From Zunongwangia sp. ESRF-bin46 (GTDB lineage Bacteria > Bacteroidota > Bacteroidia > Flavobacteriales > Flavobacteriaceae), in contig NTLF01000020.1 in assembly GCA_002631855.1 (NCBI GenBank), positions 62,001-126,000 on the forward strand: DNA of 64,000 nt, written 5' to 3'. Positions 1 through 64,000 of this stretch are shown piece after piece (the first letter of the stretch is position 1; each line of letters starts with the position of its first letter). The translations under genes and the position numbers were made by a program. The notes under the pieces were generated by a model, which had not been told where the DNA came from, did not search any database, and was given only the letters and a program-made list of their open reading frames with translations.

Positions 1-2700
1 TCCGGACAGCTTATTTCCGAAGAAAAAAAAGAACCATTAGAGTCGGCTACCATATACCTTCAGCGAGTTAAAGACAGCTCGTTGGTTACGTATACCATTT
101 CAGATAAACAAGGGGATTTCTTTTTAAAAGGTAGAACCGCAGATGAGAAGTTAAACTTATACATTTCATATGTTGGCTTTAAAACCTATTTTAAATCTAT
201 TTTTATAGATAAAGAAGAAATTAATTTAGGGGAAATTCCACTCGCTGAAGACGATAATGTATTAGATGAAGTGCTCATCAAATCGCAAGCACCGGTTACG
301 GTTAAAACAGATACGTTAGAATTTAATGTAGCTTCTTTCAAAACTAAAAAAGATGCCAATGTTGAAGATTTACTGAAAGAACTTCCAGGTGTGGAAGTAG
401 ATTCCGAAGGAAATATCAAAGTAAATGGCAAACCGGTAAATAAGATTTTAGTGAACGGAAAACCCTTTTTTGGCGATGACCCTACCATTGCGACTCGAAA
501 TCTTACCAAAGAAATAGTGGATAAGATACAAGTTACCGATACGAAAACAGATTCTGAAGCTTTCACTGGTGAAAAAGGAGATGAAGAGAATAAAACAATT
601 AATATCACCATCGATGAAGAGAAAAACAAAGGAATTTTTGGTCGGGTAGCAGGTGGCGCGGGTACCGATGAGCGTTTTGAATACGCAGGGCTGCTTAATT
701 ATTTCGATAACGACCTACGAATAAGTGCCCTAGCTGGAGGTAACAATATTAACTCACCTGGGTTTAGTTTTGGTGAAATTCAAAAAATGTTTGGTAACGC
801 CCGTTATATGAGTGTTAACAGTAATGGTACTTTTAATATTGATGGTAGAATGTTTGGTGGCGGAGATGGAATTACAAATTCCAGAACGGCAGGTGCCAAT
901 TACGCAGATGATCTTGGAAAAGAAACCGATTTAACAGCAGATTACTTTTATTCCGCAGCCAACTCATTTAATGATGAAATACGCAATCGTGAGAACATTT
1001 TACCAGACGATCGTTACTTTTCAAATACCACTTCAAGTTCAAAAACTAATTCCGATAGCCACGCAGCTAATTTGCGTTTTAAAACCCAAATAGATTCAAC
1101 CTTTCTTATCAATATTCGTCCGCAATTTCGATATAATACGGGGGAATCGTATTCCAATAACAATGAAGAGACCACACGTTTAAATGGCGAGTTGACTAAC
1201 CAGTCTACTACAGAACGAAGTTCAGAAAATATTCAGAAATCGTTTGAAAATCGATTTAACTTAACTAAAAAGTATGGTGATAAGGGTGGTTTTTTTAAGC
1301 TAACAATTACGAATGAAATTGAAGATTCAGAAATTGAAAATAAAGCAAATTCGAACACTGAAATTTTTGGTGATGAACCGGAAACTATAATTAGAAATCA
1401 ATTTACCGATGGCGAGCAAAGCTCGAATCAATATGAAATTACCCCAGAATTTAGACTTCCTATATTGGCTAAAAAACTTTATTTAGATTTAGAGTATTCT
1501 TACCGAAATGATAAACGAAAAGACCGCCAGAGTGTGTTCGATTTTGATGAAACTTCTCAAGATTTTTCACTATTCAACCTTGATCAAAGTACCGATTTTA
1601 CAAATACAGATAGTAGGTCACGTCCAGAAGTAGGGCTGCGTTACAATGATGATAAATTACGAACCGGGATTAATGTGGGTTATGTAATGAGAACGCTGGA
1701 AAGTGAAGATGTGTTGCGCGACATTAATTTTGAAAACGATTTTAATGCGGTAGAACTTTCAGCAAATTTAAGTTATAAGTTTAGCCAAAAGTTTAGAATG
1801 TATTCTGGCTATTATTTGCGTAATGATGCACCGAATGTTTCACTATTATCACCGTATGTTGATGTTTCAGACCCATTAAATATTGTTCAAGGAAATCCAA
1901 ACTTAAGTCCATCAAATAATCACAGCATTTATATGGGTTTCAATAATTATGATTTTCAAACAAAATCTGGGTTTTATAGTAATTTCAACGGAAACTTCAC
2001 AAACGATAGAGTAGTTTCAAAAACAACTATTGATGAAAATTTTGTTCGGAATACAACCTATGCAAACGTAGATGGATATTACAGTATAAATGCAAGTGTT
2101 GGTTATAATAAGTCCGTGAAAATTGATAGCGTAAAAAGTGTTAAGTATAGAGTTGGTGGTTATGTAAATGGAAACCGAAATGTAAACTTTAATAACGAAG
2201 TACAATATGCGAGTAGAACGTTTACGTACTCACCAAATGTAAGTGTTGGCTTTATATGGGATGATTTATTTGAGATAGAACCCTCTTACGAAGTGTCTTT
2301 CAGTAAAAACACATTTAATTTAGACTTGTTTGAAGACAGAACGTATGTAGTACACGATTTACAGTTAGAGACCACCACAACATTTCCTGAAAAGCTTGAA
2401 TGGAATAATGACATAACGTATAGTTATAATTCGAACATTGCACCTGGTTTTCAAAAGGATGCTTTATTCTGGAATGCATCGCTTTCCTATTCTGTTATGA
2501 AAGATAAAGGATTGATAACTTTAAAAGCCTACGATTTATTAAATCAAAATACCAACGCTCGCCGAACTTCTACTCAAGATTACATTCAGGATATTCAAAG
2601 CACCGTATTACAACGCTATTTTATGGTTGGCTTTAGTTATAAATTCAATACGTTAGGTAAAAAAGGGGAAACAAGAGGTGGCAATTTTTGGTTTGATTAA
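1..2700 (+). CDS. Outer-membrane beta-barrel protein with carboxypeptidase-regulatory-like domain (5' truncated)
   Basis: The frame is open from base 1, so the start and signal peptide lie outside the window; 899 residues are visible. The first ~60 visible residues look like a carboxypeptidase-regulatory-like (CarboxypepD_reg) beta-sandwich. A plug-like segment follows around residues 125-180 (LPGVEVDSEGNIKVNGKPV), then a long barrel rich in Asn, Tyr and Phe alternation, as in the OMP_b-brl_3 group related to TonB-dependent receptors. No SusD-like partner follows, which argues against a polysaccharide SusCD pair. The protein should sit in the outer membrane; its ligand cannot be read from the sequence. 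A 7-bp tandem repeat array begins 5 bp after the stop codon. Confidence 0.85.
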   Translation, partial: SGQLISEEKKEPLESATIYLQRVKDSSLVTYTISDKQGDFFLKGRTADEKLNLYISYVGFKTYFKSIFIDKEEINLGEIPLAEDDNVLDEVLIKSQAPVTVKTDTLEFNVASFKTKKDANVEDLLKELPGVEVDSEGNIKVNGKPVNKILVNGKPFFGDDPTIATRNLTKEIVDKIQVTDTKTDSEAFTGEKGDEENKTINITIDEEKNKGIFGRVAGGAGTDERFEYAGLLNYFDNDLRISALAGGNNINSPGFSFGEIQKMFGNARYMSVNSNGTFNIDGRMFGGGDGITNSRTAGANYADDLGKETDLTADYFYSAANSFNDEIRNRENILPDDRYFSNTTSSSKTNSDSHAANLRFKTQIDSTFLINIRPQFRYNTGESYSNNNEETTRLNGELTNQSTTERSSENIQKSFENRFNLTKKYGDKGGFFKLTITNEIEDSEIENKANSNTEIFGDEPETIIRNQFTDGEQSSNQYEITPEFRLPILAKKLYLDLEYSYRNDKRKDRQSVFDFDETSQDFSLFNLDQSTDFTNTDSRSRPEVGLRYNDDKLRTGINVGYVMRTLESEDVLRDINFENDFNAVELSANLSYKFSQKFRMYSGYYLRNDAPNVSLLSPYVDVSDPLNIVQGNPNLSPSNNHSIYMGFNNYDFQTKSGFYSNFNGNFTNDRVVSKTTIDENFVRNTTYANVDGYYSINASVGYNKSVKIDSVKSVKYRVGGYVNGNRNVNFNNEVQYASRTFTYSPNVSVGFIWDDLFEIEPSYEVSFSKNTFNLDLFEDRTYVVHDLQLETTTTFPEKLEWNNDITYSYNSNIAPGFQKDALFWNASLSYSVMKDKGLITLKAYDLLNQNTNARRTSTQDYIQDIQSTVLQRYFMVGFSYKFNTLGKKGETRGGNFWFD

Positions 2701-2705
2701 TTTTT

Positions 2706-2803
2706 AGATGCTAGATGCTAGATGCTAGATGCTAGATGCTAGATGCTAGATGCTAGATGCTAGATGCTAGATGCTAGATGCTAGATGCTAGATGCTAGAT
2801 GCT
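2706..2803. repeat. Heptanucleotide tandem repeat, 14 perfect copies of AGATGCT
   Basis: Fourteen uninterrupted copies of the 7-bp unit AGATGCT fill almost the whole gap between two convergent genes. It starts 5 bp after the receptor stop codon and ends 12 bp before the stop codon of the TPM lipoprotein. Because 7 is not a multiple of 3 and TAG occurs on both strands, the array carries stop codons in all six frames. No spacers exist, so it is not a CRISPR. Confidence 0.97.
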
Positions 2804-2815
2804 ATAAAAAGAGAC

Positions 2816-3298
2816 TTATTTCCACTTTTTAATAATTGAATCTATTGTATTGGAAACACCTTGATAGTATTCTTGTTTTTTAAATTTCGGAACTATAACT
2901 TCATTAATTAAATTTTGACAAATAGAATCAGTTATAACTTTTTGAGTTCCATAACCTGTTGAAATAGCGACTTTCTTTAAAGGCTTCACAATTACAATTA
3001 ATAACCCATTGGCTGTTTCCTTTTGCCCAACACCCCAATGATTACCAAGATCGCTTGCATATTTTTGAATATCATTATAGGGTTTAATTGAATCTATAGC
3101 AACTACAACCATTTGGCGAGTAGTTTTATCTGCGTAATCAATAAGTTTGTAGCTGAGCTCATTTTTTTCTGAAATAGAAAAAAGATTTGAGTCATCAATT
3201 ACAGGAACTTCATAATTATTTTCTGGGAAGTATTCTTTGTTTTGTGCATTGCAGGACGTCAACAAAAAAAATAAGAAGAAGCTATATGCTATTTTCAT
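2816..3298 (-). CDS. TPM-domain lipoprotein
   Basis: This 160-aa protein starts with a lipoprotein signal peptide (LLTSC, lipid-modified Cys at residue 16), so it should be anchored in the outer or inner membrane facing the periplasm. Residues ~30-150 match the TPM fold (TPM_phosphatase, found in YgcG-like proteins and the plant thylakoid protein TLP18.3): an N-terminal V(I/V)D-LF element, a QMVVVAID strand, HWGVGQKETANG and STGYG. It lies 122 bp downstream of a second TPM gene on the same strand, with a 7-bp repeat array between them. It may be a recent spin-off of the LemA/TPM cluster. The exact activity of TPM proteins is unsettled; phosphatase and assembly roles have both been proposed. 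Confidence 0.85.
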   Translation of the reverse strand: MKIAYSFFLFFLLTSCNAQNKEYFPENNYEVPVIDDSNLFSISEKNELSYKLIDYADKTTRQMVVVAIDSIKPYNDIQKYASDLGNHWGVGQKETANGLLIVIVKPLKKVAISTGYGTQKVITDSICQNLINEVIVPKFKKQEYYQGVSNTIDSIIKKWK

Positions 3299-3360
3299 AT
3301 GTTAGGAGTTAAAAATCATAGATAAATCTTCGGTTTTGAAGTAAAAAAGAACAATTTTAA

Positions 3361-3416
3361 CAGCCTACAGCCTACAGCCTACAGCCTACAGCCTACAGCC
3401 TACAGCCTACAGCCTA
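3361..3416. repeat. Heptanucleotide tandem repeat, 8 perfect copies of CAGCCTA
   Basis: Eight perfect copies of CAGCCTA (TAGGCTG on the minus strand) end 4 bp from the stop codon of the leftward TPM gene at 3421-4233 and lie upstream of the next leftward gene. On the minus strand the unit gives TAG in all three frames. It is a different sequence from the array at 2706-2803 but has the same unit length and the same post-stop position. Confidence 0.97.
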
Positions 3417-3420
3417 CATG

Positions 3421-4233
3421 TTACCATCCCCCAGAAGCACCGCCACCGCCGAATCCACCGCCACCGAAGCCGCCACCAAATCCACCGCCGCCGCTAAAGC
3501 CACCACCCGAACTACCACCGCCGAAACCACCGGTGCGTCCCATGCTGCTTAAGATGATCATATCGAGAAGTCCGCCACTTCTTCGACCACCGCTACCTCC
3601 GCCACGGCCACCTTTTTTAGAGCTTAGTGCAATGATGATAATGATGAAAATAATAACGATAAAAACAAAATTTCCACCGCCGCCACTAGATTTTTTGTTG
3701 AAATCTCTATCTTCTTTAAACTCGCCGTTTAGGGCTGCAAAAATAGCATCGGCTCCTTGGTCTAAACCGGAATAGAAGTTCCCTTTTTTAAACTCGGGAA
3801 TCATAATGCGATTAATGATGCGTTCGGCCATTAAATCGGTGATGCGGTATTCGATACCGTAGCCAGTATTGATGTCTATTTTACGGTCGTCTTTGGCGAG
3901 CAAGATTAGAATTCCATTATCTTCATCTTTTTGCCCAATACCCCATTTTTGTCCCCATTTGGCTCCTAAAAATGAAATATCCTCTCCTTTTGTTGTGCTT
4001 ATAACGGCTACTACAATTTGTGTTGAGGTAGAATCGGCATACCGAAGTAATTTGTTTTCAAGATTTTTCTTCTGGGTAGGATTTAACAGATCAATATAAT
4101 CATATACCGAAGTCTGCTCTTTTTGTTTGGTAGGTTTTGGTGGAATATCAAACTGCGCAACACTTATTTCAGAAAAAAACAGGAATCCTATTAAAAGTAA
4201 AAGAACGTTATATTTCTGAAATATTTTGGGCAT
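3421..4233 (-). CDS. TPM-domain membrane protein with glycine-rich tail
   Basis: A 270-aa YgcG-like protein. A signal peptide covers residues 1-26 (cut after SVAQ), and a TPM domain covers ~35-165 with the WGIGQKDEDNG and NTGYGIEYRITD motifs. One transmembrane helix sits near 188-205 (FVFIVIIFIIIIIALSS), followed by a tail of about 60 residues made almost only of Gly, Ser and Arg and ending in GGASGGW. Such tails are common in this family. It follows a cytosolic TPM gene by 23 bp and a LemA gene just before that, the usual LemA-TPM pairing. It probably acts at the cytoplasmic membrane with its TPM domain outside. Confidence 0.88.
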   Translation of the reverse strand: MPKIFQKYNVLLLLIGFLFFSEISVAQFDIPPKPTKQKEQTSVYDYIDLLNPTQKKNLENKLLRYADSTSTQIVVAVISTTKGEDISFLGAKWGQKWGIGQKDEDNGILILLAKDDRKIDINTGYGIEYRITDLMAERIINRIMIPEFKKGNFYSGLDQGADAIFAALNGEFKEDRDFNKKSSGGGGNFVFIVIIFIIIIIALSSKKGGRGGGSGGRRSGGLLDMIILSSMGRTGGFGGGSSGGGFSGGGGFGGGFGGGGFGGGGASGGW

Positions 4234-4256
4234 ACACCTGATTAAATTTTATTAGT

Positions 4257-4694
4257 TTACCCTACTGAAATATCATCAGGCAATTCGTTTTTGTCGTCTT
4301 TTTGGTACGGAAAGTGTTTTTTAAGCTGTTCACCTGCCATGAGAATACCATCTATAAGACCTTGTTCCATATTACCTTCCTTAAATTGACTGATAATGGT
4401 ATCTTTGGTACTTTCCCAGAAATCGGGCGCCACAACATCGTTTATACCACTGTCGCCTAAAATTACAAGCGTGCGGTCTTCTACAGCAACGTAAATGAGT
4501 ACACCATTGCTTTGTTTGGTGTTGTTCATATGCAACATATCAAAAACTTCGGCAGCACGTTCAAAAGGGTCAATCTCGCTGTGTGCTTCTAAGTGGATAC
4601 GAACTTCACCCGAGGTGTTTTTTTCGGCTGTGCGAATGGCTTCAATAATATCGCCTTCGGCTTCGGCGGAAAGGAAATCTTCTACTTTAGACAT
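4257..4694 (-). CDS. TPM-domain protein, no signal peptide
   Basis: A 145-aa TPM-domain protein without signal peptide or membrane segment, so likely cytoplasmic. Visible family features are EKNTSGEVRIHLEAH, VLIYVAVEDRTLVILGDSGIN and a C-terminal ISQFKEGNMEQGLIDGI helix. It begins 15 bp after the LemA gene and ends 23 bp before the membrane TPM gene, so the three are almost certainly one transcript. LemA plus one soluble and one Gly-tailed TPM protein is a recurring trio in Bacteroidota. The joint function is unknown. Confidence 0.87.
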   Translation of the reverse strand: MSKVEDFLSAEAEGDIIEAIRTAEKNTSGEVRIHLEAHSEIDPFERAAEVFDMLHMNNTKQSNGVLIYVAVEDRTLVILGDSGINDVVAPDFWESTKDTIISQFKEGNMEQGLIDGILMAGEQLKKHFPYQKDDKNELPDDISVG

Positions 4695-4709
4695 ATAAAA
4701 AAGGGCTTG

Positions 4710-5312
4710 TTAGCTATTAAAATCAAATTCTACTTCGGGTGCATCTTCACTCCCAGCATCTGCTTCAAAATATATTTTGCGCTCAAAACCTAAGATGCTT
4801 GCTGCAATAGTTGTGGGGAATTGTCGCACTTCGGAATTAAAAATACGAGCCTGATCATTAAAACGATTCCGTTCTACGTTTATTCGATTTTCAGTACGCT
4901 CCAGCTCGTTGATGAGTTCTTTAAAGTTTTCATTTGCTTTTAAGTCTGGGTATCGTTCAAACGTAGCCAATAATCTTGAAAGGGCGGAAGTTAACCCCGA
5001 TTGGGCTTGTTGAAACTGTGCCAATTGTTCTGGCGTTATATTGGAAGGGTCGATAGTAACCGAAGTTGCTTTGCTTCTAGCTTCAATTACCTGCGTTAAT
5101 GTTTGTTGTTCAAACTCTGCATAGCCTTTTGCGGTTTTTACAATGTTTGGTATTAGATCTGCTCGGCGTTGATATGAGCTTTCTACATTTGCCCATTGTG
5201 CTGTAACGTTTTCATCCATAGGGACAAGCCTATTGTTAACGTTTACAAACCAAAATCCACCAATTGCCACGAGGGCAACGATTATTATTACGGGGATGAG
5301 CCATTTTTTCAT
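4710..5312 (-). CDS. LemA family protein
   Basis: A 200-aa LemA protein. One N-terminal transmembrane helix spans residues ~5-22 (IPVIIIVALVAIGGFWFV), followed by the family's NRLVPMDENVTAQWANVESSYQRR segment and a helical bundle with PNIVKTAKGYAEFE, RYPDLKANENFKEL and NRFNDQARIFN motifs. The bulk should lie on the outer face of the inner membrane. It starts 10 bp after the MerR gene and precedes two TPM genes closely. LemA has no agreed biochemical function; the TPM link suggests envelope maintenance. Confidence 0.93.
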   Translation of the reverse strand: MKKWLIPVIIIVALVAIGGFWFVNVNNRLVPMDENVTAQWANVESSYQRRADLIPNIVKTAKGYAEFEQQTLTQVIEARSKATSVTIDPSNITPEQLAQFQQAQSGLTSALSRLLATFERYPDLKANENFKELINELERTENRINVERNRFNDQARIFNSEVRQFPTTIAASILGFERKIYFEADAGSEDAPEVEFDFNS

Positions 5313-5322
5313 AATTTATATT

Positions 5323-5652
5323 TTAAAGTTGGTCTTTTATTTTAAGCAATTCTGCTTTTACTGTTTCTAATTTACGGATAATCTCGAAACGGCTTAATGT
5401 TTTTTGTTTGTTTTCTTTTAGATGGGTTTTGGCACCTTCGAGAGTAAAGCCACGCTCTTTAACCAAGTGATAAATAAATTCCAAGTTTTTAATATCCTCT
5501 TGGGTAAATTTACGGTTTCCTTTAGCGTTTTTCTTAGGCTTTAAAGCATCAAATTCTTTTTCCCAAAAACGGATAAGCGAAGTGTTTACATCAAAAGCTT
5601 CGGCCACTTCACCTATACTGTAATATCTTTTTTCGGGTAAATCTATGTGCAT
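5323..5652 (-). CDS. MerR family transcriptional regulator
   Basis: A 109-aa MerR-type regulator. The winged-helix DNA-binding region covers residues ~8-75 (YYSIGEVAEAFDVNTSLIRFWEKEF), and a short C-terminal coiled coil should mediate dimer formation. There is no effector domain and no Cys cluster, so it is not a metal- or redox-sensing MerR of the classic kind. It lies between an M23 peptidase gene (61 bp upstream) and lemA (10 bp downstream). It may control this envelope cluster, but no operator is visible. Confidence 0.9.
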   Translation of the reverse strand: MHIDLPEKRYYSIGEVAEAFDVNTSLIRFWEKEFDALKPKKNAKGNRKFTQEDIKNLEFIYHLVKERGFTLEGAKTHLKENKQKTLSRFEIIRKLETVKAELLKIKDQL

Positions 5653-5713
5653 CGTAACCTTAGGTTATAAATTAAAAACGTTTGAGATATTAAAGGTATA
5701 AATTTACTGCTTC

Positions 5714-6691
5714 TTAATCTAATGATTGGTTTTCTTGCTGCGCTTGTTTTTGCATTTCTGCAAACTCTTCAGGGGTCAAGTTTCCGTAGTAAAAGTTAAT
5801 AGGGTTAATACGTTCGTCATCCTTGAAAACTTCGTAATGAAGGTGTGGTGCTTCAGAACGCCCAGTACTCCCTACAAAACCTATTAAATCACCTCTTTTT
5901 ACTCGTTGCCCTTTTCTAACATTGTATTTGTAGAGATGTGCATAAAGGCTTACATAGCCATAACCATGATCTATACGTATGTGATTACCATAACCCGTAG
6001 CGGCATTGTCGGCACGACTTACCACTCCATCACCAGATGCATAGACAGGTGTGCCTCTAGGCGAGGTGAAATCCATTCCGTAGTGAAATTTACGTGCTTT
6101 TGTAAAAGGATCGGTACGATATCCGTAGCCGGAAGCCATACGAGTAAGGTCTTCATTTTTTACAGGTTGAATTGCAGGAATTGCTGCCAGTAACTGTTCT
6201 TTCTCTTCTGCGAGTTGCGAAACTTCATCTAACGAACGCGATTGTACCACAATCTGCTTGGTCAATATATCTAGCCGTTCGCTGGTGTTGATTATTAGTT
6301 TTGAATTGTCAAACCCTTCTAAATTTTTATAGCGGTTTATTCCACCAAATCCAGCTTTTCGTTGTTCTTCAGGGATTGGGTTGGCTTCAAAATATACCCG
6401 ATATAAGTTATTGTCACGTTCGGCAACTTCAGAAAGTACATTTTCTGCTTCAGCCATTTTTTTGTTCAGAAGTTCATATTGAAGTTCCATATTGGCCAGT
6501 TCCCGTTTAAGCGATTTTTCCTTAGGCGTCTCTACATAAGGAAGATTTATGTATACTAAAAACACTAAAAAACCCGCTAATAAAGTACCGAGAAGGCTCA
6601 ATAGTATGATACCAAGCTTACGGCCTTTTTTCTTTTCAATTTTACGATACGAAAGTGTTTCACTATCGTAGTAATATTTAACCTTAGACAT
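5714..6691 (-). CDS. M23 family peptidoglycan endopeptidase
   Basis: A 325-aa membrane-anchored LytM/M23 metallopeptidase. Transmembrane helix ~28-50, coiled coil ~65-105, and an M23 domain at ~190-300. The zinc-site motifs are FHYGMDFTSPRGTPVYASGDG (first His and Asp) and HLHYEVF (HxH), and VSLYAHLYK supplies another His. All catalytic residues are present, so it should cut peptide crosslinks of peptidoglycan in the periplasm. It is divergent from alaS across a 120-bp gap and appears to open the leftward transcript into MerR, LemA and TPM genes. Confidence 0.92.
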   Translation of the reverse strand: MSKVKYYYDSETLSYRKIEKKKGRKLGIILLSLLGTLLAGFLVFLVYINLPYVETPKEKSLKRELANMELQYELLNKKMAEAENVLSEVAERDNNLYRVYFEANPIPEEQRKAGFGGINRYKNLEGFDNSKLIINTSERLDILTKQIVVQSRSLDEVSQLAEEKEQLLAAIPAIQPVKNEDLTRMASGYGYRTDPFTKARKFHYGMDFTSPRGTPVYASGDGVVSRADNAATGYGNHIRIDHGYGYVSLYAHLYKYNVRKGQRVKRGDLIGFVGSTGRSEAPHLHYEVFKDDERINPINFYYGNLTPEEFAEMQKQAQQENQSLD

Positions 6692-6811
6692 ACGTTAAAA
6701 AATCCTATTTTTGCGGTTGATGGGCAGCGCTAACCATTGGATAACGATTTACAAATATAGAAATTGTTTTGCGTTTTGCCTTAATCACTAATTTTGAATA
6801 AAATATAACGC

Positions 6812-9421
6812 ATGAAATCTAAGGAAATAAGATCTACTTTTTTTGAATTTTTTAAATCGAAACAACACACCGTTGTTCCCTCAGCCCCTATGGTAATTAA
6901 GGACGACCCAACTTTAATGTTTACCAATGCGGGGATGAATCAATTTAAAGAGTTTTTCCTCGGAAACAGCGATCCTAAAAATACTCGGGTAACCGATACT
7001 CAAAAATGTCTTCGCGTTAGTGGTAAACACAACGACCTGGAAGAAGTAGGGATGGATACGTACCACCATACGATGTTCGAAATGTTAGGCAATTGGAGTT
7101 TTGGCGATTATTTTAAAGAAGAAGCCATTGCTTGGTCGTGGGAACTTTTAACCGAAGTGTTTAAAATAGATAAAGACAAACTCTACGTAACTATTTTTGA
7201 AGGGGATAAATCTGAAGGGTTAGATAGGGATACGGAAGCTTATAATTTCTGGAAACAACATATTGCCGAAGACCGGATCTTAAACGGTGATAAAAAAGAT
7301 AATTTTTGGGAAATGGGCGAGCAGGGGCCTTGTGGGCCGTGTAGCGAAATTCACGTAGATCTTCGTTCTGATGAAGAGAAAGCGAAAGTGTCTGGAGCCG
7401 AGCTAGTGAATGCAGATCATCCACAAGTAGTGGAAATCTGGAATTTGGTTTTTATGCAATTTAACCGAAAGGCCAACGGCAGTCTTGAAAAATTACCCGC
7501 ACAGCACGTAGATACCGGAATGGGTTTTGAGCGTTTGTGTATGGTGCTTCAAGACAAGAAGAGTAATTACGATACCGATGTATTTACACCGTTAATACGC
7601 GAAATAGAAGCGATTACAAACACCAAATATGGCAATGATGAAGAAAAAGACATTGCTATTCGTGTGATTTCAGATCACGTTCGTGCGGTTGCCTTTTCCA
7701 TTGCAGATGGACAATTGCCTTCCAATACAGGAGCGGGATATGTGATACGTCGTATTTTACGCCGTGCGATACGGTATGGATTTACATTCTTAGATAAAAA
7801 AGAACCGTTTATATACAAATTAACAGATACATTGGTGAAGCAATTGAGCGAAACATTCCCAGAGCTTGTTTCAGAAAAAAACTTGATCACCAATGTTATT
7901 AAAGAAGAAGAACATTCGTTTTTACGAACATTAGATCAAGGACTAGTATTGCTGGAAAATGTGATTTCAAACGCTTCCAGTAAAACCATTTCAGGTAAAA
8001 AAGCGTTCGAATTATATGATACTTACGGTTTTCCAATCGATTTAACCGCCTTAATTTTAAGAGAGCGCGGATATGAATTAAATGAAAAGGAATTTGAAAC
8101 CGAACTGCAAAAACAAAAAGAGCGTTCTAGAGCTGCCACAAAAGTAGAAACAGGCGATTGGGTTGTTTTACATGAAGACGATGTAGAAGAGTTTGTAGGC
8201 TACGACACCTTAGAAACCCAAGTAAAAATAACACGATACCGTAAGGTTGAAAGCAAAAAAGAAGGTGAATTGTACCAATTGGTGTTTAACTTAACGCCTT
8301 TCTATGCTGAAGGCGGTGGTCAAATAGGTGATAAAGGCTATTTGGAAGCATCTGATGGAGAAGTTATTTATATTGTTGACACCAAGAAGGAAAACAATTT
8401 GATTATCCATTTTGCTAAAAATCTGCCTCGAAACCCCGAGTCAAGTTTTAAAGCGGTGGTAAACCCGCAGCATAGATCTAACACAGCTTCTAACCATACT
8501 GCAACGCATTTGTTACACCAAGGCCTACGGAATGTTTTAGGTGATCACGTAGCACAAAAAGGTTCTTTGGTGCACAATAAATATTTGCGGTTCGATTTTT
8601 CACATTTCAGTAAAGTAAGTGATGAAGAACTTAAGCAAGTGGAAGATTTTGTAAATGCTCGCATCCATGAAAACCTTGCTTTGGAAGAACAACGAGGAAT
8701 ACCATATCAGCAGGCAATAGATGAAGGAGCTGTGGCCTTGTTTGGTGAAAAGTACGGTGATGCCGTTCGTACCATCCGTTTTGGAAACTCAATGGAACTT
8801 TGTGGAGGAACGCACGTACCTAACACAGGGAATATTTGGCATTTTATTATTACTTCAGAAAGTTCTGTCGCTAGTGGAATTAGAAGAATAGAAGCCATTA
8901 CCGGCGAATTTGCAAAAAATTATTTCATAGGTAGAAGTAACGAATATGCGGATATAAAGAAAACGTTGAACGCTCAAAACCCTGTTAAGGCAGTAAATAG
9001 TTTACAAGAAGAAAATGCAGCACTTCAAAAACAAGTTCAGGAATTATTAAAAGATAAAGCTAAAAACTTAAAAGGCGATTTAGAAAATGAGCTTGAAACT
9101 GTAAACGGCATTAACTTTTTAGCAAAGGAAGTAGATTTAGATGCTTCAGGAATGAAAGATTTAGCTTTTGAAATGGGTGGAGAAGTAGATAACCTTTTCA
9201 TTTTATTTGGATCAAAACAAAACGGAAAAGCGTTGCTTACGTGTTATATTTCAAAAGAATTAGCTGCTGATAAAAGTTTAAATGCAGGACAAATAGTACG
9301 CGAACTTGGAAAACACATTCAAGGTGGCGGTGGCGGACAGCCGTTTTTCGCAACAGCTGGAGGTAAAAATCCAGATGGGATTGATGAAGCTTTATCTGCT
9401 GCTAAGCAGTACATAAAATAG
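6812..9421 (+). CDS. alaS: Alanyl-tRNA synthetase
   Basis: Full-length 869-aa class II alanyl-tRNA synthetase; it charges tRNA-Ala in the cytoplasm. The N-terminus ([19 protein letters not shown]) and motif [15 protein letters not shown] are typical. The catalytic core spans ~1-450, and the editing domain (~550-710) keeps its zinc ligands NHTATHLLH and CGGTH. The C-terminal C-Ala/DHHA1 part ends in [15 protein letters not shown] -7-like TATTTTTG sits at 6706-6713 about 100 bp upstream. A degenerate repeat region follows the stop. Confidence 0.98.
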
Positions 9422-9441
9422 GCTCGCAAAGACTTTGACTA

Positions 9442-9497
9442 AGTAAGCAGTAGGCAGTTGCAGTAAGCAGTACTGCCAACTGTTACTGAAAACTGAT
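9442..9497. repeat. Degenerate 7-bp repeat and inverted CAGT/ACTG region after alaS
   Basis: AGTAAGC, AGTAGGC, AGTTGC and AGTAAGC follow each other from 9442, then ACTGCC, AACTG, TTACTG and AAAACTG appear in the opposite sense, with the palindrome GCAGTACTGC in the centre (9467-9476). The left half is rich in CAGT and the right half in ACTG, so the transcript can fold into a long imperfect hairpin. It starts 20 bp after the alaS stop and ends just before the GSCFA start codon. Confidence 0.75.
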
Positions 9498-9507
9498 TAC
9501 TTAAAAA

Positions 9508-10455
9508 ATGAAACTACAAACGCAAATAGCACTAACCCCACAACAGAATCAGATAGATTATACATCTAAAGTCCTGTTGATGGGGTCTTGTTTTACGGAG
9601 AATATTGGAGGAAAACTTGAATATTATAAATTTCAGAACCTTCAAAATCCGTTTGGGATTGTATTTCATCCAGTTGCGATTGAAAGATTAGTGACACGAG
9701 CCATTAATGAGGACTTTTTTACCGAAGCAGATGTGTTTCAGCATAATGAGCAGTGGCATTGTTTTGAGGTACATTCAAAGCTATCAACGAATAATAAAGA
9801 TGCTTTTATTTCAAATTTGAATGATAGCTTAAAAAATTTAAAAACCTACCTTGAGCAAGCTTCCCATATTATTTTAACCTTCGGAACAGCTTGGGTCTAT
9901 CGTTTTATTGAAACCGATGCGATTGTAGCCAATTGCCATAAAATTCCGCAGAAAAGGTTTTTAAAAGAATTACTTTCTGTTGAAGAAGTTTCTGCCGCAA
10001 TAGAAAATACTCTTACACTTATTAAAACTGTAAACCCTAAGGCTGTGATTATTTCTACCGTTTCGCCAGTTCGGCACATCAAAGACGGCTTTGTAGAAAA
10101 TATGCAGAGCAAAGCACATTTGCTTTCTGGTTTACACGAAGCTATTTCTGGACAAAAACGGGCTTTTTATTTTCCTTCTTTTGAAATTATGATGGACGAA
10201 CTGCGCGATTATCGTTTTTACGAAGAAGATATGCTTCACCCAAATAATCTCGCAATTTCCATTATTTGGGAACGGTTTAAAGATGTTTGGATTGCTTCAG
10301 AAACCGAAGACCTTCAAAAAGAAATTGAAACCATTCAAAGTGGATTAAAACATAGGTCTTTCAATCCTTCGGGTGAGGCGCACCAAAAGTTTCAGATTAA
10401 TCTTCAGAAGAAAATAGAAACACTTCAAAAAGAACTTCCCTTCATAAAATTCTAG
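9508..10455 (+). CDS. GSCFA domain-containing protein
   Basis: A 315-aa protein of the GSCFA family, named for the GSCFTENIG block seen here at residues ~27-35. Further family blocks are ILTFGTAWVYR, VSPVRHIKDGF and DYRFYEEDMLHPN. The Gly-Ser block and the late Asp/His pair resemble SGNH hydrolases, so an esterase-type activity is plausible but not established. No signal peptide is seen. It follows alaS by 86 bp, with a repeat hairpin between, and often accompanies alaS in this family of bacteria. Confidence 0.9.
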   Translation: MKLQTQIALTPQQNQIDYTSKVLLMGSCFTENIGGKLEYYKFQNLQNPFGIVFHPVAIERLVTRAINEDFFTEADVFQHNEQWHCFEVHSKLSTNNKDAFISNLNDSLKNLKTYLEQASHIILTFGTAWVYRFIETDAIVANCHKIPQKRFLKELLSVEEVSAAIENTLTLIKTVNPKAVIISTVSPVRHIKDGFVENMQSKAHLLSGLHEAISGQKRAFYFPSFEIMMDELRDYRFYEEDMLHPNNLAISIIWERFKDVWIASETEDLQKEIETIQSGLKHRSFNPSGEAHQKFQINLQKKIETLQKELPFIKF

Positions 10456-10502
10456 ACCAAAAGCATTCTTTTGAAATGTCTAAACCACAGTAAAACATAA
10501 GA

Positions 10503-10550
10503 ATAGGGCAATTGCCGTATTGATTAAAGTTGGGTTCTGCCACATCTTTG
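10503..10550 (+). promoter_or_regulatory. Palindrome-controlled promoter, site 1 (lipoprotein gene)
   Basis: Palindrome ATAGGGCAATTGCCGTAT at 10503-10520 (one mismatch between arms), exactly 22 bp before the -7-like CATCTTTG at 10543-10550. The start codon of the lipoprotein gene is at 10581. The same arrangement occurs at three other promoters within the next 5 kb. Confidence 0.85.
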
Positions 10551-10580
10551 TAGCATACAATAACCAAAAACCCAACAATT

Positions 10581-11093
10581 ATGAAAACGTTAAAAACTAT
10601 TTCTTTAATTCTATTTGTAAGCATATCATTAATAGCCTGTAAAAGTGATGATGATGGTGGTGATGGTGGTAACGCCGGAGAAGGATTAGTTACTGCAAAA
10701 GTGAATGGAAATAACTTTAAATCTATGGAAGCAGCTTCTACTGCTGTAAAAACACAAGCAAACGGTATGACTACTTTACGCGCACAAGGTTCAGATAGCG
10801 ATGGTAAGGGTGTTGTATTAACCATTATTGGATATGAAGGAACCGGAAGCTATGATATTGGTGGTGGTGCTAACATATTTGTAAATGCTGTTTATACAGA
10901 GGCAAATGTTAGTGACCCAACAAATTCTCAAGCGTGGCAGGCACCTTTTGATGATACTGTAGCCGGAACTATTAGTATTTCTGAAGATACTGATAATGGT
11001 GTAAAGGGCACATTTACTTTTGAAGCTAAAAACGGGAATGATGATTCTATGGTAAATGTGACCGAGGGATCCTTCAACTTAAAATTTCAATAA
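10581..11093 (+). CDS. Asp/Gly-rich surface lipoprotein, DUF6252-like
   Basis: A 170-aa lipoprotein with Cys20 in the lipobox (LIAC), followed directly by KSDDDGGDGG, an acidic stretch like the lipoprotein export signals that send Bacteroidota lipoproteins to the cell surface. The rest is a small beta-rich domain (TAKVNGNNFKS, YDIGG, GTFTFEAKNG) resembling DUF6252 proteins. It has no predicted catalytic residues. It has its own palindrome promoter (site 1) and terminator, so it is a single-gene transcription unit in the likely regulon of the downstream two-component system. It could be a stress or nutrient-induced surface protein. Confidence 0.8.
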   Translation: MKTLKTISLILFVSISLIACKSDDDGGDGGNAGEGLVTAKVNGNNFKSMEAASTAVKTQANGMTTLRAQGSDSDGKGVVLTIIGYEGTGSYDIGGGANIFVNAVYTEANVSDPTNSQAWQAPFDDTVAGTISISEDTDNGVKGTFTFEAKNGNDDSMVNVTEGSFNLKFQ

Positions 11094-11105
11094 AGCTATA
11101 TTAAG

Positions 11106-11129
11106 AAAATCTCAAATGTTGAGGTTTTT
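11106..11129 (+). terminator. Intrinsic terminator after the lipoprotein gene
   Basis: AAAATCTCAA / TTGAGGTTTT form a 10-bp stem with one G-U pair around a 3-base loop, ending in a run of T. It starts 12 bp after the lipoprotein stop. Confidence 0.75.
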
Positions 11130-11273
11130 ACGTGGAGCCGGGAGCGGGACAATTTGTTCATCTTCCGGTTTTTTATTTTCGCACAAGCGGCAACCTTTTT
11201 TGGAATTCATTCTATTTCAGAAGATATAAAAACAATAAGAAGTTCAAGATTTCTACCTACACGGAAATGTTAA

Positions 11274-11321
11274 ATACGACAATTGCCCTATTGATAACAA
11301 AGTGGTTACGTAGCATCTTTG
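11274..11321 (+). promoter_or_regulatory. Palindrome-controlled promoter, site 2 (PQQ-propeller gene)
   Basis: ATACGACAATTGCCCTAT at 11274-11291, exactly 22 bp before CATCTTTG at 11314-11321. The start codon is at 11350. The -7 region and 5' leader also resemble site 1, as if one promoter were copied from the other. Confidence 0.85.
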
Positions 11322-11349
11322 AAACATATAATTAACTAAAACCACGATT

Positions 11350-13233
11350 ATGAAAACTTCAAAAATGTTAATCAATTGGGCTTTTTTCCTTTCAATAGGA
11401 ATAATGATAGCCACTGCACAACGTGCGGAAGAACCAAATTTTAGATACGATATCGGTGCTAAAATCAATGAAATGACCCTTACAGAAGGTGGTACAATGG
11501 TCGTTGCTACAAACGATGGTTTGGTAGGTATAAAACCGGGAAGCAGTGATTTGCTTTTTAACTTTACCGATTACGGCCGCGTAAAACCCGAAGAACTTTT
11601 CTTTGTACCACAAGCACCTTACGTAATTGTAGGGCAGACAGGTTTTGCCAGTCTTTCTACAAAAAAAGCAGTAATCGATTATATATCAGGTAAAAAACTG
11701 TTTAGCACCGAAGACAACGGCTGGAAGCAAGTAATGACCTGCGACGTGATGATGCCACAAAATAAATTAGTGGTGAGCGGCCAGCGTACTTCAAAAGAAA
11801 AATACGCCTTACAAGTAGCGGTATACGATTTAAATACTGGTAAAGAAGATTATAGATTTAATTTAACTGATCCTAACCGAGTTGGAATCGCTAAAGACTT
11901 CAGCGTAACAGGACGCCCATTGTTGTTAAAAGACCATTTAATTATTCCTACAGCGCAAGGTTTGGTTGCAAAAAAAGCTAAAACGGGCGAAACACTTTGG
12001 GAGAATAAAATGAAACGTATTAACTGGATGGTAGCCGATGAATCTGAAAAAGAAATCTATGCTTTTGAGAGTGTAAACAATGGTAGCAATACCAAAATTC
12101 ATAAAGTAGGGAGTAATGGTGCGCAACTCTGGAACGACGAACAAAAGGTAAAAGGTAGTATTGCTAATTTTGAAATATTACCCAATGGACTAGCTGTGGT
12201 TAGCAATGTTGATAATAGTGGTAAAAAAGGATTAATGAAGTTAGCTGGAGGTCGTTCAGAATCCAAAATCGCTTTTTTAAGCGCTACTAATGGCGAAGAC
12301 CTTTGGGAGAAAGCACCAAAAACAAATGGCTACGTTCAGCATTTTTACATTATGGAAGATGGTATTCTCTTTGGAATTTATGAAGGTGGAATTAATAAAA
12401 TTTCATTTGATGGAAAAACACTTTTCAAAAAACCGTTGAAGACAGGAGAAAATATTTTAACAATGGCCGACACGCCACAAGGGTTGATCTATATTACTTC
12501 GGAAGATGCAAATATCGTTAACCTTCAAAATGGAGAACAAGTTTGGAAAAAACCATTAAAATACAAAAGAGCCGATGCTGTTAGCTCAACCTATGATGCA
12601 AAAAACTCACGATATTTAATTAGTGCCGATGATGAACTTTTTGCCGTCGATGCAAACTCAGGCGAAGTATCCACTTTAGCTGAATCTAAGTTTGATGGTA
12701 AAGAGGATCCTACTCACGTTGAGGTTCGAGATGACGGTATTTTATTGACCAGTGACCAAAATATGATGTTGTTAGACTGGCAAGGTGGTAAAAGCTGGCA
12801 CGAGTATTACCGTGCACCAGGTAAAAGTGCTTTTGGGGCAATCATTGCAGGTGTAACTGCGGTGGCAACGGCAGCAACCGCAGCGGCGGCGTATAATGCA
12901 GCCAATCAAAACCGTAATAAATTAGGTGCTTATACGGATAGAGGCGAACGGTATGCCGATTTAGGTGGCGGAATGGCCATGGCAAGTGGTGCTTCAGTGG
13001 CTGAAATGTTGAAGCGTTTTAAAGCAACAGCCGCTACAAAAAATAATCAATTTGTATTGACAAAACTTGATGATGGTGTCGGCTTGGTAAAATTAAATAA
13101 AGACTCGGGCGCCAAGGAAAAAGAAATTGTCTTAAAGGACAAGAAGCCAGAATACCAAGTAGATGAAATTGCCGGAATATTATATTACAAAGCCGATAAC
13201 AATAGCATTTTTGCATACGATCTGACCAAGTAA
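11350..13233 (+). CDS. PQQ-like beta-propeller repeat protein
   Basis: A 627-aa exported protein with a signal peptide (to about residue 23, IATAQ) followed by repeated blades of the PQQ/pyrrolo-quinoline type: TGEDLWEKA-, TGETLWENK-, GEQVWKKPL- and VDANSGEVS-like turns. Such propellers may bind partners or act as scaffolds; residues for PQQ redox chemistry are not evident. Near residues 496-520 the propeller is interrupted by a Gly/Ala-rich hydrophobic segment (AIIAGVTAVATAATAAAAY), followed by an Asn- and Gly-rich linker and a short helix. It is driven by palindrome promoter site 2 and is followed by a strong terminator, so it is a single-gene unit next to the kinase/regulator pair. Confidence 0.85.
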   Translation: MKTSKMLINWAFFLSIGIMIATAQRAEEPNFRYDIGAKINEMTLTEGGTMVVATNDGLVGIKPGSSDLLFNFTDYGRVKPEELFFVPQAPYVIVGQTGFASLSTKKAVIDYISGKKLFSTEDNGWKQVMTCDVMMPQNKLVVSGQRTSKEKYALQVAVYDLNTGKEDYRFNLTDPNRVGIAKDFSVTGRPLLLKDHLIIPTAQGLVAKKAKTGETLWENKMKRINWMVADESEKEIYAFESVNNGSNTKIHKVGSNGAQLWNDEQKVKGSIANFEILPNGLAVVSNVDNSGKKGLMKLAGGRSESKIAFLSATNGEDLWEKAPKTNGYVQHFYIMEDGILFGIYEGGINKISFDGKTLFKKPLKTGENILTMADTPQGLIYITSEDANIVNLQNGEQVWKKPLKYKRADAVSSTYDAKNSRYLISADDELFAVDANSGEVSTLAESKFDGKEDPTHVEVRDDGILLTSDQNMMLLDWQGGKSWHEYYRAPGKSAFGAIIAGVTAVATAATAAAAYNAANQNRNKLGAYTDRGERYADLGGGMAMASGASVAEMLKRFKATAATKNNQFVLTKLDDGVGLVKLNKDSGAKEKEIVLKDKKPEYQVDEIAGILYYKADNNSIFAYDLTK

Positions 13234-13299
13234 ATCAAATTAGCCAACCAAGTTAGTTTCAGGCCAAACCTGATTGAGGAGCAGGTAAAGCCAATTATG

Positions 13300-13335
13300 A
13301 AACCCCGTCTTTTTTTAGATTGGGGTTTTGTTTTT
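13300..13335 (+). terminator. Intrinsic terminator after the propeller gene
   Basis: AAACCCC (13300-13306) pairs with GGGGTTT (13322-13328), with an inner TCT/AGA pairing, followed by a T-rich tract. Confidence 0.85.
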
Positions 13336-13342
13336 TAGTTAA

Positions 13343-13390
13343 ATAGGGCAATTGCCGTATGGTTTTAAAATCAGTTTCTCTGTAATTTTA
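13343..13390 (+). promoter_or_regulatory. Palindrome-controlled promoter, site 3 (79-aa membrane protein)
   Basis: ATAGGGCAATTGCCGTAT at 13343-13360 is identical to site 1. The -7-like TAATTTTA lies at 13383-13390, again after exactly 22 bp. The start codon is at 13408. Confidence 0.85.
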
Positions 13391-13407
13391 TAAAAATTGA
13401 GTTTCAC

Positions 13408-13647
13408 ATGCTTTCAGTCACAATTATATCAGCTTTTATCTTTTTAGTGACAGGGGTATTGCTTTTGTTTTATTTAAAAAATAAACAGCTTAAAAGTATA
13501 CAAGAAGAATATGTAATTCAATTAAAAATTAGGATTGAAGAAAACCAAAATCAAATCAATACTAGGAAGAGAAACTTGGCTGCCTATAATTTTTTGAAAT
13601 ACAATTTGAGTGAAGCATTGTTTATTCAGGAAAGTATTGAATTATAA
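13408..13647 (+). CDS. Small membrane protein with coiled coil, unknown function
   Basis: A 79-aa protein that I do not recognise. One transmembrane helix at residues ~4-24 (VTIISAFIFLVTGVLLLFYL) is followed by a basic, charged stretch (KNKQLKSIQEEYVIQLKIRIEENQNQ) likely to form a coiled coil. The helix-plus-KNKQLK layout resembles the membrane-exit region of the adjacent histidine kinase (YNQQKLKNRQLKKEGEL). That similarity could reflect a helper that pairs with the kinase, or only shared composition. The palindrome promoter (site 3) directly upstream supports it being a real gene of the same regulon. Confidence 0.65.
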   Translation: MLSVTIISAFIFLVTGVLLLFYLKNKQLKSIQEEYVIQLKIRIEENQNQINTRKRNLAAYNFLKYNLSEALFIQESIEL

Positions 13648-13736
13648 GTTTAATTAAAGCTCTTCATCTGTAAAATACAATTATAACTATTTCATTTACT
13701 TAAAATTAATATCTTTAGTTGAGAAAAAATTTGAAC

Positions 13737-15503
13737 ATGAAAAAAGTATTGAGTCTCATTTTTTTGGTTTCTTCAGTAGCACTTTCACAAAACAAGCAAA
13801 CTATAGACTCTATTAATAATTTATATGTTCAAGGATTAAATATTCCTAAAGACTCTCTTATAAAATTATATAAAGTCAACGCTGAGAACGCACGAAAAAT
13901 TTCCTATGAAAAAGGTACAGCCGATGCCTACTCAAAACTTTCATTAGCTTATTCCTATCAAGGGGTTTACGATAAAAGTGCACAATATGGGCTTGAGGGG
14001 GTTAAATTATATGAAAAACTAGGTCTAAATGACCAAGTAGCATACCGGTATGCTGAATTGGGCTATAGCATGAAATATAATGATATGGAAAAGGCTCAAG
14101 CCTATATGCAAAGGGGGAAATCAGTCGCTGAAGAAAATAACTATGACTCAGTTTTAAAGGACATTTACAACAATTATGGGGTTTTAAAAGAAATTCAGAA
14201 CCAACTGGATAGCGCCCTTTATTTTTATAACAAGGGATTAAAAATTAAAAAAGAACAAAATGATTCCATCGGGATTCCATACAGCATAAGTAATATAGCT
14301 GGAGTTTATGGTTTGCAAAAAAAGTTTGGTAAAGCCAAAGAGTATTTTAACCAATCACTTCAAGCCCGTTTAAAAATGGAAGATTCTATCGGGATAGCAG
14401 AAAATCATACGCAAATTGGCGAAGTTTTTATGGCGGAAGAAAAATATGACGAAGCCATTTTAAATATTAAAAAATCACTGCCCATTTCACTGAAAAAAGA
14501 ATATAGAAACCTTACCCAATACAACTATAAAACCCTTTCCGATATATTTAAAAGTCAGAATAAAGCAGACTCTGCGCTATTTTATTTTGAAAAATATCTC
14601 GCTATAAAGGATAGTATTCACAACACAGAGGTTCAAAAGAAAATAGCAGAACTTTCTATTGAATATGAAACTGAAAAAAAAGAAAAAGAATTAGCAGAGC
14701 GGGAACTAGAAATAGAACAGAAAAACACACTTATTTACGGAAGTTTAGGTCTCGCTTTTCTGTTAGGATTGTTGGGCTACCTATTCTACAACCAACAAAA
14801 ACTGAAAAATCGTCAACTTAAAAAAGAAGGCGAGTTAAAAACTGCACTCGCCAAAATTGAAACACAAAACCGACTGCAAGAACAACGCCTTAGAATTTCT
14901 CGTGATTTACACGATAACATTGGCGCACAGCTTACTTTCATTATTTCGTCGATAGACAATTTGAAGTTCGGGTTGAAAAATGCTACTCAAAACACAAAAG
15001 AAAAGCTAACCAATATAAGTTCGTTCACGTCACAGACCATATACGAATTACGTGATACTATTTGGGCAATGAACAAAGAGTCCATCACTTTTGAAGACCT
15101 ACAAGCCCGCATTACCAATTTTATAAACCAAGCGAGCGCTGCATCAAAAGGGGTTGATTTTACTTTCCAGGTTTCAGAAACTATTTCAACCGAACATACT
15201 TTTACTTCGGTAGCTGGGATGAATATCTATCGTATTATACAAGAATCGGTTAACAATGCTTTGAAATATGCAGATGCAAATAACATTTCAGTCACTATTT
15301 CCGAAGAACAGAATATGTTTCTTATAACTATTTCAGACAACGGAAAGGGTTTTAACGTAACTGAAATACAACAAGGAAACGGCCTTAACAATATGAAAAA
15401 AAGAGCTCAAGATTTAGAAGGAAATATTGAGTTTCAATCTAACGTAAATAAAGGAACAAACATCGAACTTACGGTTCCGAAATATCGTTCTGTAAAAAAG
15501 TAA
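13737..15503 (+). CDS. TPR-containing sensor histidine kinase (HisKA_3 type)
   Basis: I chose ATG at 13737 (588 aa) because it starts a clean signal peptide (MKKVLSLIFLVSSVALSQ), and because a -7-like TATCTTTA at 13710-13717 would put transcription start after the in-frame TTG at 13719. A periplasmic tetratricopeptide region spans ~25-270, then a coiled coil and one transmembrane helix (~328-348). The HisKA_3 phosphoacceptor segment RISRDLHDNIGAQ and an HATPase_c domain with N box ESVNNALKYA, G1 SDNGKGF and G2 GNGLNNMKKRA complete it. It should phosphorylate the LuxR-type regulator 70 bp downstream. No input ligand can be inferred. Confidence 0.92.
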   Translation: MKKVLSLIFLVSSVALSQNKQTIDSINNLYVQGLNIPKDSLIKLYKVNAENARKISYEKGTADAYSKLSLAYSYQGVYDKSAQYGLEGVKLYEKLGLNDQVAYRYAELGYSMKYNDMEKAQAYMQRGKSVAEENNYDSVLKDIYNNYGVLKEIQNQLDSALYFYNKGLKIKKEQNDSIGIPYSISNIAGVYGLQKKFGKAKEYFNQSLQARLKMEDSIGIAENHTQIGEVFMAEEKYDEAILNIKKSLPISLKKEYRNLTQYNYKTLSDIFKSQNKADSALFYFEKYLAIKDSIHNTEVQKKIAELSIEYETEKKEKELAERELEIEQKNTLIYGSLGLAFLLGLLGYLFYNQQKLKNRQLKKEGELKTALAKIETQNRLQEQRLRISRDLHDNIGAQLTFIISSIDNLKFGLKNATQNTKEKLTNISSFTSQTIYELRDTIWAMNKESITFEDLQARITNFINQASAASKGVDFTFQVSETISTEHTFTSVAGMNIYRIIQESVNNALKYADANNISVTISEEQNMFLITISDNGKGFNVTEIQQGNGLNNMKKRAQDLEGNIEFQSNVNKGTNIELTVPKYRSVKK

Positions 15504-15547
15504 GGCAACTGCCCTATATTTTTTAAGGTCATAATTACATACTTTTA
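15500..15547 (+). promoter_or_regulatory. Palindrome-controlled promoter, site 4 (response regulator)
   Basis: GTAAGGCAACTGCCCTAT at 15500-15517, overlapping the kinase stop codon, with the -7-like TACTTTTA at 15540-15547 after exactly 22 bp. The regulator start codon is at 15574. This is the most divergent of the four copies (outer base and one central base differ) and suggests autoregulation. Confidence 0.75.
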
Positions 15548-15573
15548 AGTATCTTTAGTACAACTAACTACCT

Positions 15574-16224
15574 ATGAACATTAAAGTTTCTATTGTTGAT
15601 GATAATTCGTTTTTAATTCATGCCATTAAAGAAAAACTCTCTTTTTTTGATGAAATTGAAATAAAGCATACTGCTCTTAACGGAAGTGAATTACTTACTA
15701 AGTTAGAAGAAAACCATAATCTTGACATTATTTTAATGGATATTGAAATGCCCGTGTTAAACGGCATTGAAACCACGCAAATGGTGAAACAAAAATATCC
15801 ACAAATTAAAATTATCATGCTTACGGCTTTCGATAATGACGAACATATTTTTAACGCGATAAAAGCCGGTGCCGATGGCTATCTTTTAAAAGAAATAAAC
15901 CCAGAAGAGCTCTATAAAGGAATAAAAGAAACTTTATCTGGCGGAGCTGCTATGAATCCTTCCATAGCATTAAAGACCTTAAAACTGTTACGGAATCCTA
16001 TTGATATTGATAATTTAAAGGACAAGGAAGAAATTTCATTGTCAAAACGGGAAGTAGAAGTTTTAGAGCAATTAAGTAAAGGCCTTAGTTATACTGCCAT
16101 TGCAGATAATCTTTTTCTTTCACCAAGCACGGTTCGTAAGCATATTGAAAATAGTTACAAAAAATTACAAGTACACAGCAAAATAGAAGCTGTACAAAAA
16201 GCCAAACGGCATAATATTATTTAA
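15574..16224 (+). CDS. Response regulator, NarL/FixJ (LuxR) type
   Basis: A 216-aa response regulator. The receiver domain has the acidic pair VDDN at 9-10, phosphoacceptor Asp56 (ILMDIEMP), Thr in LTAFD and Lys in LLKEINP. The C-terminal LuxR helix-turn-helix at ~148-210 includes LSKREVEVLEQLSKG and LFLSPSTVRKHIENSYKKL. It follows the histidine kinase on the same strand and is the obvious partner. The palindrome with dyad symmetry at four nearby promoters, including its own, fits a dimeric LuxR-type output domain. I infer it is a transcriptional activator because the palindrome lies just upstream of the -33 region. Confidence 0.95.
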   Translation: MNIKVSIVDDNSFLIHAIKEKLSFFDEIEIKHTALNGSELLTKLEENHNLDIILMDIEMPVLNGIETTQMVKQKYPQIKIIMLTAFDNDEHIFNAIKAGADGYLLKEINPEELYKGIKETLSGGAAMNPSIALKTLKLLRNPIDIDNLKDKEEISLSKREVEVLEQLSKGLSYTAIADNLFLSPSTVRKHIENSYKKLQVHSKIEAVQKAKRHNII

Positions 16225-16351
16225 CTTTCAAATAAAAATTCAGGTTTTCACGTTAAGGGTATAATGATAAAGTCTTGTTAAGGCTAGGTAAATAGCATAT
16301 AAGATTTTACAATTTTGTATTTTAACCCAAATAACAAATTAAACCTTGAAT

Positions 16352-17263
16352 ATGAAAAAGCTTTTAATACTTGCACTATCTACCGTAATTTTTGCTTGCA
16401 GTAGTGATGATGATAATGCACAGGTAATTAATAACCCTCAAACCCCAGGTTTGGCTTATGCAGTAAGCGATACAGATTTTACGACAACCTACAATTCATT
16501 GCGAAGTGAATTACAGACAAATTCAAATATTTCGATAGTAGCCGAAGTAAATCATACGGCAAATGCCCAAAGTACTGATGAAACTTTAAGGGATACAAGA
16601 GTTATAATGTTCGGAAACCCCGCTTTAGGAACCCCTCTAATGCAAGAAAATCAATTGGCTGGGTTAGATTTACCTCAAAAAATGTTGGTTTATGAAGATT
16701 CAGACAAGAATACCTTTGTCACTTACAATGGGACAGAATATTTAGCCGCAAGACATTCAGGAGTTGGAGGAGCTTCGACGTTACAACAAATTAAAGGAGC
16801 ACTTGCCAGTTTTACTGAAAATGCTACCAATGGTTCGGTTGCAGAAAATTCTAGCACAGGAATCACCAATAAGGACGGTATTATTACCGTGGCGAGTAAT
16901 AACGATTTTAATACCACTTACAATAATTTACGAAATGCAGTTGTTGACAATTCCGCACTTTCTCTTTTCGCAGAACTGGATCACCAAGCCAATGCAGAAA
17001 CAGTGGGAATGACATTAAACCCTACTAGGGTTATAATCTTCGGAAACCCAGAATTAGGGACACCTTTAATGAAAAATTCACAAACTACTGCTATTGATTT
17101 ACCACAGAAAATATTAATTTGGGAAAAAGAAGATGGTACCGTAAATATTTCTTATAATAATCCTGATTTTCTAAGTGAAAGACACGGGATTACAGGAAAC
17201 GAAGATACACTACAACAAATTAAAAGCGCTTTAAACAATTTGGCCATAGACGCTGCAAATTAA
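16352..17263 (+). CDS. Lipoprotein with two tandem DUF302 domains
   Basis: A 303-aa lipoprotein starting at ATG 16352 (Cys16, VIFAC, then SSDDD, an acidic surface-export-like tag); a TTG six bases earlier is less likely. It holds two copies of the DUF302 domain, about residues 35-155 and 175-300. Each has the family blocks (AEVNHTANAQS / AELDHQANAET), RVIMFGNPALGTPLM / RVIIFGNPELGTPLM and LPQKMLVYED / LPQKILIWEK. DUF302 proteins bind or process small ligands in unknown ways. It lies next to the two-component system but no palindrome site is seen upstream. Its stop overlaps the convergent amidase stop. Confidence 0.88.
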   Translation: MKKLLILALSTVIFACSSDDDNAQVINNPQTPGLAYAVSDTDFTTTYNSLRSELQTNSNISIVAEVNHTANAQSTDETLRDTRVIMFGNPALGTPLMQENQLAGLDLPQKMLVYEDSDKNTFVTYNGTEYLAARHSGVGGASTLQQIKGALASFTENATNGSVAENSSTGITNKDGIITVASNNDFNTTYNNLRNAVVDNSALSLFAELDHQANAETVGMTLNPTRVIIFGNPELGTPLMKNSQTTAIDLPQKILIWEKEDGTVNISYNNPDFLSERHGITGNEDTLQQIKSALNNLAIDAAN

Positions 17264-18921
17264 TGAGCGTATTGATCGGGCATTTTTCTGCTATTTAATA
17301 TTTTTCCTACAGCAGAACCAATTGAATATAAAGTAACTTCAGAGAATGGTGAAGCAATAAGGGTTAAACCTATTGGTTCACCATTATTTTTATACCCCAT
17401 TGGAATCGTTAAACAGGGGTGTAGGCCAACAGCCGCTTGGGCACTATGGTAATTGTTAATGGATAAAATCGCATCCAAGTTATGTTCTGTTATAGGTTTT
17501 TGGAAAAAAACAGTGCCTTGCTCTTTTAAATTGGCTTTTATTTTCTGAAATGATTTTGCTGAGGTTGTATCAGCCATAATACCGTCAAAAATACCTTGGT
17601 TATAGGGCATGTAGCTCAAGCTATCTTTTTTATTGAAAGTCATCACTTCTTCAAGATTGTTAACTTGTATGTTTCCTGAAGCATATTCATCTAAATACTT
17701 TGGAAGGTCTTCTTTCATTTCAAGATTTAGAAGTGTCAAAAAACCATCTAATGAAGTTTCAGGTGGTGTGATTTCTATAATTTCGGCCCCTGCGTTTTTT
17801 AATTTTTCAACAGTAGCAGAATAAATAGAATCTGAAACCAAACTTTTTATAACACCAAGTCGCTTTCCTTTTATTGAAGTCTTTTTAACAGCATCAATAT
17901 ATTCTTCAGAAACCGAAACACTACTAGCATCTTCTTCGTCTTTACCAGTCATGGCATTCATCAAAATAGCGTTGTCAACTATATTTTTGGTCATCGGTCC
18001 AGGTGTGTCTAGTGTATGCGAAATAGGGACAATACCACTTCTGCTTAATACACCAACCGTAGGCTTTAGGCCAACAATGGAATTTTGCGCAGATGGTGAA
18101 ATAATTGATCCGGCCGTTTCGGTTCCTACTGCGGCAACGGCATAATTTGTAGCTGTTGCAGTACCGCTTCCGGCACTGCTTCCGCCGGTTTCAAATTGTT
18201 TTCTACCATACGGATTAAGTGTTTGGCCACCAATAGCGCTATAGCCCAATGGGCAACCTTGACAGAAATAATACGCCCATTCGCTTAGATTTACTTTTCC
18301 TAAAATAAGTGCACCGTTGCTTTTCAGCTGAGAAACAATAAACGCATCTTTTGTAGGGCTATTTTCTTCTAGAACTTTCGCTCCTGCCGTTGTATTCATA
18401 CTTTGTGTATTGATGTTGTCTTTTAGTAGGATTGGCATCCCATATACAGAATAATGGCTGCTAGTTTTATTTTTATCACGCTCTTTGGCTTCTTGAAGAA
18501 TATTAGGGTTTAAGGCAATAATGGTATGAAGGCTTTTTTCTGTGTCTAACTCGTAGTTGAAAATTCGTTTTAAATAGAAAAGCGTCAATTCTTCATAACT
18601 AAACGTGCCTTCGGAAATAGCTTGTTGAATACTGGGGATGTTTTTTTCAAGTATATATGGCTTTAACTGATCGTATCTTGTTTGGGAAAAAGCTGAAACA
18701 GATGAAGCTAATTCTTGAAAGACCTTATTTTTGTCTAAAAACTTCGATTGAATTAACTTATAACGCATCCTTGGATTCGTATGGTTTTGCTGATTTTCAA
18801 TTTCAGCAGTTTCGTCATAAGCATCCCAAAGCGGTTTTTTATCTTCTTGAGCTTGGCTTTCAGTGAAATTGAAGCTAAAAAATAAAAAGAAAGAAATAAG
18901 TAATATAGTTGATGTTTTCAT
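17260..18921 (-). CDS. Secreted amidase (amidase signature family)
   Basis: A 553-aa amidase-signature enzyme with an N-terminal signal peptide, starting at ATG 18921 (MKTSTILLISFFLFFSF). The catalytic triad is visible: Lys in MPILLKDNINT, cis-Ser in GGSSAGSGTATAT and the nucleophilic Ser in GTETAGSIISP. The family hydrolyses amide bonds in many substrates, so the substrate here is open; related exported enzymes include glutamyl-tRNA amidotransferase A-like amidases and peptide amidases. It ends by overlapping the DUF302 gene by 4 bp in convergent orientation. The metK terminator lies in its upstream region. Confidence 0.92.
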   Translation of the reverse strand: MKTSTILLISFFLFFSFNFTESQAQEDKKPLWDAYDETAEIENQQNHTNPRMRYKLIQSKFLDKNKVFQELASSVSAFSQTRYDQLKPYILEKNIPSIQQAISEGTFSYEELTLFYLKRIFNYELDTEKSLHTIIALNPNILQEAKERDKNKTSSHYSVYGMPILLKDNINTQSMNTTAGAKVLEENSPTKDAFIVSQLKSNGALILGKVNLSEWAYYFCQGCPLGYSAIGGQTLNPYGRKQFETGGSSAGSGTATATNYAVAAVGTETAGSIISPSAQNSIVGLKPTVGVLSRSGIVPISHTLDTPGPMTKNIVDNAILMNAMTGKDEEDASSVSVSEEYIDAVKKTSIKGKRLGVIKSLVSDSIYSATVEKLKNAGAEIIEITPPETSLDGFLTLLNLEMKEDLPKYLDEYASGNIQVNNLEEVMTFNKKDSLSYMPYNQGIFDGIMADTTSAKSFQKIKANLKEQGTVFFQKPITEHNLDAILSINNYHSAQAAVGLHPCLTIPMGYKNNGEPIGLTLIASPFSEVTLYSIGSAVGKILNSRKMPDQYAH

Positions 18922-18943
18922 AGTCAATCGTTTTTATAAAGAT

Positions 18944-18975
18944 AAAAAAAGCCATCCTGTAAAAAAGGATGGCTT
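18944..18975 (-). terminator. Intrinsic terminator of metK
   Basis: On the minus strand AAGCCATCCT pairs with AGGATGGCTT and is followed by seven T. It lies 25 bp after the metK stop codon. Confidence 0.9.
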
Positions 18976-18999
18976 CGAATATATACAGTAAATTGAATT

Positions 19000-20253
19000 T
19001 TATAGATTAAAAGCTTTTTTAACTTGATCTATATAATCTAATTTTTCCCAAGTGAAAAGTTCTACCTCTTTTTTAATAGTTCCTTTGTAAGGACTTTCAA
19101 AAATTTTAGTTACTGTTTCAGGAATCCTTCCCATATGCCCATAAGCAGCGGTTTCCACATAAATAGGATTACGTAATTTTAAACGCTTTTCAATTGCGGC
19201 AGGGCGCATATCGAATATTTCAGCTACTTTTTTAGCAATTTCACCATCGGTTAAATCAATTTTAGAAGTACCGTGTGTATTGACTAATATTGAGGTAGGT
19301 TTTACCACACCAATAGCATAACTTACTTGAATTAATACTTCTTCAGCTACACCAGCAGCTACTAAGTTTTTAGCAATATGTCTTGCCGCGTAGGCAGCAC
19401 TTCGGTCAACTTTACTCGGGTCTTTACCGCTAAAAGCACCACCACCGTGTGCACCTTTACCGCCGTACGTATCAACAATTATTTTTCTACCCGTTAAACC
19501 AGTGTCTCCGTGAGGACCACCAATTACAAACTTTCCAGTCGGGTTTATGTGGTAAACAATATCATCATTGAACAGTTTTTGAACATACTCAGGTAACTTC
19601 GCTTTTACCTTCGGAATTAAAACTTCAATAATATCCTTTTTAATTTTGTTCAACATCTTTTCATCTTCATCAAAATCATCGTGTTGCGTTGATAAAACAA
19701 TAGAAACTATTTTTTGCGGAACATTGTCGTCGCTATATTCAATAGTTACTTGACTTTTTGAATCAGGACGCAAATATGGAATTTCGGTTCCATCACGGCG
19801 CAATTTTGCTAATTCAATAAGAATCGTATGCGAAATTTCAAGTGCTAACGGCATATAATGTTCCGTTTCGTTGGTAGCATAACCAAACATCATTCCTTGG
19901 TCACCGGCACCTTGCTCTTCTTTGTCCTCGCGGTCAACTCCTTGATTAATATCTTGTGATTGCTCGTGAATCAATGAAATTACGCCACAAGAATCACCAC
20001 TAAATTGATAGGCTCCCTTTGTGTAACCAATTTTATTAATTATATCCCTTGCAATATGTTGTACATCTAGGTAGGTGTCGCTTTTTACCTCTCCGGCAAG
20101 TACTACTTGTCCTGTTGTTACTAAGGTTTCACAGGCTACTTTCGATTCGGGGTCGAAGGCTAAAAAATGATCTAATAATGCGTCGCTAATTTGATCTGCA
20201 ACTTTATCTGGGTGTCCTTCAGAAACACTTTCTGAAGTAAATAAGTACGCCAT
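19000..20253 (-). CDS. metK: S-adenosylmethionine synthase
   Basis: A 417-aa SAM synthase making S-adenosylmethionine from ATP and methionine in the cytoplasm. Family signatures are [30 protein letters not shown] and the P-loop-like [16 protein letters not shown] with [12 protein letters not shown]. The gene is divergent from the methionine biosynthesis cluster. Its 5' leader (about 160 nt) contains a SAM-II-like aptamer, so expression should fall when SAM is plentiful. It is followed by its own terminator. Confidence 0.98.
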
Positions 20254-20281
20254 AAAGGTCTTTTTAAATTTTTATATACTG

Positions 20282-20403
20282 AAGATTTGACGAACGCGTC
20301 GAAGGAAGTTTACACTGCCTTTAGCATTTTTTAATCTGAAATTTTTTAACTGAAAATAGTATTCAAAAAAATATTCAGAAGAGGTTGCAATCAGTCAAAT
20401 CTT
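20282..20403 (-). promoter_or_regulatory. Core-sequestering expression platform of the metK riboswitch
   Basis: AAGATTTGAC inside the aptamer (20394-20403 on the plus strand as its complement) has a perfect 10-bp complement, GTCAAATCTT, downstream of the aptamer (20282-20291). Forming this helix would destroy the SAM-binding core, so the two folds are mutually exclusive. Confidence 0.7.
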
Positions 20404-20410
20404 TCCTCTT
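20313..20410 (-). promoter_or_regulatory. SAM-II-like riboswitch (long-loop form) in the metK leader
   Basis: Read on the minus strand. P1 is AAGAGG (20405-20410) with CCTCTT (20379-20384). The loop between holds GATTTGACTGATTGCAA, which matches the SAM-II core GAUUU...UUGCAA. The 3' conserved part AATGCTAAAGGCAGTG is at 20313-20328. A pseudoknot forms by ACTG with CAGT and GCA with TGC, flanking the UAAA that lines the SAM-II site. The 50-nt AT-rich linker between P1 and the 3' strand is longer than in alphaproteobacterial SAM-II, as in the described long-loop variants. Confidence 0.82.
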
Positions 20411-20418
20411 TCAGCGGA

Positions 20419-20426
20419 CAAAGATA
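20419..20426 (-). promoter_or_regulatory. metK promoter -7 element
   Basis: TATCTTTG on the minus strand fits TAnnTTTG and lies 9 bp before the first aptamer base, giving a leader of roughly 160 nt. No well-spaced -33 TTG is seen. Confidence 0.6.
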
Positions 20427-20480
20427 GTATTAAAAATAGATTTTTAAAAAGAAGCAATTTCAAAATAAAGTTAAATTAAT

Positions 20481-20512
20481 TTGGAATATCAAAAAATGTT
20501 TAGCAATCTTTG
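20481..20512 (+). promoter_or_regulatory. metY operon promoter
   Basis: TTGG (20481) and AATCTTTG (20505-20512) with a 21-bp spacer resemble the Bacteroidota -33/-7 pair with one mismatch. It lies about 30 bp before the SAM-I aptamer. Confidence 0.5.
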
Positions 20513-20542
20513 TACTCACAAAGTTCAAATCTTTATTGAAAT

Positions 20543-20659
20543 GTTATCAAGAAAGGCTGAGGGAATAGACCCTATGAAGCCTTAGCAACCCTTTCACTTG
20601 AAAGAAGGTGCTACATTCTACAAAAATGTCCAAATATTGGAAATTTTTTGATAGATAAC
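20543..20659 (+). promoter_or_regulatory. SAM-I riboswitch (S-box) upstream of metY
   Basis: P1 is GTTATC (20543-20548) with GATAAC (20654-20659). Conserved S-box blocks follow in order: AAGAAAGGCTGAGGGA, ACCCTATGAAGCC, TTAGCAACC and AAGGTGCTACATTC. The region 20254-20778 has no gene; it holds this element, the metK SAM-II-like leader and both promoters. A short A/T hairpin (20666-20683) follows P1 and may belong to the expression platform. When SAM is abundant, metY and perhaps the genes behind it should be turned down. Confidence 0.95.
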
Positions 20660-20778
20660 GACAAGACAATTTTTTAAAATTGTTTACTCACTTCTTAATA
20701 ACATTTTTCTTATAAAGTACGCCAATAGGCGCATTTTGACTTTTGGTTTAATTTATTATTAACTCAAAAAAAAGAAAA

Positions 20779-22071
20779 ATGAGTACACAAAAATTAGCAA
20801 CACAATCGTTGCACGCGGGACACGACGTAACAGCGAATGGAGGAACCCGAGCGGTGCCTATTTACCAATCTACCAGTTACGTTTTTAAAGACAGCGACCA
20901 CGCTGCCAATTTGTTCAACCTTTCGGAACCTGGATTTATTTACACCCGTATCAACAATCCCACAAACGACATTCTGGAACAGCGTTTGGCGGCATTGGAA
21001 GGAGGAATTGCAGCTGTAACAACCGCTTCGGGAACTTCGGCAATTGCTACAACATTGCTCACGTTATTGCGGGCTGGAGACCATATTGTAGCTTCTAGTA
21101 GTTTGTATGGCGGAACGTATAATTTACTGAATGTTACACTGCCAAGATTGGGTATTACAACTACATTCGTAGATGCAAATGATACTGAAAACTTCAATAA
21201 AGCAGTTCAACAAAATACTCGTGCAGTATTTGTTGAATCGTTAGGAAACCCAAAATTGGATGTATTGGATATTGAAGCTATTTCTGAAATTTCAAAAGCG
21301 AATAAAATCCCGCTACTAGTTGATAACACAGTCGCTACCCCGGCTTTGCTAAACCCAATTAAGTACGGAGCCAATATTGTAATTCATTCGCTTACCAAAT
21401 ACATTAACGGTAATGGAACCGCTTTAGGCGGAGCAATCATCGATGCGGGAACGTTTGATTGGACCAACGAAAAATTCCCTGAATTCACTGAGCCATCACC
21501 TGGCTATCACGGGTTAGTTTATTCCGAAGCACTGGAAGAGGCTGCATTTATTGCGAAGGTGAGAATTGAAGGATTACGAGATTTCGGTGCGGCATTGAGT
21601 CCATATAATGCGTTTCAAATTTTACAAGGTCTGGAAACGTTGGAGATCCGAATTAAAAAGCATAGTGAAAATGCCTTAGAGCTTGCTAAGTGGCTTCAAA
21701 ACAGAGAGGAAGTGGCTTGGGTAAATTATCCTGGGCTTTCGGAAAGTAACTACTTTAGCCTTGCTCAAAAGTATTTACCGGACGGTCAAAGTGGGGTAGT
21801 TACCTTTGGTTTAACAGGCGGCTTTGATGCTGCTAAAAAGTTTGTAGATGCCACTGAACTGTTCTCTTTGTTAGCTAATATTGGCGATACCAAATCTTTA
21901 ATTATTCATCCAGCAAGTACTACACACCAACAGTTGAGCGATGATCAGCAAGAAACTACTGGTGTTACCAAAGATTTAATACGACTTTCAGTAGGCTTGG
22001 AAGCTTTTGATGATCTTACTGATGATTTAGAACAAGCTTTTAAAGCGATTACCAAAACAGTCTTAGTTTAA
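20779..22071 (+). CDS. metY: O-acetylhomoserine sulfhydrylase
   Basis: A 430-aa PLP enzyme of the Cys/Met metabolism family. The long form, with the N-terminal TQSLHAGHD and the late insert GYHGLVYSEA, is typical of O-acetylhomoserine aminocarboxypropyltransferase, which makes homocysteine directly from O-acetylhomoserine and sulfide. The PLP lysine is in HSLTKYINGNG. The gene sits behind a SAM-I riboswitch and opens the methionine cluster, with metX next. A terminator follows, so part of the transcripts may end here. Confidence 0.95.
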   Translation: MSTQKLATQSLHAGHDVTANGGTRAVPIYQSTSYVFKDSDHAANLFNLSEPGFIYTRINNPTNDILEQRLAALEGGIAAVTTASGTSAIATTLLTLLRAGDHIVASSSLYGGTYNLLNVTLPRLGITTTFVDANDTENFNKAVQQNTRAVFVESLGNPKLDVLDIEAISEISKANKIPLLVDNTVATPALLNPIKYGANIVIHSLTKYINGNGTALGGAIIDAGTFDWTNEKFPEFTEPSPGYHGLVYSEALEEAAFIAKVRIEGLRDFGAALSPYNAFQILQGLETLEIRIKKHSENALELAKWLQNREEVAWVNYPGLSESNYFSLAQKYLPDGQSGVVTFGLTGGFDAAKKFVDATELFSLLANIGDTKSLIIHPASTTHQQLSDDQQETTGVTKDLIRLSVGLEAFDDLTDDLEQAFKAITKTVLV

Positions 22072-22083
22072 TTTTAGTTGTAG

Positions 22084-22120
22084 AAAACGGCAGTGAGATA
22101 TGCCATTCCACTGCCGTTTT
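22084..22120 (+). terminator. Intrinsic terminator between metY and metX
   Basis: AAAACGGCAGTG (22084-22095) pairs perfectly with CACTGCCGTTTT (22109-22120). It ends 11 bp before the metX start codon. Confidence 0.85.
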
Positions 22121-22131
22121 AAAATAATCTT

Positions 22132-23157
22132 ATGAAATTACAAACTTTACATATAAACTATACAACTCAAAACGAAACTTTTTCGGGCACAATACCTATA
22201 AGTTTTGAGGTTTTTGGACTTCCTTTGGGCGAAGCACCTATTGTTTTGGTAAACCATGCATTAACTGGAAATAGTTCAGTTACCGAGGAAAATGGCTGGT
22301 GGAATCAGATTATTGGCGATGAAAAGTGTATCGATACAAAGCATTATACAGTTCTTGCTTTTAATATTCCCGGAAATGGTTACGACGGATTTCTACTTGA
22401 AAACCCTGAAACATTTTCAGTATATGATGTTGCAAAGCTTTTTTTACATGCAATCAATCATTTGCAAATTGAAAAGATACATGCTGTTATTGGCGGTTCG
22501 CTTGGCGGAAGTATTGCTTGGCAAATGGCGGTGTTGCGACCTAATCTATTTGAAAATATCATCCCGATAGCGACCGATTGGAAAGCGACCGACTGGTTAT
22601 TGGCAAATTGCAGAGTTCAAAAACAGATTTTAGAACATTCTGAAAATCCTGTTCACGATGCAAGAATTCATGCTATGACGTTGTATAGAACGCCAGAATC
22701 GCTTAAGCAAAAATTTAATCGTAGTCTGAACGAAAAGTTGAACGTATTTAATGTAGAAAATTGGCTATTGCATCATGGTGAAAAGCTGAAAAACCGATTT
22801 CAGTTGGAGGCTTATAAAACGATGAACCATTTGTTAACCACCGTTAACATTGCAAAAGAAACGGGAAATTTCCTTTCTGCAGTAAAAAACATAAAAGGGA
22901 ATGTCCATTTAATAGGCGTTGATACGGATCTCTTCTTCACAAACAAAGAAATTAAAGACACGTATCAAATCTATAAAACCATAAAAAGCAATGTTTATTA
23001 TCACGAAATAAATTCGATACACGGGCACGACGCTTTTTTAATCGAATTTGAGCAGTTACAAACCATTTTACAACCCATTTTTCAGAAAAAGAACACAAAT
23101 TATGAGTACCATAACGATAGACAAAAGAATAAAAGAGAAGCCACTTCAGTTAATTGA
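22132..23157 (+). CDS. metX: Homoserine O-acetyltransferase-like alpha/beta hydrolase
   Basis: A 341-aa alpha/beta-hydrolase-fold acyltransferase. Features are VNHALTGNS, nucleophile elbow GGSLGGS, the late acid in GVDTDLFF and catalytic His in IHGHDAFL. It should acetylate homoserine to O-acetylhomoserine, the substrate of metY; short MetX forms like this are common in Bacteroidota. The 3' end overlaps the start of hom by 56 bp in another frame, implying translational coupling. Its 30-residue tail in the overlap is basic and probably not conserved. Confidence 0.88.
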   Translation: MKLQTLHINYTTQNETFSGTIPISFEVFGLPLGEAPIVLVNHALTGNSSVTEENGWWNQIIGDEKCIDTKHYTVLAFNIPGNGYDGFLLENPETFSVYDVAKLFLHAINHLQIEKIHAVIGGSLGGSIAWQMAVLRPNLFENIIPIATDWKATDWLLANCRVQKQILEHSENPVHDARIHAMTLYRTPESLKQKFNRSLNEKLNVFNVENWLLHHGEKLKNRFQLEAYKTMNHLLTTVNIAKETGNFLSAVKNIKGNVHLIGVDTDLFFTNKEIKDTYQIYKTIKSNVYYHEINSIHGHDAFLIEFEQLQTILQPIFQKKNTNYEYHNDRQKNKREATSVN

Positions 23158-24259
23158 TTTGGAAAACATTAAAAAGAAAAAAGTGAATGTGGTGATCTTC
23201 GGTCACGGCAACGTGGGCGCACGCTTGGTCGATCAAATTATTAAGTCGCAAAAGGAAATTTCAAGAAGGCGCGATTTAGACTTGACCATTTTTGCGGTGG
23301 CAAATTCTAAAACGGTATTATTTGATAAAAAAGGTGTTAAAGCAAATTGGCTGGAAGAAAAAAAAGAGAAAGGAACACCTTATACCGTTACTGATGTATT
23401 AAAATTTTCAGAAGAACATAATCTGGAAAATCTCATTGCGATTGATAATACAGCAGATTCAAACTTTGTTTTTAATTACGAAGCATTAGTGGAAGGTGGT
23501 TTCAGTTTGGTTTCTTCCAATAAAATAGGAAATACAATCGATTTGGATTTTTATAAAAATCTGCGGAAAACCCTTTCAGAAAAAAAGAAAGAATATTTAT
23601 ACGAAACCAACGTAGGCGCGGGACTTCCGTTGATTGATACTATAAAACTGTTACACCTTTCCGGAGAGAACATCACTCGTATTAAAGGTGTGTTTTCAGG
23701 TTCCTTAAGTTACATTTTTAATGAATTTTCAGAAGGAGAAAAAACCTTTAGCGAGGTGTTGAAAGAAGCTATAAACAATGGTTTTACCGAACCAGATCCA
23801 AGAGAAGATTTATGTGGAAATGACGTAGGGCGAAAACTTCTTATTCTAGCCCGAGAACTCGATTTGCACAACGAACTGGAAGATATTTCTATTCAAAACT
23901 TGATACCCAAACCCTTAAGAAGTATTTCAAAGTCAGCCTTTTTTAATCAATTGCAAGAGTTGGATGTTCCCTTTCATATAAAGCGAAAAAACTTGGCGAA
24001 AAACCATGTTTTGCGGTACATTGGTGACTTACACGGAGATTTGTCAAAAGAAGATGGAGCTATTCTAAACGTTAACCTGGTGCCTGTTCCTAAAAACAGT
24101 GCATTGGGGCAATTAAAAGGAAGCGATTCCATTTTTGAAATCTACACTGAAAGTTACGGTAAAAACCCAATTGTAATCCAAGGGGCTGGAGCTGGAGCGG
24201 CCGTCACGGCCAGAGGTGTATTTGGTGATATTCTTCGTTTAAGCGATAAATTAAACTAA
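23102..24259 (+). CDS. hom: Homoserine dehydrogenase
   Basis: A 385-aa stand-alone homoserine dehydrogenase, starting at ATG 23102 (MSTITIDKRIK). The NAD(P)-binding motif is VVIFGHGNVGARL, and the catalytic region has TNVGAGLPLIDT, GVFSGSLSYIFNEF and EPDPREDLCGNDVGRK. It converts aspartate semialdehyde to homoserine. There is no aspartokinase fusion and no ACT domain, so it looks like a copy dedicated to methionine synthesis. A longer frame from TTG 23048 is less likely because ATG 23102 directly gives the usual N-terminus. Confidence 0.93.
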   Translation: MSTITIDKRIKEKPLQLIDLENIKKKKVNVVIFGHGNVGARLVDQIIKSQKEISRRRDLDLTIFAVANSKTVLFDKKGVKANWLEEKKEKGTPYTVTDVLKFSEEHNLENLIAIDNTADSNFVFNYEALVEGGFSLVSSNKIGNTIDLDFYKNLRKTLSEKKKEYLYETNVGAGLPLIDTIKLLHLSGENITRIKGVFSGSLSYIFNEFSEGEKTFSEVLKEAINNGFTEPDPREDLCGNDVGRKLLILARELDLHNELEDISIQNLIPKPLRSISKSAFFNQLQELDVPFHIKRKNLAKNHVLRYIGDLHGDLSKEDGAILNVNLVPVPKNSALGQLKGSDSIFEIYTESYGKNPIVIQGAGAGAAVTARGVFGDILRLSDKLN

Positions 24260-24270
24260 AACGAAAAATT

Positions 24271-24690
24271 ATGAAAGTAACATTGAACAGAGTAAACGAC
24301 AATTATCATTTTGAAGGAAAAGGCGCATCGGGACTTCCAGTACATATTGACAATAAAACTGGTGATGAAGTGCATGGTTCTAGCCCGATGGAGTTATTGT
24401 TGATGGGCGTTGGCGGATGTAGTGCGATTGATGTTGTCTTAATCTTGAAAAAACAAAGACAAGAAATAACGTCTTATAACATGGAAGTAGAAGGGAAGCG
24501 TAAGGACCTAAAAAGCGCGAAACCTTTTGAAGCCATTCACACCACTATTTATTTAGAAGGGACCATTGATGAAAAAAAAGCCAAACGTGCCGCGGCTTTA
24601 AGCTTTGAAAAATACTGTTCTGTTTCCTTAACATTAGAAGGAAATGTAGCCATAACGTACGATATAATCTTGAACGGAAAAAAACTATGA
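24271..24690 (+). CDS. OsmC family protein
   Basis: A 139-aa OsmC/Ohr-fold protein with the two redox cysteines of the family, in GVGGCSAIDVV and KYCSVSLTL. It probably reduces organic peroxides or reactive sulfur species by thiols. It lies 11 bp after hom and overlaps the next gene by 4 bp, so it is co-transcribed with methionine genes. A role against reactive sulfur or peroxide during sulfhydrylation is an inference from the position. Confidence 0.92.
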   Translation: MKVTLNRVNDNYHFEGKGASGLPVHIDNKTGDEVHGSSPMELLLMGVGGCSAIDVVLILKKQRQEITSYNMEVEGKRKDLKSAKPFEAIHTTIYLEGTIDEKKAKRAAALSFEKYCSVSLTLEGNVAITYDIILNGKKL

Positions 24691-25859
24691 CACATTTTGA
24701 AACCGATGCTATTAGAACACAATTGGAGCGCTCTCAGTTTAAAGAGCACTCTAATCCATTGTATGTAACGTCAAGCTTTGTATTTGACGATGCTGAAGAT
24801 ATGCGTGCCTCGTTTGCTGAAGAAAAACAGCGGAATATCTATAGCCGGTTTACAAATCCCAATACCTCAGAATTTGTAGAGAAAATCTGTAAAATGGAAA
24901 AAGCTAAAGCAGGCTATGCCTTTGCGACAGGTATGTCTGCTGTTTTTTCAACGTTTGCCGCTTTATTGAATAGTGGTGACCATATTGTTTCGTGTCGAAG
25001 TGTTTTTGGTTCAACACACAGTTTATTCACCAAGTTTTTACCCAAATGGAATATTGAAACTACTTTTTTTAAAACAGATGAAGTAGATTCGATAGAAAAC
25101 TGTATTCAAGAAAACACTAAAATATTATATGCTGAAACACCAACCAATCCGGCAGTTGCTATTTTAGATTTAGAAAAATTAGGGGCCATTGCCAAAAAGC
25201 ACAACCTGATTTTAATTATTGACAATTGCTTTGCAACGCCATACTTACAGCAACCTATTGAATTCGGAGCCGATTTAGTGATTCATTCCGCTACAAAATT
25301 AATTGATGGGCAAGGTCGTGTATTGGGCGGTGTTACCGTAGGTCGGGCCGATTTGATTAGGGAAATTTATTTGTTTTCGAGAAATTCAGGTCCGGCATTA
25401 TCACCCTTTAATGCCTGGGTGCTTTCAAAAAGTTTGGAAACCCTTGCCGTGCGGGTCGATAAACATTGCGAGAATGCATTTCAACTGGCTGCTTTTTTAG
25501 AAAATCATTCTGCTGTACAATCCGTTTGGTATCCTTTTCTTCCGTCGCATCCACAATATGAAATTGCAAAAAAGCAAATGAAGAAAGGCGGAACCATCGT
25601 AAGCATCGAATTAAAAGGGGGCATTGACGCTGGCAGACAGTTTTTAAATAATTTGAAAATGTGTTCGCTCTCGGCCAACTTGGGCGATACCCGAACCATA
25701 GCGACACATCCTGCTTCAACAACACATAGTAAACTTTCTGAAGAAGACAGACAAGAAACCGGTATAACCGATGGTCTAGTTCGTATTTCAGTAGGGTTGG
25801 AACATATAACAGATATTATTTCAGATATAGAACAAGCACTTCAAAAAATCAAGTTATGA
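24687..25859 (+). CDS. Trans-sulfuration PLP enzyme (O-succinylhomoserine sulfhydrylase / cystathionine synthase-like)
   Basis: A 390-aa Cys/Met metabolism PLP enzyme with NPTNPAVAILDL-type active-site region, PLP Lys in HSATKLIDGQG and SLGDTRT-like end blocks (SANLGDTRTIATHPAST). The sequence is closer to MetZ-type O-succinylhomoserine sulfhydrylase than to metY. As the operon has metX and metY, this second enzyme may use another acyl-homoserine or cysteine, or be a homocysteine-forming backup. It overlaps the OsmC and metH(N) genes by 4 bp each. Confidence 0.88.
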   Translation: MTHFETDAIRTQLERSQFKEHSNPLYVTSSFVFDDAEDMRASFAEEKQRNIYSRFTNPNTSEFVEKICKMEKAKAGYAFATGMSAVFSTFAALLNSGDHIVSCRSVFGSTHSLFTKFLPKWNIETTFFKTDEVDSIENCIQENTKILYAETPTNPAVAILDLEKLGAIAKKHNLILIIDNCFATPYLQQPIEFGADLVIHSATKLIDGQGRVLGGVTVGRADLIREIYLFSRNSGPALSPFNAWVLSKSLETLAVRVDKHCENAFQLAAFLENHSAVQSVWYPFLPSHPQYEIAKKQMKKGGTIVSIELKGGIDAGRQFLNNLKMCSLSANLGDTRTIATHPASTTHSKLSEEDRQETGITDGLVRISVGLEHITDIISDIEQALQKIKL

Positions 25860-26863
25860 GCACGTTGGTAAAAGCATTAAAAGACCGTATTTTAATATTG
25901 GATGGTGCCATGGGTACAATGTTGCAGCAGTATAATTTTTCTGAAGAAGATTTCCGTGGCGAGCGGTTTAAAGATTTTCATGTTTCAGTAAAAGGAAATA
26001 ACGATTTACTGTCATTGACCCAGCCTCAAGCAATTGCCGAAATACATAGAAAGTATTTCGAAGCCGGAGCCGATATCGTGGAAACCAATACATTTTCATC
26101 AACCACCATTGCCATGGCCGATTATGAAATGGAAGATTTGGTATATGAATTAAATTATGAGTCTGCTAAAATTGCCAAAACCGTAGCCGATGAAATTACA
26201 AAGGCGAATCCTGATAAACCCAGATTTGTAGCTGGTTCTATTGGGCCAACTAATAAAACGGCAAGCATGTCACCCGATGTAAACGACCCTGGTTTTAGGG
26301 CGATTTCTTTTGACGAACTTCGAATTGCCTACAAACAGCAAACCGAGGGCTTATTAGATGGGGGAGCAGATATTCTCTTGGTCGAAACGGTATTTGATAC
26401 GCTAAACGCCAAAGCAGCTTTATTTGCTATTGAAGAAGTAAAAACCGAACGAAATAGCAATGTTCCCATTATGGTAAGTGGAACGATAACCGATGCTTCT
26501 GGGCGAACCTTGTCTGGACAAACTGCCGAAGCATTTTTAATATCCATTTCACATATCCCTTTGTTGAGCGTTGGTTTTAATTGTGCGTTAGGTGCTGAAC
26601 AATTATTGCCTCATCTGGAAGTGATTTCAAAACAAACCCATGCAGCAACTTCCGCTCACCCTAATGCAGGACTACCGAATGCTTTCGGGGAATACGACCA
26701 AAGTCCCGAAGAAATGGCTTCCTACATCAAAGAGTATTTAGAAAAAAAATTGGTCAATATTGTTGGCGGGTGCTGTGGTACCACACCCGAACATATTAAA
26801 ACAATTGCAGCCGTAGCTTCAACATATCAACCAAGACTTTTCAATAATCTACAAACGGCTTAA
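25856..26863 (+). CDS. metH: Methionine synthase, homocysteine-binding subunit (split MetH N part)
   Basis: A 335-aa homocysteine S-methyltransferase domain corresponding to the first third of E. coli MetH. It begins [19 protein letters not shown]; the zinc ligands are Cys in GFNCALG and the pair in [10 protein letters not shown]. It should bind and activate homocysteine through zinc. The rest of MetH is encoded two bases downstream in another frame, so the enzyme works as two subunits. The split is not a simple stop mutation because the downstream gene has its own ATG and frame. Confidence 0.96.
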
Positions 26864-26865
26864 TT

Positions 26866-29568
26866 ATGGAGGGAATTGCTACAGAGCCTATTACAAAACA
26901 GTTGAAACTTTCTGGGTTAGAGCCTTTGGTAATCACACCAGAAAGTAATTTCATCAATGTAGGAGAACGAACCAATGTGGCTGGATCGCGTAAATTTTTA
27001 CGATTGATCAATGAAGATAAATATGATGAAGCGTTAACGATTGCCAGGCATCAAGTAGAAGGCGGCGCACAAATTATTGATGTGAATATGGACGATGGCC
27101 TTATAGATGGGGTGAAGGCAATGGTCAGATTTCTCAATCTGGTTATGGCTGAACCCGATATTGCGAGGGTTCCCATTATGATAGATAGCTCAAAATGGGA
27201 GATTATTGAAGCTGGATTACAAGTGGTGCAAGGCAAATGTATCGTGAATTCCATTAGCTTAAAAGAGGGCGAAAAAACCTTTATTGAACAAGCAACGTTA
27301 ATAAAACGCTACGGCGCTGCAGTAATTATTATGGCTTTTGATGAAAAAGGGCAAGCAGACACTTACGAACGGCGCATTGAAATTGCAAAACGTTCGTATG
27401 AACTGCTGGTGAATATCGTTCAATTTCCGGCAGAAGACATCATCTTTGATTTAAACATTTTTCCCGTCGCCACGGGGATGAACGAACACCGAAAAAATGC
27501 GATTCATTTTATTGAAGCAACACGCTGGGTAAAACAAAACTTACCACATTGTAACATTAGTGGAGGCGTGAGCAATGTTTCATTTAGTTTTAGAGGAAAT
27601 AATCCTGTAAGAGAAGCCATGCACTCTGTGTTTCTATATCACGCCATCGATGCCGGAATGAACATTGGTATTGTAAACCCCGCCTTGTTGGAAGTGTACG
27701 ATAATATTCCAAAAGATTTGTTGCAGCGTGTAGAAGATGTCATTCTCGACAGGCGTGATGATGCCACTGAACGGTTATTAAGTTTTGCTGAAACAGTTAA
27801 AGGAACATCCAAAAAACAAGAGGTGGATCTTTCATGGCGTGAGCAATCACTTCAGGAAAAAATTACCCACGCCTTGGTAAAAGGGATTGACATCTATATT
27901 GTTAGTGATGTAGAAGAAGCCCGAAAAAGTGTGTCCAAACCAATTAAAGTAATTGAAGGCCATTTAATGACGGGAATGAATGTGGTAGGCGATCTTTTTG
28001 GCAGCGGAAAAATGTTTCTGCCACAAGTGGTAAAGTCGGCGCGGGTAATGAAAAAAGCCGTTGCGTACTTGTTACCGTTTATTGAAGACGAAAAAGATGG
28101 AGCAAATGACTATGCAAAGGGTAAAATTTTATTAGCTACGGTTAAAGGCGATGTTCACGACATTGGTAAAAATATCGTTGGCGTAGTCTTGGCCTGCAAC
28201 AATTATGAAATAATAGATTTAGGTGTTATGGTACCGCCCGATAAAATTATAAGCGAAGCTAAAAAACACAACGTAGATGCTATTGGTTTAAGCGGACTCA
28301 TCACGCCTTCATTGGACGAAATGGCTTTTCTAGCTTCAGAAATGCAGCGACAGAACTTTACCGTTCCATTACTTATTGGCGGAGCCACCACGAGCAGGAT
28401 ACACACCGCTGTAAAGATTGATACCCAATATGAAAATGCGGTGATTCATGTAAATGATGCGTCTAGGGCGGTAACCGTGGTGGGCGATTTGTTGCAAAAG
28501 GAAACAGCTATAGATTATAAAAACAATTTAAAAACTGAATATGCTTCTTTTCGAGAATCATTTCTGAAACGTCAAAAAACCAAAACCTATCTTCCTTTAA
28601 ATGAAATAAGGAAGAATAAATTTAAAATAGATTGGGATACTTCTGAAATTGTAAAACCTAAAAAATTGGGCGTACAGACACTAGAAAATTTTGACCTTTC
28701 CAAGCTTGAAATGTATATAGATTGGACGCCTTTTTTCCGAAGTTGGGATTTACACGGCAAATTTCCGGCAATCTTAAAAGATGAGGTGGTCGGTGTTCAA
28801 GCCACTGAATTGTATAATGATGCACAAGAAATGCTTCAGAAAATCTTTTTTGAAAAGATATTGGAAGGCAAAGCTGTTTTCGGTCTTTTTGAAGCTAATA
28901 CGATCAATGACGATGATATTCAAGTTAGTTATTCTTCCGAAGGAAAAAAAGAAACTACGTACTTTAGAACGTTGCGTCAACAAAGTAAAAAAGCTAAAGG
29001 GAGACCAAACATTGCGTTGGCAGATTTTATAGCCCCTAAAGAAATTAAAAGACAAGATTACGTAGGCTGTTTCTGTGTTTCAGCTGGTTTTGGTGCACAC
29101 GAAGAAGCCGAGAAATATAGAGTAGCATTAGACGATTACAATGCCATTATGATAAAGGCATTGGCCGATCGTCTTGCCGAAGCGTTCGCTGAATATTTAC
29201 ACGAGAAGGTTCGGAAAGAGCATTGGGGATATTCAAAAAATGAAACCTTAACCAATGAAGAGTTGATTAAAGAAACTTATAAAGGTATTCGTCCTGCCCC
29301 TGGTTATCCAGCATGTCCCGATCATTTAGAAAAAGAAACCATCTGGCAGCTTTTAAAAGTAGAAGAAACGATAGGCGTTCAACTTACTGAAAGTTTGGCG
29401 ATGTGGCCGGCAGCATCGGTATCCGGTTATTATTTTGCCAATCCTGAAGCACGGTATTTTGGAGTGGGGAAAATCAAAAACGATCAAGTAAACGATTTTG
29501 CAAAGCGGAAAAATATTCCAGTTAAAAAAGCTGAAAACTGGTTAAAATCGAATAGAGCAGACTCATGA
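26866..29568 (+). CDS. metH: Methionine synthase, folate/cobalamin/activation subunit (split MetH C part)
   Basis: A 900-aa protein with the last three MetH modules. The pterin-binding domain (~20-300) starts at [14 protein letters not shown]. The cobalamin domain has the base-off DVHDIG motif, [12 protein letters not shown] and GGATTSR. The C-terminal SAM-dependent reactivation domain has [12 protein letters not shown] and [16 protein letters not shown]. It transfers methyl from methyltetrahydrofolate via cobalamin to homocysteine bound by the upstream subunit. No cobalamin riboswitch is seen; the SAM-I element far upstream may control it. Confidence 0.97.
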
Positions 29569-30524
29569 AAGTAACAGAACACATAGAAAACAAAAATGGA
29601 AACACGCAGTTTTCATTTGAAATATTACCGCCATTAAAAGGTAGAAATATACAGTCGGTTTTTAATAGTATTGACCCGTTAATGGAATTCAAACCACCAT
29701 TTATAGATGTAACCTATCATCGGGAGGAATATGTTTATAAAGAAATGGAAAACGGACTACTGCAAAAAAAGATAGTCCGAAAACGTCCTGGTACGGTTGG
29801 TATATGTGCTGCGATTCAAAATAAATATAAAGTAGATGCCATCCCGCATGTATTGTGTGGCGGGTTTACCAAAGAGGATACAGAAAACTTTTTAATCGAT
29901 TTGGATTTTTTAGGAATAGACAACGTCATGGCATTAAGGGGCGATGCGGTGAAATCTGAAGTATATTTTAAACCCGAAAAAGACGGACATTGTTATGCAG
30001 ACGGCCTCGTCGAACAAATTATACAGATGAATAAAGGGAAGTATTTGGATGATGAAACGGTGAATCAGTCAAAAACAAATTTTTGTGTTGGTGTAGCAGG
30101 CTACCCAGAGAAGCATATGGAAGCCCCAAGTCTACAAAGTGACATTTCGTATTTAAAGAAAAAAATAGAGAAAGGCGCTTCATACATTGTAACCCAGTTA
30201 TTCTTTGATAATGCAAAGTTTTTTGAATTTGTAACAGCCTGCCGAAAAAGCGGAATCACGGTTCCTATTATTCCAGGATTAAAGCCCATTTCAACTAAAA
30301 AACAACTATCTATATTACCGTACCGATTCCACGTAGATTTGCCAGAAGCACTTACTAATGAAGTTACAAAATGTAAAGATAATAAAGCGGTGCGTCAAGT
30401 AGGAATAGAGTGGTGCATAGCACAAAGTAAGGAGCTTATTAAAAGTAATGACATTGCTTTTTTACATTATTACTCAATGGGAAAAAGTGATAATATTAGA
30501 CAAATCGCTTCAAATCTTTTTTAA
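29565..30524 (+). CDS. metF: Methylenetetrahydrofolate reductase
   Basis: A 319-aa FAD-dependent MetF with [10 protein letters not shown] near the N-terminus, [28 protein letters not shown] and TQLFFDN. It supplies methyltetrahydrofolate for the MetH subunits encoded directly upstream. The start overlaps the metH(C) stop by 4 bp, so the two are translationally coupled. It is the last of the tightly packed methionine genes; a 61-bp gap with AT-rich promoter-like sequence follows. Confidence 0.97.
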
Positions 30525-30585
30525 AAGAGTATGCATAGAATATAAATTATCATAATTTTATAGTTTTTATTACATTATATAAAGA

Positions 30586-31002
30586 ATGCTATCACGAAAA
30601 ACCAAATATGGACTAAAAGCGCTCACATTTCTAGCCAAGCGAGAGGAGGAAGAGCCTGTGCCAATTTCTATAATTGCAGAGTCCGAAAATATTTCACAGA
30701 AGTTTTTGGAAAGTATTCTTCTTAGTATGCGAAAAGCTGGTTTTCTGGGTTCTAAAAAAGGAAAAGGAGGCGGTTATTATTTGTTGAAAAATTCAAATGA
30801 AATAAAGGTTGCTGAAGTATACAGAATATTGGAAGGCCCTATTGCTATGGTACCGTGCGTGAGTTTAAATTTCTATGAAAAATGTGATGATTGTCCAGAT
30901 GAATCTATTTGTTCTGTTCACAAGTTAATGATTCAGGTTAGGGATAATACCCTTAAAATCTTTGAAAATACTACACTCGAAGATATTATAATTAAAGAAT
31001 AG
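30586..31002 (+). CDS. Rrf2 family transcriptional regulator
   Basis: A 138-aa Rrf2 regulator: winged helix at ~1-65 (SRKTKYGLKALTFLAKR, ISQKFLESILLSMRKAGFL, KKGKGGGYYL) and a cysteine group at residues 91, 100, 103 and 109. The cysteines suggest an Fe-S cluster or thiol sensing, though the spacing differs from IscR. With cysH downstream and methionine genes upstream it most likely controls sulfur assimilation (CymR-like role). That function is inferred from context only. Confidence 0.9.
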   Translation: MLSRKTKYGLKALTFLAKREEEEPVPISIIAESENISQKFLESILLSMRKAGFLGSKKGKGGGYYLLKNSNEIKVAEVYRILEGPIAMVPCVSLNFYEKCDDCPDESICSVHKLMIQVRDNTLKIFENTTLEDIIIKE

Positions 31003-31074
31003 ACAGATACTTTATAGTAATTATGGAATGTGTTATATTTGTAAAGTCTACTAATTCTATAGGATAATAAGACT

Positions 31075-31707
31075 ATGAAGTTTATTTCATCAAAAAATAT
31101 ACATCTTTTTAATCAAAATTTACGGCACGAGCAGCCTTCAGAAATTATAAAATTTGTCTTACAATTTGCCGAAAACCCTTGGCTTACCACTAGTTTCGGT
31201 CCCTATTCAGCAGCATTGTTGTATGCGACTACATTTCAACAAAAAGAATTGCAAATTGTTTGGTGCGATACGGGCTATAATACCAAAGCAACCTATACCC
31301 ACGCCCATCACTTAATTGAAAAACTACAGTTAAACATTGATATTTTTACACCTAATTATACCACTGCTTTTATCGATAATATTGTAGGAGAACCAACTAT
31401 AGAGAATCCAAAGCATGAGTTTTTTTCTGAAAAAGTAAAGTTAGAGCCATTTCAAGAAGCATTACAAAAATATAAACCTGATCTATGGTTTACTAACCTT
31501 AGAAAACATCAAACTGATTATCGTAAATCGATTGACATTTTAAGCTTTACAAAAGACGGTATTTTAAAAGTTTGTCCATTTTATCATTTTACAGATGCTG
31601 AAATGTTAGATTACATGAAAGACCATAATCTTCCTATTGAACTTGACTATTACGATCCTGTAAAAGCGCTCGAAAACAGAGAATGTGGTATTCACTTAAA
31701 AGGATAA
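31075..31707 (+). CDS. cysH: Phosphoadenylyl-sulfate reductase family protein
   Basis: A 210-aa CysH-type PP-loop protein. It shows the ATP-PPase-like SFGPYSAALLY region, IVWCDTGYNTKAT, RKHQTDYRKS and the C-terminal ECGIH containing the catalytic Cys. It lacks the two CC motifs of [4Fe-4S] APS reductases, so it would use PAPS and thioredoxin. It reduces activated sulfate to sulfite. It sits 72 bp after the Rrf2 gene at the end of the methionine/sulfur cluster; the other assimilation genes are not in the window. Confidence 0.88.
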   Translation: MKFISSKNIHLFNQNLRHEQPSEIIKFVLQFAENPWLTTSFGPYSAALLYATTFQQKELQIVWCDTGYNTKATYTHAHHLIEKLQLNIDIFTPNYTTAFIDNIVGEPTIENPKHEFFSEKVKLEPFQEALQKYKPDLWFTNLRKHQTDYRKSIDILSFTKDGILKVCPFYHFTDAEMLDYMKDHNLPIELDYYDPVKALENRECGIHLKG

Positions 31708-31721
31708 CTTCAAGTCTGTAT

Positions 31722-31759
31722 ATTTCTGAAAAAATATAGTATTTTACCTTTTCAGAAAT
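31722..31759. promoter_or_regulatory. Perfect 11-bp inverted repeat before the dehydratase gene
   Basis: ATTTCTGAAAA (31722-31732) and TTTTCAGAAAT (31749-31759) with a 16-bp spacer that contains a -7-like TATTTTAC. It lacks a T tract, so it looks more like an operator or RNA hairpin than a terminator. Confidence 0.5.
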
Positions 31760-31767
31760 GATACCGT

Positions 31768-32709
31768 ATGATTCCATCTAAAGAAGAAGTCCTTGCTGCC
31801 TACAAACGTGTGAGGCCTTTTGTGCATCAAACACCTGTGCTTACTTCAACTTTGTTAAATAATTTAGCTGAAGCAAAATTATATTTTAAGTGCGAAAATT
31901 TTCAGAAAATGGGTGCTTTCAAAATGCGGGGTGCCATTAATGCCATACAGCAATTGTCAGAAACTCAAAAGCAGACAGGTGTAGTAACACATTCTTCGGG
32001 AAATTTTGCTCAGGCATTATCCTTAGCAGCTAAAAACTTAGGGGTGAAAGCCTATATCGTAATGCCTTCAAACGCACCAAAAGTTAAAAAAGAAGCAGTA
32101 AAAGAATATGGAGGAATTATTACGGAATCTCAACCCACCCTCGATGACCGTGAAAGAGAAGCAAACCAAATTCAGAAGGAAACAGGGGCGACTTTTATTC
32201 ACCCTTCCAATAATACAGATGTGATTTTAGGGCAAGGAACAGCAGCAATTGAATTAATGAAAAAGCATTCTGATTTAGATTATATTCTAACCCCAGTAGG
32301 AGGGGGCGGATTAATTGCTGGTACGGCATTAGCAGCTCATTACTTAAGCCCGACTTGTAAAGTGCTTGGGGGAGAACCTTTTAAAGCCGATGATGCGTGG
32401 CGTTCCTTACAAACTGGAAAAATTGAAGCCAACGAAACGGCAAATACGGTTGCCGATGGGTTACGAACCAACTTGGGCGATCAAAACTTTCCTATAATCA
32501 ATAAATTAGTTCCTGAAATAGTACGTGTGGAAGAAACTGAAATTATTACTGCCATGGGTCTTATTTGGGAACGTATGAAAATTATAGTAGAACCTTCATC
32601 AGCTGTACCATTGGCTGCAGTGCTTAAAAAGCAAACATTTTTTAGTAATAAAAAAATAGGGATTATTATTTCTGGCGGAAATGTAGATTTAAAAAACTTG
32701 CCTTTTTAA
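31768..32709 (+). CDS. Threonine ammonia-lyase / serine racemase-like PLP enzyme
   Basis: A 313-aa fold-type II PLP enzyme. The PLP lysine is in MGAFKMRGA, followed by THSSGNFAQAL and the phosphate-binding PVGGGGLIAG loop. It has no C-terminal ACT regulatory domain, so it resembles catabolic threonine dehydratase or serine racemase rather than biosynthetic IlvA. It would deaminate L-threonine or L-serine, or racemise serine. It is separated by 60 bp from cysH and is probably its own unit. Confidence 0.88.
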   Translation: MIPSKEEVLAAYKRVRPFVHQTPVLTSTLLNNLAEAKLYFKCENFQKMGAFKMRGAINAIQQLSETQKQTGVVTHSSGNFAQALSLAAKNLGVKAYIVMPSNAPKVKKEAVKEYGGIITESQPTLDDREREANQIQKETGATFIHPSNNTDVILGQGTAAIELMKKHSDLDYILTPVGGGGLIAGTALAAHYLSPTCKVLGGEPFKADDAWRSLQTGKIEANETANTVADGLRTNLGDQNFPIINKLVPEIVRVEETEIITAMGLIWERMKIIVEPSSAVPLAAVLKKQTFFSNKKIGIIISGGNVDLKNLPF

Positions 32710-32738
32710 GACTGAAAATTTGCGTTACTTTGCCGTCA

Positions 32739-33833
32739 ATGAAAAAAAGCCTACTTATACTACTTCTTTTTGGTCCACTATTTCTTTTTTCACAAGAGGA
32801 AACACGTTCTGGGTTTTTTATGGATGCAAACTATTTTTATGGTACCATTGTTCGGCATAATAAAGATATTGCGCATTTGGTAACAGACCATCCTCAAGGG
32901 TTTATCTTAGGATATAATAAAAAAACATTTGGGTCAAAACGCTGGCATAGAGAATACAACTACCCCGATTGGGGCGTTTCGGTGGTACATCAGAATCCCG
33001 GAAATGAAATTCTAGGTGAAAATTATGGATTATACGGTCATTTCAACTTCTACTTTTTAAATCGAAATGTCGTTTTTAGAATTGGTCAAGGCATTGCATA
33101 TAACACCAATCCATTTGATTTGGAAACCAATTTTAAAAATAATGCTTACGGAAGTGATTTTTTAAGCTCTACCTATTTGTTGCTTAACTATAACAAAGAG
33201 AATTTATTCAAAAATATTGGGCTACAAGCAGGTTTGGCCCTGGTTCATTATTCCAACGGAAATTTTAGGGCGCCTAATTCCAGTACCAATTCATTTACTT
33301 TCAATGTTGGGTTGCAATATGAATTTGAAACAGAGAATTCTGAATATATAAAGAATGTAACCGACGAAAATATATCAGAACCTATTAAATTCAATTTAGC
33401 ATTGCGAAGCGGAATCAATGAAAGTGATTATGTAGGCTTAGGGCAACATCCCTTTTTAGTAGTTTCTACTTTTTTGGATAAACGGGTAAGCTATAAAAGT
33501 AAATTTCAAATAGGTGCCGATGTCTTCTTTTCAGAATTTTTAAAAAAACAAATAGATTATTTAGTGGCCTCTCAACTTGATAGATCGCTTACCGGTAATG
33601 AAGATTATAAGCGCGTAGGTGTTTTCGTGGGGCACGAACTTACTCTAAATAAACTGTCGGTTGTATCACAATTTGGCTATTACGCCTATTACCCATACGA
33701 TTTTGAAGGAAGGACTTACATTAGAGCTGGTTTAAAATATTATCTAACAGATCAAATTTTTGGAGTGACAACCTTAAAATCGCATGGTGCAAAAGTGGAA
33801 GGTGTTGAATTTGGAGTTGGGTTTAGAATATAA
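32739..33833 (+). CDS. Acyloxyacyl hydrolase (PagL-like), copy 1
   Basis: A 364-aa exported protein starting at ATG 32739, with signal peptide to about residue 19 (LFLFSQ). The central part resembles lipid A 3-O-deacylase PagL: the catalytic HxS motif HYSNGNFRAP is at about residue 170, after a run of barrel strands. It is roughly twice as long as Pseudomonas PagL. It should sit in the outer membrane and remove an acyl chain from lipid A. A second copy follows 1.9 kb later. A -7-like TACTTTG lies only 6 bp before the ATG. Confidence 0.85.
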   Translation: MKKSLLILLLFGPLFLFSQEETRSGFFMDANYFYGTIVRHNKDIAHLVTDHPQGFILGYNKKTFGSKRWHREYNYPDWGVSVVHQNPGNEILGENYGLYGHFNFYFLNRNVVFRIGQGIAYNTNPFDLETNFKNNAYGSDFLSSTYLLLNYNKENLFKNIGLQAGLALVHYSNGNFRAPNSSTNSFTFNVGLQYEFETENSEYIKNVTDENISEPIKFNLALRSGINESDYVGLGQHPFLVVSTFLDKRVSYKSKFQIGADVFFSEFLKKQIDYLVASQLDRSLTGNEDYKRVGVFVGHELTLNKLSVVSQFGYYAYYPYDFEGRTYIRAGLKYYLTDQIFGVTTLKSHGAKVEGVEFGVGFRI

Positions 33834-33836
33834 AGA

Positions 33837-34592
33837 ATGAAGAAAACAATTTACATACTCAGTCTGTTTTTATTGCTGGTTTCATGCAATTCGGAAAATG
33901 CTCCAGATTGTTTTCAAACCATTGGCAATGTAGTTACCGAGGAGTTTGTTGTGGATGATTTTAACAAAATAAGAATAGAAAATGATGTCGCCTTACAATT
34001 AAAGCAAGGAGCGGAACAAAAGGTTTTGATTAAAACTGGCGAAAACCTATTGCCGGATATTTCCGTAACTATAGTTGGAGAAACTTTAGTTATAAAAAAT
34101 AATAACAATTGTAACTTAGTTCGGGATTATGATAATGTAGAAGCTATTGTAACAACACCTAATATAACTGAAATTAGAAATGCATCATCCCGAAATGTTA
34201 CCGGGGTTGGCACATTGAATTTTCCTTTATTGACATTGACAAGTAATAGTACTGGAGGAGTTGAGGATGCTCGTAAAAGTGGTGACTTTTATCTTAATCT
34301 TAAATGTGAAGACTTCAATATTTCAGCCAATGGACAAAGTATTTTTTATATTTCAGGAACAACAGAGAATGCTACTTTGGTTTTTAGTGATGAGTTCCCA
34401 AGGTTTGAAGGCGAAAACTTTTTAATCGATACATTAAAAATACGACAACGAAGTGCTAATAAAATGATTGTCAACCCAATAGATGAGATATCTGGAGTTA
34501 TTCAAGGAACAGGTGATGTTATTTCGGTAAACCGACCTCCCGTTGTTGATGTTGAAGAATTATTTACAGGTCGTTTAATCTTTATAGATTAA
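33837..34592 (+). CDS. DUF2807 (head-GIN) lipoprotein, copy 1
   Basis: A 251-aa lipoprotein (Cys17 in LLLVSC) with a DUF2807 beta-helix-like domain: FNKIRIENDVALQLKQG, VLIKTGENLL, CNLVRDYDN and repeated short strands. DUF2807 proteins are putative adhesin heads or periplasmic sensor parts, with no proven enzyme function. It begins 3 bp after the PagL-like gene, so the two are coupled. The pair is repeated downstream. Confidence 0.87.
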   Translation: MKKTIYILSLFLLLVSCNSENAPDCFQTIGNVVTEEFVVDDFNKIRIENDVALQLKQGAEQKVLIKTGENLLPDISVTIVGETLVIKNNNNCNLVRDYDNVEAIVTTPNITEIRNASSRNVTGVGTLNFPLLTLTSNSTGGVEDARKSGDFYLNLKCEDFNISANGQSIFYISGTTENATLVFSDEFPRFEGENFLIDTLKIRQRSANKMIVNPIDEISGVIQGTGDVISVNRPPVVDVEELFTGRLIFID

Positions 34593-34620
34593 TGTATATT
34601 TATGCCACGCTTAAAAAAAT

Positions 34621-35730
34621 ATGAGGTACCAACTTTTTGCATTCGTAGCTTTTTTGTTCACATGTGTGTCTTTTTCACAAGAAGAAGAACAAAGACCATT
34701 TTCGCTTGAAGCAGATTACTTTTACGGAAGCATATTAGAGCATAACCCAGATATAGCACACTTAATTACGGATCACCCAACAGGCTTAATTCTTTCATAC
34801 AATAGAAAAACGTATGGATTTAATGAATGGGAACGTCGTTACCACTATCCAGATTGGGGCTTCACTTTTACTTACCAGAATATGAAAAACACCTTTTTAG
34901 GTGAAAACTATGGATTATACGGTCATTATAACTGGTATTTTTTAAATAGAAACCTAGTAATTAGGTTAGGGCAGGGTATAGCATATAGTAGCAATCCTTA
35001 TGATCGGGAAACTAATTATATAAACAATGCATATGGTACAAAGTTTTTAAGCACTACCTTTTTAAAAGCTAATTATGTAAAAGAGAATTTATATAAAGGA
35101 TTAGGCTTTCACGCAGGGGTTTCTATAATTCATTACTCAAATGCAAATTTACGAGCGCCAAACAATAGTACCAATACGTGGGCTTTTAATGTCGGGCTAA
35201 GCTATTTGTTTGACCATGATAACTTCCCAGAATATATTGTAAAGGACGATCCACCAAGTTCTTCTCACGCTGAGAAGTTAAAGTATAATTTTGCGTTCCG
35301 CTTTGGCTGGAATGAAAGTGACGTGGTGGGGCAAGGGCAGTTTCCTTTTTATGTAGCGTCGGCATTTGTTGATAAGCGCATTAATTATAAGAGTACCTTT
35401 CAAGCAGGGGTAGATGTGTTTTTTGCTGAATTTTTAAAAGAATTAATTTACTATCAATCTATAGCCTTTCCTGAGTATAATTTATCTGGAGATGAAGACC
35501 ATAAAAGGGTTGGGCTTTTTATAGGCCACGAACTTCGCTTTAATAAGGTAGCTTTCGTGTCCCAGTTAGGATATTACATATATTATCCATTCGATTTTGA
35601 AAATAGAATATACAATCGCTTAGGCTTAAAGCGCTATTTCTTTAATGATAAGGTATTTGCTTCTGTAACGGTAAAAGCACATTGGGCTAAAGCTGAAGGG
35701 GTAGAGTTTGGTGTAGGGATTCGTTTGTAA
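34621..35730 (+). CDS. Acyloxyacyl hydrolase (PagL-like), copy 2
   Basis: A 369-aa paralogue of the gene at 32739-33833. Blocks such as HLITDHP, ENYGLYGH, FLNRN, RIGQGIAYSSNP-like, HYSNANLRAPNNSTN and VEFGVG are shared almost in register, and the HxS catalytic motif is kept. Signal peptide to about residue 20 (VSFSQ). It is followed with a 1-bp overlap by its own DUF2807 lipoprotein gene. Both copies look functional, so differing specificity or expression is possible. Confidence 0.85.
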   Translation: MRYQLFAFVAFLFTCVSFSQEEEQRPFSLEADYFYGSILEHNPDIAHLITDHPTGLILSYNRKTYGFNEWERRYHYPDWGFTFTYQNMKNTFLGENYGLYGHYNWYFLNRNLVIRLGQGIAYSSNPYDRETNYINNAYGTKFLSTTFLKANYVKENLYKGLGFHAGVSIIHYSNANLRAPNNSTNTWAFNVGLSYLFDHDNFPEYIVKDDPPSSSHAEKLKYNFAFRFGWNESDVVGQGQFPFYVASAFVDKRINYKSTFQAGVDVFFAEFLKELIYYQSIAFPEYNLSGDEDHKRVGLFIGHELRFNKVAFVSQLGYYIYYPFDFENRIYNRLGLKRYFFNDKVFASVTVKAHWAKAEGVEFGVGIRL

Positions 35731-35753
35731 TGATTGCTGAAATGATTCAGAAA

Positions 35754-36509
35754 ATGAAAAGAATACTAGTTTTATTAACATTGATTACTTTTTTTGGATG
35801 TGATTCCGATAAAGGATTAAACTGTTTTCAAGCAGCTGGAGATATCATTCAGGAAGAATTTACAGTAGAACCTTTTGATAAAATCACGGTTTGGGAACGT
35901 ACACAGCTTTTTATAAAGCAGGGGGACACCCAAAAAGTAGTGGTAGAAACAGGTGAAAACCTATTGAATGATATAGAGGTTCAAATAAAAGACGGGGTAC
36001 TGAATTTACGAAACAACAATGGATGTAATTTAGTGCGTGATTACGGGTTGACAAAAGTTTACGTAACCACACCCAATGTTACTAGAATTCGAAACAGTTC
36101 AGGTTTACCTGTAGAGAGTATTGGCACGCTTTCTTTTCCTGATCTAGCATTGATAAGCGAAGATCAAGAAAGTGAAGATGCTTTTCATATAGACGGGGAC
36201 TTTAAGCTGGACCTTAAAGTTGAAAACTTACAAGTAGTGGCCAATGGCTTATCAAATTTCTTTTTATCTGGTACTGCAGAGAGAGCCGATTTTGGCATAT
36301 ATGCTGGGGATGCACGTATTGAAGCTGAAAACTTATTAATAGGGAAATTGATGCTCTTTCATCGGGGCACTCAAGATATGATTGTTAATCCTCAAGAAGC
36401 CATTCGTGGTAAGATTGTGAGTCTGGGAAATGTAATTGCTAAAAATAGACCCCCGATTGTTGAGGTGGAAGAACTATACAGGGGGCGGCTTATTTTTGAG
36501 GAGCAGTAA
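35754..36509 (+). CDS. DUF2807 (head-GIN) lipoprotein, copy 2
   Basis: A 251-aa paralogue of the gene at 33837-34592. I prefer ATG 35754 (MKRILVLLTLITFFGC, Cys16) over ATG 35730, because it puts the lipobox at normal distance; the earlier ATG overlaps the upstream stop in TAATG and remains possible. Shared blocks are CNLVRDYG, TTPNVTRIRNSSG, MIVNP and NRPPIVEVEELYRGRLIF. The 3' end overlaps the convergent gldA gene by 20 bp. Confidence 0.85.
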   Translation: MKRILVLLTLITFFGCDSDKGLNCFQAAGDIIQEEFTVEPFDKITVWERTQLFIKQGDTQKVVVETGENLLNDIEVQIKDGVLNLRNNNGCNLVRDYGLTKVYVTTPNVTRIRNSSGLPVESIGTLSFPDLALISEDQESEDAFHIDGDFKLDLKVENLQVVANGLSNFFLSGTAERADFGIYAGDARIEAENLLIGKLMLFHRGTQDMIVNPQEAIRGKIVSLGNVIAKNRPPIVEVEELYRGRLIFEEQ

Positions 36510-37395
36510 GTTCTACAAAAAGTTTTTCCAAAGTCATATTTTTTTGATGCAGTTGGAGTATTTTCAAACCATTGTCATGTGCAAAATCAAAAACACTGCT
36601 TCGCATATCTTTTTCTGAAGAAAAGTAAATGTTGTAAATAAAATATCCTCCCGGGTTTTCAACCTTAGTTACATTTGGCAATTGTTGTAAAGCAATCGTT
36701 TCTACACGATAGTCAAATTCAACTTCAACAATCTGTTGTTGGCCAGCTTGTAATTCACTAAGCTTTTTGTCAAGTACTATTTCGCCTTTGTTAATAATAA
36801 TAACGCGATCGCAAATGGCCTCTACCTCTTGCATAATATGAGTAGACAAAAGCACGGTTTTTTCTTTACCAATACTTTTTATAAGCTCCCGTATTTCAAT
36901 AAGCTGATTAGGATCTAAACCAGTAGTGGGCTCGTCAAGAATAAGTACTTCGGGGTTATGTAATAAGGCGCTTGCTATGCCAACCCGTTGTCTATACCCT
37001 TTAGAAAGTTGCTGTATTTTTTTATTGGCTTCCGGTAACAGGCCGGTACGTTCAATAATTTTTTCAACTTCAATTTTGGGTGTTTTGTATATTTCAGCTT
37101 GAAATGTGAGAAACTCCCGTACATACATATCTAAATAAAGAGGATTATGCTCTGGTAAATAGCCAACACTTTTTTGAATGCTGTGATCTTCTTCTGAAAC
37201 TTTAAAACCATTAACCCTAGCGCTACCTTCAGAAGATGGAAGATAGGTGGTTAAAATTTTCATCATTGTGGACTTTCCGGCGCCATTTGGGCCAAGAAAA
37301 CCAACAATCTCTCCTTTCTCTATGTTAAAAGAAATATTATTTAGTGCTTTTTGCACTTCATAATTCTTGGTAATATTTGAAACTGTTATTGACAT
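36490..37395 (-). CDS. gldA: Gliding motility ABC transporter ATP-binding protein GldA
   Basis: A 301-aa ABC ATPase. Walker A GPNGAGKST, signature LSKGYRQRVGIA, Walker B VLILDEPTTGLDP and the switch His in LSTHIMQEVEAICD are complete. The sequence between (TTYLPSSEGSARVNG, YLPEHNPLYLDMYVREFL) matches flavobacterial GldA, which works with membrane partners GldF and GldG in gliding motility. gldF and gldG are not in this window. A -7-like TAGCTTTG is present on the minus strand 11 bp before the start codon. Confidence 0.93.
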   Translation of the reverse strand: MSITVSNITKNYEVQKALNNISFNIEKGEIVGFLGPNGAGKSTMMKILTTYLPSSEGSARVNGFKVSEEDHSIQKSVGYLPEHNPLYLDMYVREFLTFQAEIYKTPKIEVEKIIERTGLLPEANKKIQQLSKGYRQRVGIASALLHNPEVLILDEPTTGLDPNQLIEIRELIKSIGKEKTVLLSTHIMQEVEAICDRVIIINKGEIVLDKKLSELQAGQQQIVEVEFDYRVETIALQQLPNVTKVENPGGYFIYNIYFSSEKDMRSSVFDFAHDNGLKILQLHQKNMTLEKLFVELTAPQK

Positions 37396-37481
37396 ATTCT
37401 AAAAAACAAAGCTAAACAAATTTATTGCTGTAGAAGTTTTAAAATTTAGATAAAAGGTTTTTAAAATGATTATTTATTGGC

Positions 37482-37489
37482 TATTTTAG
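37482..37489 (+). promoter_or_regulatory. -7 element of the aromatic leader transcript
   Basis: TATTTTAG fits TAnnTTTR and lies 21 bp before the leader-peptide start codon. No well-spaced -33 TTG is clear. Confidence 0.45.
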
Positions 37490-37510
37490 CCACTGTTAAA
37501 AAAAACAACT

Positions 37511-37555
37511 ATGTACAATCTTTCACTTTATTGGTGGCATCCTTATAAACTATAA
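37511..37555 (+). CDS. Leader peptide MYNLSLYWWHPYKL (aromatic attenuator)
   Basis: A 14-codon ORF with two adjacent Trp, three Tyr and one His codon, ending in TAA. It lies 75 bp upstream of the DAHP synthase gene and just before a terminator. GTACAAT (37513-37519, leader codons 1-3) pairs with ATTGTAC (37568-37574). CGGGATT (37561-37567) pairs with AGTCCCG (37594-37600) as the antiterminator. These compete with the terminator, the classic 1:2, 2:3, 3:4 layout. Ribosome stalling at Trp codons when charged tRNA-Trp is low would let transcription continue. Confidence 0.88.
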   Translation: MYNLSLYWWHPYKL

Positions 37556-37591
37556 CCTATCGGGATTATTGTACTTACATTATTATATATG

Positions 37592-37616
37592 AAAGTCCCG
37601 TTATGGGACTTTTTTT
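37592..37616 (+). terminator. Attenuator terminator before DAHP synthase
   Basis: AAAGTCCC (37592-37599) and GGGACTTT (37605-37612) form an 8-bp perfect stem with a 5-base loop, followed by T through 37616. Its 5' arm is shared with the predicted antiterminator. Confidence 0.92.
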
Positions 37617-37630
37617 ATTTTTAAAAAAAT

Positions 37631-38716
37631 ATGCAAAACAGTAAAAAATTACGTAATTGGTTAGATGCTTTTGGGCTGGACCATCCTTTGGTGATAGCAG
37701 GCCCTTGTAGTGCCGAAACTCAAGAACAAGTTTTAAAAATAGCACATCAGTTAAAAGAAACCGATGCTACTGTACTTCGTGCCGGAATATGGAAACCTAG
37801 AACCCGTCCTGGAAATTTTGAAGGGGTAGGTGCTTTGGGTTTAAAGTGGTTACAAGAAGCTAAAAATGAAACAGGAATGTTAACCACAACCGAAGTTGCC
37901 AATGCCAACCACGTAGACTTAGCCTTAAAACATGATGTTGATATTCTATGGATTGGCGCTCGCACAACCGTTTCACCTTTTGTGGTGCAGGAAATTGCTG
38001 ATGCCTTGAAGGGAACCGATAAGACGGTTTTAATTAAAAATCCGGTAAATCCAGATTTAGCGTTGTGGTTAGGTGCTGTAGAGCGTTTTTACAGTGCAGA
38101 TATTCAAAACTTAGGTGTAATACATCGTGGGTTTTCCACCTACGAAAAAACTAAATATAGAAACAATCCAGAATGGCAAATACCTATTGACCTTCAAAAC
38201 CAGTTTCCAGATTTGCCGTTAATTTTAGATCCCTCACATATTGCGGGCAACAGAGATATAATTTTTGAACTGTGCCAAACCGCTTTAGATTTAAACTACG
38301 ATGGTTTAATGGTCGAAACTCATTATGATCCAGATAATGCATGGAGTGATGCCAAACAACAAATTACTCCTAAAACATTAGATCAAATGACGGTCGATCT
38401 TCGTATAAGGAAAAAAGGTGACGATAAGGTTGAATTTAATAATGAGTTAAGCAGGTTGAGAGCACAGATTGATGTAATTGATGACAAGATTGTACAAATG
38501 ATGGGCAAACGTATGAAAATTGCCGACAATATTGGTGAGCTTAAAAAAGAACACAACGTTGCCATTCTACAAGTAAAACGCTGGAATGAAATATTAGGAA
38601 GGATGATCTTAGCTGGAGAACACAATAAACTTAGTGAAGAATTTATATTGCGCTTATACAAGGCTATTCACCAAGAGTCTATTGGCCATCAAAAGAAAAT
38701 TTTTAATGAGCAATAA
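37631..38716 (+). CDS. Bifunctional DAHP synthase / chorismate mutase (type II)
   Basis: A 361-aa fusion. The N-terminal ~265 residues are a DAHP synthase of the AroG/KdsA-like TIM-barrel class: VIAGPCSAETQEQVL, RAGIWKPRTRPGNFEG, DPSHIAGNRD and MVETHYDPDNAWSDA. The C-terminal ~90 residues are an AroQ-type chorismate mutase (LSRLRAQIDVIDDKIVQMMGKRMKIADNIG). It therefore carries the first step of the shikimate pathway and the branch towards Phe/Tyr. The upstream leader peptide and terminator indicate attenuation by aromatic amino acids. Confidence 0.95.
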   Translation: MQNSKKLRNWLDAFGLDHPLVIAGPCSAETQEQVLKIAHQLKETDATVLRAGIWKPRTRPGNFEGVGALGLKWLQEAKNETGMLTTTEVANANHVDLALKHDVDILWIGARTTVSPFVVQEIADALKGTDKTVLIKNPVNPDLALWLGAVERFYSADIQNLGVIHRGFSTYEKTKYRNNPEWQIPIDLQNQFPDLPLILDPSHIAGNRDIIFELCQTALDLNYDGLMVETHYDPDNAWSDAKQQITPKTLDQMTVDLRIRKKGDDKVEFNNELSRLRAQIDVIDDKIVQMMGKRMKIADNIGELKKEHNVAILQVKRWNEILGRMILAGEHNKLSEEFILRLYKAIHQESIGHQKKIFNEQ

Positions 38717-38746
38717 CTTTCAATTAATTTTAGGACTTTTGTGTCA

Positions 38747-39697
38747 ATGAAAGGCACTGTATACAAATCAACCGGAAGCTGGTACACCGTAAAATCACAA
38801 CAAGGTGATTTTTATCAATGTCGTATAAAAGGAAAATTTAGAATAGGTGGCATAAAGAGCACCAACCCTGTAGCAGTTGGTGATGAGGTTGTTTTTAAAG
38901 TAGAAACTAAGGGTGATGAAACAGTTGGGGTTATTCATACAATCGAACCGCGGGATAATTACATCATCAGAAAATCGGTTAATCTTTCAAAACAAACTCA
39001 CATAATTGCTGCGAATATTGATGTTGCCTTTTTAATGGTAACGTTGAATAGTCCGCCAACATTTACCACCTTTATAGACCGATTTCTAGTTACCGCAGAA
39101 GCCTATCAAGTAAAGGCTGTGCTTTTGTTCAACAAAATAGATTTATATAACGAAGACGAGTTACTAGAAATAAAATACTTGGCTGCTTTATACCGTAATA
39201 TTGGCTATGATTGTATCGGCATTTCGGCAAAAACTGGAAAAAATGTCGATAAAGTAAAAGCATTGATGGAAGATAAAGTGACTTTATTTTCGGGACATAG
39301 CGGAACAGGTAAATCTACTTTGGTAAATGCAATAGAACCTAACCTTGATTTAAAAACTGCTGAAATATCCGAACAACATCAACAAGGGCAGCACACTACT
39401 ACTTTTGCTGAAATGTACGACTTATCCTTTGGCGCACAAATAATTGATACACCCGGCATTCGCGGTTTTGGGGTCGTTGAAATTGACAAAGAGGAATTGG
39501 GTAATTATTTTCCTGAATTCTTTGAGCGGAAGCAAGAGTGTAAATTTAATAATTGTCTTCATATCAACGAACCGCAATGTGCTATAAAAGATGCTTTGGA
39601 AGATTCAGAAATTGCATGGTCCCGTTATAAAAGCTACTTACAAATATTAGAGGGCGAAGACGAAGGCTACCGAAAAGATATTTACAAAAAAGATTAA
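38747..39697 (+). CDS. rsgA: Ribosome small-subunit-dependent GTPase A
   Basis: A 316-aa circularly permuted GTPase. ATG 38747 is preferred over GTG 38741. An OB fold occupies ~1-75, then G4 LFNKIDLY, G5 GISAKTG, G1 SGHSGTGKSTLVNA and G3 IDTPGIRGFG. The zinc domain near the end has CKFNNCLHINEPQC. It releases late assembly factors from the 30S subunit. It follows the DAHP synthase gene by 30 bp and dtd follows by 5 bp. Confidence 0.96.
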   Translation: MKGTVYKSTGSWYTVKSQQGDFYQCRIKGKFRIGGIKSTNPVAVGDEVVFKVETKGDETVGVIHTIEPRDNYIIRKSVNLSKQTHIIAANIDVAFLMVTLNSPPTFTTFIDRFLVTAEAYQVKAVLLFNKIDLYNEDELLEIKYLAALYRNIGYDCIGISAKTGKNVDKVKALMEDKVTLFSGHSGTGKSTLVNAIEPNLDLKTAEISEQHQQGQHTTTFAEMYDLSFGAQIIDTPGIRGFGVVEIDKEELGNYFPEFFERKQECKFNNCLHINEPQCAIKDALEDSEIAWSRYKSYLQILEGEDEGYRKDIYKKD

Positions 39698-39702
39698 CTT
39701 TT

Positions 39703-40155
39703 ATGCGAATTGTACTGCAACGTGTTAAAGAAGCTTCTGTAACAGTAGAGGGTAAAGTTGTTTCAAAAATAGGACAGGGTTTCCTCATTTTATTGGGTAT
39801 TGAAGCTGAAGACACACAGGAAGATATAGATTGGTTGTGTAGAAAAGTAGCAAGATTACGCGTTTTTTCAGATGAAAATGAAAATATGAACTATTCCATT
39901 CAAGACATAGATGGTGAAGTTATAGTGGTAAGTCAATTTACTTTACACGCCAGTACCAAAAAAGGAAACAGACCCTCTTTTATAAAAGCTGCAAGGCCAG
40001 ATGTGGCAATTCCGTTATATGAAAATTTTCTTAAAACATTAGAAAAAGAACTTGGCAAAAGTGTACAAAGTGGTGTTTTTGGTGCTATGATGGATGTTTT
40101 GTTAATTAACGATGGGCCGGTTACAATTACGATTGATTCAAAAAATAAAGAATAA
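39703..40155 (+). CDS. dtd: D-aminoacyl-tRNA deacylase
   Basis: A 150-aa Dtd. The N-terminus MRIVLQRVKEASVTV, the active-site SQFTL segment, and the C-terminal NDGPVTI motif mark the family; FGAMMDVLLINDG is also typical. It removes D-amino acids (and glycine from tRNA-Ala) from mischarged tRNA in the cytoplasm. It is 5 bp after rsgA and so co-transcribed. Confidence 0.97.
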   Translation: MRIVLQRVKEASVTVEGKVVSKIGQGFLILLGIEAEDTQEDIDWLCRKVARLRVFSDENENMNYSIQDIDGEVIVVSQFTLHASTKKGNRPSFIKAARPDVAIPLYENFLKTLEKELGKSVQSGVFGAMMDVLLINDGPVTITIDSKNKE

Positions 40156-40192
40156 TTTCACATTTTTTTAACAATTATGTATATTGCGCCAC

Positions 40193-42097
40193 ATGCGATT
40201 ACTATTTACCCTAAGCCTACTTATTATATCAATAAGCATATTTGCCCAAGAAGCACAGTACTCTATAGCTGCATTACCAAGTAACTTGACAAATAATGCC
40301 AATAGTGTTTTATTGGATGAAAAGATAGAAATAGACATTACGAAAGATGACCGTATGATCTATGAAAACCATAGAGCTATAATGGTGCTCAATAAGAAAG
40401 GGAACAGGGATTTAGACGCATATGCACACTATGATGATGATGCGAAAGTAAAAGATATTGAAGCTTGGGTATATGATGCCATGGGTAATGAGATTGAACA
40501 TTTTAAAGAACGTGACTTTAGGGATATAAGTGCTTCAGACGGGATTTCAATATACAATGATGATAGGGTTTTGTATTTAGATTACACTCCAACGGCATAT
40601 CCTTACACGTTAGTCTTTGAATCAAAAACCGAAAGTAATTCAACAGCTTTTATTCCAAGATGGCTTCCAATAGGTGAGTATTATACATCTACTAAAAAGA
40701 GCGAATTTATTGTAAAATTCAATCCAACCAATAAACCAAGAGTTTTAAAAATGAACTTGGAAGGATATGATATTTCAATTTCTGAAACACCAGAAGCTTT
40801 TATTTGTACTGCTGAAAACATGGAGGCTATACGATATGAGGATTTTAGTCCATCTCGACGAAACATATTACCAAAAGTAAAATTTGCCCTTAATAAATTT
40901 TACTTAAAAGGGGTCCCGGGTTATGGGAAAGACTGGAAAGAGTTTGGTGCCTGGATGGATAGACAATTGCTTACTGGGGTAAGTGATCTTCCGCCTGCAA
41001 CTATTTTAAAGGCTAAGCAACTTGCCGATAATGAGACTACAAACATTGGTAAGGCAAAAAAGATTTACGAGTACCTTCAGAATAAAGTGCGTTACATAAG
41101 TGTTCAAATTGGTATCGGTGGCTGGAAACCCATGTTAGCTGAAGATGTGGATAAATTGAGCTACGGTGACTGTAAAGCGTTAACAAATTACACAAAAGCC
41201 TTATTGGATATTGTAGGGGTCCCGTCCTATTACACTGTTCTATATGCAGGGGAAGATGAAGTTGACTTTAATCCTGATTTCGCTACTATAGAGGGTAATC
41301 ATGTAATATTGGGGGTTCCAGATGGGGATGACATAATTTGGTTAGAGTGTACAAGTCAAGACACTCCTTTTGGCTATGGTGGAAACTTTAGTGATGACCG
41401 TGATGTTTTGATCGTTACCCCAGAAGGAGGTAAAATCGTCCATACTAAAACATATACCTATAAAGAAAACACTCAAGAGAATGTAGCTACTGTTAATGTC
41501 AATCCTTCAGGTGCGTTACAGGCAGATTTTAAAGGAATCTCTCAAGGATTACAATATGATGATAAATATCGATTTGACAATCTAGATGCTGATGATCTTG
41601 AAAAAAGATTTAAAAAGCGATGGGGACATATAAATGGCTTTAGTATTGAAAACATAAAACTCAAGAATAATAAAGAGGATATTTCATTTACTGAAAACCT
41701 AAATATAAATGTTCCTAATTACTGTTCTTTTATTGGTAACGACTTACTTTTTGGACTTAACATATTTACACAATCGGTAACTGTGCCACCACGTTTTCCA
41801 GACAGAAAACAAAAACTTCAAATTGCCGAAGGATTTACAGAAACCGATACTGTAAAAATAAATATCGCCGATGTTTTGAGCATTGACAGTCTTCCAGAAC
41901 CTGTAAGCATAGAGAACAAATTTGGGAGTTATTCTTTTTCAGTTGAAAAAAATTCAGAAAATACAATTGAATACAGACGCACCTTTATTTTGAAAAAAGG
42001 AACGTTTCCCGCTTCAGATTATAGAAAATATCGAACTTTTTTACGAAAGGTCTCAAAACTTGACCAATCAAAAATATTGTTAAAGCAGAATACTTAA
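40193..42097 (+). CDS. DUF3857 / transglutaminase-like exported protein, copy 1
   Basis: A 634-aa protein starting at ATG 40193, with signal peptide MRLLFTLSLLIISISIFAQ. A DUF3857 beta domain covers ~40-230 and a transglutaminase-like domain ~270-400. The latter keeps Cys in YGDCKALTNY, His in GNHVIL and an acidic residue in WLECTS. It is likely periplasmic or secreted; the family is widespread in Bacteroidota and its substrate is unknown. A related gene follows 16 bp later. Confidence 0.88.
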   Translation: MRLLFTLSLLIISISIFAQEAQYSIAALPSNLTNNANSVLLDEKIEIDITKDDRMIYENHRAIMVLNKKGNRDLDAYAHYDDDAKVKDIEAWVYDAMGNEIEHFKERDFRDISASDGISIYNDDRVLYLDYTPTAYPYTLVFESKTESNSTAFIPRWLPIGEYYTSTKKSEFIVKFNPTNKPRVLKMNLEGYDISISETPEAFICTAENMEAIRYEDFSPSRRNILPKVKFALNKFYLKGVPGYGKDWKEFGAWMDRQLLTGVSDLPPATILKAKQLADNETTNIGKAKKIYEYLQNKVRYISVQIGIGGWKPMLAEDVDKLSYGDCKALTNYTKALLDIVGVPSYYTVLYAGEDEVDFNPDFATIEGNHVILGVPDGDDIIWLECTSQDTPFGYGGNFSDDRDVLIVTPEGGKIVHTKTYTYKENTQENVATVNVNPSGALQADFKGISQGLQYDDKYRFDNLDADDLEKRFKKRWGHINGFSIENIKLKNNKEDISFTENLNINVPNYCSFIGNDLLFGLNIFTQSVTVPPRFPDRKQKLQIAEGFTETDTVKINIADVLSIDSLPEPVSIENKFGSYSFSVEKNSENTIEYRRTFILKKGTFPASDYRKYRTFLRKVSKLDQSKILLKQNT

Positions 42098-42113
42098 TTT
42101 TTACATTTTTATT

Positions 42114-44138
42114 ATGAAATACCTAGTTATACTACTTATTACATTATGTTGTTTTCAAACATCTTTTTCCCAAGATTTTAGATTTGGTAAGGTTTCAAAA
42201 GAGGAGGTTTTAGAGAAGCAGCACCCTACAGACTCTACTGCCGATGCAGCCATCTTATATCGTGAAATGAATACCCGTTTTCAATATTCAGAGTCTGAAG
42301 ACTTCTATATTTTAACCGAATTTTATGAACGTATCAAAATTTATAATAAAGATGGTTTTGATTGGGCAAACAAAAGGGTGAAGCTTTACCAAGGCAGTGG
42401 TGGTGCCGATGAAGAAATTTCTGGGTTAAGGGGCTACACATACTTTATGGATGGGAATAAGGTTAAAGATGAAAGATTACGTAATGACGGTATTTTTGAT
42501 GAAGAGGTCAATGAATATTTGGAAGTAACGAAATTTACCATGCCAGCCGTTACCGAAGGTTGTGTTATTGAATACAAGTATACAGTTAAGTCACCATTTA
42601 TTACTAATATAGACGAGTATAGATTTCAAGAGAAAATACCTGTAAACAAGGTGCAAATGCAATTTTCAGTGCCAGAATATTTTAATTATAAACAACATCA
42701 AAAAGGTTGGATACCATTTCGTATAGAAGAAAATGGAACTACTCAGAGCATGACTTTAAGGTATACAGAACCGGTAAGTGGTGGTTTTGGTGGAGGAAAT
42801 ATAGTGCCAGAAAGAAAATCTACTAATATAGAGTTTCAGGAGAATAGCTATACAGTTAACTTAAAGGATGTACCCGCATTAAAAGAAGAAGCTTTTTCTG
42901 GAAATATAGACAATTACTCTTCAGCCTTAAAATTTGAACTTTCATATATAAATTATCCAAGTTCACCTCTAGAGATGATTACCACAACCTGGGAAGATGT
43001 TTCAAAGTCAATTTACGATTCTAATGCATTTGGTGATCAATTAAACCGGGATAATTATTTTGATGACGATATAGATAAATTATTGAATGGAATAAATGAC
43101 CCTAATAAAAAAATGATTGCAATTTTTGAGTATGTAAAAAGAAAGATGAACTGGAATTCGTTTTTTGGGTTATATGCCATGGAAGGAACAAAAAACGCTT
43201 ATAAAAAAGGCTCAGGAAATGTAAGTGATATAAATTTAATGTTAGTTTCCATGTTGCGATATGCCGGTTTTAATGCAAATCCGGTTTTGGTGAGTACAAA
43301 ATCTAACGGTATCCCTTTTTTTCCTACCAGAAATGGTTTCAATTATGTGATAGCTTCGGTTGAAAATGGTAATTCTGTGGTTTTAATGGATGCAACCAAT
43401 AAAGAGGGAGAACCTAACATCTTAGAGTCAGAACTGTTAAATTGGCAAGGAAGAATAATCCGCGAAGACAGAACATCTTCATGGGTTTCTCTATACCCTT
43501 CAAGTCATGCCTCGCAAAGTACGATGATGAACCTGAACATAAACAAAGACGATTATTCTATTTCAGGCTCGGCTCAAAACCGTTTTACGGGTCATTATGC
43601 ACTGCAGCAACGGAAAACCTATAAAAATATTAAAGAAGAACAGGTGCGCAAAAGACTGGAAAAAAGCAGTGGAGAGACCGAAATATCTAATATAAATTTT
43701 GAAAATCTAGAAAAATTGTACACTCCGGTTTCTTTAAAATATGATTTTGAAAACTTTGATGCAGTTGAAGAAATAGGGGGAAAGTTATACCTGTCACCTT
43801 TATTGTTTTTAGCAATGGACGAAAACCCATTTAAATTGAACGAACGGAATTACCCAATCGATTTCGAATACCCCATGAAGGACAGATATATTGTAACGGT
43901 TAATATTCCTGAAGGATATAAAGTGGAATCTGTTCCAGAAAGTACTAACTTTGTATTGGGTGAAAACTTAGGTGCTTTTAAATATTTAATCAACAACGTT
44001 GGAGGAAGATTACAAGTATCTGTAGAATTTGCCATAAATACCGCTATTATGCCTGCACAGAATTATGATATGATTAAAAAATTCTTTAAGTTAATGATTG
44101 ATAAGGAACAGGAAAAAGTGGTGCTTACTAAAGCATAG
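42114..44138 (+). CDS. DUF3857 / transglutaminase-like exported protein, copy 2 (likely inactive)
   Basis: A 674-aa protein with signal peptide to about residue 19 (TSFSQ), DUF3857 at ~50-250 and a transglutaminase-like domain at ~320-440. Compared with the upstream paralogue, the Cys position in GDCK aligns with Val in SGNVSDIN and the His in NHVI is Tyr in NYVIA, while the Asp remains in LMDATN. It therefore looks like a pseudo-enzyme that may bind substrate or support copy 1. The C-terminal half has long beta-rich sequence as usual in the family. Confidence 0.86.
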   Translation: MKYLVILLITLCCFQTSFSQDFRFGKVSKEEVLEKQHPTDSTADAAILYREMNTRFQYSESEDFYILTEFYERIKIYNKDGFDWANKRVKLYQGSGGADEEISGLRGYTYFMDGNKVKDERLRNDGIFDEEVNEYLEVTKFTMPAVTEGCVIEYKYTVKSPFITNIDEYRFQEKIPVNKVQMQFSVPEYFNYKQHQKGWIPFRIEENGTTQSMTLRYTEPVSGGFGGGNIVPERKSTNIEFQENSYTVNLKDVPALKEEAFSGNIDNYSSALKFELSYINYPSSPLEMITTTWEDVSKSIYDSNAFGDQLNRDNYFDDDIDKLLNGINDPNKKMIAIFEYVKRKMNWNSFFGLYAMEGTKNAYKKGSGNVSDINLMLVSMLRYAGFNANPVLVSTKSNGIPFFPTRNGFNYVIASVENGNSVVLMDATNKEGEPNILESELLNWQGRIIREDRTSSWVSLYPSSHASQSTMMNLNINKDDYSISGSAQNRFTGHYALQQRKTYKNIKEEQVRKRLEKSSGETEISNINFENLEKLYTPVSLKYDFENFDAVEEIGGKLYLSPLLFLAMDENPFKLNERNYPIDFEYPMKDRYIVTVNIPEGYKVESVPESTNFVLGENLGAFKYLINNVGGRLQVSVEFAINTAIMPAQNYDMIKKFFKLMIDKEQEKVVLTKA

Positions 44139-44141
44139 CAA

Positions 44142-44468
44142 ATGAATATTGAAAACGCACAACAAGCCGTAGATGCTTGGATAGAAGAGCACGGAGTTCG
44201 TTATTTTAACGAGTTAACCAACATGGCCCAGCTTACCGAAGAAGTAGGTGAGGTGGCTCGTATCATTGCTCGTCGCTATGGGGAGCAGAGTGAAAAACAA
44301 AGCGATAAAGATAAGGACTTGGGTGAGGAACTAGCAGATGTGCTTTTTGTAGTGCTTTGTTTGGCTAACCAGACCGGGGTAAACTTAGAAGAAGCTTTTC
44401 ATAAAAAGCTTGATATAAAAACTAAACGTGACCATGACCGCCATCACAATAACGAAAAGCTAAAGTAA
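44142..44468 (+). CDS. MazG-like nucleotide pyrophosphohydrolase
   Basis: A 108-aa all-alpha NTP pyrophosphohydrolase of the MazG-like fold. The metal-binding acidic residues are in TEEVGEVARII and DLGEELADVLFVV. It likely cleans the nucleotide pool by hydrolysing noncanonical NTPs. It starts 3 bp after the DUF3857 gene and its stop overlaps the next start (TAATG). Confidence 0.92.
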   Translation: MNIENAQQAVDAWIEEHGVRYFNELTNMAQLTEEVGEVARIIARRYGEQSEKQSDKDKDLGEELADVLFVVLCLANQTGVNLEEAFHKKLDIKTKRDHDRHHNNEKLK

Positions 44469-44695
44469 TGTTTAAAGAGATTGTAAACCATAAAGGCTTT
44501 TGGAGGTCTGTAATTCTTTTGGGTATTTCGTTTGTATTTGTATTTATTCTTATAAAATGGGCTTTTGAAGGATTTACAACTTCATTTTTTGACGAAAGAA
44601 ACCCTTACTTGTTTTTAGGTGGCAGTTTATTGGCGGGTTTGGTGTATGGTTTTTTTGTTACCTATGGAAAGTTTAAAAACAAATTGAAAAAATAA
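44468..44695 (+). CDS. Small two-helix membrane protein, unknown
   Basis: A 75-aa protein that I do not recognise. Two transmembrane helices are predicted, at ~13-33 (FWRSVILLGISFVFVFILI) and ~47-67 (LFLGGSLLAGLVYGFFVTYG), with a basic C-terminus KFKNKLKK. It overlaps the MazG-like stop by 1 bp and precedes aroA by 10 bp, so it is part of the same transcript. Its place between conserved genes suggests that it is itself conserved. Confidence 0.75.
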   Translation: MFKEIVNHKGFWRSVILLGISFVFVFILIKWAFEGFTTSFFDERNPYLFLGGSLLAGLVYGFFVTYGKFKNKLKK

Positions 44696-44705
44696 ATATC
44701 TGTCT

Positions 44706-45938
44706 ATGAAGGCTGTGCTCAGTTGTAAAAAATCTAAAGGGGTTTCAGCTACCATTCAGATTTCAGGCTCTAAAAGTGAGTCTAATCGATTGTTAATATT
44801 ACAATCTCAGTTTACAAACCTAAAAACAGAAAACCTTTCAGAAAGTGACGATACGATGGTGCTACAAAAAGCACTGTTATCATATCAAGGTGAAGTGGAC
44901 ATTCATCACGCCGGTACCGCCATGCGTTTTTTAACTGCCTATTTTGCAGCCCAGCCAGAAGCGTCGGTTGTATTGACTGGGAGTGAGCGTATGCAACAAC
45001 GCCCTATAAAGATATTGGTAGATGCATTGCGAGACCTAGGCGTAGAAATAAGCTATCTTAAAAATGAAGGATATCCACCTATTGCGATTTCAGGAAAAAA
45101 AATCACAAAAAAAACTATTTCTATTATTGGCAATGTAAGTAGTCAATATATTTCAGCTTTACTTTTAATTGCACCATCTTTACAGAACGGGTTAACTATA
45201 AACATCGAGGGGAAGATCACATCGGCTCCGTATCTTCAAATGACGGTTTCCCTGCTTCAGAAAATAGGGGTTTCTTGTGTTTTTTCAGAAAATAAAATTG
45301 AAGTCAAACCTGTTTCAGAAATTGATGATGTTGCAATATTAATAGAATCTGATTGGAGCTCAGCATCATATTTTTACAGCATGATCGCACTTTCTGAAAA
45401 CTTTAAAATAACCTTAATGGGTTATTTTAAAGATAGTTTGCAAGGCGATTCAATCTTGGCGACCATTTATGAGTCTTTGGGTGTTACAACTTATTATAAT
45501 GAGGAAGATGCTTCTATCACTCTATCAAAAAACAATAAAACAATTGCCGATCACATATTATTGGACCTTGTAGATGCCCCAGATATTGCGCAAACAATCG
45601 CCGTAACTTGTTTTGCTTTAGGCCTTGGATGTAAATTAACGGGCTTGCATACCTTAAAAATTAAAGAAACCGATAGGTTGCTTGCCTTAAAAACCGAATT
45701 GGAAAAACTGGGAGCCAAAGTAACGGTGACAAATGAAACATTAGAGTTGGTTCCTTCTGAAGAAATTAATGAAAACGTAACCATACAAACTTATAACGAT
45801 CACCGTATGGCAATGGCTTTTGCACCTTTGGCATTAAAAAAAACGATCGAAATTAACGATGCCGGGGTGGTTTCAAAATCGTTTCCCACCTATTGGGAAG
45901 ATATCCAAAAAGCGGGCATTATCGTAGATTTTAAATAA
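44706..45938 (+). CDS. aroA: 3-phosphoshikimate 1-carboxyvinyltransferase (EPSP synthase)
   Basis: A 410-aa EPSP synthase. Blocks seen are SGSKSESNRLLIL, the weakly conserved HAGTAMRFLTAYFA (GTxxR loop), the ERMQQRP segment, SSQYISALLL, IKETDRL and NDHRMAMAFAPLA. It joins shikimate-3-phosphate and PEP in chorismate biosynthesis. The fold starts two repeated alpha/beta halves as usual. The enzyme is in the same pathway as the DAHP synthase 7 kb upstream. Confidence 0.96.
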   Translation: MKAVLSCKKSKGVSATIQISGSKSESNRLLILQSQFTNLKTENLSESDDTMVLQKALLSYQGEVDIHHAGTAMRFLTAYFAAQPEASVVLTGSERMQQRPIKILVDALRDLGVEISYLKNEGYPPIAISGKKITKKTISIIGNVSSQYISALLLIAPSLQNGLTINIEGKITSAPYLQMTVSLLQKIGVSCVFSENKIEVKPVSEIDDVAILIESDWSSASYFYSMIALSENFKITLMGYFKDSLQGDSILATIYESLGVTTYYNEEDASITLSKNNKTIADHILLDLVDAPDIAQTIAVTCFALGLGCKLTGLHTLKIKETDRLLALKTELEKLGAKVTVTNETLELVPSEEINENVTIQTYNDHRMAMAFAPLALKKTIEINDAGVVSKSFPTYWEDIQKAGIIVDFK

Positions 45939-45953
45939 TAATTGCTTATTTAC

Positions 45954-45985
45954 TTGACAACCCCTATGTTGAGGTTGTATATTTG
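45954..45985 (+). promoter_or_regulatory. queA promoter
   Basis: TTGACA (45954-45959) and TATATTTG (45978-45985) with an 18-bp spacer match the Bacteroidota -33/-7 consensus well. The queA start codon is 30 bp further on. Confidence 0.75.
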
Positions 45986-46014
45986 CAGCTTTTCATGATA
46001 AAACACGACTTTCT

Positions 46015-47070
46015 ATGGGAATGAAACTTTCTAATTTCAACTTCGATTTACCAGAAGAATTATTAGCCGAATATCCAGCATCTAACCGAGATGAAGCCAG
46101 ATTAATGGTTTTAAACCGAAAAGAAAAGACCATTGAGCACAAAATGTTCAAGGATCTTATCGATTACTTTAATGAAGATGATGTGTTGGTTTTAAACAAT
46201 ACCAAAGTGTTTCCGGCGCGATTATTTGGTAATAAAGAAAAAACTGGAGCCCGTATTGAGGTTTTCTTGTTGCGCGAGCTAAATCCGGAAACCCGTCTTT
46301 GGGATGTTTTGGTAGATCCTGCCCGTAAAATTAGAATAGGAAACAAATTATATTTTGGCGAAGACGAATCGTTGGTAGCTGAGGTAATTGACAATACAAC
46401 CTCAAGAGGACGTACACTTCGTTTCTTGTTTGATGGTTCGTATGAAGAATTCAGAAATAAATTAACAGAATTAGGCGAAACACCATTGCCAAAATATATT
46501 AAAAGAGATGTGGAACCGGAAGATGCGGAGCGCTACCAAACAATCTTTGCAAAAGAAGAAGGAGCTGTTGCCGCACCAACCGCTGGATTACATTTCTCAA
46601 AGCACTTATTAAAGCGTCTTGAAATAAAAGGTGTTAACTTTGCTGAAGTAACCCTTCACGTAGGTTTAGGAACTTTTAGTCCAGTTGAGGTGGAAGATCT
46701 TTCAAAACACAAAATGGACTCTGAAGAAATTGTACTTCCACAAAGCTCTGTGGATATCATCAACACAGGGATAAATAGAAAAAAACGTGTTTGTGCAGTA
46801 GGAACAACAGTAATGCGTGCTTTGGAAAGCTCGGTTTCGTCAAACAGTATGCTCAACAACTATTCAGGTTGGACTAATAAATTTATTTTCCCTCCATACG
46901 ATTTTAGTATAGCAAACTGTATGGTGACCAATTTTCATACACCGAAATCTACACTATTAATGATGGTTTCTGCCTTTGCCGGACACGATTTTATTAAAGA
47001 GGCCTATGAGGAAGCTGTTAAGGAAAAATATAGGTTCTATACATATGGTGATGCTATGCTTATCATCTAA
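46015..47070 (+). CDS. queA: S-adenosylmethionine:tRNA ribosyltransferase-isomerase
   Basis: A 351-aa QueA. Family blocks include [55 protein letters not shown] and [18 protein letters not shown]. It uses SAM to form epoxyqueuosine in tRNA. ATG 46015 gives [13 protein letters not shown] 46021 is also possible. Strong promoter upstream and terminator downstream suggest a single-gene transcript. Confidence 0.97.
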
Positions 47071-47090
47071 GTTAAGACTCACATACGTTA

Positions 47091-47123
47091 AAAAAATCCT
47101 GATTTTGCATCAGGATTTTTTTT
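47091..47123 (+). terminator. Intrinsic terminator after queA
   Basis: AAAAAATCCTGA (47091-47102) pairs with TCAGGATTTTTT (47110-47121) around a 7-base loop and is followed by T. Confidence 0.9.
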
Positions 47124-47204
47124 GTTTTAGTGGGTAAATGGTTTTCTAATTTCAAAATAAAAAAGTATCTTGTATTGTTGTAATAGTATCAGCATCAAGA
47201 GCGT

Positions 47205-48863
47205 ATGAAAAAAATTACTTTTTTCTTCTTTTTTTTGTTTTGTGTCGTTACAATATTTTCTCAAGAAAGTATTGTAAACACCCCTATTAGTTGGCGTATA
47301 GAAAATATTGAAAAAGTCCACCCAATTGAGCTTCCCCCTCTTGATCTAATAGCTTTACAGTGTGAAGATAGTATCAATGATCAAGACAAAAGCCTTCCTT
47401 GGCGATACGGGGTTAAACGCGATTTAAAAATCGATATCCATAAACAGGGTCATATGACAGAGTTGGATAATGGTGATAAACTTTGGCGGGTTGCCATAAA
47501 ATCTCCCAATGCTGTTAATTTGAGTATAAATTTTGAAGACTTTTACATACCCAATGGTTCCAAATTATTTTTGTACAATGATGATGGAAGTGATATACTA
47601 TTACCTTTGTCAACCGAACAAAATAGGGATAATCAACAATTAGGTTCTTGGTTTGTTAATGGGGATATTATTTGGATTGAATACTACGAACCTGCTTCAG
47701 TAAATGAAGAAGTGCTTTTAAATATTGGCAGCATTATTCATGGTTATAGAATGACTCAAGTTGAACAATATGCCGAAGGAAATCGCGGTTTAAACGATTC
47801 TGGTGATTGTAATTATGATGTAAACTGTTCAATAGGGGAGGATTTCGATTCTCAAAAAGATATTTTGAAAAAAGCGGTCGCGTTGCTTAATTTAGGCAAT
47901 GGATACTTATGTTCCGCAGTACTTATCAACAACACCAATAATGATAAAACACCATACCTCTTAACGGGGAACCATTGCTTGAACAATAGTGATCCTGCTT
48001 TTTGGTCCATACGCTTCAATTGGATGAGCCCAAGCCCAGTTTGTGGTGAAAGTGAGTCAAGCCCTGATATACAAACAAATTTTACGATGAGTGGTGCAGA
48101 GCTTAAAGCTAACAATGGTCTTAGTGATTTTGCATTGGTAGAATTATATAATGAAGTTCCTAGCTCTTGGGACGTTGCTTTTGCAGGATGGGATATCACT
48201 GATGAACTACCACAATTTGAAATAGGGATTCACCACCCCAATGGGGATATAATGAAAATTTGCCGTGATAATTCAGGTGCTGTCCACGAAACTGCAAATG
48301 GTGTTGAAGTCTGGTTAATTGGTGGAGTTTCTGTAGGAGAAGGCAATGGGTGGGAAATAGGCACTACCGAAAGTGGTTCGTCTGGTTCACCATTATTTAA
48401 TCAAAACGGAAGTATAATAGGACAGTTGTATGCAGGTAATGCATTTTGTGAAGGACTAGAAAGCAATCAGGACTATGATATTTACGGAAGGCTTGCAGTA
48501 TCTTGGGATGCGGGGGAAGACCCTGACAAACGACTTAAAGAATGGCTCGACCCATTGAATACAGGCCAAACAGAACTCGGGACTATAGAAAACCTTTTGA
48601 ACACCCCCAGTTTTGAAATAACTGGCGAATTAAAAATTTATCCTAATCCGGCTTCAGAAAACATTACTATACTCAATAGCCGTTACCCTAATTTATCCTA
48701 TCAATTTTATAATGTAACAGGAGAGCAAATAGGAGAAGGTTCAGTATCCAGCACTATGAACACAATTTCGTTAGCTCGTTTCGCAGAAGGGGTTTATTTT
48801 TTACGGCTTACCGACTTAGATAGTGATTCAAACATTACCAAAAAAATTATAGTTAATCGATAA
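47205..48863 (+). CDS. Secreted lysyl-endopeptidase-like serine protease with T9SS sorting domain
   Basis: A 552-aa secreted protease. Signal peptide (residues 1-20, TIFSQ), a propeptide-like region to ~190, and a trypsin-fold domain at ~200-455. The triad is His in LLTGNHCLN, Asp in LSDFALVEL and Ser in ESGSSGSPLF. The domain resembles lysyl endopeptidases, and several cysteines may form disulfides. The C-terminal ~80 residues (LKIYPNPASENITIL ... FAEGVYFLRL) are a type A sorting domain, so it should be exported by the type IX system to the surface or medium. The true P1 specificity needs an assay. Confidence 0.9.
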   Translation: MKKITFFFFFLFCVVTIFSQESIVNTPISWRIENIEKVHPIELPPLDLIALQCEDSINDQDKSLPWRYGVKRDLKIDIHKQGHMTELDNGDKLWRVAIKSPNAVNLSINFEDFYIPNGSKLFLYNDDGSDILLPLSTEQNRDNQQLGSWFVNGDIIWIEYYEPASVNEEVLLNIGSIIHGYRMTQVEQYAEGNRGLNDSGDCNYDVNCSIGEDFDSQKDILKKAVALLNLGNGYLCSAVLINNTNNDKTPYLLTGNHCLNNSDPAFWSIRFNWMSPSPVCGESESSPDIQTNFTMSGAELKANNGLSDFALVELYNEVPSSWDVAFAGWDITDELPQFEIGIHHPNGDIMKICRDNSGAVHETANGVEVWLIGGVSVGEGNGWEIGTTESGSSGSPLFNQNGSIIGQLYAGNAFCEGLESNQDYDIYGRLAVSWDAGEDPDKRLKEWLDPLNTGQTELGTIENLLNTPSFEITGELKIYPNPASENITILNSRYPNLSYQFYNVTGEQIGEGSVSSTMNTISLARFAEGVYFLRLTDLDSDSNITKKIIVNR

Positions 48864-48925
48864 TTACTTGGTGTCGCTATTCCATAAATACTTCTTAATC
48901 TTTCTATAAACAAATAACTAAACCG

Positions 48926-48933
48926 TAATTTTG
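48926..48933 (+). promoter_or_regulatory. rlmN promoter -7 element next to the start codon
   Basis: TAATTTTG ends only 7 bp before the rlmN ATG, so transcription would begin at or next to the start codon. Confidence 0.55.
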
Positions 48934-48940
48934 TAACCTT

Positions 48941-49981
48941 ATGGTTTCAGAAAAAAAAGACATACGAGCACTATCAAAAGAAGAACTACGTGAATTTTTT
49001 GTAAGTATAGGCGATAAGGCGTTTCGTGGTAATCAAGTGTATGAATGGCTGTGGAATAAAGGAATACATAATTTTGAAGATATGACCAATATTTCAAAAG
49101 AAACCCGAGCACATTTGGAACAAAACTTTGTGATAAACCACATTGAGGTAGATAGTCTTCAAAAAAGCAATGATGGCACTATTAAAAACGCAGTAAAGCT
49201 GCATGATGGCTTTGTGGTAGAATCTGTTTTAATTCCTACAAAATCGCGTACAACTGCTTGTGTCTCATCTCAAGTAGGCTGTAGTCTAGATTGTAAATTT
49301 TGTGCAACATCCCGTTTAAAAAGAATGCGCAATTTAAATCCCGATGAAATTTTTGATCAAGTAGTTGCAATTCATAAAGAAAGCTTGCTATATCATGATA
49401 AACCCTTATCCAATATTGTTTATATGGGGATGGGCGAACCTTTGATGAATTATAAGAACGTTTTAGAGTCCGTAAAAATGATAACTTCGGAAGAAGGGTT
49501 GGGAATGTCACCAAAACGAATTACACTTTCTACATCTGGTGTTCCAAAAATGATAAAAAAACTAGCTGATGACGAAGTGAAATTTAATCTTGCTGTTTCC
49601 TTACATTCTGCCATTCAAGAAACGCGGGAGCAGATTATGCCGTTTGCTAAAAGTTTTACATTAGAGGATTTGCACGAATCAATAGAGTATTGGTATGCTA
49701 AAACAAAGCGTCGTGTTACATATGAATATATTGTGTGGAAAGACATTAACGATACCGAAAAAGATGTAGATGCCTTAGTACAATTTTGTAAATCGGTTCC
49801 ATGCAAAATTAACTTAATAGAATATAACCCTATTGATGATGGTTATTTTCAACAAGCGAATAACTTAGCTCTAGATTTATATATTGAAAAACTGGAAAAA
49901 AATAGAATTCCGGTTACAGTACGAAGAAGTCGTGGAAAAGATATAGATGCAGCATGTGGACAGCTGGCCAATAAAAGCTAA
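48941..49981 (+). CDS. rlmN: Dual-specificity 23S rRNA/tRNA A2-methyltransferase
   Basis: A 346-aa radical SAM methyltransferase. The cluster-binding CxxxCxxC is GCSLDCKFCAT, followed by MGMGEPLMNY and the C-terminal catalytic Cys in DAACGQL. RlmN methylates C2 of A2503 in 23S rRNA and A37 in some tRNAs. The gene ends 35 bp before a bidirectional terminator shared with the next convergent gene. Confidence 0.97.
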   Translation: MVSEKKDIRALSKEELREFFVSIGDKAFRGNQVYEWLWNKGIHNFEDMTNISKETRAHLEQNFVINHIEVDSLQKSNDGTIKNAVKLHDGFVVESVLIPTKSRTTACVSSQVGCSLDCKFCATSRLKRMRNLNPDEIFDQVVAIHKESLLYHDKPLSNIVYMGMGEPLMNYKNVLESVKMITSEEGLGMSPKRITLSTSGVPKMIKKLADDEVKFNLAVSLHSAIQETREQIMPFAKSFTLEDLHESIEYWYAKTKRRVTYEYIVWKDINDTEKDVDALVQFCKSVPCKINLIEYNPIDDGYFQQANNLALDLYIEKLEKNRIPVTVRRSRGKDIDAACGQLANKS

Positions 49982-50016
49982 TTTTAAATTTTAGGAAATT
50001 TAAAAAAAAATCAAAT

Positions 50017-50050
50017 AAAAAAGAGCGGTTTAATTAAACCGCTCTTTTTT
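50017..50050. terminator. Bidirectional terminator between rlmN and the T9SS-sorted protein
   Basis: A perfect palindrome (AAAAAAGAGCGGTTT / AAACCGCTCTTTTTT) with runs of A and T on its two sides, so it can stop transcription from either direction. Confidence 0.92.
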
Positions 50051-50069
50051 CTATAAAATCTAGTAAGAA

Positions 50070-50885
50070 TTACTTCTTAGCTACTTTAACAGTCTTTTTT
50101 GCTCCATCAATAGAAATGGTAGCAAGATAAACACCAGATTTCAATGCAGATAGGTTTACTATCTCATTGGTGCTTCCTAACTTCTGTGAAATAACTTCCT
50201 GTCCTAAGATGTTATGTATAGCAACAGACTCCATAGCTGAATTAGCCTTTAAGTTTAATGTGTTAGTGTTGTCAACAAAATATGTAAAGCCATTGAATGC
50301 TTGGCTTTCAACACCTAAAATCACAGTTTGACCAGCTAATATTTGTTCGTCTGGAGTTGAGTTAAACGCATAATCTTTAACTACAATTGAAGATGCGTCT
50401 GCACTTACGTCCATACGAACCCATCCATAATGAGTATTCCCAGCAAGTTGAAAAACTAAGCCTAAGAACCCGTCTGTAACTGTATCACACCATTGACTAT
50501 TAGTATATGCACAGCCATAGAAATTAAGATCCCCTCTAGCTGAAGTAAAACTAGGAGTAGTACCATCTATCACAGCATCTTGTTGTAATAAAGAAGGGTA
50601 ATTATAGTTACCAGAATTAAAACCAACAAATCCATTGGAATTAGTTGAACCATTGATACCAGGAAATACAACTGCCCCAGGACCACCTGCAGCATCAAAA
50701 ATATCGATACTAAAGTCATCAGTACCATCATCATTAATGTCTATAGGGAATGCATCTCCAGTAGCCAATGATTGATCTGGGTCTAAATCGGTATAAACAA
50801 TCTGTCCAGTTACATCTGCAGCTCCAAGAATAGCAGCTGACATTGCGCCATAATTAAGTAATTTTTTAGAGGTAATTTTTTTCAT
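50070..50885 (-). CDS. T9SS type A sorting-domain protein, unknown function
   Basis: A 271-aa exported protein. The N-terminal targeting region MKKITSKKLLNYGAMSAAILGAAD is long; the body (FPIDINDDGTDDFSID, HYGWVRMDVSADASSIVVKDYAFN) is a beta-rich module seen in many secreted bacterial proteins. The last ~75 residues (LNLKANSAMESVAIHNILGQEV ... LKSGVYLATI) are a type A sorting domain for type IX secretion. The function is unknown. It is divergent from the small ORF at 51002. Confidence 0.85.
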   Translation of the reverse strand: MKKITSKKLLNYGAMSAAILGAADVTGQIVYTDLDPDQSLATGDAFPIDINDDGTDDFSIDIFDAAGGPGAVVFPGINGSTNSNGFVGFNSGNYNYPSLLQQDAVIDGTTPSFTSARGDLNFYGCAYTNSQWCDTVTDGFLGLVFQLAGNTHYGWVRMDVSADASSIVVKDYAFNSTPDEQILAGQTVILGVESQAFNGFTYFVDNTNTLNLKANSAMESVAIHNILGQEVISQKLGSTNEIVNLSALKSGVYLATISIDGAKKTVKVAKK

Positions 50886-51001
50886 GATTTAAAATTATTA
50901 AGATTAATGTTGTTTTTAATACATTTGTTTTCGCAACAACAATAGTAAAAATAGTTTTTTTTTATGAAAAAAACAAAAGCTAAGCAAAAAACTAAATTAT
51001 A

Positions 51002-51172
51002 ATGAAAAAAAAAGCGTTAAAAAACTCAAGCAGTCATAGCTTGTCACAAATCCCTATAGAAAGTTCGTTAGGTCATTTAGCTATTGGCGATATTGCATTT
51101 TCAGCTTGGAGAGGAATAAAAAAAGAAAACAACAAATCTTTAAGAGAAGAAGACAAAAAAGAAGAGGAATGA
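51002..51172 (+). CDS. Small 56-aa protein translationally coupled to the phosphodiesterase-sulfotransferase gene
   Basis: A 56-codon ORF that I do not recognise. It starts MKKKALKNSSSHSLSQIP, has a central ESSLGHLAIGDIAFSAWRGIKK helix-like part and ends with a highly charged LREEDKKEEE tail. Its stop overlaps the next start codon (ATGA, 51169-51172), which strongly suggests translational coupling and a real gene. It may be a partner of the large protein or a leader that meters its translation. Confidence 0.65.
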   Translation: MKKKALKNSSSHSLSQIPIESSLGHLAIGDIAFSAWRGIKKENNKSLREEDKKEEE

Positions 51173-53712
51173 AAAAGAATAAAGTATTATTGATAGGCTG
51201 GGATGCTGCAGATTGGAAAATAATAGGTCCATTATTAGCTAAAGGGCAAATGCCTGCTTTAAAAAAAATGATTGACAATGGTGTGTATGGTAATATGAGT
51301 ACCATGAACCCACCATACTCTCCAATGTTATGGAGTTCAGTAGCTACGGGTAAAACTCCAGACAAGCATGGAGTTTTGGGCTTTATAGAGTTAATGCCAG
51401 ATTTAAAAGGAGTGAGGCCTGTTACCACAAACTCTAGAAAAAGTAGAGCTTTATGGAATATTTTTCATAATCAAGGATATAAAAGTAATTTAGTAGGATG
51501 GTGGCCTAGTTTTCCAGCAGAACCGATTAATGGTGTTGTAATCTCAGATAAATTTCAAAAAGTAAACCCAGACCCAAGCAAACAAAGTCCCATAGAAAAA
51601 GGGACGATGCATCCAGAAAGTATAAAAGATGAATACAAAGAATTAAGAATGTTTCCTTGGGAAATTACCAAAGAGCACATTCTTCCATTCATTCCTAATG
51701 CAGCTAGAATCGATCAAGATAATAAACAAAATGGCCTTCAAAATTTTGCAAAGATTATGGCTCATAATGTTTCTTTGCATAATGCAGCTACAAAGTTGTT
51801 GCGAACTACTGAATGGGACTTTACAGCAGTTTATTATGATTTAATTGATCATTTTTCGCATTCCTATATGAGGTTTTACCCACCAAAAATGAAGGAAGTG
51901 CCACAAGATAAATATGAGCTTTTTAAGGAGGCAGTCATCGGGTCATATCGCTTTCAAGATATGATGTTGGAACGAAAGCTTCAATTAGTAGATGATGACA
52001 CTACAGTTATTGTAATGTCAGATCACGGTTTTGAGTCTGGAAGAAAACGAATTCTTGAAATGCCTAAAGTACAAGCTGCACCAGCATTGGAGCATAGGCA
52101 ATTTGGAATATTTGTTGCAATGGGGCCGAATATTAAGAAAAATCAAAAGGTTTTTGGTTTAGGTTTAATTGACGTTGCCCCTACTATATTACACCATTTT
52201 GATTTGCCAATAGGAAAAGATATGGACGGGAAAGTTGCAATGGATATTTTTGAAAAAGCCAAAACCCCTAAATATATTGATAGTTGGGAAAATGTTAAAG
52301 GAGATTTTGGGGAATTAGATAAAGAAGAGATGGCAGATGCTTTTTCAGACCAAGAAGCAATGGAGCAATTAATAGAACTAGGCTACATTGAAAGACCAGA
52401 TGAAGATAAAGAAACTGCAATCTTAAAAACTAAATGTGACTTAAAACATAACTTAGCACGTGTTCATTTAGGAAAAAAGAACTTTGCAAAAGCAAATGAA
52501 ATTTTATTAGAGTTAATACAAGAAAAAGATCCAATTGATCTAGCGCCATTTTATCTTGATTTAATAACTATAAGTTTAGCTAAAAAGGATTATGAATCCG
52601 CTCAAAAATACCTAGAAAAGCTTAAAAGTTCAAAAACTGAAGTTAAGTATAATTTATTTTTTGCTGAAGCAGAAATGCTTGATGGTTTAGGTAAACCTTA
52701 TGAGGCATTAAAATTATTTGAGAACTTTCCGCCAAAAGGAAGAAGTGCAGAAATTTGGTATAGAATAGGTGCGTTAAGACATAAACTTGACGAATTTGAC
52801 CTAGCAAAAGAAGCTTTTGAAAATGCAATTGATAAAGAGCCAGATAAAGCTAAATATAATAGAGCTTTGGCAGAAACTATGTTAAGTTTAGAAGAATATG
52901 AAGAAGCTGTGGAATATGCTCTTACAAGTATAGAATTAGTAAAATACTACCCAGATGCACATTATGTTTTAGGAAAGGCTCTAGAACAGTTGGGTGATCT
53001 TAAAAATGCTAAAATAGCTTTTGAAACAGCATCAAAACTGAAACCTAAAAAATACCATAAAGCAATTCTGGCAAAAGAAAATGTCGAAGAAAAATTAAAA
53101 ACACCTTCCTCTAACTCAGAAAATATTAATTATAAATATAGAGAAGATCAAATAGTAGTAGTTTCAGGTTTACCAAGATCCGGAACGTCTGTAATGATGC
53201 AAATGTTAGACAAAGGAGGCTTGAATATGATGATTGATGAAAAAAGAAAAGCTGATGAATCTAATCCAAAAGGGTATTATGAATATGAGCCTGTTATGTC
53301 ATTACACAAGGATAATTCATGGCTAAAAGAATCAAAAGGCAAAGCCATAAAGATTGTTGCACCACTTCTAACATATCTAAATCGAGAGTACCGTTACAAA
53401 ATAATTTTCATGAAAAGAGACTTAGATGAAGTAGTGAAATCACAGCGCAAAATGACAGGAAAAGATGAAAGCGTAATTCCTGTTAACCTTTACAACACAT
53501 ACAAAAGGCAATTAGAAGCTGTAGAAAACTGGAAAAAAAATGAGCCAGGGGTAGAACTTATTTACATTAATTATAAAGATGTATTGGAAAACCCAAATGC
53601 ATCAGTTGAAAATATAGAAAAATTTGTAGGTAAAAAACTGGACAAAGAAGAAATGGCTAAATGTGTTGATAAATCGCTCTACCGAAATAGGGTTGAAAAA
53701 ACTGTAAATTAA
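51169..53712 (+). CDS. Type I phosphodiesterase / TPR / sulfotransferase fusion protein
   Basis: An 847-aa protein from ATG 51169. Residues ~1-390 are an alkaline-phosphatase-superfamily type I phosphodiesterase domain: LIGWDAADW near the N-terminus, MLWSSVATG with the nucleophile region, DLIDHFSH and VMSDHGFESG metal-binding blocks. Residues ~415-660 are tetratricopeptide repeats. Residues ~690-847 are a sulfotransferase domain with the PAPS-binding SGLPRSGTSVMMQ loop. No signal peptide is seen. The combination suggests a modular enzyme that removes and adds phosphate or sulfate groups on one substrate. The composition looks a little more AT-rich than its neighbours. Confidence 0.85.
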   Translation: MKKNKVLLIGWDAADWKIIGPLLAKGQMPALKKMIDNGVYGNMSTMNPPYSPMLWSSVATGKTPDKHGVLGFIELMPDLKGVRPVTTNSRKSRALWNIFHNQGYKSNLVGWWPSFPAEPINGVVISDKFQKVNPDPSKQSPIEKGTMHPESIKDEYKELRMFPWEITKEHILPFIPNAARIDQDNKQNGLQNFAKIMAHNVSLHNAATKLLRTTEWDFTAVYYDLIDHFSHSYMRFYPPKMKEVPQDKYELFKEAVIGSYRFQDMMLERKLQLVDDDTTVIVMSDHGFESGRKRILEMPKVQAAPALEHRQFGIFVAMGPNIKKNQKVFGLGLIDVAPTILHHFDLPIGKDMDGKVAMDIFEKAKTPKYIDSWENVKGDFGELDKEEMADAFSDQEAMEQLIELGYIERPDEDKETAILKTKCDLKHNLARVHLGKKNFAKANEILLELIQEKDPIDLAPFYLDLITISLAKKDYESAQKYLEKLKSSKTEVKYNLFFAEAEMLDGLGKPYEALKLFENFPPKGRSAEIWYRIGALRHKLDEFDLAKEAFENAIDKEPDKAKYNRALAETMLSLEEYEEAVEYALTSIELVKYYPDAHYVLGKALEQLGDLKNAKIAFETASKLKPKKYHKAILAKENVEEKLKTPSSNSENINYKYREDQIVVVSGLPRSGTSVMMQMLDKGGLNMMIDEKRKADESNPKGYYEYEPVMSLHKDNSWLKESKGKAIKIVAPLLTYLNREYRYKIIFMKRDLDEVVKSQRKMTGKDESVIPVNLYNTYKRQLEAVENWKKNEPGVELIYINYKDVLENPNASVENIEKFVGKKLDKEEMAKCVDKSLYRNRVEKTVN

Positions 53713-53731
53713 TTAGATTATAATGAATTTT

Positions 53732-53770
53732 AAAGACGCAAAGTAAGATGATTACTTTGCGTCTTTTTTT
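53732..53770 (+). terminator. Intrinsic terminator after the fusion gene
   Basis: AAAGACGCAAAGTAA (53732-53746) and TTACTTTGCGTCTTT (53752-53766) form a perfect 15-bp stem with T after it. Confidence 0.92.
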
Positions 53771-53801
53771 ATGAAGTAAACGTTCCTTTTTTTAATTTCC
53801 C

Positions 53802-53809
53802 TATTTTTG
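53802..53809 (+). promoter_or_regulatory. -7 element close to the polyprenyl synthase start
   Basis: TATTTTTG ends 8 bp before the ATG at 53818, predicting a leaderless or nearly leaderless transcript. Confidence 0.5.
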
Positions 53810-53817
53810 AAACTCTA

Positions 53818-54795
53818 ATGAAAATTGTTTCGCAAATAAAACAACCTATTGAGGCCGAAATGGAACTTTTTGAAAAAAAGTTCTCTGGGGCTATGTCTTC
53901 AAAAGTAGCGTTGCTAAATCGTATTACCCATTATGTAGTAAACCGTAAAGGAAAACAAATGCGGCCTATGTTTGTCTTTCTCATAGCAAAGATGACCGGT
54001 AATGGAATTGTAGAAGAACGTACCTACCGTGGTGCTTCGGTAATCGAGCTTATCCATACCGCAACATTAGTACACGACGATGTAGTGGACGATAGTAATC
54101 GCCGCAGAGGCTTCTTTTCAATAAATGCCCTTTGGAAAAACAAAATTGCTGTTCTTGTTGGTGATTATTTATTATCTAAAGGACTATTGCTTTCTATCGA
54201 TAATGATGATTTCGACTTATTAAAAATCATTTCCGTAGCTGTTCGTGAGATGAGTGAAGGCGAATTGCTTCAAATTGAAAAAGCCAGAAGGCTCGACATT
54301 ACCGAAGAAGTATATTTCGACATAATCCGTCAAAAAACAGCGACACTTATTGCAGCTTGTTGTGCAATGGGTGCTCAATCGGTTAATGCTCCCAAAGAAG
54401 AGGTTGAGGCGATGCGAGAATTTGGTGAGTTGATAGGTATTGCATTTCAAATAAAAGATGACCTTTTTGATTATGGAGAAGAAAAGATAGGTAAACCTAC
54501 CGGCATAGACATTAAGGAGCGAAAAATGACCCTACCTTTAATTTATAGTTTGAATACGGTCTCCCCCAAAGACAAAAGATGGCTCATTAATTCAGTAAAA
54601 AACCACAATAAAGAAAAAAAACGAGTAAAACAGGTTATTGCTTTTGTAAAAGATACTGGTGGTCTTGACTATGCTATTGCTAAAATGAAATCATACCAAG
54701 AACGGGCATTACAAATTCTTCAAACATACCCAAGCTCTCCTTATAAAGACTCATTAGAGTTGATGGTTAATTACGTGATCGATAGGAAAAAATAA
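53818..54795 (+). CDS. Polyprenyl diphosphate synthase
   Basis: A 325-aa long-chain trans-prenyltransferase. The first aspartate-rich motif is LVHDDVVDDSNRRRG and the second is QIKDDLFDYGEE; GKQMRPMFVF and KTATLIAACC are also typical. It elongates allylic diphosphates with isopentenyl diphosphate, probably for menaquinone side chains. Product length cannot be set with confidence from the sequence. Confidence 0.93.
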   Translation: MKIVSQIKQPIEAEMELFEKKFSGAMSSKVALLNRITHYVVNRKGKQMRPMFVFLIAKMTGNGIVEERTYRGASVIELIHTATLVHDDVVDDSNRRRGFFSINALWKNKIAVLVGDYLLSKGLLLSIDNDDFDLLKIISVAVREMSEGELLQIEKARRLDITEEVYFDIIRQKTATLIAACCAMGAQSVNAPKEEVEAMREFGELIGIAFQIKDDLFDYGEEKIGKPTGIDIKERKMTLPLIYSLNTVSPKDKRWLINSVKNHNKEKKRVKQVIAFVKDTGGLDYAIAKMKSYQERALQILQTYPSSPYKDSLELMVNYVIDRKK

Positions 54796-54812
54796 TTTTT
54801 ACTGACTAGTGA

Positions 54813-54863
54813 AGCTGGAAAAAACTAACTAAATATTGCTTGTCTTCCGAGGCTTTTTCAGCT
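54813..54863. promoter_or_regulatory. Inverted repeat upstream of the ECF sigma gene
   Basis: AAGCTG(G)AAAAA pairs with TTTTTCAGCTT across about 30 nt. It may end the polyprenyl synthase transcript or form a leader structure for the sigma gene; it has no clear T tract. Confidence 0.4.
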
Positions 54864-54957
54864 TAAGAGGGAATATTGCCAATTTTTTTTTACGCCTCAG
54901 GCAACCTTTTGCATTAAAGTTGCGTCTTTATAAATAGAAAGCCATGCGAAGCATATT

Positions 54958-55524
54958 GTGAAACTAATTTCATTACATAAAAACTATCAGGCGCTTATAA
55001 AAAAAGCAAAAAAAGGCAATCGTCGAGCACAGCACGAGCTGTACCAACTTTTTGCTCCGAAAATGCTAAGTGTTTGTAGACAATATTTAAAGAATAATGA
55101 CTTGGCCGAAGAGGTCATGCTCAACGGGTTTTACAAAGTATTTACAAAGTTAGATTCTTTTAGCGACCAAGGCAGCTTTGAAGGTTGGATACGCCGTATA
55201 ATGGTAAATGAGTCCATTAGCGAATTGCGAAGACAGAAGAAGCTTTATTTTAAAGATGAGTCGGTTATTGAAAACTCACTTGAGTACGCAACGACCATTG
55301 ATACAGGTTTTGAAGTAGCTGAAATACAAAAAGTAATAGACAGTTTGCCAGATGGCTATAAAACCGTGTTTGTGTTATATGCTGTAGAAGGATACAAACA
55401 CAGCGAAATTGCTGAGTTATTGCAAATAAGCGAAGGCACATCAAAATCACAACTGTCAAAAGCCCGCAAAATGCTTCAAAACAATATTAACAATCAAAAT
55501 GACGTGAATTATGGAGCCCAATAA
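54958..55524 (+). CDS. RNA polymerase ECF-type sigma factor
   Basis: A 188-aa ECF sigma factor, using GTG 54958. Region 2 is RAQHELYQLFAPKMLSVCRQYL with the FYKVFTKLDSFSDQGSFEGWIRRI block, and region 4 is LPDGYKTVFVLYAVEGYKHSEIAELLQISEGTSKSQLSKARKML. The stop overlaps the following membrane protein gene by 14 bp. That gene, with its N-terminal cytoplasmic part and single helix, is placed where an anti-sigma factor would be. The set likely controls envelope genes such as the outer-membrane protein that follows. Confidence 0.93.
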   Translation: MKLISLHKNYQALIKKAKKGNRRAQHELYQLFAPKMLSVCRQYLKNNDLAEEVMLNGFYKVFTKLDSFSDQGSFEGWIRRIMVNESISELRRQKKLYFKDESVIENSLEYATTIDTGFEVAEIQKVIDSLPDGYKTVFVLYAVEGYKHSEIAELLQISEGTSKSQLSKARKMLQNNINNQNDVNYGAQ

Positions 55525-56299
55525 ATTTGAAGATACCATTCGCGAGAAATTACAAGAAAGGGAAATACAACCTTCTAGCGAGTCTTGGGAAAAGTTGAAT
55601 GCCCGCTTAGGAAAGCCAAAACAAAAGAAAAACTACTTTATTTGGTATGCAGTTGCAGCCAGTTTGGTAAGTATTTTAGTAATCGGGTCATTGTTGTTCA
55701 GTAAAACAGGTAAGGTTTCTAATTCTGAAGACATAGTTGAAACACCAATCAATAAAGAGGTGTTAGATTCTGAAAAACAAACGGAAAATGTTCCACAGAA
55801 AACAAATATAGAAGAAATTGCTATTCAAGAGAATAGTGTTTTGAAAGAAGAATCGGAACAACAAGTTCCAAAAAAGCAATTATCAAAACATACTCTTCAG
55901 CCTAAACAGCCAATAAAAATTTCCGAAGAAAAAGTAAACGATAAAGCAATTGCTAAAACCGAAACCAATTTTAACGACAAGTCTATTCCGAATAATAAAC
56001 CAATAGACAATATCAACTTTATTGAGAACAAAGTTGATGAGGTAGTAGCACAGGTAAAAGAGATCCAAGATAAAAACAATACGGTAACCGCCGAAGAAGT
56101 TGATGCGCTTTTAGCCAATGCACAGCGGGATATTAAAACCAGACAAATACTCAATCCTGAAACTCAAAAAGTAGATGCTGCAGCTTTGCTTTTAGATGTA
56201 GAACTTGAGCTAGAACAAAGCTTTAGAGAAAAAGTGTTCGACGCCTTAGGCGAAGGGTTCAATAAAATACGGACTGCCGTGAGCGAACGTAATAATTAA
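55511..56299 (+). CDS. Membrane protein, possible anti-sigma partner
   Basis: A 262-aa protein. Residues 1-40 (KFEDTIREKLQEREIQPSSESWEKLNARLG) resemble the short cytoplasmic segment of Bacteroidota anti-sigma-type proteins. One transmembrane helix lies at ~42-63 (YFIWYAVAASLVSILVIGSLLF). The rest is a Lys/Glu/Asn-rich, largely disordered periplasmic region with a C-terminal helix (LDVELELEQSFREKVFDALGEG). It overlaps the sigma gene by 14 bp. The anti-sigma role is inferred from position and topology only. Confidence 0.75.
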   Translation: MEPNKFEDTIREKLQEREIQPSSESWEKLNARLGKPKQKKNYFIWYAVAASLVSILVIGSLLFSKTGKVSNSEDIVETPINKEVLDSEKQTENVPQKTNIEEIAIQENSVLKEESEQQVPKKQLSKHTLQPKQPIKISEEKVNDKAIAKTETNFNDKSIPNNKPIDNINFIENKVDEVVAQVKEIQDKNNTVTAEEVDALLANAQRDIKTRQILNPETQKVDAAALLLDVELELEQSFREKVFDALGEGFNKIRTAVSERNN

Positions 56300-56332
56300 T
56301 ATACAATAATTCATTCATCAATCACGCCCAGA

Positions 56333-56363
56333 GGCAATCCCTTCCAGAACTGGGAGGGGAGCC
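56333..56363 (+). promoter_or_regulatory. GC-rich hairpin in the leader of the outer-membrane protein
   Basis: GGC / GCC close a hairpin whose inner stem is CCCTTCCAG / CTGGGAGGG. It stands out in an AT-rich intergenic region 24 bp before the start codon at 56388 and has no T tract, so it is more likely a 5'-UTR structure than a terminator. Confidence 0.5.
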
Positions 56364-56387
56364 AAAAGGTATTAAATCACACAAATC

Positions 56388-57452
56388 ATGAAGATATTTA
56401 CGTATTGTACCGTTTTGACGGTATGGTTGCTGACTATTGTCTCAGCACAAGCACAGGAAAACGACTTAGCAAACGATATTGCTATTTTAAAAGCCGCACA
56501 AGAGCAAGTTGTGACCGAAGAAAAGGAAGCGCTTAAAAACGAAGTGGAAGACATCAATCAACGATTGGACAGTAATGAAATCACATTACCTGAAGCAGAA
56601 CAGTTAAAAGAACAAGCTGCCGAAAAACGAGCGCTGAACATTGAAAACCGTTTGGCGATAATCGATAATAAAATAGCTTTGTTAGAGCGAAATGGTGGCA
56701 ATGAAAATTTAGCCGACGACTCTGAACGAGTTGTGATTCGTATTGGTTCCAATAATGATGAAGACGACTCTTATATATTTTTAGGAAAAAAAAATAAAGC
56801 TAAAAAATACGACCGTAGAACAACCAGCGCTTTTGTATTAGCATTTGGTTTAAACAATGTAATTACGGATGGGCAATCCTTAGATGATTCAGACTTTAAA
56901 ATAGGGGGGAGCCGTTTTGCCGAAATAGGTTGGGCGTGGCGAACACGTGTGTTTAAAAATACTAATTGGCTTCGGGTAAAATATGGTTTTTCTTTTCAGT
57001 TTAATGGTCTGAAACCTACTGATAACAGATACTACGTAGATACCGGCGATCAAACTGAATTACAGGAATTCCGTTTAGATTTGGATAAATCTAAGTTTCG
57101 AATGGATAATTTAGTATTTCCGCTTCATTTTGAGTTTGGCCCTTCAGAAAAAATTGAAAAAGATGAATATTTTAGATACAACACCTATAATAAAATTAAA
57201 GTAGGGCTAGGTGGGTATGCAGGTTTTAACCTTAGCTCACGTCAAAAGCTTAAATATTCCGAAGACGGAGAAGATGTGAAAGAAAAACTGAAAGCAAATT
57301 ACAACACCAATAATTTTATCTATGGTGTAAGCGGTTACATAGGCTGGAAGGGAACAGCTGTTTATTTAAAATATGACTTAAACACTATTTTTAAAGATAA
57401 CCCAATCGATCAAAGAAATGTTTCTTTAGGACTTCGTTTTGATGTTGATTAA
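56388..57452 (+). CDS. Outer-membrane beta-barrel protein with N-terminal coiled coil
   Basis: A 354-aa exported protein. Signal peptide to about residue 22 (VSAQAQ), a Glu/Lys-rich coiled coil at ~25-110, then a beta-rich C-terminal domain of alternating polar and aromatic residues (RVKYGFSFQFNG, YNKIKVGLGGYAGFNL, VYLKYDLNTIF, VSLGLRFDV) typical of small porin-like barrels. It follows the sigma/membrane-protein pair by 88 bp and may be their target. Function unknown beyond the outer-membrane location. Confidence 0.82.
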   Translation: MKIFTYCTVLTVWLLTIVSAQAQENDLANDIAILKAAQEQVVTEEKEALKNEVEDINQRLDSNEITLPEAEQLKEQAAEKRALNIENRLAIIDNKIALLERNGGNENLADDSERVVIRIGSNNDEDDSYIFLGKKNKAKKYDRRTTSAFVLAFGLNNVITDGQSLDDSDFKIGGSRFAEIGWAWRTRVFKNTNWLRVKYGFSFQFNGLKPTDNRYYVDTGDQTELQEFRLDLDKSKFRMDNLVFPLHFEFGPSEKIEKDEYFRYNTYNKIKVGLGGYAGFNLSSRQKLKYSEDGEDVKEKLKANYNTNNFIYGVSGYIGWKGTAVYLKYDLNTIFKDNPIDQRNVSLGLRFDVD

Positions 57453-57474
57453 TATCTTGAATTGCCATTTTTTT

Positions 57475-57507
57475 AAAAGCTTCTTTTTTCTGAAAAGAGG
57501 CTTTTTT
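57475..57507 (+). terminator. Intrinsic terminator after the outer-membrane protein gene
   Basis: AAAAGCTTC (57475-57483) pairs with GAGGCTTTT (57497-57505) with one G-U pair, followed by T. Confidence 0.75.
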
Positions 57508-57576
57508 GTTTTCTGTAAGTAATTCTTAAAAGCGACTTCCATTTTATTATATTTGTTTTAATAAACTTCCTGAAAT

Positions 57577-59538
57577 TTGATAGCAAAAACCACCATAGAC
57601 AATGTGTTTGAAACCGCTCGCGTAGAAGAGGTGATTGGTGATTTTGTACAACTGAAAAAATCAGGTAGTAACTTCAAAGGGCTTAGTCCGTTTAGTGATG
57701 AGCGCACCCCTAGTTTTATGGTGTCGCCCGTAAAACAGATTTGGAAAGATTTCAGTAGTGGAAAAGGCGGAAATGTGGTCGCTTTTTTAATGGAACACGA
57801 ACATTTTACCTATCCAGAAGCTATAAAATACCTCGCCAAAAAGTATGGAATTGAGGTTGAAGAAACCCAACAGACCGACGAACAAAAACAACAAGCTGAT
57901 GAACGTGAAAGTTTATACCTAGTTAGCGAGTTTGCGAAAGATTATTTTAAGCACGTGTTGTTTAAAACCGAAGAAGGAAAGGCAATTGGTCTTAGTTATT
58001 TTAAAGAACGGGGCTTTACTGAAGAAACCATTAAAAAGTTTGATTTAGGTTTCTCACCCGATAGTTGGGATGCGTTTACCAATCACGCCATAAAAAAAGG
58101 GTATAAACTCGACTATCTTGAAAAAACGGGCTTAACGATAGTAAAGGGAGAGAAACAGTTCGACCGTTTTAAAGGTCGGGTCATGTTTCCTATCCGTAGT
58201 ATGAGCGGCCGTACTTTGGGTTTTGGTGGTCGTATTTTAACAAACGATAAAAAGGCAGCCAAATATCTCAACTCGCCGGAGAGTGATATTTACCACAAAA
58301 GTAAAGTGCTGTATGGTATTTATCATGCCAAACAAAGCATTGCCAAAGAAGATAACTGCTACCTGGTTGAAGGGTATACCGATGTAATACAGTTTCATCA
58401 AGCTGGGATTGAAAATGTTGTATCGTCTTCTGGTACAGCATTGACGCCAGAACAAATTCGGTTGGTAAATAGACTTACTCAAAACATCACCGTTCTTTTT
58501 GATGGTGATGCTGCTGGGTTGCGCGCCTCACTTCGTGGTGTCGATTTAATTTTGGAACAGGGAATGAACGTGAAAATCTGTACGTTCCCAGAAGGAGAAG
58601 ATCCCGATAGCTTTTCACGGAAAAACTCGTTGGAAACGCTGACGCTTTATTTAGAAGAAAATTCTCGAGATTTTATTTCTTTTAAAGCATCCTTGTTAGC
58701 TAAAGAAGCAAAAAACGATCCTATAAAAAAAGCCGATACCATTCGTGATATGGTGGTGAGCATTTCAAAAATCCCTGATGTAATTAAGCAGGAGATTTAT
58801 ATTAAGGAATGTGCTCGTATTATGGATATTTCAGAAGAAGTGCTGTTCAATACCCTTGCTCAGTTGCTTCAGAAAGATAAACGAGATGCTTCCCGAAAAA
58901 AACAGCCTGAAAAAAAATCAATGGAGGTGGTTCCTTCAGAAAAAGAAAAAGCAGAAAAGATTGATGTCCAGTTCGAGTTGGAACGTAAAATCATCGAGTT
59001 GCTATTGCTGTATGGAACTAAGGAAGAAGATTTTGAAGAATTAATACTTGATACCGATGAAAAGGGCGATGTTACTTTTAAACCCGAAATGCAAACGACA
59101 ACGGTGTTTCAGAAAATATTTTTAGATCTTCAAGAAGATGAAATTGAATTTACCAACGAAGCATTTAAAGATTTATATTATGACATTATAAACCGGTTAA
59201 CACGCGAAGAGGATTTAAAAGTAGATGCCTTTGTAAATAGTTTGCAACCTGAAAAAGCATCGGCCGTGACCGATATTTTAATGGAAGAAGAAAAATACAG
59301 CTTGCACGATTGGGAACGCAATGAAATATATGTAAAAGAAAAAGAACACTCTGTTTCACAAGTTGTGAGTGAAACTATTTTAAATTTACGTCGCGAATTA
59401 GTGAACCAAAAGATTAAAGAGCTTTCAGATGCTATTAAAGAACAAAACCCAGAGGGCTCACAAGTAGACCTGCAAGATGTTGTGGATTACATTACACTTA
59501 AAAAAGTAATTTCGGAAAAACTACGTAGGGTGTTATAA
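57577..59538 (+). CDS. dnaG: DNA primase, zinc-ligand-less N-terminal domain
   Basis: A 653-aa primase starting at TTG 57577 (MIAKTTIDNVFETARVEEVIGDFV, the usual flavobacterial start). The CHC2-like domain (~1-100) keeps the fold (GLSPFSDERTPSFMVSPVKQ, FSSGKGGN) but all four zinc ligands are replaced: CPFH by SPFS and CFGC by DFSS. The Toprim core is intact (YLVEGYTDVIQFHQ, LFDGDAAGLRAS). The C-terminal ~200 residues are a divergent helicase-binding part. It synthesises RNA primers for replication. The absence of zinc ligands is probably common to this family of bacteria. Confidence 0.95.
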   Translation: MIAKTTIDNVFETARVEEVIGDFVQLKKSGSNFKGLSPFSDERTPSFMVSPVKQIWKDFSSGKGGNVVAFLMEHEHFTYPEAIKYLAKKYGIEVEETQQTDEQKQQADERESLYLVSEFAKDYFKHVLFKTEEGKAIGLSYFKERGFTEETIKKFDLGFSPDSWDAFTNHAIKKGYKLDYLEKTGLTIVKGEKQFDRFKGRVMFPIRSMSGRTLGFGGRILTNDKKAAKYLNSPESDIYHKSKVLYGIYHAKQSIAKEDNCYLVEGYTDVIQFHQAGIENVVSSSGTALTPEQIRLVNRLTQNITVLFDGDAAGLRASLRGVDLILEQGMNVKICTFPEGEDPDSFSRKNSLETLTLYLEENSRDFISFKASLLAKEAKNDPIKKADTIRDMVVSISKIPDVIKQEIYIKECARIMDISEEVLFNTLAQLLQKDKRDASRKKQPEKKSMEVVPSEKEKAEKIDVQFELERKIIELLLLYGTKEEDFEELILDTDEKGDVTFKPEMQTTTVFQKIFLDLQEDEIEFTNEAFKDLYYDIINRLTREEDLKVDAFVNSLQPEKASAVTDILMEEEKYSLHDWERNEIYVKEKEHSVSQVVSETILNLRRELVNQKIKELSDAIKEQNPEGSQVDLQDVVDYITLKKVISEKLRRVL

Positions 59539-60174
59539 TTACCCAAATTGAAACATACGGGACTGGTGTATCAAATCTGCCAGGTTATCTACTTTCAACT
59601 TTTTAAGTAACCTTGTTTTATAAGTACTTACTGTTTTTTCGTTAATGTTAAGTGCATTAGCAATGTCCTTGTTTCTTTTTCCTCTAGAAAGTAAGTTTAA
59701 TACTTCAATTTCGCGGGATGAAAGCTTTTTATAACGGCTTATCGCACTGCTTTCACCTACATTACGGCTTGTAAATGTAGAAGTAAGTTCTTCGTTTAGG
59801 AAAATTCCACCTTTAGCAATTTTACCAAGTGCGTCTAAAAACACTTTAGTGGAAGCTGTTTTTGGCACATACCCTGCAGCACCTGATTTTATTGAACGAA
59901 GCGCATAGATTTCTTCTGGGTGTGTTGAAAATATCAAAACCCTAGTTTGTGGAAAAGATTCTTTAATGCTTCTTAGCGCGTTAATGCCGTTAATTTGCGG
60001 CATGTCTATTTCCATGATGAGAATATCAGGGCTATGGTCCTGTAAACTTTTGTAAAGCTCTTCTCCGTTATTAACTTTTGCAAGTATTGAGAATTCATCT
60101 TTTTTCTTTTTCAGCATACAGGAAATCCCTTTACGGGTTACCGGATGATGATCTGCAATGACAATTTTTTTCAT
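59539..60174 (-). CDS. Orphan response regulator, LuxR type, Glu at phosphoacceptor
   Basis: A 211-aa receiver/LuxR protein. The receiver aligns well (IADHHPVTRKG, VLIFSTHPEE, YVPKTAS) but the phosphoacceptor block is LIMEIDMP, with Glu55 where the family has Asp, and the N-terminal acidic pair is Asp8-His9. The output domain (LSSREIEVLNLLSRGKRNKDIANALNINEKTVSTYKTRLL) is intact. No histidine kinase is adjacent. It may work without phosphorylation, with Glu mimicking the active state. A 22-bp palindrome lies upstream. Confidence 0.92.
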   Translation of the reverse strand: MKKIVIADHHPVTRKGISCMLKKKKDEFSILAKVNNGEELYKSLQDHSPDILIMEIDMPQINGINALRSIKESFPQTRVLIFSTHPEEIYALRSIKSGAAGYVPKTASTKVFLDALGKIAKGGIFLNEELTSTFTSRNVGESSAISRYKKLSSREIEVLNLLSRGKRNKDIANALNINEKTVSTYKTRLLKKLKVDNLADLIHQSRMFQFG

Positions 60175-60228
60175 TAGTCTCTTTGTTAGTATTCCTTAAT
60201 AATTTTTAAGGGAGCAAAAAGTGTGAGG

Positions 60229-60250
60229 TTTGTAATATTTATACTACAAA
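60229..60250. promoter_or_regulatory. 22-bp palindrome upstream of the orphan response regulator
   Basis: TTTGTAATAT, TT, ATACTACAAA: one mismatch between 10-bp arms. It lies 54 bp before the regulator start and overlaps the -33 region of a -7-like CACTTTTTG on the minus strand. Confidence 0.5.
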
Positions 60251-60318
60251 TCAAAACTAAAAAAAAGATTGTCAGTATGAGAGATTATTCGTTCAACGTA
60301 CAGAAAACTCGTTGAATA

Positions 60319-61113
60319 CTATAAAACCTTGTAGGAATTAGGAATATTGCATACAGGAATTGGGTTCATTTTGTGCTGGTTAGCGGTATTTAGGCGTAAG
60401 TAAATGTTAAAAACCTCTTGTTTTCTTCCTTCAAAATCGGTTGGTTTTTTACCATTTTCTTTCATTTTCATAGCCCATTCCAATTCGTCATAACTAGCTC
60501 CAATTTGATCCTCATCGGTACGGCTATCACCAAAAAGACCATCTGTTGGGGCAGCTTCTAAAATAGAGGTAGGCACTTCAAGAAAACGTCCTAATTCATA
60601 CACTTCACTTTTAAGCAAATCGGCTATTGGGCTTAAATCTACTCCGCCATCTCCATATTTGGTATAAAAACCTACACCAAAATCCTCAACTTTATTTCCG
60701 GTACCGGCTACTAAATATCGATGCAATCCTGCAAAATAATATAAGGTGCTCATGCGTAATCGTGCACGGGTGTTAGCCAGGGCCAAGTCTAAAAAAGTAA
60801 TATCGTTGGTTTGTGGTACTTCGGTTTTAAATTGTTCAAAAACAGAAGTGAGGTCTACCTTAACATCGCTCACATTTGCATAATGGGTTTTTAAAGCAGC
60901 AATATGCTTTTGGCCGCGAGTAACTTGACTTTGAGCCTGATGAATAGGCATTTCTAGGCACAATGTTCTAAGGCCAGTTTTAGCACATAAGGCAGATGTT
61001 ACGGCAGAGTCAATACCTCCACTTATGCCTACTACAAAACCATCCATATTGGCATTGGTTGCATATTCTTTTAACCAATTTACAATGTGATTTACTACTT
61101 TTTCGGTTTGCAT
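60319..61113 (-). CDS. nadE: NAD+ synthase (ammonia-dependent)
   Basis: A 264-aa NadE without a glutaminase domain, so ammonia is the nitrogen donor. The ATP-pyrophosphatase motif is VVGISGGIDSAVTSA, with GTGNKVEDFGVGFYTKYGDGG and DLSPIADLLKSEV further on. It converts nicotinic acid adenine dinucleotide to NAD+. It is divergent from the gldB-gldC genes, as often seen in Flavobacteriaceae. Confidence 0.96.
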   Translation of the reverse strand: MQTEKVVNHIVNWLKEYATNANMDGFVVGISGGIDSAVTSALCAKTGLRTLCLEMPIHQAQSQVTRGQKHIAALKTHYANVSDVKVDLTSVFEQFKTEVPQTNDITFLDLALANTRARLRMSTLYYFAGLHRYLVAGTGNKVEDFGVGFYTKYGDGGVDLSPIADLLKSEVYELGRFLEVPTSILEAAPTDGLFGDSRTDEDQIGASYDELEWAMKMKENGKKPTDFEGRKQEVFNIYLRLNTANQHKMNPIPVCNIPNSYKVL

Positions 61114-61264
61114 AGTGCTTTTTATTTATGGTGAACTTTTAAAGTGTGAGTACTTAATATTCCAATATTTTGAACTATAAAGCCTACCTTTGCACACAAA
61201 AATAAACTAAAGTTAAAATTTAAAAAAGGAGATAACGTTAAACAGTTGTCAAATTGTGTCTTAT

Positions 61265-62227
61265 ATGAAGTTTTACGTGTTGTTATTAGTATTTGTAGTA
61301 GCCTTTTTTACGGCTTGTGATTCAAAAAGTAAAAAAGAAAAGGAGATTGAAGCCATTCCTATGGATGTAGATGTGGTTCGTTTTGATAAGGAGTTTGCAG
61401 CGGCATCTGTTCAGGATATCCCGAAACTTAAAAAAGAGTATCCACAATTTTTTCCGAAGCAATTTGCAGACAGTGTTTGGGTGTCTAGAATTCAAGATAC
61501 CTTGCAACAACAATTAGACGCTGAGGTTACTAAACAATTTCCTGATAATTCTGAAATTGAAGATCAACTTACTCCTTTGTTTCAGCATATACAGTATTAC
61601 TTCCCTGAATTTACACCACCAACGATTTTCACGGTAACATCAGATGTAGATTATAATAATAAGGTAATTGCTACAGATACGATGTTGGTCGTTGCCCTTG
61701 ACACGTATTTAGGAAGCGACCACCGTTTTTACGAAGGTATCCAAAAATATATTTCCAAAGATTTAAAACCGGTTCAACTTGCGCCAGATGTAGCTTCGGT
61801 TTATGCTCGACAGCTTATTTCAAAACCACAAAAACGCGACTTGTTGGCCCAGATGATTTTCTTCGGAAAAGAGCTTTATTTAAAAGACCTTTGGCTGCCA
61901 AATACACCTGATAACGAAAAAATAGGCTACACGGAAGCCGAATTACAATGGGCACAAGAAAATGAAGAGTATATGTGGCGTTATTTTGTAGAAAAAGAAC
62001 TGTTGTACAGTACAAACCCTAAATTACCAGCTCGTTTTATAAACAAAGCTCCATTTTCTAAATTCTACTTAGAAATTGATAACGAATCCCCCGGAATGGT
62101 AGGGCGTTATTTGGGCTGGCAAATTGTACGAGCATATATGGAAAACAACTCGGTGAACCTCAAAAAGATGCTTCAGGAAAAACCGGAAACGATATTTAAT
62201 AATTCAAAATATAAACCAAAAAAGTAA
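61265..62227 (+). CDS. gldB: Gliding motility lipoprotein GldB
   Basis: A 320-aa lipoprotein starting at ATG 61265; Cys18 (VAFFTAC) marks lipid attachment. The body matches GldB (DVVRFDKEFAAA, FPKQFADSVWVSRIQDTLQQQL, ITDELQ-like helices, SPGMVGRYLGWQIVRAYM). GldB is needed for gliding and for type IX secretion in Flavobacterium. A -7-like TACCTTTG is at 61185-61192. Its stop overlaps the gldC start by 1 bp, so they are coupled. Confidence 0.93.
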   Translation: MKFYVLLLVFVVAFFTACDSKSKKEKEIEAIPMDVDVVRFDKEFAAASVQDIPKLKKEYPQFFPKQFADSVWVSRIQDTLQQQLDAEVTKQFPDNSEIEDQLTPLFQHIQYYFPEFTPPTIFTVTSDVDYNNKVIATDTMLVVALDTYLGSDHRFYEGIQKYISKDLKPVQLAPDVASVYARQLISKPQKRDLLAQMIFFGKELYLKDLWLPNTPDNEKIGYTEAELQWAQENEEYMWRYFVEKELLYSTNPKLPARFINKAPFSKFYLEIDNESPGMVGRYLGWQIVRAYMENNSVNLKKMLQEKPETIFNNSKYKPKK

Positions 62228-62562
62228 TGGGAAAAAACACTTCAGAAATTAATATAAACATCGATCTTGACGAAAATAAAGTCCCTGAAAAATTACAATG
62301 GTCTGCTCCAGATGGAGGTGTGGAAAATGAAGAGGCAAAAGCAATTTTTCTAAACGTTTGGGATCACGATAAAAGAGAGTCCCTCCGCATTGATCTTTGG
62401 ACTAAAGATATGCCGTTGGATGATATGAAAATTTTCTTCCACCAAACGCTAAGTGCTATGGCCGATACTTTTGAGCGTGCTACAAACGATGAAAAAATGA
62501 GTGCTACCATGCGTGATTTTTGTGATTATTTCGCTGAAAAATTAGAGCTTACCAAAGAGTGA
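62227..62562 (+). CDS. gldC: Gliding motility protein GldC
   Basis: A 111-aa soluble GldC (SEININIDLDENKVPEKLQWSA, LRIDLWTKDMPLDDMKIFFHQTL). It supports gliding together with GldB but has no known enzymatic function. The start overlaps the gldB stop by 1 bp and the stop overlaps the next start (TGATG). Confidence 0.93.
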   Translation: MGKNTSEININIDLDENKVPEKLQWSAPDGGVENEEAKAIFLNVWDHDKRESLRIDLWTKDMPLDDMKIFFHQTLSAMADTFERATNDEKMSATMRDFCDYFAEKLELTKE

Positions 62563-62927
62563 TGCGGCTCATTTTTGTGTATAATGCAGATTCGGGTAAA
62601 CGAAAAGCATATTTAGATAGTTTACATAAGATTATAAGTCCTTCAACGTATACTTGCAGCCTTTGCGAATTGACTTATGGTGTTTTTTCAGAAAAGAAAA
62701 AGTGGACGCTATTTCGAAAACAGGAAGATATAGAAATGGATTTTTATCATAAAGATGAATTTGTGAAAAAATTCAGGTCTAAGTGGTTGCCTAAATATAC
62801 ATTTCCTATTGTTCTTTCAGAAAATGGTGGTGAATTAGAAATTTTTCTTTCTTCGGAAAAATTAAATAAGATAGAAACTCTTGAGGCTCTTATTGAAACA
62901 GTTAAGAAAGGTCTATCGTCGTATTAA
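62562..62927 (+). CDS. Conserved small protein of unknown function
   Basis: A 121-aa protein that I do not recognise as a named family. It begins RLIFVYNADSGKRKAYLDSLHKI, has two close cysteines (TYTCSLCELTYG) followed by a Trp- and Lys-rich stretch, and FPIVLSENGGELEIFLSSEKLN. The CxxC might bind metal. It is coupled to gldC by TGATG and its 3' end overlaps the convergent GTPase gene by 26 bp. Confidence 0.8.
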   Translation: MRLIFVYNADSGKRKAYLDSLHKIISPSTYTCSLCELTYGVFSEKKKWTLFRKQEDIEMDFYHKDEFVKKFRSKWLPKYTFPIVLSENGGELEIFLSSEKLNKIETLEALIETVKKGLSSY

Positions 62928-63507
62928 TTTGACCAATATACTGTAAAACTTCGTCACGCCCAGTTGCATTGGTTGATGAAGTGACAAAATACTGTGGCAT
63001 CTCTACCCAAGTTTCAAGCATTTTTTCTTGATAGGCTTTTAGGTTTCGCTCTAATGCCTTTGGTTTTAATTTATCAGCTTTGGTAAAAATTATTGCAAAA
63101 GGTATTTGGTTTTCACCCAGCCATTCCATAAACTCAAGATCGACGGGTTGTGGTTCGTGACGACAATCTATTAAAACAAAGCCCATAATGAGCTGCTCTC
63201 TTTTGGTAAAGTACTCAGTAATAAATTTTTGAAATGTCTTTTTACTTTTTTTAGAAACCTTGGCGTAACCATAACCAGGCAGATCTACTAAATGCCAGTT
63301 TTTATTAACTAAAAAATGATTGATAAGCTGTGTTTTACCAGGGCGACCCGATGTTTTTGCAAGGCTCTTTCGTTGCATTAACATATTGATAAGGGATGAC
63401 TTACCAACATTAGACCGGCCAATAAAAGCATATTCGGGTAGTCGTGATAAAGGGCACTTGGCAACATCGCTGTTGCTCATTACAAATTCTGCCGCTTTAA
63501 TTTTCAT
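62902..63507 (-). CDS. yihA: Ribosome biogenesis GTP-binding protein YihA/YsxC (EngB)
   Basis: A 201-aa GTPase from ATG 63507 (MKIKAAEFV); a TTG at 63537 in frame would overlap the upstream gene and is unlikely. Motifs are G1 GRSNVGKSSLIN, G2 region TSGRPGKTQLINHF, G3 DLPGYGYA and G4 TKADKL. It helps assemble the 50S subunit. It follows the alpha/beta hydrolase gene by 5 bp on the minus strand and overlaps the convergent small protein by 26 bp. Confidence 0.95.
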   Translation of the reverse strand: MKIKAAEFVMSNSDVAKCPLSRLPEYAFIGRSNVGKSSLINMLMQRKSLAKTSGRPGKTQLINHFLVNKNWHLVDLPGYGYAKVSKKSKKTFQKFITEYFTKREQLIMGFVLIDCRHEPQPVDLEFMEWLGENQIPFAIIFTKADKLKPKALERNLKAYQEKMLETWVEMPQYFVTSSTNATGRDEVLQYIGQINTTIDLS

Positions 63508-63512
63508 ATAGC

Positions 63513-64000
63513 TTACAGGTTTCGTTTTTGTAACCAAGCGTAGAGAAGCTTGTTAAACTCATCTGGGTGTTCCATCATAGCGGCGTGGCCACATTTGTCA
63601 ATCCAATATAAATCTGAATCTGGTAACAATTCGTCAAATTCGGTAGCAACTTCAGGAGGGGTTACGTTGTCATTCTTTCCCCAAATAATGCAGGTTGGAG
63701 TTTCCATTTTTGGAAGATCTTTTGCCATGTTGTGCCTGATAGCACTTTTTGCAATAGCTAAAGTCCGTATTAATTTATTTCGGTCGTTGACTGATGCATA
63801 TACTTCATCCACAATCTCTTTGGTAGCAACAGCTGGGTCGTAGAAAACATTTTCAGCTTTTTTCTGAATATACTCATAATCGCCCCGTTTTGGGTAACTT
63901 TCGCCCATAGCACTTTCGTAAAGACCAGAACTTCCAGTAATTACAAGTGCTTTTACTTTTTCAGGGTATAATTTTGTGCAAAGCAGCCCTATGTGACCAC
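63513..64000 (-). CDS. Alpha/beta hydrolase (5' truncated)
   Basis: The frame is open to the window edge, so only the C-terminal ~161 residues are seen. The visible part starts within the nucleophile-elbow region (GGHIGLLCTKLYPEKVKALVITG) and keeps the late Asp (WGKNDNVTP) and catalytic His (CGHAAMMEHPDEF). The GSSGLYESAMGESYPKRGDYEY cap region is typical of a conserved flavobacterial hydrolase next to engB. Substrate unknown. Nucleophilic Ser is presumably just outside the window. Confidence 0.88.
   Translation of the reverse strand, partial: GHIGLLCTKLYPEKVKALVITGSSGLYESAMGESYPKRGDYEYIQKKAENVFYDPAVATKEIVDEVYASVNDRNKLIRTLAIAKSAIRHNMAKDLPKMETPTCIIWGKNDNVTPPEVATEFDELLPDSDLYWIDKCGHAAMMEHPDEFNKLLYAWLQKRNL

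Follow-up and report, generated by a model that had tools for sequence, protein, structure and literature searches.

The window, a 64-kb stretch of DNA, carries a two-component system surrounded by genes whose promoters share an 18-bp palindrome. Read from genome sequences, this looks like a real, conserved and autoregulated two-component regulon of familiar type, present in marine flavobacteria and apparently undescribed. In the reading preferred here, to which a probability of about 0.8 is given, the phosphorylated NarL-type regulator would bind the four palindromes of the island and activate its own gene, the operon coding a 79-aa protein and the sensor kinase, and the genes of a lipoprotein and of a propeller protein. 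Genome comparison supports the operator, its spacing and orientation, its targets, the autoregulatory arrangement and the co-occurrence of regulator and operator. A literature search of limited scope returned no description of the circuit and no comparable operator in these bacteria. A temperature-stress paper (PMC10663628) names phoR and phoP and has nothing on the island's system in its accessible part.

Operators and promoters of the island

The sequence-only reading had reported the palindrome ATAnGGCAATTGCCnTAT upstream of four genes, a -7-like element exactly 22 bp after it and start codons 47-60 bp after it, all of which holds. The four palindromes lie on the + strand with 0-2 mismatches, a rescan finds the -7 element at 22 bp in 4/4 sites, and the start codons of the ORF list follow operators 1-4 by 60, 58, 47 and 56 bp, respectively (Table 1). 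Each of the four -7-like octamers has one mismatch to TAnnTTTG, and the last T of operator 1 makes a -33-like TTG with the following TG (10520-10522). Note that the 3' end of the kinase gene, at 15503, falls within operator 4. Scans for sigma70 promoters and terminators gave counts no higher than in shuffled sequence.

Table 1. Operators, -7-like elements and genes of the island (positions within the 64-kb window)
Feature	Position	Strand	Remarks
Operator 1, palindromic, ATAGGGCAATTGCCGTAT	10503..10520	+	0 mismatches to ATAnGGCAATTGCCnTAT
-7-like element CATCTTTG, 22 bp past operator 1	10543..10550	+	effector class, CAnnTTTG
DUF6252 lipoprotein	10581..11093	+	Pfam PF19765, 37.7 bits (cut-off 27.2)
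Operator 2, palindromic, ATACGACAATTGCCCTAT	11274..11291	+	1 mismatch to ATAnGGCAATTGCCnTAT
-7-like element CATCTTTG, 22 bp past operator 2	11314..11321	+	
PQQ/BamB-like beta-propeller protein, 627 aa	11350..13233	+	signal-peptide-like start (by eye)
Operator 3, palindromic, ATAGGGCAATTGCCGTAT	13343..13360	+	0 mismatches to ATAnGGCAATTGCCnTAT
-7-like element TAATTTTA, 22 bp past operator 3	13383..13390	+	regulatory class, TAnnTTTA
79-aa protein; by eye, a single membrane segment and a coiled linker	13408..13647	+	
TPR sensor histidine kinase, 588 aa: TPR, HisKA_3 (His392), HATPase_c	13737..15503	+	
Operator 4, palindromic, GTAAGGCAACTGCCCTAT	15500..15517	+	2 mismatches to ATAnGGCAATTGCCnTAT
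-7-like element TACTTTTA, 22 bp past operator 4	15540..15547	+	
NarL/LuxR-type response regulator, receiver (Asp56) and GerE HTH	15574..16224	+	proposed palindrome binder
DUF302 lipoprotein, neighbour gene	16352..17263	+	without operator; not counted as target

Among the findings that the sequence-only reading had named as speaking against it were a motif common throughout the genome without promoter spacing and a motif missing from orthologous islands. The motif is present in the orthologous islands (see below) and is not common in the genome. At ≤2 mismatches the whole genome has only six sites, namely the four island promoters and two sites inside unrelated genes (resembling, by eye, P-type ATPase and YidC), neither of which has the -7 element at 22 bp. 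At ≤3 mismatches there are 38 palindrome sites, and the reversed pattern, as control, gives 30; three-mismatch matches are therefore noise. Two such sites in the window, 16554 (inside the DUF302 gene) and 40001, are at chance level (mean of 0.48 matches per window in shuffles) and were treated as chance, as were the genome sites C9:30429, C2:256981, C12:280337 (L278) and C18:224882 (L280), all inside ORFs. When the operator search in the same genome was widened (≤3 mismatches), the palindrome had no more matches than the backwards control (18+14 versus 22+21), and weaker members of the regulon thus cannot be called by operator search.

Conservation of the spacing and mode of regulation

Judging from genome comparison, the operator-promoter arrangement is old, and dozens of related bacteria have it next to the gene of this regulator. 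Of the 191 palindromes in the best 80 of 429 named-record loci, 162 are followed at gap 22 by NANNTTTR without mismatch. The palindromes in this count were called without regard to the -7 box, although the sites that gave the refined consensus had originally been selected with it. The next-commonest gap between 14 and 31 bp in these loci, gap 31, has 17 palindromes; the reverse strand has 2 at gap 22 and 20 sets of first-order-resampled DNA have 0. The earlier claim of an invariant spacing beyond chance is thereby borne out, the spacing being real and conserved. The 44 family loci, a set that shares source genomes with the 80 loci and is not independent of them, have 70 palindromes at gap 22 and 0-7 at each other gap of 14-31. 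Note that locus and genome counts take no account of shared ancestry.

When sites are required to combine a palindrome (≤4 mismatches) with a -7 box at 22, and the window is included, they precede genes of the lipoprotein (59 sites), the propeller (35), the 79-aa protein (39), the regulator (29) and the kinase (4), with 32 before other genes or no ORF. The first base of the effector -7 box is C in 53/59 lipoprotein and 32/35 propeller sites. Some sites outside the loci fit poorly, one (L176) preceding a xerD-like gene and another (L185) being without a close gene. Of eight loci read in another family, six have the palindrome 44-57 nt upstream of the regulator start codon, with one mismatch in the palindrome or in the -7 box at three of the six; the regulators of these loci are 47-51% identical to that of the island. 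At L301 no site occurs within 1.5 kb of the regulator.

The sigmaA -7 box occupies -12 to -5 in Flavobacterium, according to the accessible part of PMC9723704, and the centre of the operator is for this reason placed at about -43.5. This predicted position lies within -40 to -45 and the site abuts or replaces the -33/-35 region, which together with the 22-bp gap corresponds to class II geometry. Stimulation of the TPR kinase would lead to phosphorylation and dimerisation of the neighbouring regulator, whose dimer would occupy the 18-bp inverted repeat from about -52 to -35 and recruit sigmaA RNA polymerase in the manner of a class II activator. The target promoters are of two classes. The effector promoters (lipoprotein, propeller) join a -33 TTG touching the operator to a weak CAnnTTTG -7 box, and the regulatory promoters (79-aa/kinase operon, regulator) show a TAnnTTTA box without TTG; their sites would provide positive autoregulation.

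Activation is the probable mode of regulation. The opposite sign, in which a regulator dimer (unphosphorylated or phosphorylated) blocks RNA polymerase until a signal relieves it, with negative autoregulation, is unlikely. Steric exclusion is possible, since the site borders directly on the -33 region and at effector promoters shares its last base with TTG, but repressor sites usually vary in position, whereas a single spacing kept in most sites and effector -7 boxes off consensus at their first base, in the proportions given above, are expected of activator-dependent promoters. VraR and NarL, relatives of the regulator in the PDB, are furthermore known mainly as activators.

The response regulator and its association with the operator

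The LuxR-type regulator of the island had been put forward as the likely binder of the palindrome, and genome comparison supports it as by far the likeliest candidate. It matches Response_reg (89.7 bits) and GerE (65.3 bits, cut-off 23.5), falls short of the NarL equivalog cut-off of NCBIfam (128.5 of 250 bits), and is alone among the seven island proteins scanned with Pfam in having a DNA-binding domain. D56, T84 and K106 are kept in 81/81 alignment rows. Recognition-helix residues R188 and K189 are kept in the 77/77 rows grouped by operator type, a grouping that used 77 of the 81 rows and left out the site-less loci L216, L242, L251 and L270.

The regulator (E≤1e-40) is present in 45 of 149 family genomes. 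Twenty-five genomes have the exact operator-promoter, and each of them carries the regulator; of the 104 genomes lacking the regulator, 0 have the operator (Fisher p 2e-16, uncorrected and with kinship ignored), and of the 45 with the regulator, 20 are without its exact pattern. In a sample of the order, a regulator match at E≤1e-35 is missing from 2 of 13 other operator-bearing genomes (G173, G263). Of 17 genomes picked for having no exact operator, 9 have a regulator match, and two of these 9 (G220, G259) have a near-match to the operator before the regulator gene. Direct binding of this regulator to the palindrome is the probable basis of the association. Ownership of the palindrome by another DNA-binding protein, encoded elsewhere and for which the island would be a mere cluster of targets, has very little probability: candidate regulator paralogs are numerous (at first look as many as 74 in one genome, among the matches listed), related ATACG-N8-CGTAT operators precede other genes and there is a MerR-type gene before alaS, some 5 kb off (5323-5652), but every family genome with the exact operator carries the regulator, whose own gene bears the palindrome across families. 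That the near-identical 18-mers within 5 kb are a mobile or structural repeat, an RNA hairpin, or a piece of an extended promoter for an alternative sigma factor is hardly credible, given their unrelated flanks, fixed spacing and orientation, a position upstream of the predicted start and so outside the RNA they would control, and a -7 box of variant sigmaA type, by the accessible text cited above.

Many of the regulator-bearing genomes without the exact operator have a variant operator centre. Under a looser rule a candidate is found in 23 of 26 loci re-scanned and none in L099, L122 and L124. The arms without the centre (ATACG-N8-CGTAT, spacing unchanged) are found in 71 of 149 family genomes, more than carry the regulator, and often precede other genes; the variant operator is therefore not attributable to the regulator by co-occurrence. 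Leaving out sites without ORF, the inner CA..TG is found in 153/158 sites of Ser185 regulators and perfect outer arms in 29/30 sites of Gly185 regulators. A causal role of residue 185 in operator type is a lead only, as the site rule favours both forms, the Gly185 rows are one clade (support 100/99), that is one event, and Gly185 regulators of the other family include L309, with a CA..TG site, and L308, with half of one.

Target proteins and kinase

The regulated products have, by eye, lipobox or signal-peptide-like amino termini. The DUF6252 lipoprotein is predicted to be an all-beta domain of 11 strands in an LpqH-like arrangement; its predicted model aligns with LpqH 4zjm (VIA-align: Z 10.7, rmsd 2.9, 106 aligned, 7% identity) and a Foldseek search gave no match at E≤0.001. 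The propeller protein is 41-93% identical to 25 relatives, and in its predicted structure a helical insertion of low confidence lies near residues 507-558. Its fold search matches propellers broadly, BamB 3prw being found at Foldseek rank 37.

The kinase has, by eye, a membrane segment that starts near residue 331, and its catalytic part matches the NCBIfam models UhpB (98 bits), NarQ (82) and MctS (79). It probably pairs with the regulator, its gene is probably co-transcribed with that of the 79-aa protein, and the signal may come from the envelope, a possibility raised by the sequence-only reading. The latter has no Pfam family in the Pfam scan and a conserved carboxyl-terminal motif, L..Y.FL.YNL.EAL..Q. 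Aligned by hhalign to the membrane-coil segment of the kinase, it scores 81% locally over 53 columns and 5% globally; mimicry of this segment is a lead only, as any membrane helix with a coil could score so.

A broader and tentative reading, doubtful as a whole, is that of an old, modular Flavobacteriales circuit in which regulator, operator and promoter keep to constant rules (a single 18-bp site, a 22-bp spacing that does not change, and distinct promoter classes for effectors and for autoregulation), around which other parts change. The TPR kinase would diverge or duplicate, and the surface cargo would be exchanged, with MORN, FG-GAP, papain-like, CHAT and beta-barrel proteins among it. In the 79-aa protein the kinase would have a dedicated small membrane partner, one that resembles the membrane-coiled segment of the kinase and tunes the kinase by pairing with it.

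The operator can be read directly from genomes of many genera at a fixed distance from a known -7 box, so that regulator, targets and start sites are predictable and testable. This makes a clean system for asking how the Bacteroidota sigmaA, with its unusual -33/-7 promoters, gets activated. It also gives a route to surface proteins of unknown function acting together, namely the DUF6252 lipoprotein, the propeller and the 79-aa membrane protein.

Comparison with known systems

FimS/FimR of Porphyromonas gingivalis is likewise a Bacteroidota two-component system, whose FimR acts on surface-structure genes and binds the mfa1 promoter by EMSA; its accessible main text (PMC1974823) uses none of the terms palindrome, consensus and binding site. 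The island kinase matches the NCBIfam FimS model over residues 60-546, TPR part included, with 76.5 bits, far under the equivalog cut-off of 600 and slightly below its UhpB, NarQ and MctS scores. Fimbrial Pfam families are absent among the seven window proteins scanned. VraSR and LiaSR, which respond to damage of the cell envelope, and DesKR share the architecture of a HisKA_3 kinase with a NarL-type regulator: VraR is the best solved-structure sequence match of the island regulator (107.7 bits), VraS and DesK are those of the catalytic part of the kinase, and the LiaS model is matched short of its cut-off (69.8 of 450 bits). Their kinases have a small membrane sensor, whereas that of the island would sense through its TPR domain and its targets are flavobacterial surface proteins. 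The island propeller is PQQ_2 (Pfam) as is BamB, but it is under the equivalog cut-off of TIGR03300 (36.1 of 285.2 bits) and has 627 aa with a helical insertion. The operators of NarL, LuxR and TraR are inverted repeats of about 18-20 bp, bound through a GerE-family HTH, with an activator position near -42. The island operator is likewise an inverted repeat of such length, with a GerE-family protein as its proposed binder and a predicted position close to theirs, and differs in its sequence and in keeping, family-wide, one spacing to a -7 box of Bacteroidota type.

Gene content of the island

Pfam assigns the lipoprotein to DUF6252 and the propeller to PQQ_2, and identifies TPR, HisKA_3 and HATPase_c domains in the kinase and Response_reg and GerE domains in the regulator. 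The 79-aa protein matched no Pfam family; a carboxyl-terminal motif is conserved among its homologs (36 distinct sequences, that of the window included). The predicted model of the lipoprotein (pLDDT 88) aligns with LpqH (Z 10.7, 7% identity), while Foldseek returned no match for it at E ≤ 0.001. Inspection of the kinase by eye delineates a signal-peptide-like start, TPR repeats outside and a membrane segment near residue 331; its H-box contains His392. Regulator receiver residues D56, T84 and K106 are conserved in 81/81 rows. The downstream gene for a DUF302 protein carries no operator. Elsewhere in the window there is a back-to-back pair of SAM riboswitches. SAM-II scores 47.3 bits (gathering 44) and precedes metK; SAM scores 80.8 bits and precedes the adjacent gene, which is on the opposite strand.

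Features located in the window and, where indicated, in a related locus
Feature	Position	Strand	Remark
MerR-type gene	5323-5652		~5 kb away
Palindrome, lipoprotein	10503	+	0 mismatches
Lipoprotein gene	10581-11093	+
Palindrome, propeller	11274	+	1 mismatch
Propeller gene	11350-13233	+
Palindrome, 79-aa protein	13343	+	0 mismatches
79-aa protein gene	13408-13647	+
Kinase gene	13737-15503	+
Palindrome, regulator	15500	+	2 mismatches
Regulator gene	15574-16224	+
SAM riboswitch	20311-20414	-
SAM riboswitch	20541-20661	+
CHAT-domain protein	L238:6286-8991		Mesonia oceanica

The operator and its spacing

The contig that holds the window measures 407 kb, and the genome 3.33 Mb. Scanning the window recovered the four palindromes of the sequence-only reading, each followed after exactly 22 bp by the start of a -7-like octamer as that reading had it; among gaps of 15–30 bp none gave a better octamer. 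The genome-wide search that it called for yields noise at ≤3 mismatches (38 matches, and 30 for the pattern run backwards). Tightening to ≤2 mismatches leaves six matches, four being the island promoters and two lying inside P-type ATPase-like and YidC-like genes, with no -7 box. Only the four sites are seen in this genome.

Relatives whose regulators are 96–100% identical to that of the window, some of them named Marixanthomonas, place it within or beside this genus of Flavobacteriaceae. The regulator is found (E ≤ 1e-40) in 45/149 family genomes, and the 44 loci other than the window's own were compared. Homologs of GSCFA, lipoprotein or propeller, kinase and regulator occur together in 33/44, alaS in 31/44 and a kinase match in 43/44. 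With palindromes selected blind to the -7 box, perfect NANNTTTR boxes number 70 at 22 bp, 7 at 21, 5 at 23 and 0–4 elsewhere. The best 80 of 429 relatives' loci hold 191 palindromes (≤2 mismatches), of which 162 have the box at 22 bp, 17 at 31, 6 at 29, 4 at 21, 3 each at 16 and 23, and 1 at 24; the reverse strand gives 2 at gap 22. All 20 first-order-resampled sets gave 0 against these 162. A site is present in 76 of these 80 loci; in 73 at least one site is associated with a gene homologous to one in the window.

Two promoter classes are distinguished. TG directly follows the palindrome in lipoprotein (53/59) and propeller (33/35) promoters, forming with its last base a -33 TTG, and their -7 box begins with C (53/59 and 32/35) and ends with G (58/59 and 32/35). 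The box of the 79-aa/kinase and regulator promoters begins with T (35/39 and 25/29) and ends with A (35/39 and 27/29), TG following the palindrome at three sites in each group. A centre near -43.5 is the position of class II activator operators. Repression by the bound protein, instead of activation, is an improbable reading. In PMC9723704 the sigmaA -7 box of flavobacteria occupies -12 to -5, from which the operator is predicted to span ~-52 to -35, centred at -43.5.

Association of the operator with the regulator

Of 149 family genomes, 25 have the exact operator with 22 bp and -7 box, against 0 for the backwards control. Each of the 25 belongs to the 45 regulator-bearing genomes, and none of the remaining 104 has the operator (Fisher p 2e-16, uncorrected for ancestry). 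As a counterpoint, the arms alone (ATACG-N8-CGTAT, same spacing) are found in 71/149 genomes, often at other genes, hence only the inner CA..TG form is tied to the regulator. In the order-level sample 14/196 genomes have the exact operator; leaving out the window's genome, 11/13 of them have a regulator match at E ≤ 1e-35, the exceptions being G173 and G263. Of 17 genomes picked for absence of the exact operator, 9 have a regulator match, five at only 36–42% identity.

In another family, f7, the palindrome is within all eight regulator loci read (L302–L309); these regulators are 47–52% identical to that of the window. The palindrome lies 44–57 nt 5' of the regulator start codon in L304–L309 (56 in the window), with one mismatch in site or box in L306, L308 and L309, and past the gene on the opposite strand in L302 and L303. 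No site was found ≤1.5 kb from the regulator of L301, from a third family (f5). Of all the evidence assigning the site to the regulator, this cross-family linkage is the strongest, and it favours the regulator's earlier designation as likely binder; binding by another protein appears quite improbable, and a palindrome acting as a non-protein element is barely credible. Two f7 genomes (G205, G306) each carry five exact operator-promoters scattered genome-wide, not clustered, suggesting a larger regulon in f7.

Close relatives conserve the inner CA..TG, with arms differing at one base; a second clade has perfect arms, ATACG...CGTAT, and a different centre. Along with this shift in operator form, Ser185, where the recognition helix starts, is replaced by Gly185; R188 and K189 are invariant in the 77 regulator rows grouped by operator type. 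The link of residue 185 with operator form is only suggestive because Gly185 rows are a single clade and the outgroup regulator of L309 breaks the rule. Among the best 80 of 429 loci the 79-aa gene with a site is found in 35/53 Ser185 loci vs 0/27 Gly185 loci.

Additional sites and related palindromes

In relatives, products of genes after extra sites mostly have signal-peptide-like starts (by eye). They include a papain-like protease with DUF4384 encoded next to the L234 regulator (by eye, L160, L174 and L184 have a similar protein), MORN (L201), OMP barrel (L224) and TPR (L236) proteins, an FG-GAP protein with a sub-threshold T9SS tail (L203) and others; CHAT-domain (L238) and DUF6498 (L225) proteins follow at longer distance. 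The L238 gene codes for a caspase-like CHAT domain with TPR repeats and directly precedes the regulator. Sites before a xerD-like gene (L176) or with no close gene (L185) fit poorly. Two TPR kinases adjoin a single regulator in 11 of the best 80 of 429 loci (including L198, L201, L207, L211, L214, L226 and L227), with near-identical membrane and H-box segments; is this a kinase duplication feeding one regulator?

Other Flavobacteriaceae (L190–L192, L146, L149, L130, L135, L138) have tandem arrays of 2–3 units, each a related palindrome (e.g. ATACGTAGAACTACGTAT, ATACGTAGAAGTGCGTAT), 22 bp and a -7 box. In many units there follow a 28-mer that is conserved (GCTATTAATTAGTTCTTAGGGAGAATTA or a near variant) and a hairpin resembling a terminator (~70 nt, by eye), and in most arrays read the last unit is followed by a 32–36-aa ORF with a single membrane span. 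The exact 28-mer pattern occurs in 29/149 family genomes (backwards control 0) and is absent from that of the window; the five loci searched gave no Rfam match. The pattern is possibly an undescribed small-RNA family. In L126 and L132 another palindrome type (ATACGTGTwwGTACGTAT-like, 22 bp to the -7 box) adjoins a 6-phosphofructokinase-like gene (by eye) on the other strand.

Proposed circuit and comparison with known systems

The operator, its spacing, direction and targets, the autoregulatory arrangement and the regulator link are supported by sequence comparison. The kinase would respond to an envelope signal and pair with the regulator, whose phosphorylation would drive operator binding; the bound regulator would then activate the target promoters. 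No described counterpart was found in the literature searched, in keeping with the proposal of an undescribed module: the circuit is real, conserved and apparently undescribed, though familiar in type. Curated kinase models scored 98 (UhpB), 82 (NarQ), 79 (MctS), 76 (FimS) and 70 bits (LiaS), all far under their cut-offs, so by these curated thresholds the system is neither a FimS nor a LiaS; of the five, only FimS also matches the TPR part. The nearest solved structures are VraS and DesK for the catalytic part of the kinase and VraR for the regulator, and the system would operate in the manner of a NarL-type two-component activator.
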